Shown in pieces: positions 1 through 64,000 of a DNA stretch of 64,000 nt. The stretch lies in contig NC_017095.1 of the NCBI RefSeq assembly GCF_000235405.2, forward strand, positions 1,699,501-1,763,500. Direction: 5' to 3'. The notes beneath the pieces were generated by a model. That model was given only the letters and a program-made list of their open reading frames with translations. It searched no databases and was not told the DNA's origin. How positions within the stretch are numbered: position 1 is the stretch's first letter; each line of letters begins with the position of its first letter. Origin of the DNA: Fervidobacterium pennivorans DSM 9078 (GTDB lineage: Bacteria > Thermotogota > Thermotogae > Thermotogales > Fervidobacteriaceae). Both the position numbers and the translations under genes were made by a program.

Positions 1-939
1 GTGGAGTCCTCCAACACCAACTGCAATTACTGCTTCTTGACCTGCCTCTTTGATTTCTTTTTCAACTTCTGCCTTCGCTTTTTCGTACATCTCTTCTATC
101 CTTGCTGGGTGAATTCTACCATCCTGGACCAATTTTTCTATCGTTCTCCTTGCGATTTCTCTTCTCAACGGGTTGAAAGAACTCAAAGTAACCATTTCAG
201 GTGTATCATCAATAATAAGGTCAACACCCGTTATCTTTTCAAAAGTTCTTATATTTCTTCCTTCTCTTCCTATCAAACGACCTTTCATATCATCGTTTGG
301 CAAGGCAACCGTGCTGATAGTAACCTCACCAGTGTACTCGGGAGCATACCTTTGAATAGCATCAGCAATAACTTTCTTTGCATACTTTTCAGCATCTTCT
401 TCGTATCTTGCTTTAATTTGAACAAAAACTTTCGCAATTTCGTGTTCGTATCTTTCTCTTGCCTCTTGCAAAACTATTTCTCTTGCTTGTTCGTGCGTAA
501 GACCTGCCAGTTTGGTAAACTTTTCCTGGATTTCCTTTTCCTTCGCTTCAAGTTCCTTTGCCTTTGTTTCTAATTCCATTTTTAAGTTTTCAATGAAACT
601 TTCGCGCTTATCAAGCATCTCTTCTCGTTTACTGAGAAGTTCCTCACGCTTCAAAATCCTTTCCTCGAGTTGCTTTATTTCCTCTTCTCTTCTCTTTCTT
701 TCTTTTTCTATCTCTTCGCGAATTTGGTGTGCTTCTTCGCGCGCTTCTATTATCATTCTTTTCTTTATCTCGGTAGCTTCTTTTTCCGCATTCTTTATTA
801 TGGTTTCCGCATCTTCCTTAGCAGCCTTTAATTTCTTTTCGATATCTTCTTGAGCTTTTTTTCTGCCAACCGTGCTTCCAAGGTAGAAACCTAATGCCAG
901 ACCTACGACCGCTAAAATTATGTATATCAAAATATCCAT
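1..939 (-). CDS. rny: Ribonuclease Y, 3' part cut by window edge
   Basis: Membrane-anchored endoribonuclease that starts mRNA decay. The 313 visible residues show an N-terminal membrane segment (about residues 3-22, with GLALGFYLG), a long charged coiled coil (about 25-170) and a KH RNA-binding domain with the GRLIGREGRNIR motif near residue 205. The catalytic HD domain has just begun when the window ends. The ATG at 939 sits behind a strong GGAGGTGA site, and its first base overlaps the stop codon of recX, so the two are translationally coupled. It is the last visible gene of the rimO-pgsA-thpR-recA-recX run. Identification is firm from domain order. Confidence 0.95.
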   Translation of the reverse strand, partial: MDILIYIILAVVGLALGFYLGSTVGRKKAQEDIEKKLKAAKEDAETIIKNAEKEATEIKKRMIIEAREEAHQIREEIEKERKRREEEIKQLEERILKREELLSKREEMLDKRESFIENLKMELETKAKELEAKEKEIQEKFTKLAGLTHEQAREIVLQEARERYEHEIAKVFVQIKARYEEDAEKYAKKVIADAIQRYAPEYTGEVTISTVALPNDDMKGRLIGREGRNIRTFEKITGVDLIIDDTPEMVTLSSFNPLRREIARRTIEKLVQDGRIHPARIEEMYEKAKAEVEKEIKEAGQEAVIAVGVGGLH

Positions 940-1469
940 TACCAATCACCTCCAAAACCATGTCTGTATAGTTTTTCTCGCTTTTTGTGTTCATCTAATC
1001 CTTTTGTCAGTTTTTCGATAATCTCTTGAACATCAACTTCTTCAAGAACTTTTTTTATTGCGTCTTCTATTACGTATTCATCTACATGTAGTTGCCTGAG
1101 TTCATAGCGTATCCTGTAAGGACCTTTGTAATGTATTACCAAGCTATCGTAAGCATAAAGATACGCAAACTTCTCATCGTCTATAAAACCACTCTCTTTG
1201 AGCTTTTCTATTGTTTGGTTTATAACCTCATCTGAAAAGCCTTCTTTTTTAAGCCTGTTTTCTACTTCCCACTGGGAGCGTGCTCTGAATTTGATGAATC
1301 TCAGAGCAACGCTTAAAGGATCAGATTTAGCCCTCTTTTTTGAGCTTCTGTTTAACTGTTTACTATTTTGATAGCCTTTTTCGTCTTCCCACTCGTTATG
1401 AGACTCAAAACTATCTAAGTTGTTTCTGTTGCTTTGAAGTTCGTATTTACTTTGTCGCCTTTTCCGCAT
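939..1469 (-). CDS. recX: Regulatory protein RecX
   Basis: Modulator of RecA that binds the RecA filament. The C-terminal 120 residues carry the tandem three-helix RecX repeats ([19 protein letters not shown], then the [16 protein letters not shown] region). A Lys/Arg-rich N-terminal extension precedes them. I place the start at the ATG at 1469, eight bases after an AAGGA; a GTG at 1502 is in frame but has a poorer site. Either start lies inside the 3' end of recA (23-56 bp overlap), as is common for recA-recX pairs. The stop overlaps the rny start. Confidence 0.88.
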
Positions 1470-2517
1470 TCTTCGTTCCTTCTGCAACTTGCGTTTCTTC
1501 ACTTACCGGTTTAGAGAAATATTTCTCGCGTATTCTTTTTTCAATTTCATCCGCAATTTCGGGATGTTCTACAAGATAACTTACAGCGTTTGCTTTCCCT
1601 TGTCCAAGAGAATGTTCTTTTCCATCGAGTGCCTCGTACGTGAACCAACTCCCTCGCCTGTCTATAAATCCTTCGTTCACCGCGATGTTGAAGAGTTCAT
1701 TTTCGCGAACAATTCCTTTTCCGTAGATAATATCGACCGTTGTTGTTTTAAACGGAGGTGCGACCTTATTCTTCACAAATTTAATCGTTACCTCGTTTCC
1801 TATGTGTTCGTTTCCTTCAACTATCTTACCTGAAGACCTAACTTCCATCCTCATCGTCGCGTAAAACTTTAACGCAACTCCACCAGTGGTTGTTTCCGGA
1901 TTGCCATACATAACCCCTATTTTCATACGCGTTTGGTTAATAAAGATAACTACCGTTTTGGATTTGTTTACATTTCCTGCGAGTTTTCGAAGTGCCTGCG
2001 ACATCAACCTTGCTTGAAGACCTATCTGCGCATCTCCCATTGCTCCTTCGATTTCAGCACGTGGAACGAGTGCTGCAACCGAATCAATGACAATAAGGTC
2101 CACAGCGTTGCTTCTAACCAGTTCATCAACGATGTCGAGTGCTTGTTCGCCGTAGTCTGGCTGTGAAATCAAAAGCTCAGAAAGGTTTATTCCAAGGTTT
2201 CTTGCATAATTCAAATCTAGTGCGTGTTCTGCATCGACGAAGGCAGCTATTCCGCCAAGTTTTTGGACAGAAGCGATAGCATGGAGCGCTATCGTTGTCT
2301 TACCACTTGATTCTGGACCATAGATTTCTATGATTCTTCCACGAGGATAACCACCAACGCCTGATGCAATATCGATAGCGAGCGAACCACTTGGAATAAC
2401 CTCTATACTTTGAACGAGGTTATCTTCACCAAGAATCATTATAGAACCTTTGCCATACTGTTTTTCAATTTTGCTGATAGCTTTTTTCAGTACATCCTTT
2501 TTCATTTCATCTGACAT
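1447..2517 (-). CDS. recA: Recombinase RecA
   Basis: ATP-dependent strand-exchange protein of homologous recombination and SOS signalling. Full length at 356 residues. Walker [10 protein letters not shown] lies near residue 66, the Walker B region [18 protein letters not shown] near 140, loop L2 and the [16 protein letters not shown] stretch near 200. The start overlaps the end of thpR by 11 bp and the end overlaps recX, so the gene sits within a continuous minus-strand operon. A GGAGG lies 12 bases upstream inside thpR. I saw no LexA-type site in front, and the promoter is probably several genes upstream. Confidence 0.98.
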
Positions 2518-3079
2518 TCTTAATCAGACCTCCCTCAAATTTCAGTTTGTAGACCCATTTGTAAATGGGACCTTGTGGTGTTAATGTGGAACTGTAAATC
2601 GTTATTCCATCAACTACAAGCGTTATCTTGGGCGTTTGGATACCTTCAACCAACTTTTCCCAATCATTTGGGTATTCTTTTACCCTGCCTAAAGTAACAT
2701 GTGGAACGAAGTTGCCTTGCTCATCGTATTTGATTTTGTTTTTGTTAAGCTCTGACTTCATTTCAAGGAATAACCTCTGCAAAGATTTTGTAGGTTCAAG
2801 TTTTAAAAATAGCACTCTTGGAGAATGCTTGAATTTGAAATAGCCAAAACCTGCTAAATCCGTGCTGAACGAGGGAAAACCTTGTAATCTTTTCTGAAGA
2901 GCATGAGCCATTGAATCAACAGCTTTTTCGTCCATCTCTCCAAGGAAAAAGAGTGTAAGATGAAGGTTCTCCGGTTTTGTCCATGTGGCCTTGAACCCCA
3001 TGGAAATAAGTTTGTCTATAACCTCCTGTGCAACTTCCCTTATTTCTGGATTTACGTCAATAGCTATAAACGTTCTCAC
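2507..3079 (-). CDS. thpR: RNA 2',3'-cyclic phosphodiesterase
   Basis: Member of the 2H phosphoesterase (LigT/ThpR) family, which opens 2',3'-cyclic phosphates at RNA ends. Both signature HxTx motifs are present: HLTLFFLG near residue 41 and HVTLGRVK near residue 126. Its 190 residues are normal for the family. The start is GTG at 3079, eight bases behind GGAGGGG. It overlaps recA by 11 bp. The thpR-recA neighbourhood is common in Firmicutes and Thermotogota. The in vivo substrate is not evident from sequence. Confidence 0.9.
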
Positions 3080-3126
3080 AGTAAACCCCTCCAGGTCCTT
3101 TGCTTAAGTACTTTTTAAGCAGTTTT

Positions 3127-3693
3127 TCAGCGGTTCAAGTATATTCGATTTTGGTAAAGATAAAGCATTCCCGAGAGTATTGTAACAATGGCTACAAAGT
3201 ATACCAGAACCAAATTCACTTTTCCAAATAATAAGCCAAGAGAGAGAAAGTCAAGTTTTTCAACGAACAGCCCAATTGCCAGAACCATCTGTGATACTGT
3301 CTTCAGCTTGCCGAAAATATTAGCAGCGATGATGTTCCCAGCTTCGGATGCAACCATTCGAACGGTACTAACCAATGTGTCACGAAAAACCAATATAACC
3401 ACGAGCCAACCAGGGAGCATACCAAACTCTACAAAAACAACAAAAATCGACGTAATTAAAATCTTATCACTCATCTGGTCAAGAACCTTACCAAGTTTTG
3501 TAACCTGCCCGAGCTTTCTGGCGAAATAGCCGTCCACATAGTCGCTAATGGCTGCTAACAAGAATAAAAAGAAAGCCCAGGCATATAGGTTAAGATACAT
3601 CAGCAGCACAACGAAAATTGTTGAAATAATCCTCAACCAACTTATCGTATTTGGTAAATTGAAAACAACGTTCGTATCATTCGATAATTTCAA
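3127..3693 (-). CDS. pgsA: CDP-diacylglycerol-glycerol-3-P phosphatidyltransferase
   Basis: Integral membrane enzyme making phosphatidylglycerol phosphate from CDP-diacylglycerol. The CDP-alcohol phosphotransferase signature is complete: DYVDGYFAR, then G and two aspartates in GKVLDQMSD, near residues 51-77. Several hydrophobic segments fill the remainder of the 188 residues. The TTG start at 3693 overlaps the stop of rimO by 4 bp and has GGAGG about ten bases upstream. A gap of 47 bp separates it from thpR. The family includes phosphatidylserine synthases, but length and neighbours favour PgsA. Confidence 0.9.
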   Translation of the reverse strand: MKLSNDTNVVFNLPNTISWLRIISTIFVVLLMYLNLYAWAFFLFLLAAISDYVDGYFARKLGQVTKLGKVLDQMSDKILITSIFVVFVEFGMLPGWLVVILVFRDTLVSTVRMVASEAGNIIAANIFGKLKTVSQMVLAIGLFVEKLDFLSLGLLFGKVNLVLVYFVAIVTILSGMLYLYQNRIYLNR

Positions 3694-4985
3694 ACTAACT
3701 CTCCCTCCAAATCATATGTGTCCGCCTCTGTGATTTTAACCCTTACAAACCCTTTTAAATTACTACCTTTAAAAAAGACGTTACCATCTATCTCTGGAGC
3801 ATCCATGTAACCGCGACCTATGAGGACTCCACTGGCTTCTTCTTCAATCAAAACATCGATAACTTTTCCAACATATCTTTGGTTTCTAATAAACGAAATC
3901 TCTGCTTGTGCTTCCATTAACTGATCCAACCTTTTTTGAGCAGTTGTCGGACGAACTTTGTGTGGTAATTTGTAAGATGGTGCGTCTTCTTCATCTGAAT
4001 ACATAAATGCTCCAAGCTTATCAAACTCAACACGTCTTATAAACTCCAATAATTCTTCAAAATCCTGAGATGTTTCTCCTGGGAATCCTATAATGACCGA
4101 TGTTCTCAGCACCGCTTCTGGGTACATCGTCCTAATTTTCTCAAACAAATCTTCGAGTTCTTCTGGTGTTTTAGTCCTGTTCATAAGTTTTAAAATCTTC
4201 TCGCTACCATGTTGGACTGGTATATCAAAGTACTTTACTACTTTTTGGTATGAAAACCCCTCAAGAATTTCGTCCGTTACATGGTCTGGATGCATGTACA
4301 TAACCCTTATCCAGAAGTCTCCAGGTATATCGTTCAATTGCTTGAGTAGTTCTGGAAGCATCGATTTTCCGTACAAATCAACACCATATCCCGTCGTATC
4401 TTGAGCAACCAAGATAATCTCTTTTTTTCCATGTGCGACCAAGTGTTTCACTTCTTTTACTATATCCTCGAGCTTTCTGCTTACAAAACCCCCCTTGAAT
4501 TTTGGTATTGTACAAAAAGTACAAGCACGGTCACAACCATCAGCTATCTTTACATACGCGTACGGAAGGTCATCATCGACCCTTCCTTCAAAATCGTATA
4601 CAGCTATGGGATCCGTTACGTACTTTTTGGTTTTCTCAAGGTTGTCCGCTAACACTTTTGGTGGAAGGACGCCAAACCATCCGTCTACTTCTGGAATTTC
4701 TACAGGTAACTCCTTGGGATATCGCTGGACCAAACATCCTGTGACAAATATTTTGAAATCTCTTCCTTCTTTTTGTTGTTTTCTTTTGTGTTCAACGAAT
4801 TCCAAAACTGTGTCTATCGACTCTTGCTTGGCATCTAATATGAACCCACAAGTATCGATAACTACTCCGTCTGCCTCATCTAAATCGTCAACAATTTCAT
4901 GCCCAAGTTGTTTAATATGGTGCTTAAATAGAGCAAAATCTGCCTCGTTCTTTGGGCATCCCAAAACCACGATGTATAATTTCAA
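3690..4985 (-). CDS. rimO: Ribosomal protein S12 methylthiotransferase RimO
   Basis: Radical-SAM enzyme that adds a methylthio group to an aspartate of ribosomal protein S12. The order is an N-terminal UPF0004 domain with its cysteines (VVLGCPKNEAD, DTCGF, TGCLVQRYP), the radical-SAM cluster motif CDRACTFC near residue 152, and a C-terminal TRAM domain. I place the start at the TTG at 4985, nine bases after GGAGG, giving 431 residues; a GTG at 5003 is in frame but lies before that ribosome site. The 3' end overlaps pgsA by 4 bp. Confidence 0.93.
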   Translation of the reverse strand: MKLYIVVLGCPKNEADFALFKHHIKQLGHEIVDDLDEADGVVIDTCGFILDAKQESIDTVLEFVEHKRKQQKEGRDFKIFVTGCLVQRYPKELPVEIPEVDGWFGVLPPKVLADNLEKTKKYVTDPIAVYDFEGRVDDDLPYAYVKIADGCDRACTFCTIPKFKGGFVSRKLEDIVKEVKHLVAHGKKEIILVAQDTTGYGVDLYGKSMLPELLKQLNDIPGDFWIRVMYMHPDHVTDEILEGFSYQKVVKYFDIPVQHGSEKILKLMNRTKTPEELEDLFEKIRTMYPEAVLRTSVIIGFPGETSQDFEELLEFIRRVEFDKLGAFMYSDEEDAPSYKLPHKVRPTTAQKRLDQLMEAQAEISFIRNQRYVGKVIDVLIEEEASGVLIGRGYMDAPEIDGNVFFKGSNLKGFVRVKITEADTYDLEGELV

Positions 4986-4999
4986 GAATTCCAACCTCC

Positions 5000-5569
5000 T
5001 CACCTAACACGCTTTTCACTTTTCACAAAATTTTGCAGATACTTCTTCCTTTTTTCAAGGTACAGGTCTCTGATTTTCGAAAGTTCAAATTTATAGACTT
5101 CTTCTTTGTAATTTGGATAAGTAAAATCGTAATCTTTCCAGGCTCCATTTATATACATCAACGTTGGTTCTGCATATATGCCTTGCCCTATATATATCCT
5201 GTGGGGCCACATCTTTGTTGTAGCCAATACGAACTGCATGTGGTGTATATATCCAGGGTCAAGGTTGAACCGTCTTTTGCCATCTACCGCATGCTTTAAC
5301 TCCAATTCGTTTGTCTTAATCTTTATCGAAGCTAACAGCGACGGATGAATCAACCTTTCAAAACTAATTAACCTTCCTGTTATTCCAGACCCCATTTCTT
5401 CGTTGTAATAAAGTGTGTACTTTTCAAAATCTAGCTCTGGACTGATATAATCTATTGGTCCAAAAAGAGATATCAAATCAGGTTTCACAGTTTCAAGCCA
5501 ATAATCTAACTGTGCCGAAAAAATAAATATCACTAAATTCACCGGCTCAACAATTCTCACTTTTCCCAT
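5000..5569 (-). CDS. DUF4416 family protein
   Basis: Conserved protein of unknown function, 189 residues. It matches the DUF4416 pattern as I know it: an early LFGPIDYISPELDFE segment, EMGSGITGRLISFERLI, KTNELE, and the block NLDPGYIHHMQFVLATTK with HRIYIGQGIYAEPTLMY. No catalytic motif is known for the family. The ATG at 5569 overlaps the upstream small membrane gene by 13 bp, and the stop lies between the alternative starts of rimO. Only family membership, not function, can be stated. Confidence 0.82.
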   Translation of the reverse strand: MGKVRIVEPVNLVIFIFSAQLDYWLETVKPDLISLFGPIDYISPELDFEKYTLYYNEEMGSGITGRLISFERLIHPSLLASIKIKTNELELKHAVDGKRRFNLDPGYIHHMQFVLATTKMWPHRIYIGQGIYAEPTLMYINGAWKDYDFTYPNYKEEVYKFELSKIRDLYLEKRKKYLQNFVKSEKRVR

Positions 5570-5844
5570 ATAACTTCCACCTCGAAACGTGGTATTTTAA
5601 CCACCTTCACACGGTTCCCGTAAAGTCGCAAAATGCTCTCACCAAAAACTACATATTTTCCGACATCCAATTGTGCTTCTTGGCTGTGTAAAACCCCATT
5701 AAGCACATAACTGCCCCTTAAACCTTCTATCGTCACAAGAGGGGCATTCTTCACTCTTGACACGTATTCATATGTGAATAACAACATAAAAACACTTAGT
5801 AGTGTCATCACATAAAACAAAATTCTTATCCACTTTTTCGACAT
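5557..5844 (-). CDS. Small single-pass membrane protein, unknown
   Basis: A 95-residue protein with one N-terminal transmembrane segment (about residues 6-25, ILFYVMTLLSVFMLLFTY) and a short extracytoplasmic domain rich in beta-forming residues. I chose the ATG at 5844 because GGTGGAG sits just upstream. It is the first gene of the minus-strand rimO-recA-rny operon and overlaps the DUF4416 gene by 13 bp. I do not recognise the family. No cysteine or catalytic motif stands out. Confidence 0.65.
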   Translation of the reverse strand: MSKKWIRILFYVMTLLSVFMLLFTYEYVSRVKNAPLVTIEGLRGSYVLNGVLHSQEAQLDVGKYVVFGESILRLYGNRVKVVKIPRFEVEVIWEK

Positions 5845-5937
5845 TTCTCCACCTTTTAATTCCACTAGCGATTCAGTAAAAACCCCTGACCTTAATTTTG
5901 CCTGCTTCAAATTCTGGAATCCTGGAACCTATGATTA

Positions 5938-5965
5938 ATTATACAATAAAATTCCAAAAAATGAA
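5938..5965 (-). promoter_or_regulatory. Possible promoter of the rimO-recA-rny operon
   Basis: On the minus strand a perfect TATAAT (5938-5943) follows a weak -35 TTCATT (5960-5965) with a 16-bp spacer. It lies about 95 bp before the first gene of the operon and at the edge of the repeat-rich region. The -10 is good, the -35 matches only three of six positions. Confidence 0.4.
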
Positions 5966-6225
5966 CACCGTATCGAAATAATTAAAAATATCCGCAATTA
6001 TTACCATTTATGAACCAAAACTTTTTTAGCCAAGAATAACTTCGAGAAACAGCAAAATTATAACCAAATTTACCACTATATATTGTTGGTGGTAAATTTT
6101 TGACCACAACTTATTGATTGGTGGTAAATTTCTGGTAAGTTTTTGGTAAGTTTTTACCACCTGGTGGTAAGTTTTTTACCACTATATTTTGTGAAAAACA
6201 AAATTAGTTTACTATCCATAGTTTC

Positions 6226-6242
6226 TTGAGAATGATTCTCAA
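6226..6242. promoter_or_regulatory. Fur/PerR-like palindrome TTGAGAAT-g-ATTCTCAA
   Basis: A perfect 17-bp inverted repeat with 8-bp arms around one base, inside the box cluster. It fits the 7-1-7 layout of Fur-superfamily sites (TGATAATnATTATCA) with two changed positions per arm. No promoter next to it is obvious, so its target is unknown. Confidence 0.4.
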
Positions 6243-6521
6243 CAAAAAACTTACCAAATTTACCATTAGTGAAAAATTTCACAGCTTTTAGGCATGCCTA
6301 ATTGCACTTAAAATGTGTATTCATCATTATTAGAAAAATTTACCACCTTTAATGTGGCTTAAAATCAAGCTTTTTCGTAAAAACTTACCAGGGTGGTAAG
6401 TTGTAACAAAAAGGTGGTAAGTTGTAATATGATTCTATAGTGCCCTTGGATAAAGACTTGCAGTGTTACATTTAGGTAAACTTACCAAATTTACCACCCA
6501 TATATATAATACTACTACTAA

Positions 6522-6551
6522 CTTAACGTTATATATATACCTAACGTTAAG
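6522..6551. repeat. Perfect inverted repeat CTTAACGTTA / TAACGTTAAG
   Basis: Two perfect 10-bp arms (6522-6531 and 6542-6551) around a 10-bp TA-rich centre, directly after the ACTACTACTA tract and 24 bp beyond a DnaA-like box. It could form a cruciform or bind a dimeric protein. Confidence 0.6.
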
Positions 6552-6639
6552 GTATAAGGTGGTAAATTCAAAAGTTAGCCATGTCAACCATACTACCATA
6601 CTACCATGATGGGTTACACTACGACAAGTAAAGAATATG

Positions 6640-6688
6640 AAAAATTGGTTAGGATGAATCCAACAAAGCGTTGAATCACCCTAACCAA
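6640..6688 (-). terminator. Terminator of the acyP-purA-Mut7C operon
   Basis: Arms TTGGTTAGG (6645-6653) and CCTAACCAA (6680-6688) pair perfectly, with further imperfect pairing inside. Five T follow on the minus strand (6640-6644). It lies 134 bp beyond the Mut7-C stop codon. Confidence 0.55.
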
Positions 6689-6821
6689 CCAAATTCCAAA
6701 CCAAAAAATCTGAACTCTAAAATCTTGAGAAAGCTTTTTTAGGGAATTTAGTAGATAACGTACATTAAAATTAACCAAAACAAGAAATGGATTGAGTGAA
6801 GGTGTAAGAAATTGGAATATT

Positions 6822-7565
6822 TCAAAATTTTTTCCTGGGAATGTCTTTCAAAAATTTTTCGATGAACACACTCATGTTCTCGTAGTGCGTTCCACCCCAG
6901 TAGATTTTTCCACACCTTTCGCATTTGGCAAATTCGTCAAATGTTTCCCTGACTTTTTCAGGAACATGTTCCTGGACATCTCTTTTTGGAACACTTATTA
7001 ATTTACCGTTGCATTCCATACATCTTGTGAATGGAGCAAACCAATTTTGAAGGCTATATCTGAGAGTTACTTCCCTAAGTTGTGTTTTGGGGTCATCTGA
7101 GCGCAATATGTAGCCATAAGTCACTTCGTTTCTTTTCAAAATTCCCCTATCCCTTGTAAGGATGATAAGATTTTCAGAGAGTGCTTTTGAAACGATTTCA
7201 TTGTCGTCCACAACTCCATACTCGGCACTGATTCCAAGCATTCTTAGGAGTCTTGCAAGCTTTCCAAGGTGAATATCCAAAATAAATTTTGGAACACCTT
7301 CATATTTTGGGGTTAAAATGTATTCTTTTGGTATATCCAAATTACATTCTGGATAAACAAAATACATATCTCCATTTTTCACGATTTTATCAAAACGCAC
7401 AAAGCTTTTTTGTAACGTTATAAAATATACCTCGGTGTGTGGAACACCGAGGCGCTCTACACAATCTTTTATTGTTTGATTAATTCCAGCGTCTAACTGT
7501 ACGTATTGTTTTCCAACTAAGTCGACCAAACTACCAAAAAATCTGATTGTTATTTTCGTTTCCAT
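6822..7565 (-). CDS. Ubiquitin-fold plus Mut7-C RNase domain protein
   Basis: A 247-residue two-domain protein. The first 75 residues (RFFGSLVDLVGK ... VYPECNLDIP) match the Mut7-C ubiquitin-like domain. From about residue 90 the Mut7-C RNase fold follows: KFILDIHLGKLARLLRMLGI, an acidic VVDDNEI, ILTRDRGIL, and a C-terminal zinc ribbon with CMEC and CERCGK pairs. These are PIN-like putative RNases whose substrate is not known. It starts 3 bp after purA ends, so it is probably co-transcribed with acyP and purA. Confidence 0.85.
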   Translation of the reverse strand: METKITIRFFGSLVDLVGKQYVQLDAGINQTIKDCVERLGVPHTEVYFITLQKSFVRFDKIVKNGDMYFVYPECNLDIPKEYILTPKYEGVPKFILDIHLGKLARLLRMLGISAEYGVVDDNEIVSKALSENLIILTRDRGILKRNEVTYGYILRSDDPKTQLREVTLRYSLQNWFAPFTRCMECNGKLISVPKRDVQEHVPEKVRETFDEFAKCERCGKIYWGGTHYENMSVFIEKFLKDIPRKKF

Positions 7566-7568
7566 ATG

Positions 7569-8786
7569 TCAAGATACCCTCACAATATCGCTAATAAGGG
7601 CTCCTGTGGATATGTAAGTTATCTTTTTGCCTGTCTCTGATTCGATAAACTTGACAAATTTTTCAAAATTCTTGTCGTCTAAGCTTTTCCAACCATCGAA
7701 TTCCACATACTCAGCATGAACATTGGAAATCAAGCCTAAATCATAAGGCATATCTATAACCTTGCCATGCTCACTTGTTCTGTAGTTAACAGCGACCTTT
7801 ATCTTTTCCATTCCAGCTAAAACATCTGCTTTTGTCATTATCATTTCGTCACAATTGGATATTTCAATTGCGTATCTGAGAAGTGGTAAATCGAGCCATC
7901 CACATCGTCTTGGTCTACCAGTCGTTGCTCCATATTCTTTCCCAGCTTTTCTGAGCTCGTCTGCTTCCTTACCAAATAATTCAGTTGGAAACGGACCTTC
8001 ACCAACCCTTGTCAGGTATGCTTTAAAAACACCTATACGCTTATCGATTTTTATAGGATAGCCCAAACCTGTTTCAACACCTGTAACATTGCAGTATGTT
8101 CCGGTAACGTAAGGATAGCTACCCATATCAACATCAAGCAAAACTCCTTGAGTTCCTTCAAACAGAACGTTTGAATTATTTAGTTCAAACCTGATTTCGA
8201 GTGGAGAAACAATCTTGTCTTTGAGTTTCTCGTATTCTTCAAAGATGCAATCGTAATCGTCCCATTCTATCGAGTAGAGATTTTTATATAGCTCGCTCAC
8301 AAAACGCAATTTTTCAAGAGCCAGTTCTTTTTCTTTTAGGTCTACCAGCCTCAATCCTATCCTGTGCACCTTGTCGGCATATGCAGGTCCAATTCCTCTT
8401 TTTGTTGTTCCAACAGCCTTACTTCCTTTTGAAAGTTCAAGCTTTTCGTCAAGCATTTTGTGAACAGGCAAAACAATATGAGTTAGACTGGAGATTTTCA
8501 GCCTACTTGAGATATCAAATCCTATCTTTTTTAGTTCTTCCACTTCGTCGTTCAAGACCTTCAAATCCACAACGACACCGTTTGCAATATATCCTTTTGC
8601 CTTTGTTCTTACGTCAAACGAAGGTACCAAGTGATGGACCAACTTGAATTCACCGTACTCAACTGTGTGCCCAGCGTTACTACCTCCACTGTACCGAACA
8701 ACGTAATCAAAATCCTTGGAAAGGTACGTCGTTACCTTTCCTTTTCCTTCGTCCCCCCACTGAAGACCGTAGCATGCCACTTTCAT
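7569..8786 (-). CDS. purA: Adenylosuccinate synthase
   Basis: Joins IMP and aspartate with GTP to give adenylosuccinate, the first step from IMP to AMP. The N-terminal [12 protein letters not shown] loop carries the catalytic Asp, NAGHT follows near residue 38, and [19 protein letters not shown] near 210 and [12 protein letters not shown] near 290 are intact. The 405 residues are slightly short against the usual 425-430, as in other thermophiles. It lies between acyP (79 bp upstream) and the Mut7-C gene (3 bp downstream). No riboswitch is visible in front. Confidence 0.97.
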
Positions 8787-8865
8787 TTCTCTTCATCTCC
8801 TCTTCCCGTAAGTTTTGTGAGATTTGTATACAAAATTAAGTTTCTTATTCCATTCTTCGAGTTGT

Positions 8866-9144
8866 TTAGAACTCGACATGGAAATCTTTGTAATCTTGTG
8901 GAGGCAAGATTTCTTCGTCGTAATCGGTGATAGAACTCCAACCGTTCCCTTCCATGACCCTTTTGAAAAGTTCAGTTAGTTGCTCCGAATTTCCTCCAGC
9001 AACGATTGTTACACTCCCATCCATTTCATTCTTCACGTAACCTTTAACACCTATTGCACGTGCCACGTTCTTAACGAAATGTCTGAATCCCACACCCTGG
9101 ACAATACCACGAACATTCCACTTTTTCCAAATGGTGCCTTCCAT
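8866..9144 (-). CDS. acyP: Acylphosphatase
   Basis: Small enzyme hydrolysing acyl phosphates. The family signature GIVQGVGFRHFVKNVA holds the catalytic Arg, and VKGYVKNEMDGSVTIVAGG holds the catalytic Asn. The start is set at the ATG at 9144 because the AGGTGG site lies about ten bases in front; a GTG at 9153 is too close to that site. The protein has 92 residues, normal for the family. It heads the minus-strand acyP-purA-Mut7C group. Confidence 0.93.
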   Translation of the reverse strand: MEGTIWKKWNVRGIVQGVGFRHFVKNVARAIGVKGYVKNEMDGSVTIVAGGNSEQLTELFKRVMEGNGWSSITDYDEEILPPQDYKDFHVEF

Positions 9145-9239
9145 AACTTTCACACCACCTTTGGTCCATTTTCCTTCAAGGTTTTATAGTTTTTCCAAAA
9201 CACGCTTTTTTTATAACACAATTTTTTGAAAATTCAATC

Positions 9240-9267
9240 TTGAAATATCGAAGTTTTTGTGTATAAT
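9240..9267 (+). promoter_or_regulatory. Promoter of the methionine operon leader
   Basis: TTGAAA (9240-9245) and a perfect TATAAT (9262-9267) are separated by 16 bp. Transcription would start near 9274, about 50 bp before the leader peptide. Confidence 0.75.
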
Positions 9268-9322
9268 TCTTGCCAAAGGGAACATCAATCAAAAAGTAGT
9301 AAGAAGGAGTAATTTAAAGCTT

Positions 9323-9433
9323 ATGAAAGAAATCAAAAGGGCGAAAGTTTTAATAGTTGATGAATACCAGAGCAAACAAATAAGCATGATGGCTATGATG
9401 ATGTGGCGTACCGACCGTCCGGTATGCCCTTAG
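9323..9433 (+). CDS. Met-rich attenuation leader peptide
   Basis: A 36-codon reading frame behind an AAGGAG (9304-9309; spacing 13, rather long) and before aspartokinase. It starts MKEIKRAKVLIVDEY. Its striking part is QISMMAMMMWRT: five ATG codons within six (9386-9403), flanked by an Ile and a Thr codon, all aspartate-family amino acids. The frame runs into the first of three overlapping RNA hairpins and ends at TAG 9431-9433. This is the classical layout of a ribosome-stalling leader, here sensing charged methionine tRNA. The peptide itself probably has no function. The call is inference from sequence, but structure, codons and downstream genes agree. Confidence 0.8.
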   Translation: MKEIKRAKVLIVDEYQSKQISMMAMMMWRTDRPVCP

Positions 9434-9486
9434 TTTGTTGGAAAGCAAAAGGACGGTCGGGTGAGAAAATCACCCGACCTTTTTTT
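9406..9486 (+). promoter_or_regulatory. Transcription attenuator with exclusive hairpins
   Basis: Three alternative stems are visible. The pause stem pairs GCGTACCG (9406-9413) with CGGTATGC (9420-9427). The antiterminator pairs CCGACCGTCC (9411-9420) with GGACGGTCGG (9451-9460), ten perfect pairs. The terminator pairs GGTCGGGTGA (9455-9464) with TCACCCGACC (9470-9479). The antiterminator shares bases with both other stems, so forming it blocks both. A ribosome stalled on the Met codons would cover the left arm of the pause stem and favour read-through; free translation would favour termination. Confidence 0.82.
9455..9486 (+). terminator. Rho-independent attenuator terminator
   Basis: Perfect 10-bp GC-rich stem, loop GAAAA, followed by seven T (9480-9486). 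It lies 35 bp before the aspartokinase start codon, so it must act as a conditional terminator. Confidence 0.92.
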
Positions 9487-9520
9487 ATATCCAAAGAAAA
9501 GTTTTACAGGAGGTGATACC

Positions 9521-10921
9521 GTGAGCAAAATGGGTAGTTTTATTGTAGTTAAGTTCGGTGGTTCGAACTTCAAAAACTTTCAAGGCTACTGCGAAGTAAT
9601 AGCAAAAATTAAAGAAATACTCGAGTTTGAGAAGGAGAAAACGTTAGTGTTGGTTGTGAGTGCTGCTTATGGTATTACCGATAGATTGTTTAACGCGGTT
9701 AACAACTTTCAAAACATTGATGTTCGAACATTTTTGCGTGAACTTTACGATTTGCACTCTTCACTATTATCAATGAGTAATGATGGAAATTCGCATCAAA
9801 TAACAGAAGAGCTTAAGGATTTGGAAAACAAAGTCTTTGAACTAGAGAAAATATTCGATGCGGTTAAATTACTTCACAAGGTGCCTGATTTTGCAAAAGA
9901 TTTAATCATAAGCTATGGCGAACGTCTTAACGCATATGTGTTGCAAAAATTACTGCAAAAGGAAGGTCTTGATTTTGAACTTAAGATGCCGGAGGAGTGG
10001 ATAATAACCGATGGAAAATTTGGAAATGCATCTGTGCTCCTTGAACCCACAAAACACTTGATTGAGAAACGCTTGAATGATTGGAAAAACAATCATTCCA
10101 TAGTTCCTGGGTTTTATGGTGTATCGAAAGATGGTGATGTAACTCTCTTGGGACGTGGTGGGAGTGATTACACAGCCACTGTTTTGGCATATGCTTTAGA
10201 TGCAAATTATGTTGTACTTTTCAAAGATGTCAACGGTTTTCTTAGCGGTGACCCGAAAATTGTTGAAAATCCAATATTGCTTGAAAAACTCAGTTACGAT
10301 GAACTTGAGGAGCTCTCATATTTTGGTGCGAAGATTGTCCATTCAAATGCAGTGGAACCACTTAAGAACCGTTCAATACCATTGTATGTGTGCAGTTTTT
10401 CAGGAAATTTCAATCTCAGCAAATGCACGGTAGTTTCAAATGAAAAACATCGTTCTGAGAGGTGTGTGAAGAGTGTTTCGTTTACGGATGATGTAGCAAT
10501 TGTTCAGTTCTTTGGGGCAAATTTGGGACGGGTTCCAGGTGTATTGGGTGAGATTTCAAAAAGTATGGCACAATTTGGTTTAAATATTAAGTTCGTTATC
10601 ACATCCCAGACAGCGATAAATCTAATAGTTTCTAAAAAAGACCTCCCGGAAGTTATGAGAGTTGCTGAAACGCTTAGGCTTAGAGAAATAGAGAAAATTT
10701 CATACAGAACAGATAAGGCGCTTGTGGCAGTTGTAGGTTACGGTTTACTCGATACACATGGTATAGCAGCTAAAGTTTTTGGTGCGCTATCCAAAGGTGA
10801 GATAAACGTTGATATGATTTCCGCAGGTGCTTCGGAAGTTTCGATGTATTTCTTAGTTGATGCTCAGAACGTAAAAGACGCAGTTAGGATGGTCCACAAT
10901 GAACTTTTTGGTGAGGATTAA
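9521..10921 (+). CDS. lysC: Aspartokinase, monofunctional
   Basis: Phosphorylates aspartate, the entry step to Met, Thr, Ile and Lys. The N-terminal kinase domain begins VVKFGGSN (more often KFGGTS in the family) and has VVSAAYGITDRL, SYGERLNAYVL, LLGRGGSDYTA and DVNGFLSGDP. Two ACT domains follow (from about residues 335 and 405), so feedback control by an end product is likely. I chose the GTG at 9521 because AGGAGGTGAT lies just in front; this gives 466 residues. It is the first gene behind the Met attenuator. Confidence 0.93.
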   Translation: MSKMGSFIVVKFGGSNFKNFQGYCEVIAKIKEILEFEKEKTLVLVVSAAYGITDRLFNAVNNFQNIDVRTFLRELYDLHSSLLSMSNDGNSHQITEELKDLENKVFELEKIFDAVKLLHKVPDFAKDLIISYGERLNAYVLQKLLQKEGLDFELKMPEEWIITDGKFGNASVLLEPTKHLIEKRLNDWKNNHSIVPGFYGVSKDGDVTLLGRGGSDYTATVLAYALDANYVVLFKDVNGFLSGDPKIVENPILLEKLSYDELEELSYFGAKIVHSNAVEPLKNRSIPLYVCSFSGNFNLSKCTVVSNEKHRSERCVKSVSFTDDVAIVQFFGANLGRVPGVLGEISKSMAQFGLNIKFVITSQTAINLIVSKKDLPEVMRVAETLRLREIEKISYRTDKALVAVVGYGLLDTHGIAAKVFGALSKGEINVDMISAGASEVSMYFLVDAQNVKDAVRMVHNELFGED

Positions 10922-10942
10922 ACAAAGCGAAGAAAGGGGGAG

Positions 10943-12364
10943 ATGAAGTTGGAAAACTTAAGAAGCATAGAGGAAATCAACAAGAAAATTGCCAGGGGAG
11001 AAGCGGTTGTTCTTACAGCTGAAGAAGTTGTAAAACTCGCTAAAGAAGAAGGTATCAAGAAAGTTGCAAAAAAAGTTGATGTCGTGACCACAGGAACATT
11101 TGCTCCTATGTGCTCCAGTGGGGCGTTTATAAACTTTGGTCACACGATGCCCCCTATGAGAATGGAAAAGATAAAGCTTGCTGGTGTTGAGGTTTACGGC
11201 GGACTAGCTGCTGTCGATGGATACATTGGTGCAACGCAAGAATCAGAGTTCGACAAAACGTTTGGTGGCGGGCACGTTATAGAGATGCTCATAAGAGGGG
11301 AAAACCTCTTGCTTGAAGCTTACGGAAAAGGTACAGATTGCTATCCGGGGAAGTATTTCAGAGGATATATCAACAAGGATATGATAAACGATTTCTTCCT
11401 ATTCAATCCACGAAACGCTTATCAAAACTACGCTGCAGCTACAAATAGTTCTGATAAGACACTTTATACCTACATGGGTAAGTTGTTGCCAAATTACGGC
11501 AATGTGAATTATTCAACATCGGGAGAGCTCAGTCCGTTACTTAAAGACCCGAAAATGTTAACGATAGGTATTGGGACAAGAATATTCCTCGGAGGTGCGG
11601 TCGGATACGTTGCTTGGTATGGAACGCAGTTCAGAACGCAAGTAAAGGAAAGCGAACATGGTGTTCCTCTTGTTCCTGCACGCACGCTTGCACTGATTGG
11701 TGATGCTAAGAAAATGGAACCAAAATTTGTAAAAGGAGCATACTTTAAAAACTACGGAGTGACACTATTTGTTGGTGTTGGTGTCCCGATACCAATCTTA
11801 AACGAAGAAATAGCCTACTATGTAAGTCTTTCTAACGAAGAGCTCTACACAGAGATAAAAGATTATTCTAATCTGGAAAGACCTACTGTTGGTGTGGTAA
11901 GTTACGCACAACTAAAGTCAGGTAAGGTTGAAATAAACGGTAAAAAGGTAAGAACCACATCACTTTCGAGTTTAGAAAAAGCCAGAGAGATAGCCCATAT
12001 TCTCAAAAAATGGATACTAACAGGCAACTTCTTTTTGACGAGTCCATCGGTAATGCTTGATGAAGAACGAATGCTGAAAAACCTTTCAAAAGTTGAGCAG
12101 ATTGTTCCTCACTTGGAAAATGAGAAAGTCGAATATGTTAAGGGTGTGTTTAATCCAAAAGATAAACTGAACGAACACAAAGAATGTGTCAATTGTGGTG
12201 CCTGTGTTTCGGTATGTAACCAAGAAGCACTATATTGGGATGGAGATAAGGTGAAATTTGATGAGTCAAAGTGCGTATATTGTATGTTGTGTACCGATAC
12301 ATGTCCTGTTGGACTGAAATTACCGGATGAAAAGTCAGAGACAAAATTTGAAATGCCTTATTGA
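10943..12364 (+). CDS. DUF39 homocysteine biosynthesis protein with ferredoxin domain
   Basis: The N-terminal 390 residues match DUF39 (COG1900): EINKKIARGEAVVLTAEE, the TGTFAPMCSSGAF segment, GGLAAVDGYIGATQ and GIGTRIFLGGAVGYVAW. The C-terminus carries two [4Fe-4S] motifs, CVNCGACVSVC and CVYCMLCTDTC. In Methanosarcina acetivorans COG1900 with a ferredoxin partner and COG2122 is needed to make homocysteine from aspartate semialdehyde and sulfide; here ferredoxin is fused and COG2122 is the next gene. The ATG at 10943 follows GGGGGAG very closely, so the TTG at 10949 may be the real start. It lies 21 bp after lysC. Confidence 0.87.
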   Translation: MKLENLRSIEEINKKIARGEAVVLTAEEVVKLAKEEGIKKVAKKVDVVTTGTFAPMCSSGAFINFGHTMPPMRMEKIKLAGVEVYGGLAAVDGYIGATQESEFDKTFGGGHVIEMLIRGENLLLEAYGKGTDCYPGKYFRGYINKDMINDFFLFNPRNAYQNYAAATNSSDKTLYTYMGKLLPNYGNVNYSTSGELSPLLKDPKMLTIGIGTRIFLGGAVGYVAWYGTQFRTQVKESEHGVPLVPARTLALIGDAKKMEPKFVKGAYFKNYGVTLFVGVGVPIPILNEEIAYYVSLSNEELYTEIKDYSNLERPTVGVVSYAQLKSGKVEINGKKVRTTSLSSLEKAREIAHILKKWILTGNFFLTSPSVMLDEERMLKNLSKVEQIVPHLENEKVEYVKGVFNPKDKLNEHKECVNCGACVSVCNQEALYWDGDKVKFDESKCVYCMLCTDTCPVGLKLPDEKSETKFEMPY

Positions 12365-12392
12365 TGAGTTGAAATCTTGGCGAGGGATATAC

Positions 12393-13235
12393 ATGGAGTT
12401 TGAATTCGAGGGAAAAATGCGAAAGAAACACTATGGGTATGTTGGGCAAGTTGATAAATTTCAAGAAATTCAGATGAGTCAAAGGAAGCTTAGAATCGTC
12501 AAAAAGTTTTACAGAAATTACTACTCGGAAAGATTCACAAGATTTTACGTTAAATACAAATACACCGACTTAGCAATAGGTGTTGATAAATTCAACCTCC
12601 AGATGCTCGATGGAGTTTATGATTTAGTTAGGAACCACTACAAAGAGCTTGAAAGATTAAGAGAATTCAACAAGGAGTTCTTTGAATCTTTCAAACCTGT
12701 TGATGTTTCTCTTTTTCAACCAATAACAGATATAATCCTCGCAATGGCTGAAGCGTCTAAATTAGCAGGAGTAGGACCGATGGCTGCCGTTGCTGGAGCT
12801 TTTGCTGAATCGGTTGGAAAGTATCTGTTGAAGATACACGGAAGCAAAGAGGTTATTGTAGAAAATGGTGGTGATATTTATTTAAACGTTCGAAGTGAGG
12901 TAAGAATAGGAATTTTTGCAAATTTTGATAGTGAATTCAACAAACTCTCTATTATTTTAGGACCTGGTGAATATGGGGTATGTACTTCTTCTGGAAAAAT
13001 AGGCCATTCGGTAAGTTTTGGGAATGCCGATGCAGCTTGTGTAATAGCAAGGAGTGCAGTGATTGCTGATGCTTTCGCAACGAAATACGGGAATTTAATA
13101 AAAAGCGAGAAAGACTTTGAAAAGGTCTTGGGGCTTGTCAAGGATGATATCGATGAAAAAAGATATATATTGGGTGTATTGTTTGTTGTTAAGAATAAAC
13201 TACTTGTTTACGGAAATGTGAGACTTTCAGTTTAG
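12393..13235 (+). CDS. UPF0280 (COG2122) family protein
   Basis: ApbE-like family required, with COG1900, for homocysteine synthesis in anaerobes. Visible conserved parts are MAEASKLAGVGPMAAVAGAF, VENGGDIYL, and CTSSGKIGHSVSFGNADAAC. The start is the ATG at 12393 behind GAGGGA, 28 bp after the DUF39 gene; the protein has 280 residues. Biochemical role is unresolved in the family; a sulfur-transfer or reductive step is likely. Context in this Met operon fits well. Confidence 0.86.
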   Translation: MEFEFEGKMRKKHYGYVGQVDKFQEIQMSQRKLRIVKKFYRNYYSERFTRFYVKYKYTDLAIGVDKFNLQMLDGVYDLVRNHYKELERLREFNKEFFESFKPVDVSLFQPITDIILAMAEASKLAGVGPMAAVAGAFAESVGKYLLKIHGSKEVIVENGGDIYLNVRSEVRIGIFANFDSEFNKLSIILGPGEYGVCTSSGKIGHSVSFGNADAACVIARSAVIADAFATKYGNLIKSEKDFEKVLGLVKDDIDEKRYILGVLFVVKNKLLVYGNVRLSV

Positions 13236-13275
13236 TTTTAGTTTTGTAGATTGTAAAACTTTGGAGGTGGGGAAG

Positions 13276-14217
13276 TTGAAGGTTACGGAAATGGTCAAAG
13301 AAAGAAGGATTATATCCATAGAGATAATCCCACCAAAACGTGGCGAGGATGTTGAAAATATCTACAGAACCCTGGATAAGCTTATGAACTATGACATTTC
13401 ATTTATAAGTATTACAAGGCATCCTGTCGAAGTAGATTACATTGAATACGAAGACAAAATTGTTAAGGTTCATAAGGTCAAAAGGCCTGGAACACTTGGC
13501 TTAACTGCTGCGTTGATGAATAGATACAGAATTGATGTTGTCCCTCATCTTATTTGTGTTGGGATGAGTAAATTTGAAATGGAGGATATGTTGATAGACC
13601 TGGATATAATGGGGGTTGATAATGTTTTCGTTATACGTGGTGAAACTGCCTCAAGTGTTGAGAATTATAACAAGGGAGATTACAAGTACGCTGTTGAGCT
13701 GGTAAGACAAATAAAAGACCTGAACATGGGAAAATACCTCTACACATCAGCTAAGCCGACAAATTTTTGCGTAGGGGTGGCGGGATACCCAGAAAAGCAC
13801 TACGAATCCCCAAACCTGGAAACTGATTTGAAATTTCTCAAGCAAAAAGTAGATGCAGGAGCGGGTTATATCATCACACAAATGGTCTTCGATGCACAAG
13901 TTTATAAAGACTTCGTTGAACGTTGTCGAAGTATAGGCATAAATGTCCCAATAATTCCAGGAGTGAAACCTGTAGTAAGCAAAAGTTCAGTGTTTAACAT
14001 TCCAAAGAAATTTTTTGTGACCATACCTCAAAGGTTTGTTGAGGCAATCGATAATGCGAAGACAAAGGAAGAAGAGTTTAAAGTAGGAATACGTTTTACA
14101 GTCGAGCTTGTTGAAAAGCTTATCGAATACAGTGCTCCAGGTATACACATTTTTACAATGGGGCGTGGAGAGGAGAGCTGTGAAGTAATTAAGCATACTC
14201 AAAGCATACTCAAATGA
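13276..14217 (+). CDS. metF: Methylenetetrahydrofolate reductase
   Basis: Reduces methylene-THF to methyl-THF, the methyl donor for homocysteine methylation. The start ISIEIIPPKRGEDVENIY is the FAD-binding first strand of the TIM barrel. TAALMNRYRIDVVPHLIC, DNVFVIRGE, VGVAGYPEKHYE and IITQMVFDA are all typical. The TTG at 13276 lies eight bases after GGAGG and gives 313 residues. It follows UPF0280 by 40 bp and completes the methionine logic of the operon. Confidence 0.92.
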   Translation: MKVTEMVKERRIISIEIIPPKRGEDVENIYRTLDKLMNYDISFISITRHPVEVDYIEYEDKIVKVHKVKRPGTLGLTAALMNRYRIDVVPHLICVGMSKFEMEDMLIDLDIMGVDNVFVIRGETASSVENYNKGDYKYAVELVRQIKDLNMGKYLYTSAKPTNFCVGVAGYPEKHYESPNLETDLKFLKQKVDAGAGYIITQMVFDAQVYKDFVERCRSIGINVPIIPGVKPVVSKSSVFNIPKKFFVTIPQRFVEAIDNAKTKEEEFKVGIRFTVELVEKLIEYSAPGIHIFTMGRGEESCEVIKHTQSILK

Positions 14218-14309
14218 GAATGAGAAATTTTGAGAACTATCGATTGAATGAGTAAAAGTTCACTCTTGCTGTGCTTAATATGAGACAGAAAATCACAGGA
14301 TGAATTCGA

Positions 14310-15626
14310 TTGGTAAAACAATTTGTGATAGAATATTTTCAACACGTGGTTGAACAGCTGTTGATTAATGCAAGGGTGGGATGTGAATTGGCTGAGTTCG
14401 AAAAGCTTGGTAGACTTTCAAAGATTAGGCAAATAATTCGTAATGTTTTTTTTGACAACGTGAAGCTCTCTTACGGGTGCACAGAACCTGTTGCTGTTGG
14501 GTTATCTGTCGCCGTGGGGAAAGATTATCTGAAGGGTGAACTGGAAAGGTTAGAAATAGTAATGGATAGAAACACTTACAAAAACGGTTTGGAAGTTGGT
14601 ATTCCAGGAACTCATCTACACGGCTTTGAAATTGCAGCGATGCTGGCTTATTTAGTAGGTGATTCCAAACTTGGGCTCGAGGTCTTTAAAAACGTGACAA
14701 CCGAAGTGATTTCTAAAGCGTATGAGATGAAGGATAAGGTTACTGTGAAATACGAAAACGATATGCGCTTGCACATAAAAACAAAGCTTGTGGGAGAGAA
14801 CGAGGTAATTGTTGAGATAACAGATTCTCATGATAATGTTACTAGAATCGTTGTGGATGGAGATGAGATACTGAATGTACAATCGAGTGTGAATTTCAAA
14901 AAAGAAACAGCACGAAGTATCACACTGAACGAGATATTTGATTATGTGCAAAATCCTGAAGAAGATGTCTTAGAGATTGTTAGACAAGCTATCCAATACA
15001 ATGTCGAGATTTCAAGAATAGGTTTGGATACACAGGGAAATTTTGGAAGAATACTTGAAGGTATACCACGGTACGTTGCTGCTGGTGTTGACCAAAGAAT
15101 GAGTGGAGCATTATTACCTGTGATGACTGTTGCTGGCAGTGGAAACCAGGGGATTTCTTGTATAGTCCCTGTAGCAGTTGTTGCGGATGAACTTGGTGTA
15201 TCGCAAGATAAGAAAGAAAAAGCAATTTTGCTTAGTATACTTGTTACCATTTACATAAAAGCTTACACAGGGATGTTAACCCCAATATGTGGAGCTGGTA
15301 GCATAGCTTCGGCAGGTGCGGCAGCTGGTATTGTGTATCTGAAGGATGGAACAGTCGAGCAAATCAAGAACTCCATCAACAACGTACTTGCTACATTGTT
15401 TGGTATGACGTGCGATGGTGCAAAGAGAAGTTGCGCGCTAAAAGCAAGTATAGGTACTCAGATGGCATTGAACTCAGTCAAGTTGTCTTTGAACGATACA
15501 AACATACCTTGCGGAAACGGATTTGCCGCAAAAGATGTGGAAGAAACTATAAGGAGATTGGAACTTCTGACCAATTCTCTTAGAAACTTTGATGAGGATG
15601 TTATAAATTTTATAGGACATTGCTAG
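14310..15626 (+). CDS. cyuA: L-cysteine desulfidase (CyuA / UPF0597 family)
   Basis: Fe-S enzyme splitting cysteine into pyruvate, ammonia and sulfide. The family motif SYGCTEPVAVGLSVAVG is near residue 53; further cysteines for a [4Fe-4S] cluster lie in CIVPVAVVADELGV, LTPICGAGSIASAG and MTCDGAKRSCALK. Length is normal at 438. The TTG start lies behind an AGGA. It is 92 bp after metF on the same strand and would supply sulfide to the homocysteine-forming proteins. Related L-serine dehydratases share the fold, but the GCTEP motif favours this call. Confidence 0.85.
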   Translation: MVKQFVIEYFQHVVEQLLINARVGCELAEFEKLGRLSKIRQIIRNVFFDNVKLSYGCTEPVAVGLSVAVGKDYLKGELERLEIVMDRNTYKNGLEVGIPGTHLHGFEIAAMLAYLVGDSKLGLEVFKNVTTEVISKAYEMKDKVTVKYENDMRLHIKTKLVGENEVIVEITDSHDNVTRIVVDGDEILNVQSSVNFKKETARSITLNEIFDYVQNPEEDVLEIVRQAIQYNVEISRIGLDTQGNFGRILEGIPRYVAAGVDQRMSGALLPVMTVAGSGNQGISCIVPVAVVADELGVSQDKKEKAILLSILVTIYIKAYTGMLTPICGAGSIASAGAAAGIVYLKDGTVEQIKNSINNVLATLFGMTCDGAKRSCALKASIGTQMALNSVKLSLNDTNIPCGNGFAAKDVEETIRRLELLTNSLRNFDEDVINFIGHC

Positions 15627-15632
15627 TAGCTT

Positions 15633-18600
15633 TTAGCTTTTAAACCTCTCTTCAAATAGCTTTTCCACAAGTTTTATATACTCAGAAATCTTTTCAACAT
15701 GTTCCAGATAATTAAATTCAGAGTTTCTATCACGCGCAGCATATTCGATATCTTTTGCCAGTTCACCTATTTCTTCAAAACCTAGTGAACGTGCGGAACC
15801 TTTGATGCTATGGGCTTCTTGCCGTATTGTTTCAAAATCTCCCGTTGATAGTGCCATAATTATATTGTTTAGTGAGCCTTTCGAGGAGGTAAGAAATGTC
15901 TCAAGCAGTTCTTTCTCGAATTCCGGTGTCAGGTCGTATTCTTTTTCGGCTTTTTCAAGTTCTTCCCTTAGTTTGGATATATCGTCTGCAATATCTTCAG
16001 CTTGTTCTTTTTCATCAGGTTTAGCTTTTCTTTTTGTCGTTTCAAAAATTGATGATTCAACACTTTTTACAGTTTCTGGTTTTTCAGTTAAGTGACTACA
16101 GTACGTCTCAAGAATGCGAGCTATTTCTTCAACTTTTATAGGTTTGACAACGTAATCGTTCATCCCGGATGCCAAAACCTCATCTTTGATGTTTTTCATA
16201 GCGTGTGCAGTTAAGGCTACTATCGGAACATCCAGATTGAACTGCCTTATCTTTTTGGTGGCTTCTATTCCATCCATTTCTGGCATGATTATGTCCATGA
16301 AGATTAAATCATAGTTGTTCTTTAGAGCTTTTTCTACAGCCTCCTTCCCATTAGATGCAAATTCAGGTTCTATTCCGAATTTTTTGAGTATCTCTGAAAT
16401 GAGCAGTCTGTTTACTTCGTAGTCTTCAGCAACCAAAACCTTCGCTTTATACTTTTTTATTTCAGAAGTTTTCTTCGTATCTTTTGTTGTTTTGGCTACA
16501 CACTTTTTCAGTTTAAGAGTGAAGTAGAACTTGCTTCCTTTACCTTCTTTGCTTTCAACATTGATTTTTGAGCCCATAAGTTCCACTAGTTGTTTACTAA
16601 TTGACAATCCAAGTCCGGTTCCTCCGTATTTTCTGGTTATTGAAACATCAGACTGCTCAAATGGTTCAAATATTTTTTCAATCTTTTCCTTGGGAATCCC
16701 TATCCCAGTATCCTTTACTGAGAAGCTTATATATTGATATTCCTCGTCTTCCCCTACCTTTTCGATACGAACAGACACTAGCCCACCTGCAGGCGTAAAC
16801 TTGATTGCGTTGTTGATTAAATTGAACAACACCTGCTGGAGCCTGACAGGATCAAAAACTAAGCAATCTGCAATATTGTCGTCGATAAAAATATTATAGT
16901 CCAGGTTTTTCTCTCTTGCTTTTGCTTCATACAACATGAGTGAGCTTTGAAGTTCGGCTTTTAGGTTAGATTCAACAAGCTCAAGTTGTAGTCTACCACT
17001 CTCGATTTTTGCTAAGTCTAGTATATCATTTATAACTCCAAGCAAGACCTCCGTAGATTTTAGTATAGTTGATAGATATTTCCTTTGTTTCTCGTCTAAG
17101 TTTGTTTCAGCAAGCAAGTTGGCAAAACCTACAATACCGTTCAAAGGTGTTCTAATTTCATGACTCATGTTCGCCAAGAAGTTACTTTTCGCTATGCTTG
17201 CCTCTTCTGCTAATTTCCTTGCTAATATCAGCTCCTGTTCGTATCGTTTCTTTGCCTCAACGTTTGCGATTAATGAAGCTAAGAGCTTGAATATATTTTT
17301 CTCAATAGGATGCCAATCCTTATGTTCTTTAGATGCTGCACTTATAAAACCCGATACTTTGTTTTCTAATATTATTGGAGTGATAAGTGCAGCATAGTGT
17401 TCTCCGAGTATTCTTATTATCTCTTCGTTTTTTGTTTTTTCTTTTGTAATTACAAACTGTTTTCCTTGCATTAGATTTTCTAACTCTGGACCTTTTACTT
17501 TTTCTACATCGAAAGTGATTGTAGAGGTTTCATTTGGATTTTCAGAATAAACCCAAGAACTAATAGATGCAAAAGTTCCCACGTCTTTGATAAACCTGTA
17601 AACCCTTAGCCTTGAAATATTTAGCTCTTTGGCAACAAGTTCAACGGCTTTTGAAATCTCTTCATCAAGCTTTTCGATAGGAAGGTTTATGAAGTTTATA
17701 GCTAAGTTTATGATAATTTGCTGATACTTTGCAAGCTTTCTAATGACTTCCTGTGCAATTTTTTGTTTGGTGATATCTTTTTGAATAGAAAGTATACCTC
17801 TTTTCCCATTGGGTAAAGTGATGCTCGTTTCGTAGAGCTCAAGATACCTAATTTCTCCGTGCTTTCCTACGTTTCTTACTGTATGCACCAAAGTCTTTCC
17901 AGAAAGTATCTCTTGGATGTTCTTTTTAACCATTTCGACATCTTCTTTTGGTGCGAGAATTCTGACATTTTTACCTATCAGTTCTTCTTTGGTTCTTCCG
18001 TTTATTTTGCAAAATTCGGGGTTCACGTCGATGATGTTACCTTCTTCATCTTCGATAAGTATCCCAACGGGAGCAAATTCGAACAGAGTTTTGTAACGTT
18101 CATTTTCTAACATTCTTTCTTGTTCTGAGAGTTTTACATCGGTTATGTCGTGGAAGAATACAACCTTTCCTTTTTCATTACCTTTTTTATCTCTCAATGG
18201 ATTAGCCCATACCTCAAAATAACGTCCAAACCTTTTGACCACGCCTTCGCCGTGTTTTATGACTTCCAAGCATTCTTCGCTAAGGATGTTCCTGGCTGGT
18301 TGGTATAAAATATCACTTTTTCCAACTAGGTTCTTGATAAAGTTTTCGAACGTTTTGTTAGCGCTGATTATATAACCATCCTTGTCGAGAACAACTATCA
18401 AATCTTTGGATGATTCGTAAACAATATTTTTTATCTCGGACTCTAAATCAAATCCGTGTAACTTTTGTGCTTCGAATAGTATAATGATTATACTTATCAT
18501 CAACCCGAAAGGTAGCAAATCGACAGGTAGGTTGAACAAGATATAAACAGCACTTGCAGTAACAGGTATCATAACTGCAGCAAATAAGTGGATTATTGTA

Positions 18601-19130
18601 GCTTTCCGAAAAACTGTTTTGTATCTATTAACCATTTTTAAGAGCATGTAATAACCCAAGAATGAAATAGTGTAACTGTAAAATATTTGTAGGTAATAGA
18701 AAGGTCCTCTCAATATATAATTTCCTTCGACAACATAACCTTTTAAAAAAAGATTATGCAATTCGTTTGTCCAAACGAAAATGGTAGTGAGAACAGGAAG
18801 AATAAAGAGTATTGTAATTTCCTTTTTTGTAATTTTTCTTCCTGAGAAAGTCGAAACGAAGAAATACCAGAGCACTGGAATGTACGGAATAGCGAAATAC
18901 TGTGCTTTATACCAAGAAAACGCATGGCTAATATTTCCTGATAGTAAATTAAGTAATTCCATAGCATAGCCGAATGAGTAAAATCCCACGGCAAATGATG
19001 TGATGGCTCCTATTATAGAGATTGGTTTGTTTCGATACCGTAGGAACACCGCTATTGCTTGCAATGAGATTATCGAATTGTACAACAGCAGAAAAACAAA
19101 GACTATAGAAATTTTAGGCACTTGAATCAC
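15633..19130 (-). CDS. Hybrid sensor histidine kinase (7TM-PAS-PAS-GAF-HK-REC-Hpt)
   Basis: A 1165-residue phosphorelay protein. Residues 1-225 hold seven membrane segments of the 7TM histidine-kinase type. Two PAS domains follow (near 240 and 345), then a GAF domain (about 475-640). The phospho-accepting His lies in NMSHEIRTPLNG near 656, the ATPase domain has the N box NLINNAIKFTP and DTGIGIPKEK. A receiver with Asp in DLIFMDIIMPEMDG is near 947, and a C-terminal Hpt with AHSIKGSARSLG near 1105. No response regulator lies nearby. GTG at 19130 touches its GGGG site; GTG at 19121 may be the true start. It converges on cyuA. Confidence 0.93.
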   Translation of the reverse strand: MIQVPKISIVFVFLLLYNSIISLQAIAVFLRYRNKPISIIGAITSFAVGFYSFGYAMELLNLLSGNISHAFSWYKAQYFAIPYIPVLWYFFVSTFSGRKITKKEITILFILPVLTTIFVWTNELHNLFLKGYVVEGNYILRGPFYYLQIFYSYTISFLGYYMLLKMVNRYKTVFRKATIIHLFAAVMIPVTASAVYILFNLPVDLLPFGLMISIIIILFEAQKLHGFDLESEIKNIVYESSKDLIVVLDKDGYIISANKTFENFIKNLVGKSDILYQPARNILSEECLEVIKHGEGVVKRFGRYFEVWANPLRDKKGNEKGKVVFFHDITDVKLSEQERMLENERYKTLFEFAPVGILIEDEEGNIIDVNPEFCKINGRTKEELIGKNVRILAPKEDVEMVKKNIQEILSGKTLVHTVRNVGKHGEIRYLELYETSITLPNGKRGILSIQKDITKQKIAQEVIRKLAKYQQIIINLAINFINLPIEKLDEEISKAVELVAKELNISRLRVYRFIKDVGTFASISSWVYSENPNETSTITFDVEKVKGPELENLMQGKQFVITKEKTKNEEIIRILGEHYAALITPIILENKVSGFISAASKEHKDWHPIEKNIFKLLASLIANVEAKKRYEQELILARKLAEEASIAKSNFLANMSHEIRTPLNGIVGFANLLAETNLDEKQRKYLSTILKSTEVLLGVINDILDLAKIESGRLQLELVESNLKAELQSSLMLYEAKAREKNLDYNIFIDDNIADCLVFDPVRLQQVLFNLINNAIKFTPAGGLVSVRIEKVGEDEEYQYISFSVKDTGIGIPKEKIEKIFEPFEQSDVSITRKYGGTGLGLSISKQLVELMGSKINVESKEGKGSKFYFTLKLKKCVAKTTKDTKKTSEIKKYKAKVLVAEDYEVNRLLISEILKKFGIEPEFASNGKEAVEKALKNNYDLIFMDIIMPEMDGIEATKKIRQFNLDVPIVALTAHAMKNIKDEVLASGMNDYVVKPIKVEEIARILETYCSHLTEKPETVKSVESSIFETTKRKAKPDEKEQAEDIADDISKLREELEKAEKEYDLTPEFEKELLETFLTSSKGSLNNIIMALSTGDFETIRQEAHSIKGSARSLGFEEIGELAKDIEYAARDRNSEFNYLEHVEKISEYIKLVEKLFEERFKS

Positions 19131-19301
19131 GCCCCTTTTTCCAGATGTATTTTTCTGATATTTTAATATAGTGAATTTGAGTTAAAATTAGAATTACAAA
19201 AAATCAAAACACTCAATTTCTTCTTGTCTATGCTAAAATATGAAATAAGGAGACTATTTAATAACCGAACCGTCCGTAGCGAATATGCGGGGGTGTTTTA
19301 A

Positions 19302-20429
19302 TTGCAAGAGCTTTTAAATGGGATATTTGCATTGAGTATAGGTAATGTTGTCATGATAGGAGTAGGGGCTTTTCTAATATATATTGCTATCTCCAAAGAG
19401 TATGAACCAGCACTACTGATTCCCATAGGTTTTTCTACAATATTGGTAAATATTCCTTTCTCTTCCGCTATTGACCAATGGATGGGCGGAGTTTTACATC
19501 GTGGTGTTCTGAGCATATTCTTTGACATAGGTATTATAACAGAAATTTTTCCACTTTTGATATTTATCGCAGTAGGTGCAATGATTGATTTTGGACCTTT
19601 GCTTGAACATCCTATAATGTTCCTTTTTGGAGCGGCTGCTCAGTTTGGTATATTTGCAACGATGGTTGTTGCAACGCTTTTGGGTTTTGATATAAAGCAG
19701 GCAGCTTCCATAGGTATAATTGGTTCCGCGGACGGCCCAACTTCAATTTACGTCGCGGGAAGATTCGCAAAAGATTTGCTTGGTCCGATTTCAGTGGCAG
19801 CCTATTCTTACATGTCGCTTGTTCCAATAATACAGCCACCGGTTATAAAAGCACTCACTACCAGGGAAGAAAGAAGAATAAAAATGGCCCCGAAGAGTTT
19901 AAAAGTGAATAAAACCGCCAGGATTATTTTTCCTATTTTAGTTACAATTATTGCAAGCTTAATTGCTCCAAGTGCAGCTGCACTGATAGGCTTTTTAATG
20001 TTTGGAAATCTTTTAAGAGAGTGCGGAGTGTTAAACTCAATTTCAAAAACTGCTCAAACAGAACTTGCCAATATCGTTACTATTCTTTTAGGGTTGTCTA
20101 TAGGTTCAACAATGACAGCTGATAAGTTCCTACAACCTAGAACACTTTACATACTGCTTTTGGGTGTTGTCGCTTTTGTTTTTGATACCGCTGGTGGTGT
20201 ATTATTTGCAAAGTTCCTAAATCTCTTTCTTAGGAATAAAATCAACCCGATGCTCGGAGCGGCTGGAATTTCTGCGTTCCCGATGTCTGCACGAGTTATT
20301 CATCAGTTGGGTAGAAAAGAGGATCCGACAAATTACTTGTTAATGTACGCTGTTGGAGCAAATGTTGCTGGTCAAATAGGTTCAGTGCTTGCTGGTGGAA
20401 TACTCATAGCACTCGTAGGGAATTTGTAA
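19302..20429 (+). CDS. oadB: Na+-translocating decarboxylase beta subunit
   Basis: Membrane subunit that couples decarboxylation of a biotin-bound carboxyl group to Na+ export. The 375 residues form about ten hydrophobic segments. Typical parts are SAIDQWMGGVLHRG, IGIIGSADGPTSIYVAG (Asp thought to bind Na+), SYMSLVPIIQPPVIKALTT, GNLLRECGVLN and GAAGISAFPMSARVIHQLG. The TTG start follows GGGGGTG. The alpha (carboxyltransferase) subunit is not in the window, but a gamma-like small protein follows, so the complex is split or the partner is elsewhere. Confidence 0.93.
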   Translation: MQELLNGIFALSIGNVVMIGVGAFLIYIAISKEYEPALLIPIGFSTILVNIPFSSAIDQWMGGVLHRGVLSIFFDIGIITEIFPLLIFIAVGAMIDFGPLLEHPIMFLFGAAAQFGIFATMVVATLLGFDIKQAASIGIIGSADGPTSIYVAGRFAKDLLGPISVAAYSYMSLVPIIQPPVIKALTTREERRIKMAPKSLKVNKTARIIFPILVTIIASLIAPSAAALIGFLMFGNLLRECGVLNSISKTAQTELANIVTILLGLSIGSTMTADKFLQPRTLYILLLGVVAFVFDTAGGVLFAKFLNLFLRNKINPMLGAAGISAFPMSARVIHQLGRKEDPTNYLLMYAVGANVAGQIGSVLAGGILIALVGNL

Positions 20430-20450
20430 AATGTTGACGGAGATGAGAGT

Positions 20451-20618
20451 ATGTCGAATGTAAACTTCTTGCTAGCGTTAAAAATAGGTATCACTGGATA
20501 TTTAGTGCTGATAGGTATACTTTTTTTGTTCTACATTTTGCTAACAGGTTTTGTGAAGTTTTTTACTAGGAGTGATAGTAATGGCTCGAAAAAAGGTGAA
20601 GGAAAATCTTCAGAATGA
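20451..20618 (+). CDS. Small OadG-like gamma subunit
   Basis: A 55-residue protein beginning 21 bp after the beta subunit. One transmembrane helix (about residues 12-36, GITGYLVLIGILFLFYILL) is followed by a short charged Ser/Lys/Glu tail. This matches the gamma subunit of Na+-pump decarboxylases, which is small, single-pass and placed next to beta. The proline-rich, zinc-binding C-terminus of some OadG proteins is missing. The 3' end overlaps the following gene by 38 bp. Confidence 0.6.
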   Translation: MSNVNFLLALKIGITGYLVLIGILFLFYILLTGFVKFFTRSDSNGSKKGEGKSSE

Positions 20619-21648
20619 GATCAAAAATATGTTCTTTCTTTTTAGTGAAAATCTACTGCGTATAACCACGAACAGAGAGACTAGTCTCAAAAAAAAGGAC
20701 TTCGAGCAATTGCTTAAGATAGTTGTTGATAATCTCAGCTTTGTTCATAGCGGAAGTGTTTTATGGCTAGATAAAGATGGGACATATTTCTATTTGGCGG
20801 TTTACAACCACGATTACGGCATTTTGAAGAACATTAAATTTACTCCGAAAGAGATGGTTATGAGAAGATTCAAGCACGCGTATGTAATTAAACGAAGAAG
20901 TGTTGATTTAATCAAAGAACTTGCAAGAAAACTGAACGAAGATGAGGAGCTTATTCAACAAAAAGCACAAAGTATTGATAACATAAAGGCTTTTATCTCT
21001 ATCCCAATAAGATCACAAAGGAAGGTGGTAGGTTTCTTCAATTTGGATACTTGTGAACATGAAAATATATTCGAAGAAGTTGAGTTTCAAAGCGTAGCCG
21101 AGGCAATGGGAAACTTGCTTTCCACCGTTGTTGAAAAGTTTGAGCTAATAGAGGCTATAAAAGCAAAGAATGCAGAGATTGACAGGGTTAACCTTTTTGA
21201 TAAGTTAACTTACCTACCTAATTTGAAGAATATAGCTATTTACTTCGATAAGTATTCTGAAATAACGAAACGAATTCCGGTTAAGTTGTATATAATGCTC
21301 CTGGATGTAAAGGAATTTGAGAAGATAAACAAAGTCTATGGATATGAATTCGGTGATGATTTGTTAGTTAAACTATCGAAAGTTATTACAAAATCGTGCA
21401 GAAAAAGTGATGTAGTTGGTAGAACCAACAGTGATGAATTTGTGGTACTCACCCTTTCAAAAGAAAATCCTTTAGCGTTAATGAAAAGACTCGAAGAAAA
21501 GATTTCAAACTTCTCTTCAAAATTAGGAATTAGCTTAGAAGTTCAAATAAGCATAGCTGAATATGGAACAGATGGAAAGGACTTGAACACGCTTATCTCA
21601 AAAGCTCAAGAAAAGCTTTACCAAAACCGTGTTTTTGCTGCATACTAG
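20581..21648 (+). CDS. GAF-GGDEF protein with degenerate active site
   Basis: A soluble 355-residue protein. An N-terminal GAF domain (about 25-200) shows SVLWLDKDGTYFYLAVYN and FISIPIRSQRKVVGFFNLD. A GGDEF domain follows with FDKLTYLPNLKNI and LLDVKEFEKINKVYGYEFGD, but the catalytic half reads RTNSDEF instead of RxGGDEF. It may therefore bind GTP or c-di-GMP without making it. The ATG at 20581 is ten bases behind AGGAG; it overlaps the gamma-like gene. Link to the decarboxylase is by position only. Confidence 0.8.
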   Translation: MARKKVKENLQNEIKNMFFLFSENLLRITTNRETSLKKKDFEQLLKIVVDNLSFVHSGSVLWLDKDGTYFYLAVYNHDYGILKNIKFTPKEMVMRRFKHAYVIKRRSVDLIKELARKLNEDEELIQQKAQSIDNIKAFISIPIRSQRKVVGFFNLDTCEHENIFEEVEFQSVAEAMGNLLSTVVEKFELIEAIKAKNAEIDRVNLFDKLTYLPNLKNIAIYFDKYSEITKRIPVKLYIMLLDVKEFEKINKVYGYEFGDDLLVKLSKVITKSCRKSDVVGRTNSDEFVVLTLSKENPLALMKRLEEKISNFSSKLGISLEVQISIAEYGTDGKDLNTLISKAQEKLYQNRVFAAY

Positions 21649-21688
21649 CATAAAAGGGCGATTTTAATCTTAAACCGGAGGTGAAAGA

Positions 21689-22348
21689 ATGGGTAAAAGG
21701 GATGACATAAACAAAGAACAGCAAAACCAACAAACCGCAAGAAATTCTGAGCATTTTGAACATTACTACGTTGAAGAACCACAAACTCCTTTAAAAGTTA
21801 GAGAAGTCCAGCTTAAGCTGAAAAACGGGCACATCTATTCGTTTAAAAGTCCTTCAGGAGTTTACTCCTTTGGAGATGTTGACAAAGCTACACAGATACT
21901 TGTCAATCATCATGCTCCAGTCAGTGGGAAGGTTTTAGACATAGGTTGTGGATATGGTGTAATAGGCATCGTTCTGAAAAAAGAAAATCCCAGCATCGAA
22001 ATTTTCATGTCTGACATCAACAAAAGAGCTGTTGAATTCGCAAAAATAAACGCAAAAGACAACAACATCGATGCTGACATAAGACAAGGGAACCTATATG
22101 AACCTTGGGAAGGGATGATTTTTGACCATATTATCGCTAATCCGCCAATTGTTGCTGGTAAGAAAGTGTGGATGGATTTAATTACCGGAGCCTACGAACA
22201 CCTAAAGCCTGGAGGAACACTTCAGTTAGTCGCGTATCACAATAAAGGCGGAGAAAGGATAAGAAACTTCATGAAAGAAGTTTTTGGCAACGCCGAGGAT
22301 ATCTGGAAAGAGGGCGGTATTCGAATTTATCTATCCCGAAAAGAATAA
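21689..22348 (+). CDS. RsmC-like class I SAM methyltransferase
   Basis: A 219-residue methyltransferase of the 'methyltransferase small' type. The SAM loop VLDIGCGYGVIGIVL is near residue 88, FMSDINKRAVEFAKINA gives the acidic ribose-binding residue, and the catalytic motif IIANPPIVAGK matches the NPP[Y/F/I] of N2-guanine rRNA methyltransferases. A short charged N-terminus precedes. It probably modifies 16S rRNA guanine, but the exact target is unknown. Good GGAGGTGA in front of the ATG. Confidence 0.82.
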   Translation: MGKRDDINKEQQNQQTARNSEHFEHYYVEEPQTPLKVREVQLKLKNGHIYSFKSPSGVYSFGDVDKATQILVNHHAPVSGKVLDIGCGYGVIGIVLKKENPSIEIFMSDINKRAVEFAKINAKDNNIDADIRQGNLYEPWEGMIFDHIIANPPIVAGKKVWMDLITGAYEHLKPGGTLQLVAYHNKGGERIRNFMKEVFGNAEDIWKEGGIRIYLSRKE

Positions 22349-22381
22349 ATTTAGATATTAAAGGTAGGCGAGTGAATAGAT

Positions 22382-23065
22382 GTGCTTATAGAATTAAAGA
22401 ACGTTTCTGTTATTTTTGAAGAGAAAACAGATGTTGAAAAAGTGGCACTTAAAGACATAAATCTATCTTTTTCAACAGATGAGAGCATCTTGCTTATTGG
22501 TAATACAGGCTCTGGAAAGACAACGCTTATATATTTGCTGGACTTGCTTATAAAGCCTTCTAAGGGCTTTTTACTTTACGACGGTAAGGACCCTTTCTTT
22601 TACCCATACGAGTTCCGTAAAAGATTTGGAGTGGCTTTCCAGATACCGGAAAGACAGTTTTTTAGCGAAACTGTTGAAGAAGAAATTACTTACGCTGCAA
22701 AGAACTTTGGTGTTCCATTCACCCAGGAAGATATTGAGAAAGTGCTTGAACTTGTAGGGTTAAGAAAAAATATACTTAAGCAATCTCCTTTCAAGTTATC
22801 TGGTGGTGAGCAGAGGAAGGTAGCGATTGCATCCATTTTGTTACATAAACCGGAATTCCTCATCTTTGATGAACCAACTGCCGGATTAGACTTGAAAGGT
22901 GTCCTTTCGGTTAGAGAAATTCTTAAGAAATTCAAAAACAGTGGCAAGGGTTTTCTTGTTGCAACTCATGAACCAGAGTTATTTGAAGATTTGTGCGATA
23001 GAAAAATAGTCTTGAAAAGCGGTACTATTTTGGAAGATGTGAGGTCATCAGTAGCCCACACTTAA
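22382..23065 (+). CDS. ABC ATPase of the energy-coupling-factor type
   Basis: A 227-residue ABC ATP-binding subunit. Walker A GNTGSGKTT, Q-loop FQIPERQFF, signature KLSGGEQRKVAIASIL, Walker B LIFDEPTAGLD and switch ATHEPE are complete. The sequence style is that of EcfA/CbiO. No S or T subunit lies next to it; instead it is 8 bp before a PilC-like gene. It may serve an ECF transporter elsewhere, or be carried in the pilus operon by chance. Start is GTG. Confidence 0.85.
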   Translation: MLIELKNVSVIFEEKTDVEKVALKDINLSFSTDESILLIGNTGSGKTTLIYLLDLLIKPSKGFLLYDGKDPFFYPYEFRKRFGVAFQIPERQFFSETVEEEITYAAKNFGVPFTQEDIEKVLELVGLRKNILKQSPFKLSGGEQRKVAIASILLHKPEFLIFDEPTAGLDLKGVLSVREILKKFKNSGKGFLVATHEPELFEDLCDRKIVLKSGTILEDVRSSVAHT

Positions 23066-23073
23066 AAGGGCGG

Positions 23074-24327
23074 GTGGTGTGTTTGGTATTTGAGTATAAA
23101 GGTATAGATCGAAGTGGAAAAAAGCTGAAAGGAATTGTTCAAGCGGATAGTATAAAAGAAGCATTGGACAAACTTAAGGAACAAGGTATTTTGGTCACCG
23201 ATATTGTGGAAAAAAGTGAAAAAAGGGTATCTGTAAGGACGTCCGCGGGGCCTGTCTCACCTGGACGCAATGTAGCTAAAAAAAGAACAGTTTTCCAAGT
23301 GAAGCTGAAAGATATTGTTCTTTTCGCAAGACAGTTGGAAACAATGATAAGTGCAGGTTTGAGACTTGTTGATGCGATAATGACACTTTCAGAACAAGAG
23401 GTGTTCTCAAAAAAATTCAGAAATATACTTAGAGAAGTCGCAGCGGACATGAAAGGAGGTATGTCCTTTTCCGACGCGCTTGAAAGACAAGGAGTGTTTG
23501 ACTCTATCTTTATAAACATGGTGCGTGCAGGTGAAGAAGGCGGTGTATTAGATGTTACTATGAAAAAAATCGCAAACTATTACGAAGGAATGAACAGATT
23601 AAGAGAACAAGTAAAATCATCCATGGCGTATCCAATGTTTATCTTAGGTTTTGCTGTAGCCGTCGTTATTGTGATTTCTGTTTTCATTTTGCCTAAGCTT
23701 ATCTCTGTCTTTGGTACAACGCCCCAAGGAGGGGTTTTAGGGATGCTTATGAAATTGAACTACATCTTCACCAAAAAATGGTACATATTGTTGCCTATTG
23801 TTGTAGTAATTGGTGTTGGATTGAAATTCTTCTTAGATACAGTATACGGTGCGTATTTGAAAGAATTCATAGGAGGATTAATTCCTCCGATAAGAAAGCT
23901 GAGGCTCAAGATGGCTAACGAAAGATTTACAAGAACACTCGGAGTTCTCATCGGAAGTGGAGTTCCAATGGTTAATGCGTTAGATATGGCTGCTAAGGCT
24001 TCTAATAATCCGAGGTTTATGGCAATAATATCCAAGGTTATTGAAGAAGTCAAAGCAGGAAGTAACTTAAAAGATAGTCTGAAGCGAACAGGCATCTTTC
24101 CACAAATTGTGTACGAAATGGTTGGGACCGGTGAACAAACAGGTAAACTCGATGTTGTCATGGAAAAGGTCGCCGATTTCTATGAGGAAGAAATACTGGC
24201 TGATACAAAGAAGCTCGTTAGTCTTATCGAGCCAATGATGATTGCGTTTGTTGGTTTGTTTATTGCTTTCATCGCTTTTACAATGTACTCAACGATATTC
24301 CAAATGCAAAGTCAGTTTGGGCGATAA
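23074..24327 (+). CDS. pilC: Type II secretion/type IV pilus inner-membrane protein F (PilC)
   Basis: Inner-membrane platform protein of type IV pili or type II secretion. Two copies of the GspF domain are visible: the first with LKDIVLFARQLETMISAGLR, the second with RFTRTLGVLIGSGVPMVNAL and YEMVGTGEQTGKLD. Three hydrophobic segments lie around residues 190-215, 230-255 and 385-410. The N-terminus VFEYKGIDRSGKKLKGIVQA is typical. Start is GTG at 23074 or 23077, or TTG at 23083. It heads a plus-strand run ending with the secretin. Confidence 0.92.
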   Translation: MVCLVFEYKGIDRSGKKLKGIVQADSIKEALDKLKEQGILVTDIVEKSEKRVSVRTSAGPVSPGRNVAKKRTVFQVKLKDIVLFARQLETMISAGLRLVDAIMTLSEQEVFSKKFRNILREVAADMKGGMSFSDALERQGVFDSIFINMVRAGEEGGVLDVTMKKIANYYEGMNRLREQVKSSMAYPMFILGFAVAVVIVISVFILPKLISVFGTTPQGGVLGMLMKLNYIFTKKWYILLPIVVVIGVGLKFFLDTVYGAYLKEFIGGLIPPIRKLRLKMANERFTRTLGVLIGSGVPMVNALDMAAKASNNPRFMAIISKVIEEVKAGSNLKDSLKRTGIFPQIVYEMVGTGEQTGKLDVVMEKVADFYEEEILADTKKLVSLIEPMMIAFVGLFIAFIAFTMYSTIFQMQSQFGR

Positions 24328-24358
24328 ATACTTCAAAATCATGCGAGGGTGACTAAGT

Positions 24359-24694
24359 TTGAACCTCATTGAACTGATGGTCGTACTGCTTATTTTAGGG
24401 TTTGTTTTTGTTGCTTTTTCAGCAAGCCTTATGAAAATAGCCAATATTGATTTAACAAAAGAGTATGTAGAAACTGCTGTTTATGCAGGTTTATGGAAAT
24501 CTCAACTGTACAAAGATTACAAAAGCAACAATTACTGTCGAATTGTCACGGTAGATATGGTAGAGTTTTACAAAGCTTCTGAAAGTTGTCTTTCAGGTCT
24601 TGTGGTTAACTCTTTCAGATGGGTAAAAGGTGGGACATACTCAGGGGTAGCGGTTGAACCTATCCTTTTCAAAGTTTCAGGAGGTGAAAAATAA
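24359..24694 (+). CDS. Pseudopilin-like protein lacking a leader peptide
   Basis: A 111-residue protein whose N-terminus is MNLIELMVVLLILGFVF. This equals the start of a mature type IV pilin (FTLIEL...), with Met in place of Phe1 and Glu at position 5. The usual positively charged leader and the Gly before the cleavage site are missing: an in-frame TGA lies only 9 bp before the TTG start. Behind the hydrophobic helix comes a short globular part with two cysteines, C60 and C77 or near. Its place between PilC and PilM-like genes fits a minor pseudopilin. It could be inserted without peptidase processing. Confidence 0.65.
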   Translation: MNLIELMVVLLILGFVFVAFSASLMKIANIDLTKEYVETAVYAGLWKSQLYKDYKSNNYCRIVTVDMVEFYKASESCLSGLVVNSFRWVKGGTYSGVAVEPILFKVSGGEK

Positions 24695-24695
24695 T

Positions 24696-25616
24696 TTGAG
24701 CGTATTTTCGTACAGAGTGGTAACATACAGCCTAAACGATGGACAAATCAACACAACGATTGCAAAATACCGTGTGGGAAAGCTGAAAATAAAAAACTAT
24801 TATCCTCAGTTTGTTCTTGCTGATCCTGAAGACATAACGGTAATAAACATACCGTGGGATATTGTACAAATGACATTCTTAGAGTTACCACCTACCAAAA
24901 AAGAAAGGGATCGCATAAGGGCTGCTGAGTTAGAAATCAGGCGAATTTACAATCTCAGTGAAGATCTAGTCGTATCTTGCGTACCTTCGGCTTTCGGTAA
25001 GTGTCTTGTATTCTTTTTGAAAAAATCTGATTTCTTCAGATTCCTTAGTTCATACAATATCGATTTTATACCCGACGTGGCTTATCCAAACATTCTTGCC
25101 GAACTCTTGATAGTAAAAAAACTCCCTGGAAGATGGGTTTACATTGTGCTTAGCGAGCACACTTCAGGTATTGTAATTATGAACGGTGAGAATATTCTGA
25201 ACGTAAGAATGATTGATTTATCTTTGAACGAGATTAATCATATTGTCAAAGAGGAGACAGGTTTTGAAATCTTCGAGATAGAGAACAGTGGTAATGAAGA
25301 ACTGATAGGACAAGCGAAAAAGATAGTTGATAGCATAACCTATGACATACTGGGAATAGTAGGTAGGGAAGTAATAATCTCGATTAACACGACGGAACAA
25401 GAAAAACTTAGCATAGAAATGATCGATGGTATCTCCTTGGTATGTCGTTCGAGTATTATCAAAGAAGCCATTTTATCTACCGAGTCTGATATCAAATCAA
25501 AACTCTCCGAGGCAATACTTACAGTCCTCCCACATCCACAACTAAGCTTGGCAGACCTCGGGCTACTATACAGGGGGGGATTAGAGCTTGGAAAAGTTAA
25601 ATCTATCACCTGGTAA
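24696..25616 (+). CDS. PilM/GspL-like pilus assembly protein, putative
   Basis: A soluble protein of 306 residues from the TTG at 24696, nine bases behind AGGAGGTG. I do not find a clear family signature. Its place directly before PilN-, PilO- and PilP-like genes, and its size, suggest the actin-like PilM role (or the cytoplasmic half of GspL). Segments such as WVYIVLSEHTSGIVIMNG and IVDSITYDILGIVGREVIISINT could correspond to the actin-fold strands. The 3' end overlaps the next gene by 29 bp. Confidence 0.5.
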   Translation: MSVFSYRVVTYSLNDGQINTTIAKYRVGKLKIKNYYPQFVLADPEDITVINIPWDIVQMTFLELPPTKKERDRIRAAELEIRRIYNLSEDLVVSCVPSAFGKCLVFFLKKSDFFRFLSSYNIDFIPDVAYPNILAELLIVKKLPGRWVYIVLSEHTSGIVIMNGENILNVRMIDLSLNEINHIVKEETGFEIFEIENSGNEELIGQAKKIVDSITYDILGIVGREVIISINTTEQEKLSIEMIDGISLVCRSSIIKEAILSTESDIKSKLSEAILTVLPHPQLSLADLGLLYRGGLELGKVKSITW

Positions 25617-26151
25617 GAAAAGGGTTTTGAAACTTACTACATTTTTAATGCTCTTGTTTATATCGATATTGCCTTCCATTTCCATACTATCGTTATCATA
25701 TTTCATAATGGAACAAAAAATTTCAAAATTGTTGATAAGATATCCGGAGGTTTTCAACAATCTTACGACCGCTGACTCGAGAAATATCGATGCTCAAATA
25801 GATAACCTACTTTCTTCTTTGAAGGCTAAGGAATCGCAGTTGAAAAGTGCAAGCGAGGAAATTAAGAATTATATAATAGAAGCTTATAAGAATACATATT
25901 TTTTGCATAGCTTTCTCAAATACACATCCACAAACACTAACAGCTATTTTCTAACAAACGTTATTTATGATGGTCAAAGGTTCTACGTAGATTTTTATGA
26001 ATACGGAACTGAAACACAAATTAGTACTTCTGTTATTTATAACGACCTGGCACGGTTTTATAAGGATGTGCTTGTATCTTTACTAGAGCAAAGAAATTTT
26101 TTGGGAGACATGAAATATTTCCACTACATTTGGGAGGGTAGGATAAGATAA
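25588..26151 (+). CDS. PilN-like inner-membrane pilus protein
   Basis: 187 residues with a basic N-terminal tail (KLNLSPGKKRVLK), one membrane helix (about 14-40) and a coiled-coil region with LLSSLKAKESQLKSASEEI. This is the topology of PilN. The C-terminal half is likely a small ferredoxin-like fold, but similarity is too weak to name. The TTG start follows GGGGGGA and overlaps the PilM-like gene; its stop overlaps the PilO-like start by one base. Confidence 0.55.
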   Translation: MEKLNLSPGKKRVLKLTTFLMLLFISILPSISILSLSYFIMEQKISKLLIRYPEVFNNLTTADSRNIDAQIDNLLSSLKAKESQLKSASEEIKNYIIEAYKNTYFLHSFLKYTSTNTNSYFLTNVIYDGQRFYVDFYEYGTETQISTSVIYNDLARFYKDVLVSLLEQRNFLGDMKYFHYIWEGRIR

Positions 26152-26549
26152 TGATTCTGATACCAAGAAAAGGCGCGATGATAATTTTGTTTGTTACGTT
26201 GATAGTATCAACTCTTGGTAGTCTTCTTTATTTTTCCGGTAAAACATACACTTATGTCTCAAAACTTGAGCAAAAATTTATCGAAGTGAGAAGTGTATCC
26301 AGGAATATAGCTCAGCTTGAAACACAACTCAAACAATTAGAGAATGTTAGAGCTTCTGTTTACAGCGTTCAAAGTACCTTTGCCAAAAATGAAATGACTC
26401 CAGAACAAGTGAAGGAAAAATTATACGAAGTTCTTTCGAGTGGGCTCCTTATAACTGATTACATCGTTATAAAAGCCTCTTTAAGCGAACCTATAGTATT
26501 TAAAAAACTTTCAGTGAAATATACGATGATAATTCGCGGTTCTGAATAA
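26151..26549 (+). CDS. PilO-like inner-membrane pilus protein
   Basis: 132 residues: a short basic N-terminus, one transmembrane helix (about 9-28, GAMIILFVTLIVSTLGSLLYF), a coiled coil (about 40-65, SRNIAQLETQLKQLENVRA), then a small domain. Topology and order match PilO, although the protein is shorter than the usual 190-210 residues. Its ATG shares a base with the previous stop codon. Confidence 0.52.
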   Translation: MILIPRKGAMIILFVTLIVSTLGSLLYFSGKTYTYVSKLEQKFIEVRSVSRNIAQLETQLKQLENVRASVYSVQSTFAKNEMTPEQVKEKLYEVLSSGLLITDYIVIKASLSEPIVFKKLSVKYTMIIRGSE

Positions 26550-26581
26550 AATTTGATATAAAATGAAAGTGGTGAGAATCA

Positions 26582-27217
26582 ATGGCACTGAACAGAAGAA
26601 CTGTTATTCTTTTAATAATAGCGATAGTTATATGGGCTGCTGCTATAGTTGTTCTGTATATAAATTATGGTCCCAAAAAAACACCAACATCTACGGCAAG
26701 TACAACTCCAGCTCAGATTATAAATGAACAAGCATCGCAACCTGGGAGTATTAATGTACCGAATACTACAACTTCTACTGGTCAAGGTTCTACTAACGTA
26801 TCTGGATCAACATCAATTGGAGCAACTACAGTTGCTAATTTACCCAGTTTTAGTATTACAGAACTAGCTTCAATGGCGGAATCTAAGGTAATTATCAAGA
26901 ACGTTTTTGAACCGTATTTTGTTGATTTAGTAAGTTTGCTTGAAGGTGTTTCAGGAACCTTGGAATCACAAGATTCATCAACATTTATAGAAGATATTAC
27001 TTCTGATAATACACAATATCACGGATACTTAGAAATCAGAGACGGAAGTGCAAGAACAACGAAGGTGTATCTCACATTAAATGGAGAAACAAAAGCTTGG
27101 TTGAGTGAGGAGCTAATCGATGGGAAGTACAAAGTCATCTACGTAAGTAGTAAATTCTTGGTTGTTTTGGATACTTCGGATGGGAGGTTAAAGAAAATAT
27201 CGGTAATGCAGAAATAA
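26582..27217 (+). CDS. PilP-like membrane-anchored protein with Ser/Thr linker
   Basis: 211 residues: one N-terminal membrane helix (about 7-29), a low-complexity Thr/Ser/Pro/Asn linker (about 32-95) and a C-terminal domain (about 100-211) rich in beta strands. The layout and its position before the secretin gene resemble PilP or GspC, which link the inner-membrane complex to the secretin. No sequence signature proves it. Ribosome site is weak (GGTGAGA). Confidence 0.5.
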   Translation: MALNRRTVILLIIAIVIWAAAIVVLYINYGPKKTPTSTASTTPAQIINEQASQPGSINVPNTTTSTGQGSTNVSGSTSIGATTVANLPSFSITELASMAESKVIIKNVFEPYFVDLVSLLEGVSGTLESQDSSTFIEDITSDNTQYHGYLEIRDGSARTTKVYLTLNGETKAWLSEELIDGKYKVIYVSSKFLVVLDTSDGRLKKISVMQK

Positions 27218-27243
27218 TAGTTAATCAAACGGGGGGAATGCTT

Positions 27244-30200
27244 TTGAAAAACACAAGTTTACTCAAACTCTTGGGGGCTCTTTTGTTTCTTCTGATTTTC
27301 ACAAGTTCATTTGCAGAATTGATAGATCTAACCTACGTTAAAACATCGAGTGAGATAGTAATTATAGTATCTTTTACAAAGCCACCTACGGTTCAATACT
27401 ATTCGAAGAATGGCAGCAAGACTGTCCATTTCTTCGTTGTAAATGACACTTGTGTAAGCCCTATTTACCTTCCTATAAATGCTGAAAGCGTGGATGCCGT
27501 TCAGGTTATACCATTCCGCGACGCTGTGAATTTATTTGCCTACACGCTCACACCTGTGAGTGCCACATATAACGTCACAGGTTCTAGGTTATATATTAGG
27601 TTGCCTTTAAGCACTTCTAAAAAGCGTATGACTGCGAATTTTACAAATCTCAAGAGCGAAGTTGTTTTTAAAGATTTAGCTGACTTTTTTGGAATAAATC
27701 TTGTTTTATACGATAGTGCGAAGGGAAAACTTGTAAACATAAAAGCGAACAACTCTACTATTGAGCAGATTTTGAGAAACCTTATCACATTAACCGGTTT
27801 ATCTTATGCTTATTCAGAAGACCAGACCTTGTACGTAGGTTCCCAAGAGGACATTGAAAAGACATTCGCAATGAACTTCCAGCTACCTAGTGGAAAGGTG
27901 TCTGTTGAAGAGTTGAGCAAATTATTCACGGAGAGTATCTACGCACTACCACTTTCTGATAAGTCAAAATTATTCACTTATGGAGGTTCTAATGAATACA
28001 AGATTTTAGCATCTGCTATAGGCCTAGCCGCAAGAGAAGCTGCTAAGAAGATGGAACCAAAACCAGCATGGTATTATTTCAGTTACACAGCTGACGAGAA
28101 AGAACTTGAGGGATTCTTAGAGAAGCTTAAGAAGATTTATGACTTCGATTTTGTTCTTCTACCTGAGATCAAACAGTTAGCTCTTAACGGAACCGACTAC
28201 GAGAAAGTGCAGGAATTAGTGAAAACTTTGAAACCTGCACAGAAACCAGCAATTGAATCGCAATATAAGACATTTACTACAGAATATCCTCAACGTGTTG
28301 CGGAATTTCTCAAACAACTCTACAAGGATATTAATGTCGAAGTTATAGGTGATAAACTTTACGTTTCCGCAGATTATGAAAATGTGGTAAAGAGACTTCT
28401 TGAAGACCCTGTCATTGCGCGTCCTTGGAAGGTGATGTTCTCTGATATTTCGGAAGACATAGTCAGGGCAGCTCTAAGTTATTTGGATATAGCTGAGCCA
28501 AATTATATTGTGAAGTCATACGATAACACAGTTTACGTGACACTCTTTGTTAATGAGAAGAAATACAAAGAATTTCTTGACCTAGTAAACACAATGAGTT
28601 TTACAACAGCGACTGTTAAAGTCGATGAAGCTTTTTTGAAATCATTTAATGTAGTTGTTGTTCAGACCTTTTCTGATGGTTCTAGGTTAGTAAAAGGGAA
28701 AATAAAAGAAATAGAGAGGCTGAAGAAAGCAATCGAAGAAAGCATTACGAATGTTGTTATAAAAGCCGAACCATCTGATCCTTCAAAAGATGTGATATCT
28801 AAGGTTCTTGGTTATCCAGTTGACATTACAACAGATGGTTATTGGATAATAACTGTACCGAAGCAAGAATATTCAACGATTCAGGAGAAATTTAAGAATA
28901 TCAGAGAAAACTTTGGCAAAAGTATAATTACGCTGAGCGGTAGATACGATGAAAACGCAGTGGAGATTGCTAAAAAAATTTACGGCGTGGAAATATACAC
29001 GTTGTCAGATAGATTGATTATCTACGGTTCCCAAGCCCAAAATACAAGGGAATTTTTGGAAAAACTGACAGTTGAAAATTTCATAGTTCCCGTCCAGATT
29101 TCGCTTTCAAATGTTCATATCGATTATGTCAAGAAAGTCTACGATGTTGAAATTATCTACTTTCCAGAAATGAATAAAGCCGTAGTTTTTGGACCAACTG
29201 AACGTGCTTTAAGAGCAGCCGCTTATTTAAAATCGCTTACCATACAGACAGATTTAGAATCACTAAAACTTCCTAGTTCTTTGAAAAAAGAAGATTTAGA
29301 AAAATTGAGTTCGCTCCTGGAACTGAATGTAAAGATAGAAGTTATCGGAGATACTGTATATCTAAAAGGAAGTAAGAACGACATCGAGAAACTGGTTAAA
29401 GAAATTAACAAGCTGAGTCTGTCACCGGAAATGATTTACGATGTTATTAGTTACGATGAAAGCTTGGATGAAATTTTAAGGAAACTGTACAATGTGCAAA
29501 CTTACAAAATAAAATCGGGATACATAGTCTACGGGACACAGGAGCAACTTGCGAGTGTAAAATCTTTCGTAAGTGGTTTCTCTACGCAACTTGAAGTTAG
29601 GACGTTAACAACAAAACTCGAAGCAAAAGATATTGAAACAATTATTTCTGTTTACGACCCGAACGTAAAAAATTATAAAATAGCTGATAAAGTTTATTTG
29701 GTTGGCAAGAAAGAAAGCCTAGATAAGATAGAAAAAGAAATTTTGCAGTTCGATGTCCAAAGTGAATATAACATCATAAATGGTAAGTTGCTGATCGAAG
29801 TTACAAATAAGAATTTGACAGAACTTGTAATGAAAGTAAGTAGTGTGTTTAAAGAACAAGCTATTTTGGTAGATGAATTAAAAACGAATGTTACTTTGCG
29901 ATTGTTGGTAGCGGATTTTAAGAGCTTTTTGGAATATTTACAGACCTTTGGTGTTACTTATAAACAGACAGACGATGTTTACTTAATTTATTCAAGTGTT
30001 CCTCAACAAGCAGTTTTCCAGGGACAGCAACAAACGCAACCAGTGCAACCAGAAGAAGTTATCGTGAAAGATGGACTGATAACAATAAATGCTTCGAACA
30101 AAAACGTAACTGATATAGTTTCCCAAGTACTTTCAAAGCTTGGAAAGTCTTACAAAATCGATGATGTACAAACAAAAATTTTCTCTGTCAGTTTGAATAA

Positions 30201-31431
30201 CATAGACTACGAAACATTCAAATCGGTGTTTTCCGAATGGGTTGATATTAAGGAAATTGGTAATGTAGTCTACGTTTCAAAACCTGTATCTGTTAGCGAG
30301 TCAAAAGTTTCAGTTAAGAATGGCAAGATTAGTGTAAAAATAGACAATGAACCACTTGGAAATGTTATAAAATCCGTCTTTGAAAGTTTCGGGTATCCCA
30401 TTATATTCTCCAAACAAATAAACACGACGGCAACGATGTCGCTATCAGAGATAGATTTCGATACTTTCACTTCTATACTTTTGAATTACGGGATAGCGAT
30501 TAAAAAATCCGGAAACGTGTATGTTGTTGACACTACACCTGAAGCCACAAAAACAAAAACAACGTATACGTTTAATGTAACGCGTGGTGCTGATAAAGTC
30601 AAAGCACTTATAGAATTCTACGGTGGTAAAGCAATGGTGAATACAGATGCCGGAATAGTAATTGCTTATGATTTAGATCCGAAAAATGTCGATGATATCA
30701 GAAACGTCATCGATAAGGTTTCTAAAGTCAGAATTGTCTCCATCGAAACAAAAGTAGTTGACGAATCTCTTTTGAACAGTCTGGGATTTGATATCTCAAC
30801 GATTTTGAGTTCAGCTGATTATCTATCGATTGGTACTGGAGGTCTTAGCCTGAAATTCAAGATTGTTGACTTTATGGATTTGCAAGCGCTGTGGAACAAA
30901 ATAATCGACGAAGCTCAGGTTCAAATTAAAACGTCAGGCAGTAATGTAGCAGCTCCATACGGAACATCTGGAGGAGGAAAACTATTGGCAAACCCAAATA
31001 TAATGGCAAAGAGTGGGGAACAAGCAAGAATATTTATAGGTGATTCTATACCGGTTGTAATTACTTCTGAAGGAAGGCAGACGATGAACTATTTGGAAGC
31101 CGGTATAGAATTAAGAATCACCCCGAGTATAAACCTTGATGATACGATAGACTTGGATTTATATACAACAGTTGGAAACTTTGATTATTCAGTAGTTGTA
31201 GGAGGCTTCCCGAAGCAGAACAAAAGAGAGGTCCAAACAAAGATTACACTCAAGAATGGTCAAACACTCATAATCGGTGGACTTGCCAGAGAAGAGGTTA
31301 GCAAATCGGAATGGAAAATCCCAATTCTCGGAGACTTACCTATAATCGGTTGGCTTTTCAAAGGTATGCAAGAAAAAACAGAACAAAGAAACATAGTGAT
31401 ATTCTTAACAGCCAAGATAATAGAGCAATAG
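27244..31431 (+). CDS. Giant secretin (PilQ/GspD family) with tandem repeats
   Basis: Outer-membrane secretin of about 1395 residues, roughly twice the usual size. A signal peptide (LLGALLFLLIFTSSFA) opens it. An STN-type domain lies near 143-200. From about 349 to 855 the same short unit recurs every 54-59 residues (starts near 349, 405, 463, 517, 571, 626, 684, 740, 796). Three further STN-like units follow (about 855, 955, 1037), then an N1 domain (about 1105) and the secretin channel domain with GGGKLLANPNIMAKSGEQA and TLKNGQTLIIGGLAREEV. I prefer the TTG at 27244, seven bases after GGGGGG, over the ATG at 27238. Confidence 0.9.
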   Translation: MKNTSLLKLLGALLFLLIFTSSFAELIDLTYVKTSSEIVIIVSFTKPPTVQYYSKNGSKTVHFFVVNDTCVSPIYLPINAESVDAVQVIPFRDAVNLFAYTLTPVSATYNVTGSRLYIRLPLSTSKKRMTANFTNLKSEVVFKDLADFFGINLVLYDSAKGKLVNIKANNSTIEQILRNLITLTGLSYAYSEDQTLYVGSQEDIEKTFAMNFQLPSGKVSVEELSKLFTESIYALPLSDKSKLFTYGGSNEYKILASAIGLAAREAAKKMEPKPAWYYFSYTADEKELEGFLEKLKKIYDFDFVLLPEIKQLALNGTDYEKVQELVKTLKPAQKPAIESQYKTFTTEYPQRVAEFLKQLYKDINVEVIGDKLYVSADYENVVKRLLEDPVIARPWKVMFSDISEDIVRAALSYLDIAEPNYIVKSYDNTVYVTLFVNEKKYKEFLDLVNTMSFTTATVKVDEAFLKSFNVVVVQTFSDGSRLVKGKIKEIERLKKAIEESITNVVIKAEPSDPSKDVISKVLGYPVDITTDGYWIITVPKQEYSTIQEKFKNIRENFGKSIITLSGRYDENAVEIAKKIYGVEIYTLSDRLIIYGSQAQNTREFLEKLTVENFIVPVQISLSNVHIDYVKKVYDVEIIYFPEMNKAVVFGPTERALRAAAYLKSLTIQTDLESLKLPSSLKKEDLEKLSSLLELNVKIEVIGDTVYLKGSKNDIEKLVKEINKLSLSPEMIYDVISYDESLDEILRKLYNVQTYKIKSGYIVYGTQEQLASVKSFVSGFSTQLEVRTLTTKLEAKDIETIISVYDPNVKNYKIADKVYLVGKKESLDKIEKEILQFDVQSEYNIINGKLLIEVTNKNLTELVMKVSSVFKEQAILVDELKTNVTLRLLVADFKSFLEYLQTFGVTYKQTDDVYLIYSSVPQQAVFQGQQQTQPVQPEEVIVKDGLITINASNKNVTDIVSQVLSKLGKSYKIDDVQTKIFSVSLNNIDYETFKSVFSEWVDIKEIGNVVYVSKPVSVSESKVSVKNGKISVKIDNEPLGNVIKSVFESFGYPIIFSKQINTTATMSLSEIDFDTFTSILLNYGIAIKKSGNVYVVDTTPEATKTKTTYTFNVTRGADKVKALIEFYGGKAMVNTDAGIVIAYDLDPKNVDDIRNVIDKVSKVRIVSIETKVVDESLLNSLGFDISTILSSADYLSIGTGGLSLKFKIVDFMDLQALWNKIIDEAQVQIKTSGSNVAAPYGTSGGGKLLANPNIMAKSGEQARIFIGDSIPVVITSEGRQTMNYLEAGIELRITPSINLDDTIDLDLYTTVGNFDYSVVVGGFPKQNKREVQTKITLKNGQTLIIGGLAREEVSKSEWKIPILGDLPIIGWLFKGMQEKTEQRNIVIFLTAKIIEQ

Positions 31432-31450
31432 TCAGTATAAGCATTATCTG

Positions 31451-31486
31451 AAAGCGCCGGGCAATCCAAATGACCGGCGCTTTTTT
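31451..31486 (+). terminator. Terminator after the secretin operon
   Basis: AAAGCGCCGG (31451-31460) pairs with CCGGCGCTTT (31474-31483) around a 13-base loop, followed by further T. It closes the pilus operon. Confidence 0.88.
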
Positions 31487-31575
31487 AGTCTCTAAGGTAT
31501 CTATGACGAGAAATTGTGGTATACTAAAAATAGTTGGTTTTTTAAAGGAATTTGTTCAAAGGAAAGGTGAGTAAA

Positions 31576-32376
31576 ATGAACAGAAGACCTGTGGTTGCTG
31601 GAAAATTTTATCCTGGAACTCCAAATCAATTGACAAGCATGTGTGAAGCTTTTCTGGGAAGTGAAAAACCGAAAAATCGTCTTGAAAAACCATTAGGTCT
31701 TATCTTACCGCATGCTGGGTACATATACAGCGGAAAAACCGCAGGATTGGGTATTAAAAAAGCTGTTGAATTTGGTAAGCCAAGTAACATAATCATTCTA
31801 GGTCCTAATCACACAGGTTACGGTGCTTCGGTCTCTGTTTGGAAGGAAGGTGAGTGGTTCGTTCCAAATGGAAGTGTTAGGGTAAACTCTATAATAGCTG
31901 AGGAAATAATAGACGGAAAAATAATTGAAGAAGACGAAAGTGCCCATTTGTACGAGCACTCTATAGAAGTTCAACTACCGTTATTAATACACGCATTTGG
32001 TGAATTTCAAATAGTTCCCATCTGTATGATGGATCAACGACTCACTAAGGCCCGCTTTATTGCTGAAAGGATAAGAAAAATTCTTGAGAAATATCCAGAT
32101 ACATTAGTTGTTGCTTCTTCTGATTTCAACCATTATGATCCACATGAATTAACCATGAAAAAAGATGAGATTGCTATTACGAGAATAATTAGTAACGATT
32201 TGGAGGGTCTTTACGAAGATTTGAAAAAATACGACATAACCATGTGCGGTCCTGGACCTGTTGCGGTTGTTAGAAGTTTGTTTGAAAACGCCGAACTCGT
32301 ATATCACACTACGAGTGCGGAGTTTTCGCAGGACTTTTCTTACACTGTTGGATATGCTTCTTTCATTTTGTGGTAA
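31576..32376 (+). CDS. amrB: AmmeMemoRadiSam system protein B (MEMO family)
   Basis: 266-residue protein of the MEMO1 family, related to aromatic-ring dioxygenases but without a proven reaction in bacteria. Conserved pieces are RRPVVAGKFYPG at the start, LILPHAGYIYSGKTAG, IILGPNHTGYG, EHSIEVQLPLL and VVASSDFNHYDPH, including the His residues of the family's metal pocket. I place the start at the ATG at 31576 behind GGAAAGGTGAG. A TATACT lies at 31520. The usual AmrA and radical-SAM AmrS partners are not next to it. Confidence 0.9.
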   Translation: MNRRPVVAGKFYPGTPNQLTSMCEAFLGSEKPKNRLEKPLGLILPHAGYIYSGKTAGLGIKKAVEFGKPSNIIILGPNHTGYGASVSVWKEGEWFVPNGSVRVNSIIAEEIIDGKIIEEDESAHLYEHSIEVQLPLLIHAFGEFQIVPICMMDQRLTKARFIAERIRKILEKYPDTLVVASSDFNHYDPHELTMKKDEIAITRIISNDLEGLYEDLKKYDITMCGPGPVAVVRSLFENAELVYHTTSAEFSQDFSYTVGYASFILW

Positions 32377-32385
32377 GAGTTCAAG

Positions 32386-32420
32386 AATAAAAAAGCCCAG
32401 AGCTCAGCTCTGGGCTTTTT
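32386..32420. terminator. Bidirectional terminator
   Basis: An almost perfect palindrome AAAAGCCCAGAGCT-c-AGCTCTGGGCTTTT (32391-32419), with A and T runs at its two ends. It sits between the convergent MEMO gene and mscL and can stop transcription from both. Confidence 0.92.
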
Positions 32421-32425
32421 GATTT

Positions 32426-32788
32426 TTAATCTTTTTCCCTCTTTACTTTTTCTTCAAGCTTTTTAGCTGCAAGTTCTGCTGCTAATTTTGCTTTTTCAGC
32501 AGCTTTGTTCATCGCTCTAACAAGGAAGAAGACTATCAAAGCAACGATAAGAAAATCTAAAGCAGCAGAAATAACCCTTCCCCAGTAGATACCGTGCCAC
32601 TGAATTTCCTCAATTTTTCCAAGGTGCATCTTAGTGAGCACAGGTTGCAAAATGGCAGGAGTGATCAGATCATTTACAAGAGAGGTAACGAGTTGGTTGA
32701 GTTTGCCACCGATAATGATTGCTACAGCAAGTCCGATGACGTTGTACTGTTTTAGAAAGTTCGAAAACTCTTGGAAAACCTTTTTCAT
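32426..32788 (-). CDS. mscL: Large-conductance mechanosensitive channel
   Basis: Pressure-relief channel of the inner membrane. The 120 residues start MKKVFQEFSNFLKQYNVIGL, have the first pore helix LAVAIIIGGKLNQLVTSLV and a second helix near 65-90, and end in a charged Ala/Lys/Glu helix. The ATG at 32788 stands behind GAGGTGG; an upstream in-frame start at 32836 has no such site. It lies 57 bp after sufU on the same strand and may be read through from the suf operon. Confidence 0.93.
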   Translation of the reverse strand: MKKVFQEFSNFLKQYNVIGLAVAIIIGGKLNQLVTSLVNDLITPAILQPVLTKMHLGKIEEIQWHGIYWGRVISAALDFLIVALIVFFLVRAMNKAAEKAKLAAELAAKKLEEKVKREKD

Positions 32789-32845
32789 ACATACCACCTC
32801 TTCCTGGTAAATTGAAACTTGCTCAATAAATTTCAAAGTACTTTT

Positions 32846-33256
32846 CTAACCCTCTGATTTAAGCGCTAATTCCAAAGTTTTCCAAGGAAGGAGGAAGCAC
32901 TTAACCCTCATTGGATAATTCTTCACGTCGTAAAAATTCACAATAGGTCCTAAGATATTTTCGTCAAATTCTTTTCCAAGCATCATATTTTCCGCATTTT
33001 TCATGATTTGCATAGCCTCTTCTTTTGTTTTGCCTATGATTTGTTCAATCATTGCATTTGTCGATGCCTGACTTATCGCACATCCGTGTCCTTCAAATTT
33101 CACATCGACGATTTTATCACCATCGAAAAGGAAATATAATGTGACTTCGTCTCCGCACGAGAGATTCTTACCTTCTTCGACCTTGTGTGCGTTCTCTATT
33201 TTCCCATGGAATTTTTTAAGCTTTGAATAGTCCATTATGAATTCCGAATATATCAT
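32846..33256 (-). CDS. sufU: Fe-S cluster scaffold/sulfur relay protein SufU
   Basis: 136-residue IscU-fold protein. The three ligand cysteines are in NLSCGDEVTL, GHGCAISQAST and RVKCFLLPWKTL. The insertion between the second and third cysteine is of SufU type. The ATG overlaps the sufS stop (ATGA), so the two are coupled. In Gram-positive-like SUF systems SufU takes sulfur from SufS. Confidence 0.92.
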   Translation of the reverse strand: MIYSEFIMDYSKLKKFHGKIENAHKVEEGKNLSCGDEVTLYFLFDGDKIVDVKFEGHGCAISQASTNAMIEQIIGKTKEEAMQIMKNAENMMLGKEFDENILGPIVNFYDVKNYPMRVKCFLLPWKTLELALKSEG

Positions 33257-34512
33257 TCAAACCACCTCTTTATGTGTTTTAATCCTTCGACTAAGATGTC
33301 TATATCTTCCTTTGTATTGTAAAAATATACGCTCGCTCTAACTGTGGAATTTGGGAAATCTATTTTTGACCCACGTGCTAATACACTCATCAGTGGTTGT
33401 GCACAGTGATGACCACTCCTTGTTGCGACTCCAAAATTTTCATCAAGTATGTGCGAGACATCGTGTGGATGGACTCCTTCCACATTAAATGATACTAAAG
33501 ATCTGTGAGAATCATCGATTGGACCGTAAACCTCCACGAAATCAAGTTCTAATAATCTTTCCATTAAGTATTTCGAAAGTTCTGCAATATGTTTTTCTAT
33601 TTTCTCAAATCCGATAGATTCAAGATAATCTATCGTGTATCCTAGTCCAACAGCTCCTGCAATATGTTGTGTCCCTGCCTCGAATCTGTATGGCAAGATG
33701 TTGAAAGTAACGTCTTCAAATGTGACCTTGTCTATCATCTCTCCGCCGTACAAGAATGGTTCTAACTTTTCCAAAAGAGTTCTCTTCCCGTATAACACAC
33801 CGATACCTGTTGGGGCTATCATCTTGTGACCAGAAAAGACTAGGAAATCTATATCGAGCTTCTTAACATCGATTCTCTTGTGGGGCACTAGTTGTGCACC
33901 GTCAACTATGAAAATTGAGTCTTTGAATGTTTCCCTAATCAATTCCAAGGGCATTTCTTGACCGGTAACGTTTGATTGACCAGTGATTGAAACGACCTTT
34001 GGATTTTTCAATTTCGCTTTTAGAATTGCATCGGTTGTGATGACACCTTTATCATCTGCCTCTATATATTCCACTTTGAACCCGTAGAATTTTGAAAGCC
34101 TTACCCATGGGACAAGGTTCGCATGGTGTTCAACTTGAGATAGAAGAACTGTGTCTTGGGGATTCAACATACCACTTCTTACAAGTGAATTTACCAAGAA
34201 GTTTATTCCCAGCGTTGTTCCGCTCGTGAAAATAACTTCTTCTGGGTTTGCGTTAAGAAACTTTGCTATTTTTTCTCTTGCTTGTTCATAAGCAACAGTA
34301 GCTTCACTTGCAAGTTTGTGCACTGCCCTGTGGATGTTAGAGTAGTGATTAAGGTAAAAATCCGTCATCTTTTCGATGACGGATTTGCTTTTAAGAGTAC
34401 TTGCAGCATTGTCCAAATAGACTAACCGTTTCCCATTTACCTCTCTTTTCAACACAGGAAAGTCTTCAAGTATTTTGAAAAACTCTTCATCCGAGAACAC
34501 TGTCGAGTGCAT
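33253..34512 (-). CDS. sufS: Cysteine desulfurase SufS
   Basis: PLP enzyme that removes sulfur from cysteine for Fe-S clusters. The PLP-binding Lys is in FSGHKMIAPTGIGVLYG near 230, the sulfur-accepting Cys in ATRSGHHCAQPLM near 373, and YLDNAASTLKSK opens the fold. Start ATG at 34512 with AAGGGG in front; it lies 26 bp inside the 3' end of sufD. The 419 residues are normal for group II desulfurases. Confidence 0.95.
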   Translation of the reverse strand: MHSTVFSDEEFFKILEDFPVLKREVNGKRLVYLDNAASTLKSKSVIEKMTDFYLNHYSNIHRAVHKLASEATVAYEQAREKIAKFLNANPEEVIFTSGTTLGINFLVNSLVRSGMLNPQDTVLLSQVEHHANLVPWVRLSKFYGFKVEYIEADDKGVITTDAILKAKLKNPKVVSITGQSNVTGQEMPLELIRETFKDSIFIVDGAQLVPHKRIDVKKLDIDFLVFSGHKMIAPTGIGVLYGKRTLLEKLEPFLYGGEMIDKVTFEDVTFNILPYRFEAGTQHIAGAVGLGYTIDYLESIGFEKIEKHIAELSKYLMERLLELDFVEVYGPIDDSHRSLVSFNVEGVHPHDVSHILDENFGVATRSGHHCAQPLMSVLARGSKIDFPNSTVRASVYFYNTKEDIDILVEGLKHIKRWFE

Positions 34513-35629
34513 GCTCAACGACCCCTTCCAGATTGTATCGTTTTAATTCATCTTTCAGTGTCTCAAAGACCCCGCGAACAATCATCTTTTGAGCATCTTC
34601 TTTTGGTATACCTCTGCTCATCAGGTAAAAAACCATGTTCTCATCTATTGGAGCACTACTTGCCGCATGTGATGCAACGACATCATTTTCATCAACCATA
34701 AGACTTGGTATTGCTTCAACTTTTGCTTTAAGCGAAATCAAAGTAGCATGGTTACTTTGATGAGCCTCCGCTTCTTTTGCACCGCTAAGAATATCCATTA
34801 TCCCTCTGAAAACTACTTTTGCTTCGTCTGTAAGTACGCCCTTTGCATCAACATTTCCATAACTGTTTGGTTTATAAAATCTCATGAGGTACAGTATATC
34901 GATAACAGTTTTTTCATTACCAAGATAGTATGGGCGTATATCGGCATACGCATTCTCTGCGTTAACTCGCATACCAAAGTAACCTACATTTATTTTACCA
35001 CCAAAGTAGAAATCTTTAACTATCGTTTTTGAATCATTTTCGACGTCTATGAAAACATTTGAAATTAGCAAGTCGTCTTTAGAAGTTCCCAAATAGAGGT
35101 TGTATAGATTAAGTTTTGCGTTTCTTCTCACCTTTATTCTAAGATTACCGATGAAAAATGGGTTTTCTACGATTCGGACAAAATTCAACTCTCCATTTCT
35201 TATATCAATTAGCGTGTTGTCAAACTGGCTAACGTCGTTGACAACAATCGTTGTATCATTTTCCACAACGATATATTCTCCACTCGAAGAAAAGACATCT
35301 GCAAGTAGAACGAATTTTCTGTCAGTCCCCTCGAAGTCAAGCGTTTCGAGTAAGTTCAGACCATCAATATCCAGTGCTTCCAAACCTTTGTATGGTAAAA
35401 CATTTGGCAAAGAAAGGCTCTTTAAACCTGTCCTTTTCCACATGGGGAACTTATAGGTTAGGTATTCAGAAAGCCTTCTTATTCTCCATTCATCGAGCAG
35501 GTTATTCCCACTGGGTTTGAAGTCATCAACCTTGTAATCCTCAGTGTCTATTGTCTTTCTTTGAGGAACAATGCCTCGTAAATTTTGATGCTCCAATCTT
35601 AAGGTCTTTTCTATTTTCGTTGTGTTCAT
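34487..35629 (-). CDS. sufD: Fe-S assembly complex subunit SufD
   Basis: Beta-helical partner of SufB in the SufBCD scaffold. The C-terminal part contains the conserved HQSNHATLISLKAKVEAIPSL, VVASHAASSAPIDENMVFYL and SRGIPKEDAQKMIVRGVFE. The N-terminal half is divergent, which separates SufD from SufB. I prefer the ATG at 35629 behind AGGGTGG over a GTG at 35641. It follows sufB by 17 bp and overlaps sufS. Confidence 0.92.
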   Translation of the reverse strand: MNTTKIEKTLRLEHQNLRGIVPQRKTIDTEDYKVDDFKPSGNNLLDEWRIRRLSEYLTYKFPMWKRTGLKSLSLPNVLPYKGLEALDIDGLNLLETLDFEGTDRKFVLLADVFSSSGEYIVVENDTTIVVNDVSQFDNTLIDIRNGELNFVRIVENPFFIGNLRIKVRRNAKLNLYNLYLGTSKDDLLISNVFIDVENDSKTIVKDFYFGGKINVGYFGMRVNAENAYADIRPYYLGNEKTVIDILYLMRFYKPNSYGNVDAKGVLTDEAKVVFRGIMDILSGAKEAEAHQSNHATLISLKAKVEAIPSLMVDENDVVASHAASSAPIDENMVFYLMSRGIPKEDAQKMIVRGVFETLKDELKRYNLEGVVEHALDSVLG

Positions 35630-35646
35630 ACCATTCACCACCCTAA

Positions 35647-37059
35647 TTATCCTATCGAGGATTCAATTTCCATATCGACAAGCCTGTTCAATTCTATTGC
35701 GTATTCAAACGGAAGTTCTTGGACAACTGGTTGTATGAACCCCTTAACGATAAGTCCTTTTGCCTCCGATTCACTCAGTCCTCTGCTCATAAGATAGAAA
35801 ATCTGCTCATCTTTGATTCTTCCTATCTTTGCTTCATGCCCCACATCGGAGTCTGTGTTGTAAACTTCGATTATTGGAACTGTGTCACTTTTCGATTTGT
35901 TGTCTATCATAAGACCAGTACAGCTAACGCTTGCTTTTGAACCTTTTGCACTTTCCATAATCTTTAGCAGACCTCTGTAGAAAGACCAGCCTCCACCAAT
36001 GCTTATACTTCTTGCATCAACGGTCGAACGTGTATTCTTGCCTATGTGAATTACCTTTGAACCTGTATCTATATGCTGACCTGGACCTGCGAATGAAATT
36101 GAGATATTTTCAGAAACGGAATTATTGCCTTTGAGTATCGTTGCAGGATAAACCATCGTTTTGTAACTACCAAACGAACCTGAGACCCAGGTCATAACCG
36201 CATCGTCTTCCGCTATTGCACGTTTAATTTCAAGGTTGAACATATTCTTGCTCCAGTTTTGCATTGTTAAATATTTCATCTTTGCCCCTTTTTTGACATA
36301 CACTTCGACTGTTCCAACATGCAGGTTTACAACATCGTATCGTGGAGCAGTACAACCTTCTATATAAGTTACCTCGCTACCTTCATCGGCAATTATAACC
36401 GTGTGTTCGAATTGTCCACCGCCAGGGTTACCGAAAAGAAAGTAAGATTGCAGTGGTAGAGGGACTTTCACTCCTTTCGGCACGTAGAGAAAAGTTCCAC
36501 CGCTCCAGAGTGCTCCATGGAGTGCAGCATATTTGTTATCCGTTGGAGGAACGAGTTTCATGAAGTGTTCTTTGACAAGGTCAGAATATTCCCTAACAGC
36601 GGTTTCAATGTCTGTGAATATAACTCCGAGCTTTTTCAGTTCTTCTTTGATGTTTTTGTATATCATCTCAGAATCAAATTGAGCACCGACTCCTGCTAAG
36701 TATTTCCTCTCTGCTTCCGGTATACCCAGTTTGTCAAATGCTTGTTTGATTTCTTCAGGCACTTCTTCCCATGTGGTGGTTTTTTTAGCGTTTGGCTTTA
36801 CATATGGAACTATCTTTGATAAGTCTAGTTCCTCACGGCTAACACCCCAGTCAGGTTCGTGCCATTTTTCGAAAATCTCAAAAGATTTAAGCCTGTGCTC
36901 AGTCATCCAAGCAGGTTCGTTTTTTGCTTCTGATATTTCATATATAAGCTTTTTGTTCAATCCCGCCGGCAATTTTATCGCTGGTTGAACATTCACTCTT
37001 ATCTCAAAATCTTCCCGTTTTTTTAGTTCGTACAAAAGTTCATGGAGGTCACTCATCAT
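35647..37059 (-). CDS. sufB: Fe-S assembly complex subunit SufB
   Basis: Core scaffold protein on which the cluster is built. At 470 residues it is full length. Conserved regions include PAWMTEHRLKSFEIF, GTFLYVPKGVKVPLPLQ, EGCTAPRY with a conserved Cys, YLTMQNWSKNMFNLE and the C-terminal VGHEAKIGRIKDEQIFYLMS. ATG directly behind GGGGGGATA. It lies 8 bp after sufC. Confidence 0.96.
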   Translation of the reverse strand: MMSDLHELLYELKKREDFEIRVNVQPAIKLPAGLNKKLIYEISEAKNEPAWMTEHRLKSFEIFEKWHEPDWGVSREELDLSKIVPYVKPNAKKTTTWEEVPEEIKQAFDKLGIPEAERKYLAGVGAQFDSEMIYKNIKEELKKLGVIFTDIETAVREYSDLVKEHFMKLVPPTDNKYAALHGALWSGGTFLYVPKGVKVPLPLQSYFLFGNPGGGQFEHTVIIADEGSEVTYIEGCTAPRYDVVNLHVGTVEVYVKKGAKMKYLTMQNWSKNMFNLEIKRAIAEDDAVMTWVSGSFGSYKTMVYPATILKGNNSVSENISISFAGPGQHIDTGSKVIHIGKNTRSTVDARSISIGGGWSFYRGLLKIMESAKGSKASVSCTGLMIDNKSKSDTVPIIEVYNTDSDVGHEAKIGRIKDEQIFYLMSRGLSESEAKGLIVKGFIQPVVQELPFEYAIELNRLVDMEIESSIG

Positions 37060-37067
37060 TATCCCCC

Positions 37068-37829
37068 CTATTTGGATGAACTGGCATCAACTGTGCCATT
37101 CACTATCGCATATCCTGTTTCTTCTACCTCATATGCGAGTGATTTATCACCTGTCAATGCAACCTTACCATCGACATACACATGGACCTTATCAACATCC
37201 AGGTAATTTAAGATCCTCGCATAGTGTGTAATTATCAGCAACGAAGTGCCTTCCTCTTTCAGTTTATTAATCTGCTCCGCAACAATTCTCAACGCATCAA
37301 CATCTAGACCCGAATCAATCTCATCCAAAATCAAAAGCTTTGGTTTCAGAAATCTAGCCTGTAATATTTCTCCCTTTTTCCTTTCGCCACCGGAGAATCC
37401 GAGGTTAACAAATCTTTCCAGAAATTCTGATGGAAGACCAACTTCGTTCAAAAGTGCTTTCATCTCTTTGTCGAGTTGGAAGAAAGTTTTATCCTCTCCG
37501 TGTAACTTGCGGTACGCAATTAAAAGTAGCTGGTCGAGTTTAACTCCTTCAATTTCGTAAGGATTTTGGAACGTCATCATTATTCCTTTCTGGGCTCTTT
37601 CATCCGTTCTTAAATCGAGTATCGATTCACCTTCAAACAATATATCACCAGTGACAACTTCGTATTTCGGATTTCCCATAATCACATTTGCGAGCGTTGA
37701 CTTACCTGACCCATTTGGTCCCATTATCGCATGAACTTCTCCAACACCTATTTCCAAGTTTACCCCTTTCAGTATAACTTTCTCTTCATCTCTCAGCTTT
37801 GCAACCAAATCTTTTACTTGCAACAGCAT
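37068..37829 (-). CDS. sufC: SUF ATPase SufC
   Basis: ABC-type ATPase that drives SufBCD. Walker A GPNGSGKSTL, Q-loop FQNPYEIEGV, signature GFSGGERKKGEILQ, Walker B LLILDEIDSGLDVDALR and the switch His in IITHYARIL are intact. ATG at 37829 is seven bases after GGAGG. It is the first gene of the sufCBDSU operon. Confidence 0.96.
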   Translation of the reverse strand: MLLQVKDLVAKLRDEEKVILKGVNLEIGVGEVHAIMGPNGSGKSTLANVIMGNPKYEVVTGDILFEGESILDLRTDERAQKGIMMTFQNPYEIEGVKLDQLLLIAYRKLHGEDKTFFQLDKEMKALLNEVGLPSEFLERFVNLGFSGGERKKGEILQARFLKPKLLILDEIDSGLDVDALRIVAEQINKLKEEGTSLLIITHYARILNYLDVDKVHVYVDGKVALTGDKSLAYEVEETGYAIVNGTVDASSSK

Positions 37830-37881
37830 AATCACACCTCCAACAATTAGTCATTTTTATCTACTTAGTTATTCCTAATTT

Positions 37882-37909
37882 ATTATACCATATGGTATTG
37901 GATTGTAAA
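37882..37909 (-). promoter_or_regulatory. suf operon promoter with embedded palindrome
   Basis: On the minus strand TTTACA (37904-37909), a 16-bp spacer and TATAAT (37882-37887). A perfect 14-bp palindrome ATACCATATGGTAT (37885-37898) covers part of the -10 and the spacer, a classical repressor position. Confidence 0.7.
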
Positions 37910-37994
37910 GTAGACTATGTATAAATTTTGTAAGATGGGGGGAGATGAGGTATAATAATAAAGCGACATTATCTTAGTATAGGGGGGAGGTTCT

Positions 37995-38570
37995 ATGGCG
38001 AAGTCTTCGAGATTAACAACTATGATTATCGTGCTTATTCCAGTAGCGGTAGGTATAAACTACGCAGGTAAGTTTTTTGCAGAGGCTTTGAAACTTCCTC
38101 TTTGGCTTGATTCTATAGGAACTGTACTTGCAGCTATGCTTGCTGGTCCGATTGTTGGTGGTATCAGTGGGGCGATCAACAACATTATTTACGGTTTGAC
38201 TGCTGGGCCTGTATCTTTTATATACGCACTTACAAGCATTGGAATTGGTGTTACAGCAGGTTTGCTTTACAAAGCAAAGATGTTTGAGAACGCGTTCAGA
38301 GCTTTGATAAGTGGTTTAATTATAGCTATTGTTGCAACGGTTATATCTGTTCCTATAAATGTCATTTTTTGGGAAGGTCAGACGGGTAATGTGTGGGGAG
38401 ACGCGCTTTTTGCTTTCCTTAGGTCTAAAAACGTTGGTATTTGGTTGGCTTCTTTCTTTGACGAGCTCGTAGTAGATTTGGTGGACAAGGTTCTTACAGT
38501 TTTCATTGCCTATGGAATTTTCAGAGCACTACCAAAATCGTTAATATATAACTTTAGACAGGAGCAGTAA
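37995..38570 (+). CDS. ECF transporter S component
   Basis: Substrate-binding membrane subunit of an energy-coupling-factor importer, 191 residues with about five to six hydrophobic segments. WLDSIGTVLAAMLAGPIVGGISG is the typical S-component loop and helix. It is followed by T, A and A' genes, so the transporter is complete. I cannot name the substrate; a vitamin is likely for the class. The ATG lies behind GGGGGGAGG, and a TATAAT is at about 37952. No riboswitch is visible upstream. Confidence 0.85.
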   Translation: MAKSSRLTTMIIVLIPVAVGINYAGKFFAEALKLPLWLDSIGTVLAAMLAGPIVGGISGAINNIIYGLTAGPVSFIYALTSIGIGVTAGLLYKAKMFENAFRALISGLIIAIVATVISVPINVIFWEGQTGNVWGDALFAFLRSKNVGIWLASFFDELVVDLVDKVLTVFIAYGIFRALPKSLIYNFRQEQ

Positions 38571-38599
38571 CTCATGGTTTGCTTCTGGAGGTTAGGGCT

Positions 38600-39379
38600 T
38601 TGAAAACAGTAAGTCTTTATGTGGACAAAGACACTTTTGTTCACAAGCTTGAACCTGTGACAAAACTCTGGTATGCATTTACATCTGTTATTTTGAGCTT
38701 TATATTCCCATCCATTTGGATGGGACTTCTCTTTCTTTCAATTTCCGTTTTTCTTTCACTTGTGGCGCGTGTTTTAAAAAATATGGTTGGATTTGTAAGT
38801 GCTGTCTTGGTTGTTTCACTGACGATGTTGGTGATTCAAGGAATGTTTTACAAAGAAAATGCCACGCTTGTTTTTACAATCGGTGACTTGAAATTTTACA
38901 AAGAAGGCTTGGTCCATGCAACGTTGCTTATAATACGCATTGTAAATATGATAACAGCTTTTGGATTGTTGATATTAACGACCAGACCTTCAGATATGGT
39001 GACAAACCTTGTTCAGAAAGGGTTGTCACCAAAGCTAGGTTATATCCTATCATCAGTTCTCCAAATCATTCCTCAAATGCTCTCCGCTGCATCAACAATA
39101 ATAGATGCCCAACGTTCAAGAGGTCTTGAGACAGAAGGAAACTTTTCTCAAAAATTAAAAGCTTTTTTTGCTCTTATCGGTCCTCTTGTTTTGAGTTCCC
39201 TTGTTGAAGCAAGGGAAAGAGCGGTTGCTATTGAAGTGAGAGGATTCGGTGCCACTAAAAGACCTACATTTGTTAAATTGATACCGGAAACGCGTACCGA
39301 CAGGTTTGTTAAATTTATAATGAAATTTGTTTTGGTCATCGCTGTTGTTTGGAGGGTTACCTTGTGGATACTGAAGTGA
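38600..39379 (+). CDS. ecfT: ECF transporter T component
   Basis: Membrane coupling subunit, 259 residues. It opens with the HKLEPVTKLWYAF motif of the family and has the two Ala-Arg-Gly coupling motifs near the end of the membrane domain, seen as AQRSRGLETEG and AIEVRGFGATKRPT. I set the start at the TTG at 38600, eight bases behind GGAGG. It overlaps the next ATPase gene by 16 bp. Confidence 0.92.
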   Translation: MKTVSLYVDKDTFVHKLEPVTKLWYAFTSVILSFIFPSIWMGLLFLSISVFLSLVARVLKNMVGFVSAVLVVSLTMLVIQGMFYKENATLVFTIGDLKFYKEGLVHATLLIIRIVNMITAFGLLILTTRPSDMVTNLVQKGLSPKLGYILSSVLQIIPQMLSAASTIIDAQRSRGLETEGNFSQKLKAFFALIGPLVLSSLVEARERAVAIEVRGFGATKRPTFVKLIPETRTDRFVKFIMKFVLVIAVVWRVTLWILK

Positions 39380-40236
39380 AAAAAATCGTTGTAGAAAACC
39401 TTTCATACACATATCCACTTTCCAAAATAAAAGCTCTAGATAACGTTAGTTTCTCGATTTTTCCAGGAGAGTCTGTGGGGATTATCGGCAGGAACGGAGC
39501 TGGTAAATCTACGTTGTGTTTGGCGCTTACAGGATTGGTACCTTCATTTTTCGGTGGAAAACGTTCGGGTAGAGTGCTTATCGATGGGACAGATGTGCTT
39601 GATATTCCTAAAGAAAAATTGGTAAGAAAAATAGGTTTGGTTCTTCAAAATCCATTTTCACAAATCAGTGGAGCAAAAATGACTGTCTTTGAGGAAGTAG
39701 CATTTGGGTTAGAAAACGTTGGCTTGGAAAGAGATGAAATACTTGAAAAGGTTGAGAAAATTCTTCGCCGGTTGGACCTTTGGAGCAAAAGAGACCAAAA
39801 CCCTTTTGAACTTTCCGGAGGACAGTTACAAAGACTTGCTATTGCTAGTGTGCTCGCATTGGAACCAGAGATTTTAGTATTAGACGAACCAACGTCACAA
39901 CTTGACCCGCAAGGGACAACGGAAGTTTTTGAAGTGTTATCTGAGTTGAAGAAAATGGGAATTACAATAATCTTAGTAGAACATAAATTTGAAAAGCTTG
40001 TTGAACATGTGGACAAGCTTATTTTTCTTCACGAAGGAAAACTGATAGGTTTTAGCACTCCTGAAGAGATTTTTTCAATGAGGGAAATAGATGAATACAA
40101 TGTTGGTGAACCAATATACACATCTGTGTGTAAAAAACTAAACGCAAGAAAGCCTAATGGCAAATATCCAGTGCATTTTGAAGAAGCGGTTGAAGTATTG
40201 AAAGGAGCTCTCAAAAGGCATGGCACAAATGGTTAA
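39364..40236 (+). CDS. ecfA1: ECF ATPase EcfA1
   Basis: ATP-binding subunit, 290 residues from the GTG at 39364 (eight bases after GGAGG). Walker A GRNGAGKSTLC, Q-loop VLQNPFSQISG, signature FELSGGQLQRLAIASVL, Walker B LVLDEPTSQLDPQG and switch VEHKFE are all canonical. It overlaps both neighbours, supporting an S-T-A-A' operon. Confidence 0.93.
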   Translation: MDTEVKKIVVENLSYTYPLSKIKALDNVSFSIFPGESVGIIGRNGAGKSTLCLALTGLVPSFFGGKRSGRVLIDGTDVLDIPKEKLVRKIGLVLQNPFSQISGAKMTVFEEVAFGLENVGLERDEILEKVEKILRRLDLWSKRDQNPFELSGGQLQRLAIASVLALEPEILVLDEPTSQLDPQGTTEVFEVLSELKKMGITIILVEHKFEKLVEHVDKLIFLHEGKLIGFSTPEEIFSMREIDEYNVGEPIYTSVCKKLNARKPNGKYPVHFEEAVEVLKGALKRHGTNG

Positions 40237-41017
40237 TGAAAGGTCGATAAAAATTGAAAATTTGTGGTTTGCATACAAAAGCGAAGAATATGTTCTCAAA
40301 GGGATTTCGCTTACCATTGATGAGAGACCTACTGCTATTGTTGGTCAAAATGGTGCTGGTAAGACTACTTTTGTAAAGCTATTAAAGGCTCTTTTGAAAC
40401 CAACGAAGGGCGATATCTGGATATTTGGTCAAAATACAAAAGATACAACTGCTGCAAAGCTTGCAAAGACGGTTGGTTTGGTTTTCCAAAATCCATCGGA
40501 TCAAATATTCAAAAGCAAGGTTTTGGACGAGGTCATGTTTGGACCGTTGAATGTTTTTAAAGATAAACATAAGGCCTACGAAAACTCGTTAAGGGCTCTT
40601 GAAATTGTGGGACTTAGTGATAAAAAAGAAGAACATCCGTATGATTTAACCCTTTCTGAAAGAAAACTTCTTTGCCTTGCATCAGTTCTTGCTATGGAAC
40701 CAGAAGTGATAATACTTGACGAACCCACTATTGCTCAAGATAGATATTCAACAAAGTTAATATCCGAAATTATTCAACAACTTGTATCATTAAGAAAGTT
40801 TGTAATAACAATTACCCATGATATGGACTTTGTCCTTGAGAATTTTTCCAGAACGATAGTTTTTACCGATGGTGTTGTAATATCAGATGGTGAAACTGAA
40901 AAGGTGCTATCTGATGATAGAGCTTTGGAGAAGGCGCACTTAGAAGTACCATGGCTTATAAAATTAGCTCGGAGAATTGGTGTTAATTATGATGAGATAA
41001 AAAATTTGAGAGTTTGA
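40220..41017 (+). CDS. ecfA2: ECF ATPase EcfA2 with altered signature motif
   Basis: Second ATP-binding subunit, 265 residues. Walker A GQNGAGKTTF, Q-loop VFQNPSDQIFKSKV, Walker B VIILDEPTIAQD and switch ITHDMD are present. The signature reads LTLSERKLLCLASVL, where LSGGQ is expected: both glycines are replaced. One of the two ATP sites of the EcfA1/A2 pair may therefore be inactive. It overlaps EcfA1 by 17 bp. Confidence 0.9.
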   Translation: MAQMVNERSIKIENLWFAYKSEEYVLKGISLTIDERPTAIVGQNGAGKTTFVKLLKALLKPTKGDIWIFGQNTKDTTAAKLAKTVGLVFQNPSDQIFKSKVLDEVMFGPLNVFKDKHKAYENSLRALEIVGLSDKKEEHPYDLTLSERKLLCLASVLAMEPEVIILDEPTIAQDRYSTKLISEIIQQLVSLRKFVITITHDMDFVLENFSRTIVFTDGVVISDGETEKVLSDDRALEKAHLEVPWLIKLARRIGVNYDEIKNLRV

Positions 41018-41036
41018 GAAGCTGGAGGGGATTTCG

Positions 41037-42284
41037 ATGCTGAATTCTTTCGTTTTGCTATTTATCGCTGTGATTGTTCTCAAGGTGTTGTGGGATATCA
41101 CCCTTGATCTTATAAACATGCGATACTCCACAAGTCCAAATGCGAAGATACCAGATGTGCTAAAAGACAAGATTTCCGAGGAAGATTTTGAAAAAGCAAA
41201 GAGGTATCTCAAAGATAGAGTTACCCTCGGGGTGATTATGAAGATTACATCGCTTATTCTCACATTGGTTTACGTGTTTTTCCTATTTCCATTTCTTGAA
41301 AAAGTCCTGGAAAGCAAGGGATCATTCATAGTCCAGTCGCTATTATTCTTTGGAATCTATGCTTTGATTGATTATTTAGTTGAACTGCCATTCAAAGTGT
41401 ATTCCATCTTTGTTATTGAACAAAAATACGGCTTCAACACAACAACTCCAAAATTATTTGTAAGAGACCAGATAATCGGAATCATACTTGGAGTTATCAT
41501 AGGTGTGCCCATAATTTCCATCATGATGTGGCTTTTGAACAAGTTTACAGTCTGGTGGTGGCAACTTTCGATACTATCGACTGCATTCTTGTTGTTCTTC
41601 ATGATTATCCAACCGTTAGTTATAGCTCCCCTCTTTTACAAATTTTCCGAATTGGATGATGAGGAGTTAAAATCGAAATTGCGAGCATTGTTGGATAAGT
41701 CGGGTGTTAAGGTTCCACATATTTACAAAATGGATGCGTCCAAGCGAACAAAAAAGCAGAATGCTTATCTCACCGGTATTGGAAAGTCAAGGCGACTCGT
41801 GTTGTTCGATACGATTTTGAGCTACAATCATGATGAAGTTCTTTCGATTGTTGGACACGAGCTTGGACATCATGTGAAAAAGCATATACCGAAACTTCTG
41901 TTAATAGACATTGTATTCATATCATTTGTGCTTTACATTACAAACGTAGTTTACCGATTTATTCTCGAAACGAGAATTTTTGGAGTTTCTCAGCCATACA
42001 CAGTATTCGCTTATTCTTTTTTATTCGTTTCATCGCTGGTGTTTTTCTTAGAACCAATTTTGAATTACCTTTCCCGAAAGATGGAATACGAAGCGGATGA
42101 ATACTCTGCCAAACTATTAGGCACTCCAGAACCTTTGATATCTTCTTTGAAAAGATTAGTAAAAGAGAATCTATCAAATCCCAACCCAATGCCACTTTAC
42201 AAGGTCTGGCATTACAACCATCCTGCACCAGAAGAGAGGATTAAAAGGTTGATGGAAATGGGGGTAATTGATAGAGATGGCTAG
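41037..42284 (+). CDS. M48 family membrane metalloprotease (Ste24-like)
   Basis: 415-residue membrane zinc protease. The zinc motif is VGHELGHHVKKH near residue 280, with the third ligand in KMEYEADEYSAKLLG near 350. Several hydrophobic helices lie before and between. The sequence resembles CAAX prenyl protease 1 (Ste24), but bacteria lack prenylated CAAX proteins, so a membrane quality-control role is more likely. The ATG is behind GGAGGGG, 19 bp after ecfA2. Confidence 0.92.
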   Translation: MLNSFVLLFIAVIVLKVLWDITLDLINMRYSTSPNAKIPDVLKDKISEEDFEKAKRYLKDRVTLGVIMKITSLILTLVYVFFLFPFLEKVLESKGSFIVQSLLFFGIYALIDYLVELPFKVYSIFVIEQKYGFNTTTPKLFVRDQIIGIILGVIIGVPIISIMMWLLNKFTVWWWQLSILSTAFLLFFMIIQPLVIAPLFYKFSELDDEELKSKLRALLDKSGVKVPHIYKMDASKRTKKQNAYLTGIGKSRRLVLFDTILSYNHDEVLSIVGHELGHHVKKHIPKLLLIDIVFISFVLYITNVVYRFILETRIFGVSQPYTVFAYSFLFVSSLVFFLEPILNYLSRKMEYEADEYSAKLLGTPEPLISSLKRLVKENLSNPNPMPLYKVWHYNHPAPEERIKRLMEMGVIDRDG

Positions 42285-42831
42285 AAAACGTCAAAAACAA
42301 ACTACCTCACTAAGTAGTGTTCTAATTGCAATTATTGTAGCACTTGTTCTGTTTTTCCAATCACAAGGTGAATACAAAAAGTGTTACGTTGTTGAAGTTG
42401 TTGATGGGGATACTCTAAAGGTAAACTTGGCTGGTGAAGAGTACAAAGTTAGACTTATCGGAGTTAACACACCAGAGACCAACCACCCTGTTAAACGCGT
42501 AGAACCATATGGTCCTGAAGCAAAAGCCTTCACAAAGAAAATGCTAACAGGAAGAACAGTTTACTTGGAATTCGATGTCCAAGAAAAGGATAGATATGGA
42601 AGACTACTTGCGTACGTTTGGCTCGAAAAACCAAGTCAGATAACTGATGAAGAGATAAGAACCAAGATGTTCAATGCGATACTTCTTCTTGAAGGCTACG
42701 CACAAGTTATGACGGTCCAGCCCAATGTAAAGTATGTTGATTACTTCTTGCAGTATCAACGCGAAGCAATGGAAGCTGGCAGAGGTTTGTGGGGACTTGC
42801 AGTGTATCAAAAAAGCAAGAAGAAAAAATAA
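42277..42831 (+). CDS. Thermonuclease family protein, membrane-anchored or secreted
   Basis: Staphylococcal-nuclease fold. VVDGDTLKVNLAGEEYKVRLIGVNTPE contains the Asp and first Arg; EKDRYGRLLAYVW the second Arg region. A basic N-terminus followed by a hydrophobic stretch (VLIAIIVALVLFF) suggests export or an anchor. 184 residues from the ATG at 42277; a TTG at 42268 is possible. It overlaps the M48 gene by 8 bp. Confidence 0.9.
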   Translation: MARKRQKQTTSLSSVLIAIIVALVLFFQSQGEYKKCYVVEVVDGDTLKVNLAGEEYKVRLIGVNTPETNHPVKRVEPYGPEAKAFTKKMLTGRTVYLEFDVQEKDRYGRLLAYVWLEKPSQITDEEIRTKMFNAILLLEGYAQVMTVQPNVKYVDYFLQYQREAMEAGRGLWGLAVYQKSKKKK

Positions 42832-43046
42832 TTCGTGGGCATTGATTAAATACAATAAACTCTTTTTCTTCAAGCAAAAGTGCGCAAAAATCAGATTTTG
42901 TAAAGATAAAGAGATGAAAAGAAACAAAGAAGGTAATAAATTAACAGAATTTACAGCTTAAGTAAAGCAAATGCAGTTTTTTTAAACCCTAAGCATTCGT
43001 GATATAATTATCATGACCCACACTATTCAAGGGGAGGGGATTGGGT

Positions 43047-44162
43047 ATGAAGAAACTGGCGGTATTGCTCGTGGTCGCTCTATTCATCACTTCTCTTTAC
43101 GCTGCGCTTGGTTTCAAGATAGGTGTTGTCACGGGAACGGTTTCACAAGGTGAGGATGAGTACAGGGGTGCGGAAAACGTTGTTAAAAAATACGGAAAAG
43201 AAATTATCCACGTAACGTACCCAGACAAATTCATGCAAGAGCAAGAAACAACGATCGCAAGAATCGTAGAACTTGCTTACGATCCTCAAGTTAAAGCGAT
43301 AGTTATTTGTCAAGGTGTTCCTGGCACAACAGCGGCCATTAGAAGGGTTAAGGAAATGAGAAAGGACATTGTTTTTGTTGTCGGTGTTCCTCACGAAGAC
43401 CCAGCGGTTATTTCTTCCGCAGCCGACGTCATACTTGAAGTTGACACACCTGGTCGTGGAAGGACAATCGTTGAACTCGCAAAGAAGCTGGGTGTTGAAA
43501 CGATTATCCACTATTCATTCCCGAGACACATGAGCTATAAGCTACTTGCTGAGAGAAAAGACATCATGGAAAAGACAGCTAAGGAAATGGGTATCAACTT
43601 CGTGTTCGTTTCTGCTCCAGACCCACTTGGTGAACAAGGTTTGACCGGTGCACAGCAGTTTATACTTGAAGACGTTCCAAGACAACTTGCAAAATACGGT
43701 CCAAAGACCGGTTTCTTCTCAACAAACTGTGGTATGCAGGAACCACTCCAGAAAGCAATTCTCAAGCACGGCGGTTATTATCTCGAACCATGCTGTCCAT
43801 CTCCAACACACGGATTCCCAGGAACACTTGGAATTAAAATACCAGATGATAAGAAAGGTGATATGACCTACATACTTAGAGTCGTAAACCAAAAAATCGT
43901 TGAAATGGGCGGTGCGGGTAGGTTCGCAACTTGGCCAGTTCCAATGAACATGCTCTTTGTAGAAGCTGGAGTAGAGATTGCTAAAGCTCTGGTACAGAAA
44001 AAAGTTAGTCCAACTAATCTCAACGGTATAAAACTTATAGTGACAGAAGAAGCGAAAAAGAAATATCCAAAAGCTGAGTTGCAGGTTAGAACTCTTGATC
44101 CTTACAAGAACTACTACATGTTTATCCACAAATCAGTCATATTTGGAGTTGACAAATTCTAA
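43047..44162 (+). CDS. DUF3798 periplasmic binding protein
   Basis: Secreted solute-binding protein, 371 residues from ATG 43047 behind GGGGAGGGG. A signal peptide (KKLAVLLVVALFITSLYAA) opens it. The rest is a two-domain sugar-binding-like fold with FKIGVVTGTVSQGEDEYRG, VPGTTAAIRRV and the family-specific NCGMQEPLQKAIL and EPCCPSPTHGFP. The substrate of DUF3798 proteins is not known to me. A TATAAT is at 43003-43008. An ABC ATPase and two permeases follow, so it is the receptor of that importer. I see nothing coding in the 215 bp before it. Confidence 0.88.
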   Translation: MKKLAVLLVVALFITSLYAALGFKIGVVTGTVSQGEDEYRGAENVVKKYGKEIIHVTYPDKFMQEQETTIARIVELAYDPQVKAIVICQGVPGTTAAIRRVKEMRKDIVFVVGVPHEDPAVISSAADVILEVDTPGRGRTIVELAKKLGVETIIHYSFPRHMSYKLLAERKDIMEKTAKEMGINFVFVSAPDPLGEQGLTGAQQFILEDVPRQLAKYGPKTGFFSTNCGMQEPLQKAILKHGGYYLEPCCPSPTHGFPGTLGIKIPDDKKGDMTYILRVVNQKIVEMGGAGRFATWPVPMNMLFVEAGVEIAKALVQKKVSPTNLNGIKLIVTEEAKKKYPKAELQVRTLDPYKNYYMFIHKSVIFGVDKF

Positions 44163-44190
44163 TACGTTTAAAGCCTAACATTTGAAACCA

Positions 44191-44214
44191 AGGTGTCGGC
44201 GGCTGCCGACACCT
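44191..44214 (+). terminator. Strong intercistronic hairpin
   Basis: AGGTGTCGGC pairs perfectly with GCCGACACCT around GGCT. Only a short T tract follows, and the ATPase gene begins 80 bp later. It probably reduces read-through or protects the mRNA end, giving more binding protein than ATPase. Confidence 0.75.
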
Positions 44215-44294
44215 TTCAATTAAACCTTAGGGTTTTTTGTTTCTTTCTCTCAGTGTAGGACGTCTTTTAGAGCCTTTAAATAGGGGGATGAGCT

Positions 44295-45899
44295 ATGAAA
44301 ACTGTTTTAGAAATGAGGAACATTTCAAAGTTTTATTACGGGAACCAGGTCTTGAAGAACGTTTCTATCTCAGTGGGAGAAGGTGAGATACTTGGACTGG
44401 TAGGTGAAAACGGAGCGGGTAAGTCGACTCTCATGAACATTCTTTTTGGAATGCCGGTTATACATTCCACAGGAGGATTCGAAGGAGAAATTATCTTCGA
44501 AGGGCAAAAGGTTGATATAGATTCTCCATCGAAAGCTATGGAGCTTGGAATAGGAATGGTCCACCAGGAATTTATGCTACTTCCTGGATTTACGGTGACG
44601 GAGAATATAAAGCTTAACAGAGAAATTACCAGACCTAACTTACTCAGTAAGATGTTAGGGACCAAGGGAAAAAGACTCGAAACTTTAGATATCCCGGCCA
44701 TGCGAAGAGATGCGCGCCAAGCACTTGATACCATTAAGATGCATTCGATTGACGAGATGGAATACGTTGCTTCATTACCTGTTGCTCATAAACAATTTGT
44801 CGAAATAGCGCGCGAAATTGACAAAAGAACATTGAAGCTCCTTGTATTAGATGAACCTACCGCTGTCTTAACTGAATCAGAGGCGGAAAATTTATTGAAC
44901 ATTATCAGATTACTTTCCGAAAAAGGTATTTCTATAATTTTTATCTCTCACCGTCTGCACGAAATACTCGAAGTGGCGCATAGGATAGTCATACTTAGAG
45001 ATGGTCAAGTTGTTGCTGAGGGCAGGAAAGAAGAGTTTACAGTATACCAAATTGCAGAAAAAATGGTTGGTCGAAAGATAGAAAATGTTCAACTTCCGCC
45101 GAGAAAGAAAGAGATAAGTGAAAATAATGTAATAATGTCGATAAAGCATCTGAAAGTTCATATGCCGGGTGAGGAAGTTAAAGATTTCTCGATTGATATA
45201 AGAGAAGGTGAAATCTTAGGAATTGGTGGATTGGCTGGTCAGGGTAAGCTTGGAATTGCGAACGGTATTTTTGGACTCTACCCTGCCGAAGGTGATGTGA
45301 CTTATATGGGCAAGTCTTATCAGTTAAATTCTCCAATGTATGCATTGAAGAGTGGAATTGTTTATGTTTCTGAGGACCGCAGGGGTGTTGGCTTATTACT
45401 TGACGAGTCTGTCGAAATGAACATAGTTGCAACCGCTATCACAGCATTTGGAATGTTTACAAAGAAATTCTTGGGCTTTACTGTATACGATAGAAAAGCT
45501 ATTAGACAACATGCAGAGAATTTGATAAAAGAGCTGGACATTCGATGCAAAGGACCTACACAACCTGTAAGGAGACTCAGCGGTGGTAACCAACAAAAGG
45601 TCTGTCTTGCACGTGCGTTTACATTGAATCCAAAGCTCTTGTTTGTATCAGAGCCGACACGAGGAATAGATGTCGGTGCAAAAAAACTTGTGCTTGATTA
45701 CTTAGTAAAACTCAACAGAGAGCATGGGATTACCATCGTACTTACCTCGAGTGAATTGGCAGAATTGAAGTCTATATGTGACAGAATAGCAATCGTTGCT
45801 GAAGGTAAGCTCGCTGCAGTCCTACCACCAACAGCTCCAGATGTTGAATTTGGTTTAGCTATGGCTGGCGAGTTAAAGGAGGTAAAAGTAAATGGGTGA
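44295..45899 (+). CDS. Double-domain ABC importer ATPase
   Basis: 534 residues with two ABC domains, as in ribose/galactose and nucleoside (BMP-type) importers. First domain: Walker A GENGAGKSTLMN, Walker B LLVLDEPTAVLTESEAE, but the region before Walker B reads SLPVAHKQFVEIAREI instead of LSVAQQQ. Second domain: a degenerate P-loop GLAGQGKLGI, signature RRLSGGNQQKVCLARAF and Walker B LFVSEPTRGIDVGA. This asymmetry is usual for the family. Overlaps the next gene by 8 bp. Confidence 0.92.
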   Translation: MKTVLEMRNISKFYYGNQVLKNVSISVGEGEILGLVGENGAGKSTLMNILFGMPVIHSTGGFEGEIIFEGQKVDIDSPSKAMELGIGMVHQEFMLLPGFTVTENIKLNREITRPNLLSKMLGTKGKRLETLDIPAMRRDARQALDTIKMHSIDEMEYVASLPVAHKQFVEIAREIDKRTLKLLVLDEPTAVLTESEAENLLNIIRLLSEKGISIIFISHRLHEILEVAHRIVILRDGQVVAEGRKEEFTVYQIAEKMVGRKIENVQLPPRKKEISENNVIMSIKHLKVHMPGEEVKDFSIDIREGEILGIGGLAGQGKLGIANGIFGLYPAEGDVTYMGKSYQLNSPMYALKSGIVYVSEDRRGVGLLLDESVEMNIVATAITAFGMFTKKFLGFTVYDRKAIRQHAENLIKELDIRCKGPTQPVRRLSGGNQQKVCLARAFTLNPKLLFVSEPTRGIDVGAKKLVLDYLVKLNREHGITIVLTSSELAELKSICDRIAIVAEGKLAAVLPPTAPDVEFGLAMAGELKEVKVNG

Positions 45900-46956
45900 G
45901 ACTATGGATATCAAGAGCTTAGTTACACAGATTTTTAGGAAAGTCGACATCCCAATATTGGTTATCATCCTTTTTCTATTATCTTTGTTTGTTTTGGCTG
46001 CGTTTACTACAATTTCAATACCAGGATTAATAAGCGATTCATTGGTGAGAATTGGTATGAACGGTGTATTAGTTCTTGCTATGCTTCCAACAATTAGAGC
46101 AGGCATAGGTCCGAACTTTGGATTACCCGTTGGTATTATTGGTGGGTTGTTGGGAATGCTTATCGTCATGGAAAATCAGATAATGGGACCTATAGGTTTT
46201 TTTGTGGCAGTTGTTATTTCGATAGGCTTTAACCTGATTTTTGGTTGGATATACGCTTGGTTGCTTGACAAGGTGCGTGGTCAGGAAATGATGGTGGAAA
46301 CATATGTTGGATACTCGATAGTTGCGTTTATGTCTATTATGTGGCTTGTGCTTCCTTTTAGAAATCCTGAGATGGTATGGGCAATTGGTGGCGTGGGATT
46401 GAGATATACGCTAACACTTCAGGGATACTTTGATAAAGTTTTGAACAACTTCCTAAGGTTTAGAATCTTCGGAGACCTATACTTTCCAACTGGTTTGATA
46501 CTGTTCTTTGCCTTAATGTGTTTCATTGTATATTTATTCTTCAAAACACGGGCGGGATTGTCTATCGATTTGGTAGGTCAAAATGAAATGTACGCGATTA
46601 GTTCAGGTATAAAGCCAAGAGCTGCGCGAAGAAATGCGGTTATCCTGTCAACAGTTTTGGCAGGTATAGGTATCATTGTGTATGCTCAAAGCTATGGTTT
46701 TGTACAACTTTACCAGGCACCTTTGTTTATGACATTTCCCGCGGTTGCTTCAATTCTAATAGGTGGTGCTTCAATAAGGCGAGCTACTATAACAAACGTT
46801 GTAATGGGAACAGTTATCTTTCAAACTCTTCTGACTGTCGCGTTGCCAGTGCTGAGTCAAGTAACACGTGGTGATATCACCGAGGTTATGAGACTCATAG
46901 TCAGTAATGGCATGATACTCTACGCACTGACGCGCGCGCCAAAGGAGGCAAACTGA
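45892..46956 (+). CDS. ABC importer permease 1
   Basis: 354-residue permease of the branched (BPD_transp_2) class with about eight to nine hydrophobic segments. GQNEMYAISSGIKPRAARRNA is the cytoplasmic loop that meets the ATPase. The ATG follows AAAGGAGG. It forms a heterodimer with the next gene's product, judged by the pair and by BMP-type transporter precedent. Confidence 0.9.
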   Translation: MGETMDIKSLVTQIFRKVDIPILVIILFLLSLFVLAAFTTISIPGLISDSLVRIGMNGVLVLAMLPTIRAGIGPNFGLPVGIIGGLLGMLIVMENQIMGPIGFFVAVVISIGFNLIFGWIYAWLLDKVRGQEMMVETYVGYSIVAFMSIMWLVLPFRNPEMVWAIGGVGLRYTLTLQGYFDKVLNNFLRFRIFGDLYFPTGLILFFALMCFIVYLFFKTRAGLSIDLVGQNEMYAISSGIKPRAARRNAVILSTVLAGIGIIVYAQSYGFVQLYQAPLFMTFPAVASILIGGASIRRATITNVVMGTVIFQTLLTVALPVLSQVTRGDITEVMRLIVSNGMILYALTRAPKEAN

Positions 46957-46957
46957 T

Positions 46958-48028
46958 ATGGAAAAGAATGTAAAAAACAGAATAAAATTAATCCTTCTGA
47001 ACAATATAGTTCCCATAACTTTCTTCGTACTTACCTTAGGGGCTGTTATTGCAGCAAAGATTCCTCCTTTGTTCCTGATATCCGAAGTTGTTCGAAGACT
47101 TAGTAGAAATACATTCTTAGTCCTTGCACTTATAATACCAGTTGTTGCGGGGCTTGGCTTGAATTTTGCGATAGTCTTGGGTGCTATGGCAGCTCAAGCT
47201 GCACTCTTTTTCGTTGTGGATTGGAACATCACGGGTGTAAAAGGTGTTCTACTGTCAATGATTATCGCAAGCCTACTTTCAATCTTTCTTGGTTGGCTTG
47301 TCGGTTTAACACTAAACAGGGCAAAAGGACGAGAGATGATAACGTCCATGATTCTTGGGTTCTTTGCAAATGGTGTTTATCAGCTCATATTCTTATTCTT
47401 TATTGGTTCACTTATACCATTTTCGAAGACAGATATGCTCTTACCACAGGGTGTTGGTTTGAGGAACACCGTAGACCTTTATGGGACGGTTGCAGGTGCA
47501 TTGAATGATATACTCGTTGTGAACATAAAGTTTATAAACATATTTATCATCCCGCTTCTATTTGTAGTGGGGTTGTGTTTATTCATAACCTTTCTTTTGA
47601 AGACAAAACTTGGGCAGGACTTCAAAGCAGTTGGTCAGGATATGCACATCGCAAGGACTGCCGGTATTGACGTCGACAAAACAAGAATTATAGCGGTCAT
47701 CTACTCAACTGTACTTGCGGCAATTGGGCAGGTCATATATCTACAAGACATAGGAACGATAAATACATACAACAGTCATGAGCAGATAGGTCTTTTCTCA
47801 ATTGCTGCGCTCTTAGTTGGTGGTGCGTCCGTTAGAAAAGCCTCTATATGGAACGCTATAATCGGCGTAATACTTTTCCATACACTCTTTGTCGTTGCAC
47901 CAAGCGCAGGTAACAGATTGTTCGGGCAGCCACAGATAGGAGAGTTCTTCAGAGAATTTATGGCTTATGCTGTTATCGCATTTGCACTTGCAATGCATGG
48001 TTGGAGGGCAAGAAAGGCAAAACATTAA
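46958..48028 (+). CDS. ABC importer permease 2
   Basis: 356-residue permease of the same class, 1 bp after permease 1. The ATPase-contact loop is VGQDMHIARTAGIDVDKTR. LIIPVVAGLGLNFAIVLGAMAAQ and LLVGGASVRKASIWNAI match conserved membrane parts. A strong terminator follows, so the transporter operon ends here. Confidence 0.9.
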   Translation: MEKNVKNRIKLILLNNIVPITFFVLTLGAVIAAKIPPLFLISEVVRRLSRNTFLVLALIIPVVAGLGLNFAIVLGAMAAQAALFFVVDWNITGVKGVLLSMIIASLLSIFLGWLVGLTLNRAKGREMITSMILGFFANGVYQLIFLFFIGSLIPFSKTDMLLPQGVGLRNTVDLYGTVAGALNDILVVNIKFINIFIIPLLFVVGLCLFITFLLKTKLGQDFKAVGQDMHIARTAGIDVDKTRIIAVIYSTVLAAIGQVIYLQDIGTINTYNSHEQIGLFSIAALLVGGASVRKASIWNAIIGVILFHTLFVVAPSAGNRLFGQPQIGEFFREFMAYAVIAFALAMHGWRARKAKH

Positions 48029-48049
48029 TTGAATATCTCGAGAAACAAT

Positions 48050-48075
48050 AACGGGGGACAAGTCCCCCGTTTTTT
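48050..48075 (+). terminator. Terminator of the DUF3798 transporter operon
   Basis: ACGGGGGAC and GTCCCCCGT pair perfectly around AA, followed by six T. Confidence 0.93.
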
Positions 48076-48104
48076 CATAAGTTGATTACTATTCACCGTT
48101 CAAA

Positions 48105-48575
48105 TCATTTTCTGTACCAGTACGAAATCATAACCTTACCTGTAGAGGTTGGTAGTGCACTTATAGCAAACAAAACATCTTTTCCTGAAAGAATAATTAG
48201 ATAGGAAGGTCCTGAGCTTTTTGCAAGTTCAAAGCGATACCTGTTTTTCCCAAGTTCTTTAACCGTGACATTCTCTGTTTTGAAAGTAAATCCCGAATCG
48301 AGGACTAGTTCAACCTCAACACCTTTCTTGCCCTTAGGATACTTAATCTCAATGTCATGTGGGTGTTTCTTAGGTTTTGGCAACTTCACTGATTTTCCTT
48401 CAACTAAATCATAAGTGGCTGAGATTCCAACGGAGAAATTTAAGCCAAAATTCTGGCTTAGATAAAACGAAAGTTGCAAAGTTATATCGGGCACTTTTGA
48501 CTTTTGCTCTTTCGAGGCAGCAAATATCAAGATAAATGATAGTAAAAGCACCAACAGTATGGAAAGACGTTTCAT
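48105..48575 (-). CDS. Exported protein of unknown function
   Basis: 156 residues. A clear signal peptide (KRLSILLVLLLSFILIFAAS) precedes a beta-rich domain with the basic PKPKKHPHDIEIKYPKGKKG segment. I do not recognise a family. The ATG at 48575 has AGGAGGTG in front. It is divergent from the alpha/beta hydrolase with only 60 bp between, so the two promoters must overlap. Confidence 0.6.
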   Translation of the reverse strand: MKRLSILLVLLLSFILIFAASKEQKSKVPDITLQLSFYLSQNFGLNFSVGISATYDLVEGKSVKLPKPKKHPHDIEIKYPKGKKGVEVELVLDSGFTFKTENVTVKELGKNRYRFELAKSSGPSYLIILSGKDVLFAISALPTSTGKVMISYWYRK

Positions 48576-48635
48576 AAGCAGCACCTCCTTGATTTTAGTA
48601 CATAATAATTATACCACTAATGGAGGTGAAATGAT

Positions 48636-49469
48636 ATGAAGGATGAGTTCCTAACCTCAGATGGTATAAAGATTGAGTACGAGTACAACTGCCAGAAAAA
48701 CGATGATTTGGATGGTGAAACTGTCGCGATAGTCTTTTTGAACGGCATATTTATGCACTATGAAAGTTGGAAAATACTTTCAAAAGGTATTCCTCAAAAC
48801 ATTCCAGTGTTGTTTCACAATTTCCGCTGTCAGTGGGGTTCTGGCTGTGCAGAAGATAAAGAATGTTCATTTGAAAGACATGTGGAAGATCTAAAAGAAC
48901 TTTTAGATTACCTTGGCATTAAAAAGGCTAAGTTCATTGGCACATCGTATGGCGGAGAAGTTGGTATGCTTTTTGGAGCAACGTATCCAGAATACGTAGA
49001 GGCGATGATGATTATCACTTCTACAGCACGTGTTGACAAAGTCATGGAAAGCAAAGTTTTGAGATGGAAAGATGGTGCCAAAAGTAGAAACTCTGAAATT
49101 TTTGTCAACAGCTGGCTTACAGATGTGTACAGTGAAGGGTACATAAATTCTATCAACAATCTATCTCAGATTATTGCCTCAAGACTCACAGGATTTAATT
49201 ACGAAGGTGCTGTGAGGTTGCTCAATGTGTTTCTTAGATTAAACGACCTAAACCTACTCGAGAAAGTCAAGAATTTTGAATTTCCGGTTTTAATTATCTC
49301 AGCTGAAGAAGATAATATAAAACCAAAGAAATTTAGCGAAGAAATTTACAGACAACTAAAAAATGCCTTGCATTTAACAATTCCAAATTCAGGACATGCA
49401 GTTGTAGTTGAAAAGCCGAAAGAGATTGGTTATTTGATAAGTACATTTGTTAGAAACTGGAAATTATAA
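48636..49469 (+). CDS. Alpha/beta hydrolase
   Basis: 277-residue hydrolase. The nucleophile elbow GTSYGGEVGM gives the Ser near residue 107, ISAEEDNIKP the acid, and NSGHAVVVEKP the His. The oxyanion loop VFLNGIFMHYESW is normal. Several cysteines occur in its first third (CQ, CSF). Substrate unknown; esterase or lactonase would be usual for this sequence class. GGAGGTGA before ATG. Confidence 0.88.
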   Translation: MKDEFLTSDGIKIEYEYNCQKNDDLDGETVAIVFLNGIFMHYESWKILSKGIPQNIPVLFHNFRCQWGSGCAEDKECSFERHVEDLKELLDYLGIKKAKFIGTSYGGEVGMLFGATYPEYVEAMMIITSTARVDKVMESKVLRWKDGAKSRNSEIFVNSWLTDVYSEGYINSINNLSQIIASRLTGFNYEGAVRLLNVFLRLNDLNLLEKVKNFEFPVLIISAEEDNIKPKKFSEEIYRQLKNALHLTIPNSGHAVVVEKPKEIGYLISTFVRNWKL

Positions 49470-49518
49470 AAATTCTTCAATGGGTTAATTAAAACGCGAA
49501 CGGAGGAGATTTATTTAT

Positions 49519-50156
49519 ATGGTGTATATGAAAAAGCACGTAAGTTTTCTCTTATGTCTATTGTCTTTTCAATACTCAGTTCTTCCCATTCACCGATAGT
49601 TTCAAACATGTCCGGCACAGATATATCTAACGCTATTCCAAGAAAAGGATGGTAGTTTTGTGTGGTTGACATTCCGAGCCGTAAAAGGCGAGAGTTTGTA
49701 CTTTCAGGTGGGTACACCTAAAACTGATAAGTACAAAGAATTAAAGCCAGCAGTTGCAATCGTAGGTCCGGGATTGCCAAAAACAAGCAATTTGCCATTT
49801 GAAATTCCACATGATATGGGTGCATTTCTATTTGAATCAACAGACCCACCACAAGCGTTCTATGAATCTGTGACCGATACAAATTCCTGGATTCACATTA
49901 CAAAGACGATAGCTGTGCCAAAAACAGGAAAATACTACCTTGTAGGATATTTCGCGCCTAACGGACAAGTGGGAAATCTGTTTATCACTGTTAGAAAGCC
50001 GGAAAGATTCACTTAGGAGGACATTGTCAACGTTTTCAAAATCTTGCCGGAAATAAGAGCGTTTTATGGACTTTCTGGTCTGCCTGGATGAATGATGTTG
50101 TTATAGGGTTATCCATAATAGGCTTATTAGCTTTATTGGTATATTTTTTTCGCTAA
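49519..50156 (+). pseudogene. Decayed exported/membrane-anchored protein gene
   Basis: A good GGAGGAG site leads into an ATG (49519) and signal-peptide-like codons, but the frame meets TAG near 49597. A second frame gives SIVFSILSSSHSPIVSN in the middle. The first frame then continues from about 49639 (QEKDGSFVWLTFRAVKGE) through 118 residues of a beta-sandwich-like domain to TAG 50014-50016. Beyond that stop the same frame still reads EDIVNVFKILPEIRAFYGL, and a +1-type shift near 50090 opens a membrane anchor (VVIGLSIIGLLALLVYFF) ending TAA 50156. Several lesions suggest a dying gene. The following 232 bp to 50388 hold nothing I can support. Confidence 0.65.
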
Positions 50157-50388
50157 TTTGAAAGGAAACATGAAATAATCTCACTCATAAATATCACTGA
50201 TACCTCCCAAACCGGCATTTGTATTCTGTTGCATCTTAACTTTTCGATGCCAGTAGAATATTTCTGCTATCTTTGCTCATTCTAACATCGAGTGACAATT
50301 TTCTTGTTTTAAGATGTAAATGAGTGTGTTATCTTTCAAAATAACTCCACAAGAAAGGCATGTTGACAACGTATGGTTTAAAAAACAC

Positions 50389-51084
50389 CTACTCTAAAAA
50401 CAGAGGTCCATATAAGTCTTTTATCAAATCTTTCAGAAGTTTTTGTATATTTTCATCACTTCTCTTGAACAACTTTTTCAAATCTGGATTGATTTCGTTG
50501 CTTGGACTCTCCCACGGCCTTATACCGTTCAATTTCCTGTATTCTCCTGAAATCCAAAGGTATTTATGCAATTCTGAAACAGACGTTTTAAAGTCAAGAG
50601 AATTCAAAAGCATATAAAAATCGTGATAAAAATCGCTGTAAGTTGAGTATTTCTTGCTAGCTTTAATTTCCTCGTTTAGGTGGTAAACTACCATACGGGT
50701 TGTGACGGAATTGTAGATAGGGAATTTCTCACTTAAGAAAATATGAGCTAAAGCTGAAGAAAAGCTTATGTAGTGTTTTTCTTTTCCATTGTCTCCATTA
50801 TTTCTAAGTACAACAGTTGACAATTTATCCACAAATTCAGGTTCTAAAGTAATCCCTTCCTGCGAGACAACTTCTGATATATGATAGGCAACATCATACA
50901 CCCTGAAGATATTGGTGTTATAAAGTGAATTTACAACCGCAACTTTGACAAGTGTGGATTGCAGTGTGAAGTCTGGGAAGGTGTTTCTAACTTTTTTAAG
51001 TGCTTTCTCAATGTTTAGAAGTTCGCTAGATAAATCGTATAACTTAACGGCCGACTCAACTTGTTCTTTAAATATCTTTATCAT
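50389..51084 (-). CDS. Conserved protein of unknown function
   Basis: 231 residues from the ATG at 51084 behind AGGTGG. It is mostly helical and soluble. The stretch FSSALAHIFLSEKFPIYNSVTTRMVVYHL and the later ELHKYLWISGEYRKLNG resemble an uncharacterised bacterial family in which a FPIYDS-like motif and a LDRYLWLxG-like motif recur. I do not know a function. No mobile or toxin features. It stands alone between the decayed gene and potD. Confidence 0.68.
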   Translation of the reverse strand: MIKIFKEQVESAVKLYDLSSELLNIEKALKKVRNTFPDFTLQSTLVKVAVVNSLYNTNIFRVYDVAYHISEVVSQEGITLEPEFVDKLSTVVLRNNGDNGKEKHYISFSSALAHIFLSEKFPIYNSVTTRMVVYHLNEEIKASKKYSTYSDFYHDFYMLLNSLDFKTSVSELHKYLWISGEYRKLNGIRPWESPSNEINPDLKKLFKRSDENIQKLLKDLIKDLYGPLFLE

Positions 51085-51173
51085 CTTACCACCTCTATGG
51101 TGTTTTCGACGTGCTATCACTATTCTACAACAAATAGTCTTATTTTGTTCCGGAGTATTTGCAAAAGATTGCT

Positions 51174-51208
51174 ACAAAAAAAGCGGAGCTCTTTACCAGC
51201 CCCGCTTT
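51174..51208 (-). terminator. Terminator of potD
   Basis: On the minus strand AAAGCGG...CCGCTTT with inner GCT/AGC pairing, followed by seven T (51174-51180). It lies 29 bp past the potD stop. Confidence 0.8.
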
Positions 51209-51236
51209 GTTACCTACATTTTAGTTTGCTTTTTGA

Positions 51237-52262
51237 TTATTTGATTATCTCTTCCCAGGCTTTGTTGTACAGATCAATATGTTCTCCAATGTAGTCTATT
51301 ATTTCGCAGTTGCCAAGTTCGTCGAGCGTGTAGAGTGGCTCAACTTTTTTATATTTTTGTGCATCGGTGATAGGAGATGGTATCATCAAATAGTCAGATA
51401 TCTGAGCTGCAATTTCTGGTCTCAGAATGAAGTTTATAAATTTGTATGCCAGGTCCTTGTTTTTGGCATCCTTTAGAATTACCATGTTGTCAATCCAGAG
51501 TGTTCCACCTTCCTTTGGAACAAAGAACTCAAAATTCTCTAAATCTTCTTCAGGAATCAGTTGGAACACGTTCTCAGGATATCCGTGCACAACCCAGAAT
51601 TCCCCATTCACAACACCTTGTGCATAAGTTGTTGCATCAAATTTGACGATATTTTCTTTCCATTTCAATATGACTTGCTTTGCTTGTTCGATTTCGTCTG
51701 GATTTGTTGTGTTCACCGAATACCCAAGGTATTTCAACGCAGCTCCAAAAACTTCGCGCATATCGTCAAGGAGTGTCATTTTGCCTTTCAAATCAGCACG
51801 TTCGTATATACTCCAAGACTTTTCGTAGTCTTTGAGGTATTTCTTGTTCACTATCAAACCTGTAGCGCCCATCATATATGGGACTGAGTATTCGTGATTT
51901 GGGTCATATGTTGTTTTAGATAAGACGATAGGGTCGATATTTTTGAAATTTGGTATTTTGCTTAAGTCAAGTTTTTCCAAAAGTCCTTCATTAATCATCA
52001 TTTTAACGTGGTCACCTGAGGGAAAAACTATGTCGTATCCTGTTCCGCCCGATTTAATCTTTGCAAACATCTCTTCGTTTGATGCATACGTGTCGTAAAT
52101 GACCTTACAGTTGTACTCTTTTTCAAATTGTTGGATAACTTCTTCTGGGATATAATCTGCCCAGTTGTAGATGCGCAAAACACTTGATTTGTTGCATGAA
52201 GAAAGTAAGAAGAATACCGAAAAAACGACTATCACAAAGGCAAACAACAAGAATTTTTTCAT
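51237..52262 (-). CDS. potD: Spermidine/putrescine-binding lipoprotein PotD
   Basis: 341-residue periplasmic polyamine receptor. The signal sequence ends in a lipobox LLSSC, so it is lipid-anchored. The mature start LRIYNWADYIPEEVIQQFEKE and the GYDIVFPSGDHVKMM loop are PotD hallmarks, as is GTLWIDNMVILKDAKN. The ATG at 52262 has the right distance to AGGAGG. A TATAAT lies at 52317-52322 on the minus strand. The PotABC ATPase and permeases are not in the window. Confidence 0.92.
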   Translation of the reverse strand: MKKFLLFAFVIVVFSVFFLLSSCNKSSVLRIYNWADYIPEEVIQQFEKEYNCKVIYDTYASNEEMFAKIKSGGTGYDIVFPSGDHVKMMINEGLLEKLDLSKIPNFKNIDPIVLSKTTYDPNHEYSVPYMMGATGLIVNKKYLKDYEKSWSIYERADLKGKMTLLDDMREVFGAALKYLGYSVNTTNPDEIEQAKQVILKWKENIVKFDATTYAQGVVNGEFWVVHGYPENVFQLIPEEDLENFEFFVPKEGGTLWIDNMVILKDAKNKDLAYKFINFILRPEIAAQISDYLMIPSPITDAQKYKKVEPLYTLDELGNCEIIDYIGEHIDLYNKAWEEIIK

Positions 52263-52354
52263 GCCCATCCTCCTCCCCGTTAAATTTGCGACCAGAAAAG
52301 TTCATTTACTCTAATAATTATAACATAAAGTCAGAAATTTATGTAAAAGCAAAG

Positions 52355-52384
52355 TTGTAAAACCCAAACGTTTTGGGGTAAAAT
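52355..52384 (+). promoter_or_regulatory. Promoter of the cobalamin riboswitch
   Basis: TTGTAA (52355-52360), 18-bp spacer, TAAAAT (52379-52384), directly before the riboswitch. The spacer contains an imperfect palindrome CCCAAAcgTTTTGGG. Confidence 0.6.
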
Positions 52385-52394
52385 AATAAAAAAC

Positions 52395-52606
52395 AAATAA
52401 CCACATCCCACATAGTGTATGGGAACGCCGGTGCAAATCCGGGGCTGCCCAGCAACCGTGAGTGGGGACGAAATCCGCATAAAAGCCACTGGCTCAGGTT
52501 TTTGAGCTGGGAAGGCGTGGAGAGTAGGATGATCCACGAGCCGGGAGACCGACTATGTGGGAATCAATTCCCGACAGCTCGGGCTGTTTGGGAAATTTTT
52601 TCTTTG
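52395..52606 (+). promoter_or_regulatory. Cobalamin (AdoCbl-type) riboswitch
   Basis: The conserved core is present in order: GCCGGTGCAAATCCGG, GGCTGCCCAGCAACCGTGAG, AAGCCACTGG, CTGGGAAGGC, and the B12-box-like GATCCACGAGCCGGGAGACCG (split around 52531-52552). CCCACATAGT near 52408 and ACTATGTGGG near 52553 close the outer stem P1. A terminator forms the expression platform. It would switch off the cobamide operon when cobalamin is plentiful. The operon now begins 1.1 kb further on, behind an inserted IS. Confidence 0.93.
52566..52602 (+). terminator. Riboswitch expression-platform terminator
   Basis: AATTCCCGACAGC pairs with GCTGTTTGGGAAATT (one or two bulges) around TCGG, followed by six T. 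Confidence 0.75.
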
Positions 52607-52612
52607 ATTAAT

Positions 52613-52632
52613 AAAAGCAGATAGTGTTAACT
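52613..52632. repeat. Left end of IS: target repeat plus inverted repeat
   Basis: AAAAGC (52613-52618) is the left target duplication. AGATAGTGTTAACT (52619-52632) is the left terminal inverted repeat, 13 of 14 bases matching the right end. Confidence 0.8.
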
Positions 52633-53679
52633 TGTAGTGATGAAAGAGTGTAAGTGTGAAAGAATGAGATTGATATTACCATTGTGCGTTTTCCAAAGAT
52701 TCTTCACTACACAAAATCCTTGAATATATTTCGCTAAATTCTTCGTATTCTTCAGCCCTCGCTTGAGTCGGAAAAAGTCTTTCAACAATGAAAACTTAGA
52801 TTCACATTGATTGTTTTTACCGAGCGGTACCACTACGTGATTGATATTTCTGAACAACAGCTTTACTGCACTTTCATATGCACCAAGTCCATCAGTAATA
52901 AGTTCAATGTTTCTAGGTTTTGAATTACCAAAGAACTTCTCGAGCAATACTTTGACTTGTCCCATATCACGATACTTTGAGACATGCCAACAAAGAATTA
53001 AGTTAGTTTCGTGATCAACTAATAGCCAAACATAGTACTTTTGTTCTTTGAACACAAGAACAGTTTCATCAGCATGAACTGAGAAAACATTTTCGATGGT
53101 AAATGTTGGAAAAAGTACAGAGAATAAAGTACACAATTTAATAACCCATTTGTATATGGTGACATGAGATACTTTGATATTAAGAGAATGAGCAAGAGAG
53201 CGATAAGACATATTGTGTTTCATATACAAAACAAAAGCCTTTAAGACGAAAAAGATAGGGAAGCGGAAATATTTAAATTTCTCAGGAATAAGGGTGACTG
53301 GTTCGGGGAGGTTAAAAGGTACTCTATCTTTGGTACGACAAGCTCTACAACGGAAGACAACGAAAGAGCGACGGACTTTGTAAATTTGCATAGATTTACC
53401 ACAAGAAGTGCATTTGGGATAAGGGAAAGAGAAGTTTTTGCGTTTGTGAGAATGGGAGAGTTTGAAAGAATGATGGCAGAGTTTGCAAAGGAATTGTTGG
53501 TTACCGTATTTGTCATGACCGTTTTTGTATAAGCTGGTGGAACCGCATTTTGGACAAGAGAGCGTTGAGTTGTTCATATCGGGATACCTCCTTTGTCGAG
53601 AGTTGGTTGGGGGGTGTCCCCTCTTTATAAGGATAATGCGGTTTTTGGAAAGTTTCAATACTTTTAGTTAACATTATCT
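52619..53679 (-). mobile_element. Insertion sequence, about 1061 bp, DDE transposase
   Basis: One transposase gene fills the element. Ends are AGATAGTGTTAACT (52619-52632) and its near-inverse AGTTAACATTATCT (53666-53679). Both outside flanks read AAAAGC (52613-52618, 53680-53685), a 6-bp target duplication, perhaps 7 if a T is included. Matching ends and a whole gene point to a recent insertion. It lies between the cobalamin riboswitch and cobT, with the transposase pointing against the operon. Confidence 0.88.
52627..53577 (-). CDS. IS transposase (IS6-like DDE family)
   Basis: 316 residues from the ATG at 53577, behind AAAGGAGG. Two zinc-knuckle pairs open it (CPKCGS with CKLC; CTSCGK with CRAC), then a helix-turn-helix (SYRSLAHSLNIKVSHVTIYKW). 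The catalytic residues are Asp in HADETVLVF, Asp in LITDGLGAYESAV and Glu in NNQCESKFSLLKDFFR, the last preceding an Arg-Lys-rich helix. This is the IS6/IS240 pattern; a precise IS family needs a database. The stop overlaps the inverted repeat. Confidence 0.88.
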   Translation of the reverse strand: MNNSTLSCPKCGSTSLYKNGHDKYGNQQFLCKLCHHSFKLSHSHKRKNFSFPYPKCTSCGKSMQIYKVRRSFVVFRCRACRTKDRVPFNLPEPVTLIPEKFKYFRFPIFFVLKAFVLYMKHNMSYRSLAHSLNIKVSHVTIYKWVIKLCTLFSVLFPTFTIENVFSVHADETVLVFKEQKYYVWLLVDHETNLILCWHVSKYRDMGQVKVLLEKFFGNSKPRNIELITDGLGAYESAVKLLFRNINHVVVPLGKNNQCESKFSLLKDFFRLKRGLKNTKNLAKYIQGFCVVKNLWKTHNGNINLILSHLHSFITTS

Positions 53680-53685
53680 AAAAGC
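53666..53685. repeat. Right end of IS: inverted repeat plus target repeat
   Basis: AGTTAACATTATCT (53666-53679) is the right inverted repeat, AAAAGC (53680-53685) the right target duplication. Only 17 bp separate it from the cobT start codon. Confidence 0.8.
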
Positions 53686-53702
53686 AAAAGGGGGGTTTAC
53701 GT

Positions 53703-54746
53703 ATGGAAAAAGGAATGTTTGAAAACGTTTTGAAAGACAGTATCATGAGACGTCTGAACAATTTGACAAAACCTATTGGTAGCCTTGGATACTTGGAAAA
53801 AATCGCTTTGAAGATGGGACTAATCCAGAACAAAGTAATACCAGACCTTCCGAAGGTTAAAAGAATTTATGTTTTTGCTGCCGACCATGGTGTGGTAGAA
53901 CAGGGGGTTTCTGCTTATCCAAAACAAGTTACATACCAAATGGTTCTGAATTTTCTTAACGGCGGTGCGGCCATAAACGTATTTGGTAGACATGTTGGAG
54001 CGGATGTTTACGTGGTTGATGCCGGAGTCGATGGAGACTTTGAATTCACACATCCAAATTTAATCAATGCAAAAATTGGTTATGGTACAGCCGATTTTAC
54101 AAAAGGTCCTGCAATGACAAGAACGCAAGCAATTGAGTGTATTGAAAAAGGAAAAGAGATAGCGAAGAAAGCGATAGAAGAAGGTACAGACCTTCTTGTT
54201 TTAGGTGATATGGGGATTGGTAATACTACAACTGCAACGGCTATTTCTGTAGCATTTGGATTTGATATAGACGAGATTCTGGACATAGGTACTCCTATCG
54301 ATAACGATACATTAGAAAGAAAGCGTCAAGCTGTAGAAAAAGCTATAGAAATAAATAAACCCAATGCCGATGATCCTATTGATGTACTCGAGAAAGTCGG
54401 AGGTTTTTGTATTGGTCAGATGGCAGGATTTATAATTGAGGCAACAAGCAGACATATTCCGGTCGTCGTAGATGGTTTTCCGACAACTGCAGCACTTTTG
54501 CTAGCTTGGAAGCTTGAACCTAGTGTGCTTGATTTTGTTTTCGCTGGTCACAAATCTAAGGTGAAAGGGCACAAGGTTTTACTTGATGCTATGAACCTTA
54601 GACCAATTCTTGACTTAGATATGAGGCTTGGAGAAGGAACTGGTGGAGCTTTGGCAATTTCTATTATAGAAGCGGCAATAAAGATGATACGAGAAATGGC
54701 GACATTCGACGATGCGGGTGTATCGAAAGGAAGTGATTCAGTTTGA
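53703..54746 (+). CDS. cobT: Nicotinate-nucleotide-dimethylbenzimidazole phosphoribosyltransferase
   Basis: Activates the lower-ligand base for cobamide assembly by forming alpha-ribazole phosphate. The 347 residues include LTKPIGSLGYLEKIALKMG, AADHGVVEQGVSAYP, the phosphate loop LLVLGDMGIGNTTTATAI, and the catalytic Glu in RLGEGTGGALAI. ATG with GGGGG in front. It is the first gene of the cob operon, overlapping cobU by 4 bp. The IS right end lies just before it. Confidence 0.96.
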   Translation: MEKGMFENVLKDSIMRRLNNLTKPIGSLGYLEKIALKMGLIQNKVIPDLPKVKRIYVFAADHGVVEQGVSAYPKQVTYQMVLNFLNGGAAINVFGRHVGADVYVVDAGVDGDFEFTHPNLINAKIGYGTADFTKGPAMTRTQAIECIEKGKEIAKKAIEEGTDLLVLGDMGIGNTTTATAISVAFGFDIDEILDIGTPIDNDTLERKRQAVEKAIEINKPNADDPIDVLEKVGGFCIGQMAGFIIEATSRHIPVVVDGFPTTAALLLAWKLEPSVLDFVFAGHKSKVKGHKVLLDAMNLRPILDLDMRLGEGTGGALAISIIEAAIKMIREMATFDDAGVSKGSDSV

Positions 54747-55240
54747 TACTTATAACTGGTGGAATGAAATCAGGTAAGAGTACGTTTGCACTAAACATGG
54801 CTTTAAAATACACCAAACGAGCTTTTCTAGCAACTGGTGTTCCGTTTGATGAAGAAATGAGGTTGAGAATAGAAAAGCATAAAGCGGAAAGAAAGGAGCT
54901 TTTCGATACTTTCGAAGAACCTGTCAATGTGACGGAAGTTCTCAAAAATATAGATAACAACTACGATGTTATCCTTTTTGAATGCCTTACAACCTACCTT
55001 GGCAACCTTTATTATTATCGACTTGATGTTCAGGAGCGTATTGATGGGCTCGTTGATGTTCTAAGCAATATGAGTAGTGATGTTATCGTAGTCACCAATG
55101 AAGTTGGTTGGGGAATTATACCTGAGAATCCAATAGCCAGGCAGTATGCCGAAATACTTGGAAAAACTAATACGCGACTAGCTAAGCTCGCAAAAGAAGT
55201 TTATCTTGTTGTCTCCGGAATAGGAGTGCGTATTAAATGA
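54743..55240 (+). CDS. cobU: Adenosylcobinamide kinase/guanylyltransferase
   Basis: Phosphorylates cobinamide and adds GMP. P-loop TGGMKSGKSTFAL, guanylylated His in LRIEKHKAERKELFDTFEEP, and VILFECLTTYLGNL are diagnostic. 165 residues, TTG start, overlapping both neighbours. Confidence 0.95.
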   Translation: MILITGGMKSGKSTFALNMALKYTKRAFLATGVPFDEEMRLRIEKHKAERKELFDTFEEPVNVTEVLKNIDNNYDVILFECLTTYLGNLYYYRLDVQERIDGLVDVLSNMSSDVIVVTNEVGWGIIPENPIARQYAEILGKTNTRLAKLAKEVYLVVSGIGVRIK

Positions 55241-55914
55241 GCCAACTATTAGGTACAACATCTTGGGTCATACCTGGCACTTATTACGAAAACGTTGAGT
55301 ATATAACTCGAAAGTTTCGTAACTTTGAATTCATTGAGCTACTTGTTTACACTTGGGATGATGATACTTACAGGTTATTTGAGCAAGAAAAGGAGCATTT
55401 ACGCAAAATTGCACTCGAAAGACAAATTAAATATACTGTCCATCTTCCAACAGATAACATTACGAACGTTTTAAATGCATTTAAATACCTTGAGATGAAC
55501 TTGGATATAGTAAATTATGTGCTACATCCTTTTGAAGATTGCACGGAAAAGGATAAGAAATTATTCCGCGCTCTTTTGTCACATCCAAAGATTTCTATTG
55601 AAAATCTAAAAGAGCGAGTATTTAATCATTTACGAACAGTCTTTGACGTAGGGCACCATATTCTAGGAGCCAAAGTGGAAAACAGCTTCATTGATAACAT
55701 TGTCGAAATCCATATGATGGGCGTTATTGAGGGAAAAGACCACCAAAAACTTGATTTGGAAACACTTGACAAAGTTTACCAAATACTTTCAGGTAGGCTT
55801 TTCACGGTGGAGTATCTTTGTTTTGAAATATTTGATGAAGACGAATTGGAGCAGTCCTTAGAATTGTGGGAGGAATTCAAAGACAAAATTTATAACACTG
55901 GGAGCATTGAATAA
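55237..55914 (+). CDS. cbiR: Cobamide-remodelling phosphodiesterase CbiR
   Basis: AP-endonuclease-2-type TIM barrel, 225 residues. Metal-binding candidates are the His in YTVHLPTDN, Glu in ISIENLKER, Asp/His in TVFDVGHHI, His in VEIHMMGVIEGKDHQKL and Glu near the end. CbiR splits the nucleotide loop from imported cobamides, so that the lower ligand can be replaced. The position between cobU and cobS supports this strongly. Other sugar-phosphate isomerase-like barrels share the fold. Overlaps cobU (4 bp). Confidence 0.8.
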   Translation: MSQLLGTTSWVIPGTYYENVEYITRKFRNFEFIELLVYTWDDDTYRLFEQEKEHLRKIALERQIKYTVHLPTDNITNVLNAFKYLEMNLDIVNYVLHPFEDCTEKDKKLFRALLSHPKISIENLKERVFNHLRTVFDVGHHILGAKVENSFIDNIVEIHMMGVIEGKDHQKLDLETLDKVYQILSGRLFTVEYLCFEIFDEDELEQSLELWEEFKDKIYNTGSIE

Positions 55915-55915
55915 C

Positions 55916-56665
55916 ATGTGGAAAGAAGTCCTTACTGACTTTTTACTTACTTTATCATTTATCTCAAGGCTACCTGTCAAGATTAAAAATATTGACGAAT
56001 GGGAAAAAAGAATAAAACGAATTCCCGTATATTTTCCCGTGATTGGATACATCCCTGGTACTATTTATTCCATTGGAGTTTTATTGGCTCATTCCTTGAG
56101 TAATTACAAATTGCTTTTCATTTTCGGAGCGATGGCTATTGGATACTATTTCTTTGACCTCTTCCATTTCGATGGTCTTCTTGATATGTTCGACGGCTTT
56201 TTAAACCAGTCAAACAAAGAACGCAGACTTGAGATAATGTCCAAAGGTAATGTTGGACCATTCGCTGTCTTTTATGGCATGCTCCACATCTTGCTCTTTT
56301 ACCAACTCATGTCAACACTAAACTGGCAAGCATTCCTTTTTGCCTCTGTTTTTGGAAGATATGAAATGGCACTTTTGCTCACCTTTTCGAAACCTGCCAA
56401 ACCAAAAGGATTGGGTGCTATGCTCTTTCCATACAACAAGCGATACACAGCATATTCGATGATTTTCCTGATACCGTTACTTTTCATTAGCCCGCTAATG
56501 TTTTTTATTTCTCTCGCTTTAACCATAACCACGGCATACTTAATCTCCAGAGTTTCGGAAATTAAAATCGGTGGAATCACAGGTGATGTGCTTGGTGGGA
56601 GTTGTTTAATATCCCAAATGGTAGTCTTATTAGCATTTTATATATTCCATGCCTTTGGAAGGTGA
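55916..56665 (+). CDS. cobS: Adenosylcobinamide-GDP ribazoletransferase
   Basis: Membrane enzyme joining adenosylcobinamide-GDP and alpha-ribazole (phosphate) to cobamide. LSFISRLPVKI, YFFDLFHFDGLLDMFDGFLNQ (acidic catalytic patch) and MSKGNVGPFAVFYG are typical. 249 residues with about six membrane segments. I chose the ATG at 55916 over the TTG at 55907 because of GGGAG spacing. Confidence 0.93.
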   Translation: MWKEVLTDFLLTLSFISRLPVKIKNIDEWEKRIKRIPVYFPVIGYIPGTIYSIGVLLAHSLSNYKLLFIFGAMAIGYYFFDLFHFDGLLDMFDGFLNQSNKERRLEIMSKGNVGPFAVFYGMLHILLFYQLMSTLNWQAFLFASVFGRYEMALLLTFSKPAKPKGLGAMLFPYNKRYTAYSMIFLIPLLFISPLMFFISLALTITTAYLISRVSEIKIGGITGDVLGGSCLISQMVVLLAFYIFHAFGR

Positions 56666-56669
56666 GAAG

Positions 56670-57509
56670 ATGTATTTAATGGTTGCAGGTACAATGTCGA
56701 ACGTTGGAAAATCAACGTTAGTAATGGCTTTGTGCAGATACTTTACAAGAAAAGGTCTAAACGTAGCACCTTTCAAATCCCAAAATATGTCAAGAAAGTT
56801 TATCAACATCCAAAACGGGAAAGGGAAAATAGCGATAGCCCAGTATGTTCAAGCAATTGCATGCGAAAAAGAACCTACCATGGAATTCAATCCGATATTG
56901 ATAGTCCCAAAAGAAGGAAAAACACAGGTTTATTTCATGGGTGAATTCATCGACTACTTAACATCTGAGCGTTACATGTTTGATTCAAAAGAAAAATTGT
57001 TTGCGCAAATCAGAGACATGCTTGAGAAATTGTCGAAAAACCATGATTTAGTAATCATCGAAGGAGCAGGTGCGTTCGTTGAACCGAACCTCAAAGACTC
57101 AGAGATAGTAAACCTTCGAGTTGCAAAGAGTGTTGGTGCGCAAGTTATTCTTGTTTCGGACATCTCAAGGGGTGGAGCATTCGCACAAGTTGCAGGTACC
57201 ATCGAACTGATGGATAACAAAGAACGAAAACTTTTAAAGGGCTTTGTATTCACCAAATTCCATGGTGACAAATCACTTCTGAAAGACGCCCCACAAATAC
57301 TTGCTAAAAGATATTCCATCGAATATCTTGGAACAATACCTTACTTTGAAAACAAAATTCCAGACGAAGATTTGTTGACCAAAAAAGAAGGGGAAATCGC
57401 TTTGGATGATAAAGCGCAAATTATCAAAGAAATCGATAGAATAACAGACTTCATTATTGAACATATCGACATATCGAAAATTGAACGCATCATTTCTGAA
57501 GGGATGTAA
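56670..57509 (+). CDS. CobQ/CbiP-like ATPase domain without glutaminase
   Basis: 279 residues from the ATG at 56670, behind AAGGTGAG. It matches the N-terminal synthetase half of cobyric acid synthase: the P-loop VAGTMSNVGKSTLVMALCR, APFKSQNMSRKF, QYVQAIACEKEPTMEFNPIL, VIIEGAGAFVEPNL and DISRGGAFAQVAGT. Normal CbiP has about 490 residues with a C-terminal class I glutaminase; here that half is absent, and the next gene is cbiB. The C-terminus ends cleanly in a helix, so this is not a fresh truncation. It may use free ammonia, or do a different job in salvage. Confidence 0.82.
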   Translation: MYLMVAGTMSNVGKSTLVMALCRYFTRKGLNVAPFKSQNMSRKFINIQNGKGKIAIAQYVQAIACEKEPTMEFNPILIVPKEGKTQVYFMGEFIDYLTSERYMFDSKEKLFAQIRDMLEKLSKNHDLVIIEGAGAFVEPNLKDSEIVNLRVAKSVGAQVILVSDISRGGAFAQVAGTIELMDNKERKLLKGFVFTKFHGDKSLLKDAPQILAKRYSIEYLGTIPYFENKIPDEDLLTKKEGEIALDDKAQIIKEIDRITDFIIEHIDISKIERIISEGM

Positions 57510-57515
57510 AAATAA

Positions 57516-58433
57516 ATGTTGGATACAATTTTTCTTTCTGGAGAGCTTTTTGCTTTACTTTTTGCCATAGTATACGATTTACTTTTCGGTGAATACCCTT
57601 CTCAAATTCACCCTGTTGTTTACATGGGATTCGTTGGTAAATGGCTTGACAAAAAACTCAACAAACCTGAAAAAAGTAACTTCCTTAGGTTTATTTTTGG
57701 CATGATAGCGCAGACTATTGAAATTGTGCTTTTTCTGGTGATAAGCTTATCACTCATGGTTATATCAAAAAGTGACAACAAAATTTCGCGAATCTTAGGT
57801 TTTTTGGGTTCAATTTACTTACTAAAATCTACATTTTCTATCCGGAGCTTGTATGAGCATGTTGCAAGATGTTACACAGATGACGTAGAACTCTTGAGGA
57901 AGAACGTTTCGCTTATTGTTTCTCGGGATGTATCAAAGCTTGATAAAGCTCACCTTTACTCTGCTGCAATAGAGAGCTTGGCAGAGAACATCTCAGATAG
58001 CATAACCGGTCCGTTGTTTTATTATTCGCTCTTTGGACTTCCCGGTGCAGTTATCTACAGGGTAGTCAACACTTACGATGCGCTCTTTGGCTACAGGAAT
58101 GAGAAATACGAGTGGTTTGGAAAATCTTCAGCAAGGTTCGATGATTTATTAAACATCGTACCTTCAAGGATTACGGCTTTTGTGATTTCACTCTTCAGTC
58201 CTATCAGTTCCTGGAAATACATCTTAAAATACGGAGCAATAAAGATTAACGCGATGTATCCGATGAGTGCTTTTGCGGGAGTCTTAAAAGTGGGGATTGA
58301 AAAAATAGGATACTACAAACTTGAGGGAAAAATACCAGAAAAGGAAGATGTCAAAAAAGCACTTAAATTGTATAAAAAGGTCACTGCGATTATCTTACTC
58401 ATAATAATAACGCTAACGGTGGTGGTGAAATGA
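57516..58433 (+). CDS. cbiB: Adenosylcobinamide-phosphate synthase CbiB
   Basis: Membrane enzyme attaching the aminopropanol (phosphate) arm to cobyric acid. YDLLFGEYPSQIHPVVYMG, SAAIESLAENISDSITGPLFYY and AVIYRVVNTYDALFGYRNEKYEWFG are diagnostic. 305 residues, 4-5 membrane segments. ATG 6 bp after the CbiP-like gene. Confidence 0.93.
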   Translation: MLDTIFLSGELFALLFAIVYDLLFGEYPSQIHPVVYMGFVGKWLDKKLNKPEKSNFLRFIFGMIAQTIEIVLFLVISLSLMVISKSDNKISRILGFLGSIYLLKSTFSIRSLYEHVARCYTDDVELLRKNVSLIVSRDVSKLDKAHLYSAAIESLAENISDSITGPLFYYSLFGLPGAVIYRVVNTYDALFGYRNEKYEWFGKSSARFDDLLNIVPSRITAFVISLFSPISSWKYILKYGAIKINAMYPMSAFAGVLKVGIEKIGYYKLEGKIPEKEDVKKALKLYKKVTAIILLIIITLTVVVK

Positions 58434-58434
58434 A

Positions 58435-59484
58435 TTGAAAGGCGCAAATAACTTTCGCAAGTTTCATGGCGGTATAAAAGATGAAGATATCTTAGATTTC
58501 TCAATTTCTGTGAACCCGTTTGTTCCTGGATTTATACTTCAAGTGCTGAGGAAGAAACTACAAAACCTAAGAAGATACACATACATTGAATGGGTTGAAG
58601 AGCTGTTCAGAAAATACTTTGGAAGCAACTGTGTAATCGTTGGTGGTGCAACCGAGGCGTTTCATATACTTGGTTGGACATTGATGGAAGACGCACATGT
58701 GATAATCCCTACTCCGAATTACACGGAATACGAAAGAGTTGCAACATTCAAAGCAAAGGAGATTATAAAAGTTAATTACGTTGAAGCAAAAGAAATTGAG
58801 CTTGATATTTTAAAAAATGTTTTAGAAACTACAGCAACTAAATTAAAAAAGCACAAGAAAATAATTGTGATTACAGGAAACCCGAACAACCCAACAGGTA
58901 TATACAAAGATTACTCTAATTTACTCGATTGGTCACTAAACAGATATGGAACCGATGTAATATTTATTATCGACGAAGCGTTTATAGACTTTGTGCCCGA
59001 AAAAATGAGAGCAGAATTGGATGAAAAGATATATCCGAACTTAATTTTAGTCCGAAGTTTCACGAAAATTCTGGGATTGCCTGGTGTGAGGGTTGGATAT
59101 GTGAAATCATCACAGTTTAAAGGATTATTTGAGAAATACCGAATGCCGTGGGCGATAGGCGGAGATGGATATACTCTTTTGGAAGCGATAGTGGAAAATA
59201 AACAAAACTACGAATACTTTGTGAGACAAACTCAACAATATTTTGCTGAGCAAAGAGAAAGATTTTCTGAATTTATTTATTACCCATCACTCACAAATTA
59301 CATCGTTGCCAAAGTAGGTGATGTGAAAAAATTCATCGCCAAGCTGAACAAAGAACGCATGCACGCAAGGGAGATGTTCGATTTTGGAATAAATGATAGT
59401 GTCAGAATTGGACTTAAAAAGCCAGAAGATAACGAAAAGATGTTGGATTTTCTTATACTTTGGACAAAGGAGATGAAAGGATGA
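58435..59484 (+). CDS. cobD: L-threonine-O-3-phosphate decarboxylase CobD
   Basis: PLP enzyme making aminopropanol phosphate for the cobamide side arm; related to histidinol-phosphate aminotransferase. FHGGIKDEDILDFSISVNPF at the start, VITGNPNNPTGIY, FIIDEAFIDFVPE and the PLP Lys in RSFTKILGLPGVRVGY are present. 349 residues, TTG start. The cob operon context decides between CobD and HisC. Confidence 0.9.
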   Translation: MKGANNFRKFHGGIKDEDILDFSISVNPFVPGFILQVLRKKLQNLRRYTYIEWVEELFRKYFGSNCVIVGGATEAFHILGWTLMEDAHVIIPTPNYTEYERVATFKAKEIIKVNYVEAKEIELDILKNVLETTATKLKKHKKIIVITGNPNNPTGIYKDYSNLLDWSLNRYGTDVIFIIDEAFIDFVPEKMRAELDEKIYPNLILVRSFTKILGLPGVRVGYVKSSQFKGLFEKYRMPWAIGGDGYTLLEAIVENKQNYEYFVRQTQQYFAEQRERFSEFIYYPSLTNYIVAKVGDVKKFIAKLNKERMHAREMFDFGINDSVRIGLKKPEDNEKMLDFLILWTKEMKG

Positions 59485-60017
59485 ATAAATCTGTAGAACC
59501 AGACCAAAAAGGCTATATCCACGTTTACACAGGTAATGGTAAGGGAAAAACAACAGCAGCTTTCGGTTTAGCGTTGAGAGCGGTGTGCGCGGGTAAGAAA
59601 GTGTACATCGGGCAGTTTATAAAAGGCATGAAATACAGTGAACTCGATGCACCGAAATACCTGCCAAATTTGGTAATTGAACAATACGGACGAGATTGCT
59701 TTATTTTTAACTCACCTACCGAAGAAGATATCAGATTGGCAAAGCAGGGACTTGAAAAGATAGCACAAATTATCTTTTCTGGCGAATACGACGTAGTCGT
59801 TATGGACGAAGTGAACGTTGCAGTTTACTACAAACTCTTCCAGCCAGCAGATGTGGTAGAAATTTTGAAAAACAAGCCAGAACATGTGGAAATCATTCTA
59901 ACTGGTAGATACGCTCCCCAAGAATTCATCGATATTGCAGACTTGGTAACCGAAATGAGAGAAATCAAACATTATTACCAAAAAGGTGTTCTTGCAAGGG
60001 AAGGGATTGAATATTGA
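59481..60017 (+). CDS. cobO: Corrinoid adenosyltransferase (CobA/CobO type)
   Basis: Adds the adenosyl group to cob(I)alamin or precursors. P-loop GNGKGKTTAAFGLALRAV, YIGQFIKGMKYSELDA, VVMDEVNVAVYYKLF and LTGRYAPQEFIDIADLVTEM fit the family. 178 residues from the ATG at 59481, which shares four bases with the cobD stop. Last gene of the cob operon. Confidence 0.95.
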   Translation: MNKSVEPDQKGYIHVYTGNGKGKTTAAFGLALRAVCAGKKVYIGQFIKGMKYSELDAPKYLPNLVIEQYGRDCFIFNSPTEEDIRLAKQGLEKIAQIIFSGEYDVVVMDEVNVAVYYKLFQPADVVEILKNKPEHVEIILTGRYAPQEFIDIADLVTEMREIKHYYQKGVLAREGIEY

Positions 60018-60029
60018 GCTATTAGGATT

Positions 60030-60239
60030 TCACAAGAAAGGATTATAAAACCTTCCATTGTTCACAAATACTCCAATAGCTATAGATATGAACAATATCA
60101 ATCCAGATATTCCAAGTGCAATATAGTCTTCAAACGTGAATTTCTTTGTAGTATACCATGTACGCTTTTTGTATTTGCCAAATCCTCTCAGATCCATTGC
60201 GTTACTTATCTTTTCAACACGCTCAAGGCTGGAGAAAAG
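60030..60239 (-). pseudogene. C-terminal relic of an EcfT-like gene
   Basis: About 69 codons remain open on the minus strand. They read LERVEKISNAMDLRGFGKY, the second coupling motif of EcfT/CbiQ proteins, then KKRTWYTTKKFTFEDY, a hydrophobic helix and NNGRFYNPF before a stop codon. The upstream part of the gene is missing and the frame is closed by TAA at about 60240. Next to a cobamide operon it may be what is left of a corrinoid or cobalt ECF transporter. In 60240-60445 I see no gene I can support. Confidence 0.68.
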
Positions 60240-60445
60240 TTAACGGGTCTACTCCAGAATTATTGGGTATTCTCAGAACATTTTCTTTTCCCTCGACCTT
60301 CTTTTTGTTCCTTTGAGATTACATACAGCAAACATTACCTCTTGTTTTCAAATCTTCATGTGGAAGGAAAGAAACAAACAAATGATTTATGTGCTATAAT
60401 TTGAATAAGACAGTTGTACAGGTACTGTTCAAAGGAAGGGAACGT

Positions 60446-61426
60446 ATGAGTAAGTTAACTATGATTAATTTTTTCCAAGATGAAATATTAAATTTCCCAA
60501 AAGCAAAGCCTTTTCTGAAATGGGCTGGCGGGAAGTCGCAGCTTATCGAGGAACTAGAAAAACGGCTTCCACAGCCGATATTGAGAAGCAAAACGATAGA
60601 TGTATATGTTGAACCTTTTGTTGGTGGAGGAGCCTTTTTCTTCTACTTGAAAAGTAACTACATAATCAAAAAGGCGTATCTTTTTGATATAAACAAAGAC
60701 CTTGTAATAGCATACAAAGTGGTGCAAATTTCTCCTCAAGCACTGGTAGAGCAACTCTATTCAATTGAAAAGAAATATTTTTCATTGTCGGAGAATGAAC
60801 AGAAAAAGTTTTACTATGAGATTAGGGATTTGTACAATATGCAGAAGAAAGAATTCGATTTTTCGAATTTTAACGAAGACTGGATAGTTCGTGCAGCCTA
60901 TATGATTTTTTTAAATAAGACGTGTTACAACGGTCTTTACAGACTGAATAAAAACGGAGAATTTAACGTACCGTACGGAAAATACAAAAATCCGAAGATA
61001 TGTGATGAAGAAAATCTTTTCGAAGTAAGTAAGGCTTTGCAAAACACGGAAATTATTTGTGCCGATTTTGAAGAAAGTAAAAGATATATTTCTAAAGGAA
61101 CACTTGTATATCTTGACCCTCCATACAGACCACTTTCGAAAACTTCAAACTTTACGAGTTATACAGAAGATGGATTTAGCGACGAAGACCAGATAAGACT
61201 TGCTAAGTATTTTAGAGAAATACACGAGCGAGGGGCTTATATCTTATTGAGTAATTCCGACCCGAAAAATTTTGACCCAAAGGATGATTTCTTTGAAAAA
61301 CTTTATGAAGGCTTTATTATAGAAAGAGTTCCTGCCAAAAGATTTATAAACAGTGATGCCAGAGGCAGAGGTTCTATAATGGAATTAATAATACGAAATT
61401 ATGAAGGTGGAATGGAAAATGGATAG
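60446..61426 (+). CDS. DNA adenine methyltransferase, D12 (Dam/DpnM) class
   Basis: N6-adenine methyltransferase, 326 residues from the ATG at 60446 behind AAAGGAAGGG. SAM motif PFLKWAGGKSQLI and EPFVGGGAFFFYL, catalytic motif LVYLDPPYRPLS. The overlapping next gene is a DpnII-type endonuclease, so the likely site is GATC. Its AT-rich coding resembles its neighbours, although RM genes are often transferred. Confidence 0.93.
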   Translation: MSKLTMINFFQDEILNFPKAKPFLKWAGGKSQLIEELEKRLPQPILRSKTIDVYVEPFVGGGAFFFYLKSNYIIKKAYLFDINKDLVIAYKVVQISPQALVEQLYSIEKKYFSLSENEQKKFYYEIRDLYNMQKKEFDFSNFNEDWIVRAAYMIFLNKTCYNGLYRLNKNGEFNVPYGKYKNPKICDEENLFEVSKALQNTEIICADFEESKRYISKGTLVYLDPPYRPLSKTSNFTSYTEDGFSDEDQIRLAKYFREIHERGAYILLSNSDPKNFDPKDDFFEKLYEGFIIERVPAKRFINSDARGRGSIMELIIRNYEGGMENG

Positions 61427-62357
61427 TACATATCTGCACATTCTACAAAAGAAAGGGCTAAAGGTTTCAAATACGGAAGACCTAATGAAAATCTTTTTAG
61501 ACACACTTCTTGAAACGAACAAAACATACGACTTTTTCGTAGATTGGAAGAAAGTCAGAACTTTTGTCGAAAAAAACAAAGTGGAGATAAATATACTCAA
61601 CTCGTTGCTCCACTCAGAGGACTTTGATAACGAACTGAGACGAATTCTTAGAAAATATCCTGAGGTTCTCAAGGTTGTTCCTTTATTACTGGCAATTCGT
61701 GACAATTCCGTTTCAATAATTTCAGAATTTGATCTGGAAAAAACGAACGTTATTAAACTTGATTTCACAGAACGCAATTTAAGAGAAGAGGAGATTGAGA
61801 TTTTTGTAGACTTCTTTAAGAAGACGGGGCTGAAAGATTTTTTCCTTAATGTTGCTGATAAAAGTTTGCTTGACTATATCCTGGGTGTTGAAGTCGGTAT
61901 GGATACAAATGCAAGAAAAAATAGAAGTGGCAAAGTTTTAGAAAACTTCCTTAAACCAATTATTGAAAAAATTGCCAATGATCTAAAGTGTACTTTCCTT
62001 ACGCAAGAGAAATTCTCCACTCTTGAAAAATACAGCATAAATATTAACAAACTCAAAGACAGAAAGGCGGATTTCATACTGTTAAAGCCCAGAGGAGATG
62101 GCTCATATGGAGTCGTAAACATCGAGGTTAATTTTTACAACGTTTCAGGTTCGAAACCGCAGGAGATTATAGACTCATACATTGAAAGACAAAAGGAACT
62201 GAAAGAATACGGCTATGAGTTCTTACTCATAACAGATGGTCCTGCTTGGAAAGAGCAAAAAAGCCAGCTGACCAAAGCTTTGGAGAACTTAGACTTTGTT
62301 TTGAATACTTATTTAGTTCGTCTTGGGATTTTGGAGGAAGTTATATGCATGATTTAA
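61419..62357 (+). CDS. DpnII/MboI-like type II restriction endonuclease
   Basis: 312 residues from the ATG at 61419, overlapping the methyltransferase by 8 bp. The N-terminal helical part is followed by GVEVGMDTNARKNRSGKVLE and a nuclease core with DRKADFILLKP ... VVNIEVNFYNVSGSKPQEI: D, then ExN/ExK-like residues of a PD-(D/E)XK site. The GMDTNARKNRSG stretch is characteristic of GATC-cutting DpnII relatives as I know them. Confidence 0.88.
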   Translation: MDSTYLHILQKKGLKVSNTEDLMKIFLDTLLETNKTYDFFVDWKKVRTFVEKNKVEINILNSLLHSEDFDNELRRILRKYPEVLKVVPLLLAIRDNSVSIISEFDLEKTNVIKLDFTERNLREEEIEIFVDFFKKTGLKDFFLNVADKSLLDYILGVEVGMDTNARKNRSGKVLENFLKPIIEKIANDLKCTFLTQEKFSTLEKYSININKLKDRKADFILLKPRGDGSYGVVNIEVNFYNVSGSKPQEIIDSYIERQKELKEYGYEFLLITDGPAWKEQKSQLTKALENLDFVLNTYLVRLGILEEVICMI

Positions 62358-63181
62358 ACGTAGAGTTCGATTTCAAACCGGAAATAACAACCGTATGGTC
62401 TTTTCCTGAACGTGGAAAATGGAGCACACATAAAGGTACATACAGAGGTAACTTTGCACCTCAAGTTGCTAGAAATCTTCTACTAAGATATACAAAAGAA
62501 GGAGATGTTATTTTGGACCCTATGATGGGTAGCGGCACAACATTAATTGAAGCAAAATTGCTGAAGAGGAGAGCAATAGGTATAGACATAAATCCCACCA
62601 GTGTAGAACTTACAAAACGTAATCTTTCATTCAACTGTCCCAATTCTTATGAACCTGAAGTTTTTATCGGTGATGCTCGGGATTTAAGTTTTATCGAAGA
62701 TGAAACCGTTGATTTTGTTTTGTTACATCCGCCATATTTGAATATTATCAAGTACTCAGAAGGAAATATCAATGGTGATCTATCCAATATATCCGATGTT
62801 AAAAGATTCTGTACAGAGTTAGAAAAAGTTATTATTGAGCTTTTCAGAGTGTTAAAGCCTGGGAAGTTTTGTTCTGTTCTCATCGGTGATACAAGAAAAA
62901 ATGGGCATTATGTACCACTTTCTTACTACGTTTTAACTTTATTTTTAAAAAACGGTTTTGTCTTGAAGGAAGAAATAATAAAGATACAACATAACTGTAC
63001 CTCTACTCCTTATTGGCGAAAGAAAGTTTCCGAAAATAACTTTTATTTGATAATGCACGAACATTTGTTTGTTTTCAAAAAACCTGAGCTCGGTGAAAAC
63101 GTTTCGAAGATCAAATATAGTGCAGGGGGTTTTGTTGATCTTCTTTTGAAATACCGGTACACAAAGAATAATAACGGATAA
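62345..63181 (+). CDS. Second DNA methyltransferase with HPPY motif
   Basis: 278 residues from the ATG at 62345, nine bases after GGAGG and overlapping the endonuclease by 13 bp. Permuted amino-methyltransferase order: SAM motif ILDPMMGSGTTLIEA, then FVLLHPPYLNI as catalytic motif (HPPY instead of DPPY/NPPY/SPPY), and VLKPGKFCSVLIGDTRKNG. DpnII systems also carry a second methyltransferase (DpnA), which can act on single strands. Here it follows rather than precedes the endonuclease. Base specificity (m6A or m4C) is open. Confidence 0.86.
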   Translation: MHDLNVEFDFKPEITTVWSFPERGKWSTHKGTYRGNFAPQVARNLLLRYTKEGDVILDPMMGSGTTLIEAKLLKRRAIGIDINPTSVELTKRNLSFNCPNSYEPEVFIGDARDLSFIEDETVDFVLLHPPYLNIIKYSEGNINGDLSNISDVKRFCTELEKVIIELFRVLKPGKFCSVLIGDTRKNGHYVPLSYYVLTLFLKNGFVLKEEIIKIQHNCTSTPYWRKKVSENNFYLIMHEHLFVFKKPELGENVSKIKYSAGGFVDLLLKYRYTKNNNG

Positions 63182-63257
63182 CCTACAGTAGGTGGCTTTC
63201 GAGGGATAATACTTCAAAAGTTTAACCGTTTCTCCTAGCTCAAAGGAGCTGATTTGT

Positions 63258-64000
63258 ATGGATAACTCTGATGAGGAATTAAAAAAAGCTATCCACACCG
63301 TCCAAATAATAGCATACGAAAAGGGTGGAGAAAAATCATTTGGTATTTTCAGCAAGCCTACGTTAGATTATTTTAAAATCGCAAGGGATTTACTAAAAAC
63401 TTACGGTGACTTAAAAGTTGTTGGACAAGAGTCAAGTCAGTTTGATGCCAGAATAATCATACAAGCTGAAGAAAAAAATAACAGAATCGATGGGACAGTG
63501 ACATTCGAAAAAGAAGAGAACAGCTGGAGTTCAAAATTCACAATAGACCTTTCAGCTAAGTCAAAAGGGCAACTACCTACGTTTGAGTTTGAGACAATTG
63601 TTCTGGAAATATTATCCTACATAAAAGGAAGCGATATACTTTTTGCAGTTTTAAAAGAAAAGGATCTCAACAGAAAGAAAGCAGCGATAAAAGCCATCGG
63701 AAATTTGAGTGCCCCAAAATTTATCCCTGCCTTGGTTGAAATCCTCCAAAACTCTCCCTCGGATTTGAAAAAGCTAATCATAGAAACGCTCGGAAAAATG
63801 AAGGACCCAAAGGTGGTCCCTCCGATAGCTCTATCTTTGAGAGATGGTGACCCTGTTGTGCGTGCATCTGCCAAAGTTGCGCTTTTTAACGCACTTCGTT
63901 CAGGGCTTCCTATTGATGAAACTGTGCTGTTTTTGTTAGAAGATAAGGATGCGGGAATTCGGTCTGCGATTGTTGATATTCTTGCAAATGTAAGCAACGA
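63258..64000 (+). CDS. HEAT-repeat protein, cut by window edge
   Basis: Starts at ATG 63258 behind AAAGGAG and is still open at the window end (247 residues visible). Residues 1-115 form an unfamiliar domain. From about 130 HEAT/PBS-type repeats follow: RKKAAIKAIGNLSAPKFIPALVE, KKLIIETLGKMKDPKVVPPI, VVRASAKVALFNALR, and GIRSAIVDILANVSN. Such repeats bind partner proteins. It is 76 bp after the methyltransferase on the same strand. Function unknown. Confidence 0.75.
   Translation, partial: MDNSDEELKKAIHTVQIIAYEKGGEKSFGIFSKPTLDYFKIARDLLKTYGDLKVVGQESSQFDARIIIQAEEKNNRIDGTVTFEKEENSWSSKFTIDLSAKSKGQLPTFEFETIVLEILSYIKGSDILFAVLKEKDLNRKKAAIKAIGNLSAPKFIPALVEILQNSPSDLKKLIIETLGKMKDPKVVPPIALSLRDGDPVVRASAKVALFNALRSGLPIDETVLFLLEDKDAGIRSAIVDILANVSN

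Follow-up and report, generated by a model that had tools for sequence, protein, structure and literature searches.

A putative methionine-codon transcription attenuator before the aspartokinase operon of Fervidobacterium pennivorans, with related and re-coded leaders across Thermotogota

The aspartokinase operon of Fervidobacterium pennivorans DSM 9078 is preceded by a short open reading frame rich in methionine codons and by stems that could pair in alternative ways, which raises the question of whether its transcription is controlled by ribosomes that sense the charging of tRNA-Met. We analyzed this locus within a window of 64,000 nucleotides (the whole stretch of DNA studied, to whose first letter all coordinates without a locus prefix refer), together with related genomes. 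The leader region contains the following features:

9240 to 9267, + strand: sigma-70-like promoter, TTGAAA N16 TATAAT, 11/12 matches
9305 to 9309, + strand: Shine-Dalgarno-like AGGAG of the leader, 13 nt 5′ of the ATG, a long spacing
9323 to 9433, + strand: leader ORF of 36 codons, MKEIKRAKVLIVDEYQSKQISMMAMMMWRTDRPVCP, from ATG 9323 to stop TAG 9431-9433
9386 to 9403, + strand: control codons ATG ATG GCT ATG ATG ATG, conserved across families
9405 to 9428, + strand: pause hairpin (segments 1:2) of 9 bp, 9405-9413 with 9420-9428
9411 to 9420, + strand: antiterminator 5′ arm (segment 2), CCGACCGTCC, pairing with 9451-9460
9451 to 9460, + strand: antiterminator 3′ arm (segment 3), GGACGGTCGG, pairing with 9411-9420
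9455 to 9486, + strand: intrinsic terminator (segments 3:4), whose pairs covary in the wider group

The cluster of control codons lies 9 codons from the leader stop. The antiterminator is a perfect helix of 10 bp, matched by 0/500 shuffles, and the terminator is a perfect stem of 10 bp, GGTCGGGTGA-GAAAA-TCACCCGACC (9455-9479), with a T7 tail at 9480-9486. Because 9455-9460 is common to both, the two structures are mutually exclusive. The leader of 216 nt folds at -56.3 kcal/mol, compared with -40.1 +/- 3.8 in dinucleotide shuffles (z -4.3). As the upstream neighbor is a divergent acylphosphatase gene (8866-9153, minus strand), we ruled out that the terminator marks the end of that gene. The promoter sequence is near-identical in the upstream regions of three relatives that were compared (G007, G008 and G006). 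The original prediction, made from sequence alone, had named the promoter, leader, pause stem, antiterminator and terminator, all of which held, with coordinates exact or within 1-2 bases.

Downstream of the leader, we identified the following features:

9508 to 9514, + strand: Shine-Dalgarno AGGAGGT of aspartokinase (from the sequence)
9521 to 10921, + strand: aspartokinase with AA_kinase and ACT domains, GTG start 9521 (Pfam, NCBIfam), the start being a small correction to the original prediction
10943 to 12364, + strand: HcyBio (DUF39) homocysteine biosynthesis protein with a 4Fe-4S domain (Pfam PF01837, E 4e-146)
12393 to 13235, + strand: UPF0280 / PRK04334-like protein (NCBIfam NF003323, E 1e-60, under the curated cut-off)
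13261 to 14217, + strand: methylenetetrahydrofolate reductase, metF-like (Pfam PF02219)
14310 to 15626, + strand: serine dehydratase alpha / cysteine desulfidase-like gene (Pfam PF03313)

HcyBio, its ferredoxin domain and the UPF0280-like neighbor form what we take to be a sulfur-insertion route from aspartate semialdehyde to homocysteine. On this basis, we regard aspartokinase-HcyBio-UPF0280-metF as a methionine operon, for which Met codons are the expected control codons. The serine dehydratase alpha / cysteine desulfidase-like gene also lies 3′ of metF in four other genomes (G008, G006, G002 and G005) and is possibly the last gene of the operon. Elsewhere in the window, at 52396-52571, Rfam places a cobalamin riboswitch (96.9 bits).

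The stems are supported by covariation. Across eight Fervidobacteriaceae, 80/80 cells of the antiterminator alignment are paired and 3 pairs changed on both sides, giving a covariation score that was reached by 0/500 shuffles and by no slid partner; the other seven pairs are invariant, which is neutral evidence. Within the wider group, 9/11 terminator pairs are doubly changed. The pause stem is mostly kept in relatives but has moved or is weak in part of them, and its covariation is weaker. Using a helix finder, we located an antiterminator of 4-15 bp at 62 sites in many families, where it re-forms from unrelated sequences; at 53/62 sites, 5% or fewer of the shuffles match it. The distance from the last control codon to the antiterminator has a median of 7 nt in this survey. 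The helix finder missed the antiterminators expected in G022 and G086trp, and one site (L178) remains unresolved. All these sites are related by descent, so that counts of covariation, spacing and reading frame are not counts of independent events.

Leaders of this kind are present in most families of the phylum. The HcyBio gene occurs in 35 genomes of the class, and upstream DNA is visible in 33, G038 and G040 being left out because a contig end cuts it off. A Met leader with a terminator heads the HcyBio operon in 22/33, and a SAM-I riboswitch occupies the same place in 3/33 (G093, G100 and G102, all of family f9). By scan, and for most also by eye, neither a Met leader nor SAM-I was found in the other 8/33 (G001, G023, G026, G028, G030, G032, G034 and G051), which include a genome of the same genus (G001) and several of family f2. 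Within the genus and family, the core MMAMMM or MMPMMM is kept in G006, G007, G008, G002, G005, G009 and G013, among which the N-terminal part of the leader peptide is mostly unrelated and the Met core constant; other families carry the clusters MMIM, VMAMIM, MIM, MMM and MMNTMMMRMM. An exact-motif search for ATGATGNNNATGATGATG over the phylum recovered true leaders in Fervidobacteriaceae, and the other inspected matches lay mostly within ordinary proteins. An open frame of at least 15 codons precedes the control codons in 53/57 related leaders, compared with 6 and 7 for the two alternative frames, and a start preceded by a Shine-Dalgarno sequence is found in-frame in 46 of them, compared with 1 and 0. 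These frame counts show that in-frame reading of the leader is under selection; translation itself is inferred, in the absence of translation data. The original prediction would have been refuted by Met codons that were not conserved or by stems without compensatory changes. Neither was observed: the clusters recur in 22/33 operons amid a drifting peptide, and the antiterminator and terminator show 3 and 9/11 doubly changed pairs. In G007, an IS110-family transposase gene (L120:2190-3407) lies between an intact Met leader and aspartokinase.

We searched for further copies using RNA models: R1, built from Fervidobacteriaceae leaders, and R2, whose training set (alignment A2) was limited to leaders of aspartokinase, metH and HcyBio genes and which was run over 103 genomes. 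The E-values of these models, and of R3 described below, are rough, and for none of the three did we accept as leaders any matches confined to the terminator half (such as model positions 64-114). R2 recovered unseen leaders before metF (L135) and aspartokinase (L144), as well as before metQ at, among others, L137-L143, L145, L146, L148, L149, L177 and L182; R1 added metQ leaders at L167 and L169-L171. Leaders also precede the O-acetylhomoserine sulfhydrylase gene metY, at L168 (via R1) and L181 (via R2). Gene identity was checked by NCBIfam or Pfam for metQ of L137, L167 and L149, metY of L168, metF of L135 and aspartokinase of L144, and the remaining metQ and metY assignments were judged from common N-terminal sequence. 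One leader without an adjacent Met gene (L147, in G064) was excluded from the support. In seven Thermotoga-like genomes (G025, G027, G029, G031, G033, G035 and G037), a Met leader precedes a lone ORF of ~171 aa with no Pfam match, which adjoins encapsulin and ferritin-like genes (L197:2500-3153, with a Met leader and terminator; orthologues at L190 and L198-L202); the leader predicts a methionine-linked role for this unknown protein.

Run over 20 genomes from outside Thermotogota, R2 had a single strong match (E 2e-14), in Coprothermobacter platensis, and one further, partial match that lacks the codon half. The Coprothermobacter Met leader (SMIMCGNALGGAPGV, L039:5511-5870) precedes metH-aspartokinase-HcyBio-UPF0280-metF, as in Pseudothermotoga, and the whole operon may have been transferred. 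A metagenome-assembled genome labeled Acidobacteriota contains a Thermotogota-like aspartokinase-HcyBio operon with a Met leader (L035, JAQURD010000003.1; HcyBio 62% identity), and we consider this contig likely to be mis-binned.

The matches of R2 also included leaders of TrpB-like genes in which TGG TGG TGG takes the control position. Such WWW leaders, of the same layout, precede TrpB2-like genes across Thermotogota (L179, L180, L185, L187, L188, L192, L195, L238-L241, L243-L246, L248, L250, L255, L259, L260, L265 and L266), as well as trpD (L249, L251), trpE (L184, L258) and trpB (L183, L257, L264). A further model, R3, added more of these copies ahead of trpB2, trpD, trpE and trpB, and others ahead of ABC substrate-binding genes. 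R3 was trained on Met and Trp leaders together, and its Trp matches are therefore not an independent discovery, as those of R2 were. DAHP synthase is preceded by a YYYY leader at L256 and by an FWYY leader at L263, both of which are likely to be aromatic amino-acid attenuators. Leaders rich in Trp and Tyr (FWW and YYWWF) precede ABC_sub_bind substrate-binding proteins at L196 and L261, where they could point to uptake of tryptophan or aromatic compounds. NCBIfam confirmed TrpB2 of L179, and Pfam confirmed trpD of L249 and DAHP synthase of L256, the others being judged from sequence. One exception is a WWW leader in G047 (L247), which stands before a 4Fe-4S protein that has no obvious connection with tryptophan. 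The R3 matches L254 and L262 look spurious, and L253 is undecided. No trpA was found in the whole genome G000, so that a Trp leader is not expected there, and R3 gave no match in G000 at E 0.002. A match between codon identity and the downstream pathway is a prediction of ribosome-mediated attenuation by tRNA charging, and the tracking of the downstream gene by the codons is the strongest evidence here that charging is sensed. A bolder reading, which may as easily prove wrong as right, is that a single re-codable ancestral scaffold spread by duplication and transfer, its control codons being rewritten for Met, Trp or Tyr/Phe according to the operon. The Met and Trp scaffolds may share descent or may have converged. 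If the bolder reading is true, the scaffold is a natural codon-swap experiment on attenuator evolution.

Based on these observations, we consider it very likely that the leader is a ribosome-mediated transcription attenuator reading tRNA-Met charging. The parts, conservation, covariation, spacing and gene context are shown; ribosome stalling, the tRNA-Met signal and the direction of regulation are inferred, without expression data. According to this model, RNA polymerase would start near 9274 and a ribosome would translate the leader behind it. With ample Met-tRNA, the ribosome would reach the stop at 9431 and cover segment 2 (9411-9420), leaving segment 3 to pair with segment 4 in the terminator (9455-9479), and transcription would stop near 9486. 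With scarce Met-tRNA, the ribosome would stall on the last ATG codons and cover the 5′ arm of the pause stem, freeing segment 2 to pair with segment 3 (9451-9460); no terminator would form, and polymerase would read on into aspartokinase-HcyBio-UPF0280-metF. A shortage of methionine would thus open the operon. A stall on the first two ATG codons would leave the pause stem free and is not predicted to antiterminate, an effect inferred to be within reach of the last three only, which fits the widest conservation of the Met codons nearest the antiterminator. That three related operons carry SAM-I at the same place marks this operon as one subject to methionine-linked control. The original prediction inferred that tRNA-Met charging controls the operon, an inference that is supported by conservation, covariation, the copies before met genes and the re-coded copies; its label of a translational attenuator failed, since the mechanism would be transcription attenuation.

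We folded the leader with ViennaRNA at 37 and 65 °C, assuming a ribosome footprint that extends 12 nt past the first base of the A-site. As long as segment 4 has not been transcribed, the antiterminator has a mean pair probability of 0.96 with a stall at the first Met codon and 0.54 with a stall at the last; at this stage, it is impossible with the ribosome at the stop but forms without any ribosome. In the full leader, the terminator is favored at equilibrium in every ribosome position tested. The geometry, with its median spacing of 7 nt, is compatible with the proposed ribosome positions, but equilibrium folding by itself does not reproduce the switch, which must therefore be kinetic (co-transcriptional). 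Kinetic switching is the accepted view for classical attenuators. Further points against the model are the unusually long Shine-Dalgarno spacing of the leader in the window and the lack of a leader in some related operons, among them that of G001 and several of family f2.

Three other readings deserve consideration. The leader could encode an arrest peptide, so that the ribosome is halted by its own nascent MMxMMM(W/R/C) chain together with a ligand, methionine or SAM, in the manner of TnaC or CGS1 and not by empty tRNA-Met. That a Met-x-Met core recurs across families with R, C, W or Y as the next residue speaks for this possibility. However, an arrest peptide needs a fixed sequence, whereas the core varies (MMAMMM, MMPMMM, MMIM, MIM, MMNTMMMRMM), and this layout is also found carrying WWW ahead of trp genes and YYYY ahead of DAHP synthase. 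Moreover, if a ligand caused the stall, a biosynthetic operon would open while its product is plentiful, which is the wrong direction, and we hold this reading to be very unlikely.

It is all but excluded that a SAM riboswitch or T-box aptamer overlaps the leader and that the ORF is incidental, even though SAM-I controls the orthologous operon in the three family f9 genomes. The region has no Rfam match even at E 0.1, its best score being a chance-level L20 leader (18 bits against a cut-off of 58.7 bits), a whole-genome search of G000 found no SAM-I, and the frame of the leader ORF is strongly selected. Riboswitch and T-box identities were accordingly rejected, with no Rfam match to a SAM aptamer, to Stem I / specifier or to a T-box antiterminator. 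There is hardly more room for a plain constitutive terminator or small-RNA gene without regulated read-through. In its favor, the terminator is strong and prevails at equilibrium in all ribosome states tested; but it would silence an operon that has no other clear promoter, and the antiterminator, spacing and codons are conserved and covarying. The intact leader of G007, despite its IS110-family insertion, says little either way by itself.

Regarding previous work, our searches of the open-access literature brought up no ribosomal attenuator specific for Met. A survey whose attenuator counts cover his, leu, thr and trp, with ilv and phe also mentioned, reports no ribosome-mediated attenuators in Thermotogota, and suggests that attenuation possibly originated in gamma-proteobacteria and has seldom been transferred (PMC3766115). 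No RNA element is reported before methionine operons in Actinobacteria (PMC1262725), and the words attenuation and methionine are absent from the main text of the T. maritima transcriptome study (PMC3636130). The Met/Trp/Tyr leader switch of Thermotogota seems, as far as open-access literature goes, to be undescribed. The claim of novelty in Thermotogota made in the original prediction holds within the same scope, and priority is uncertain, since a survey that Lopatovskaya and colleagues published in 2010 (cited in PMC4833913) was outside it. The Met form, in most Thermotogota families and in Coprothermobacter, widens the amino acids and lineages of attenuation. AUG doubles as the start codon, and Met-tRNA exists in initiator and elongator forms; what a Met attenuator would read is therefore the elongator tRNA-Met in particular. 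With Met, Trp and aromatic versions of one layout available, it can readily be tested whether specificity is set by codon identity alone.

Among known systems, the SAM-I riboswitch (S-box, RF00162), found directly before the orthologous aspartokinase-HcyBio operon in G093, G100 and G102, binds SAM directly and without a leader peptide; it is absent from the leader region and from the whole genome. At the family f9 loci L094, L112 and L099, SAM-I takes the position that the Met leader occupies in other families, a sensor replacement. Since the orthologous operon uses SAM-I in other genomes, tRNA and SAM sensing of one pathway can be directly compared. A Met-specific T-box, as in Firmicutes, would likewise sense tRNA-Met charging and control termination, but it binds uncharged tRNA and needs no translation; the Rfam search of the leader region gave no riboswitch or T-box match. 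The uORFC-type motifs before cysS and aroF (PMC8632094) similarly combine a short ORF carrying codons for the pathway amino acid with an attenuation-like leader; they differ in host (Rhodobacterales, Acholeplasma) and amino acid, and no sequence link has been shown. The enterobacterial attenuators of trp, his, leu, thr, ilv and phe likewise have a leader ORF with codons for the product, and an antiterminator and U-tailed terminator that have a segment in common, as well as a pause stem, for which the helix of 9 bp seen here is a putative counterpart. In contrast with these, the control codon here is AUG (Met), the host belongs to Thermotogota, and the pause stem is variable among relatives.
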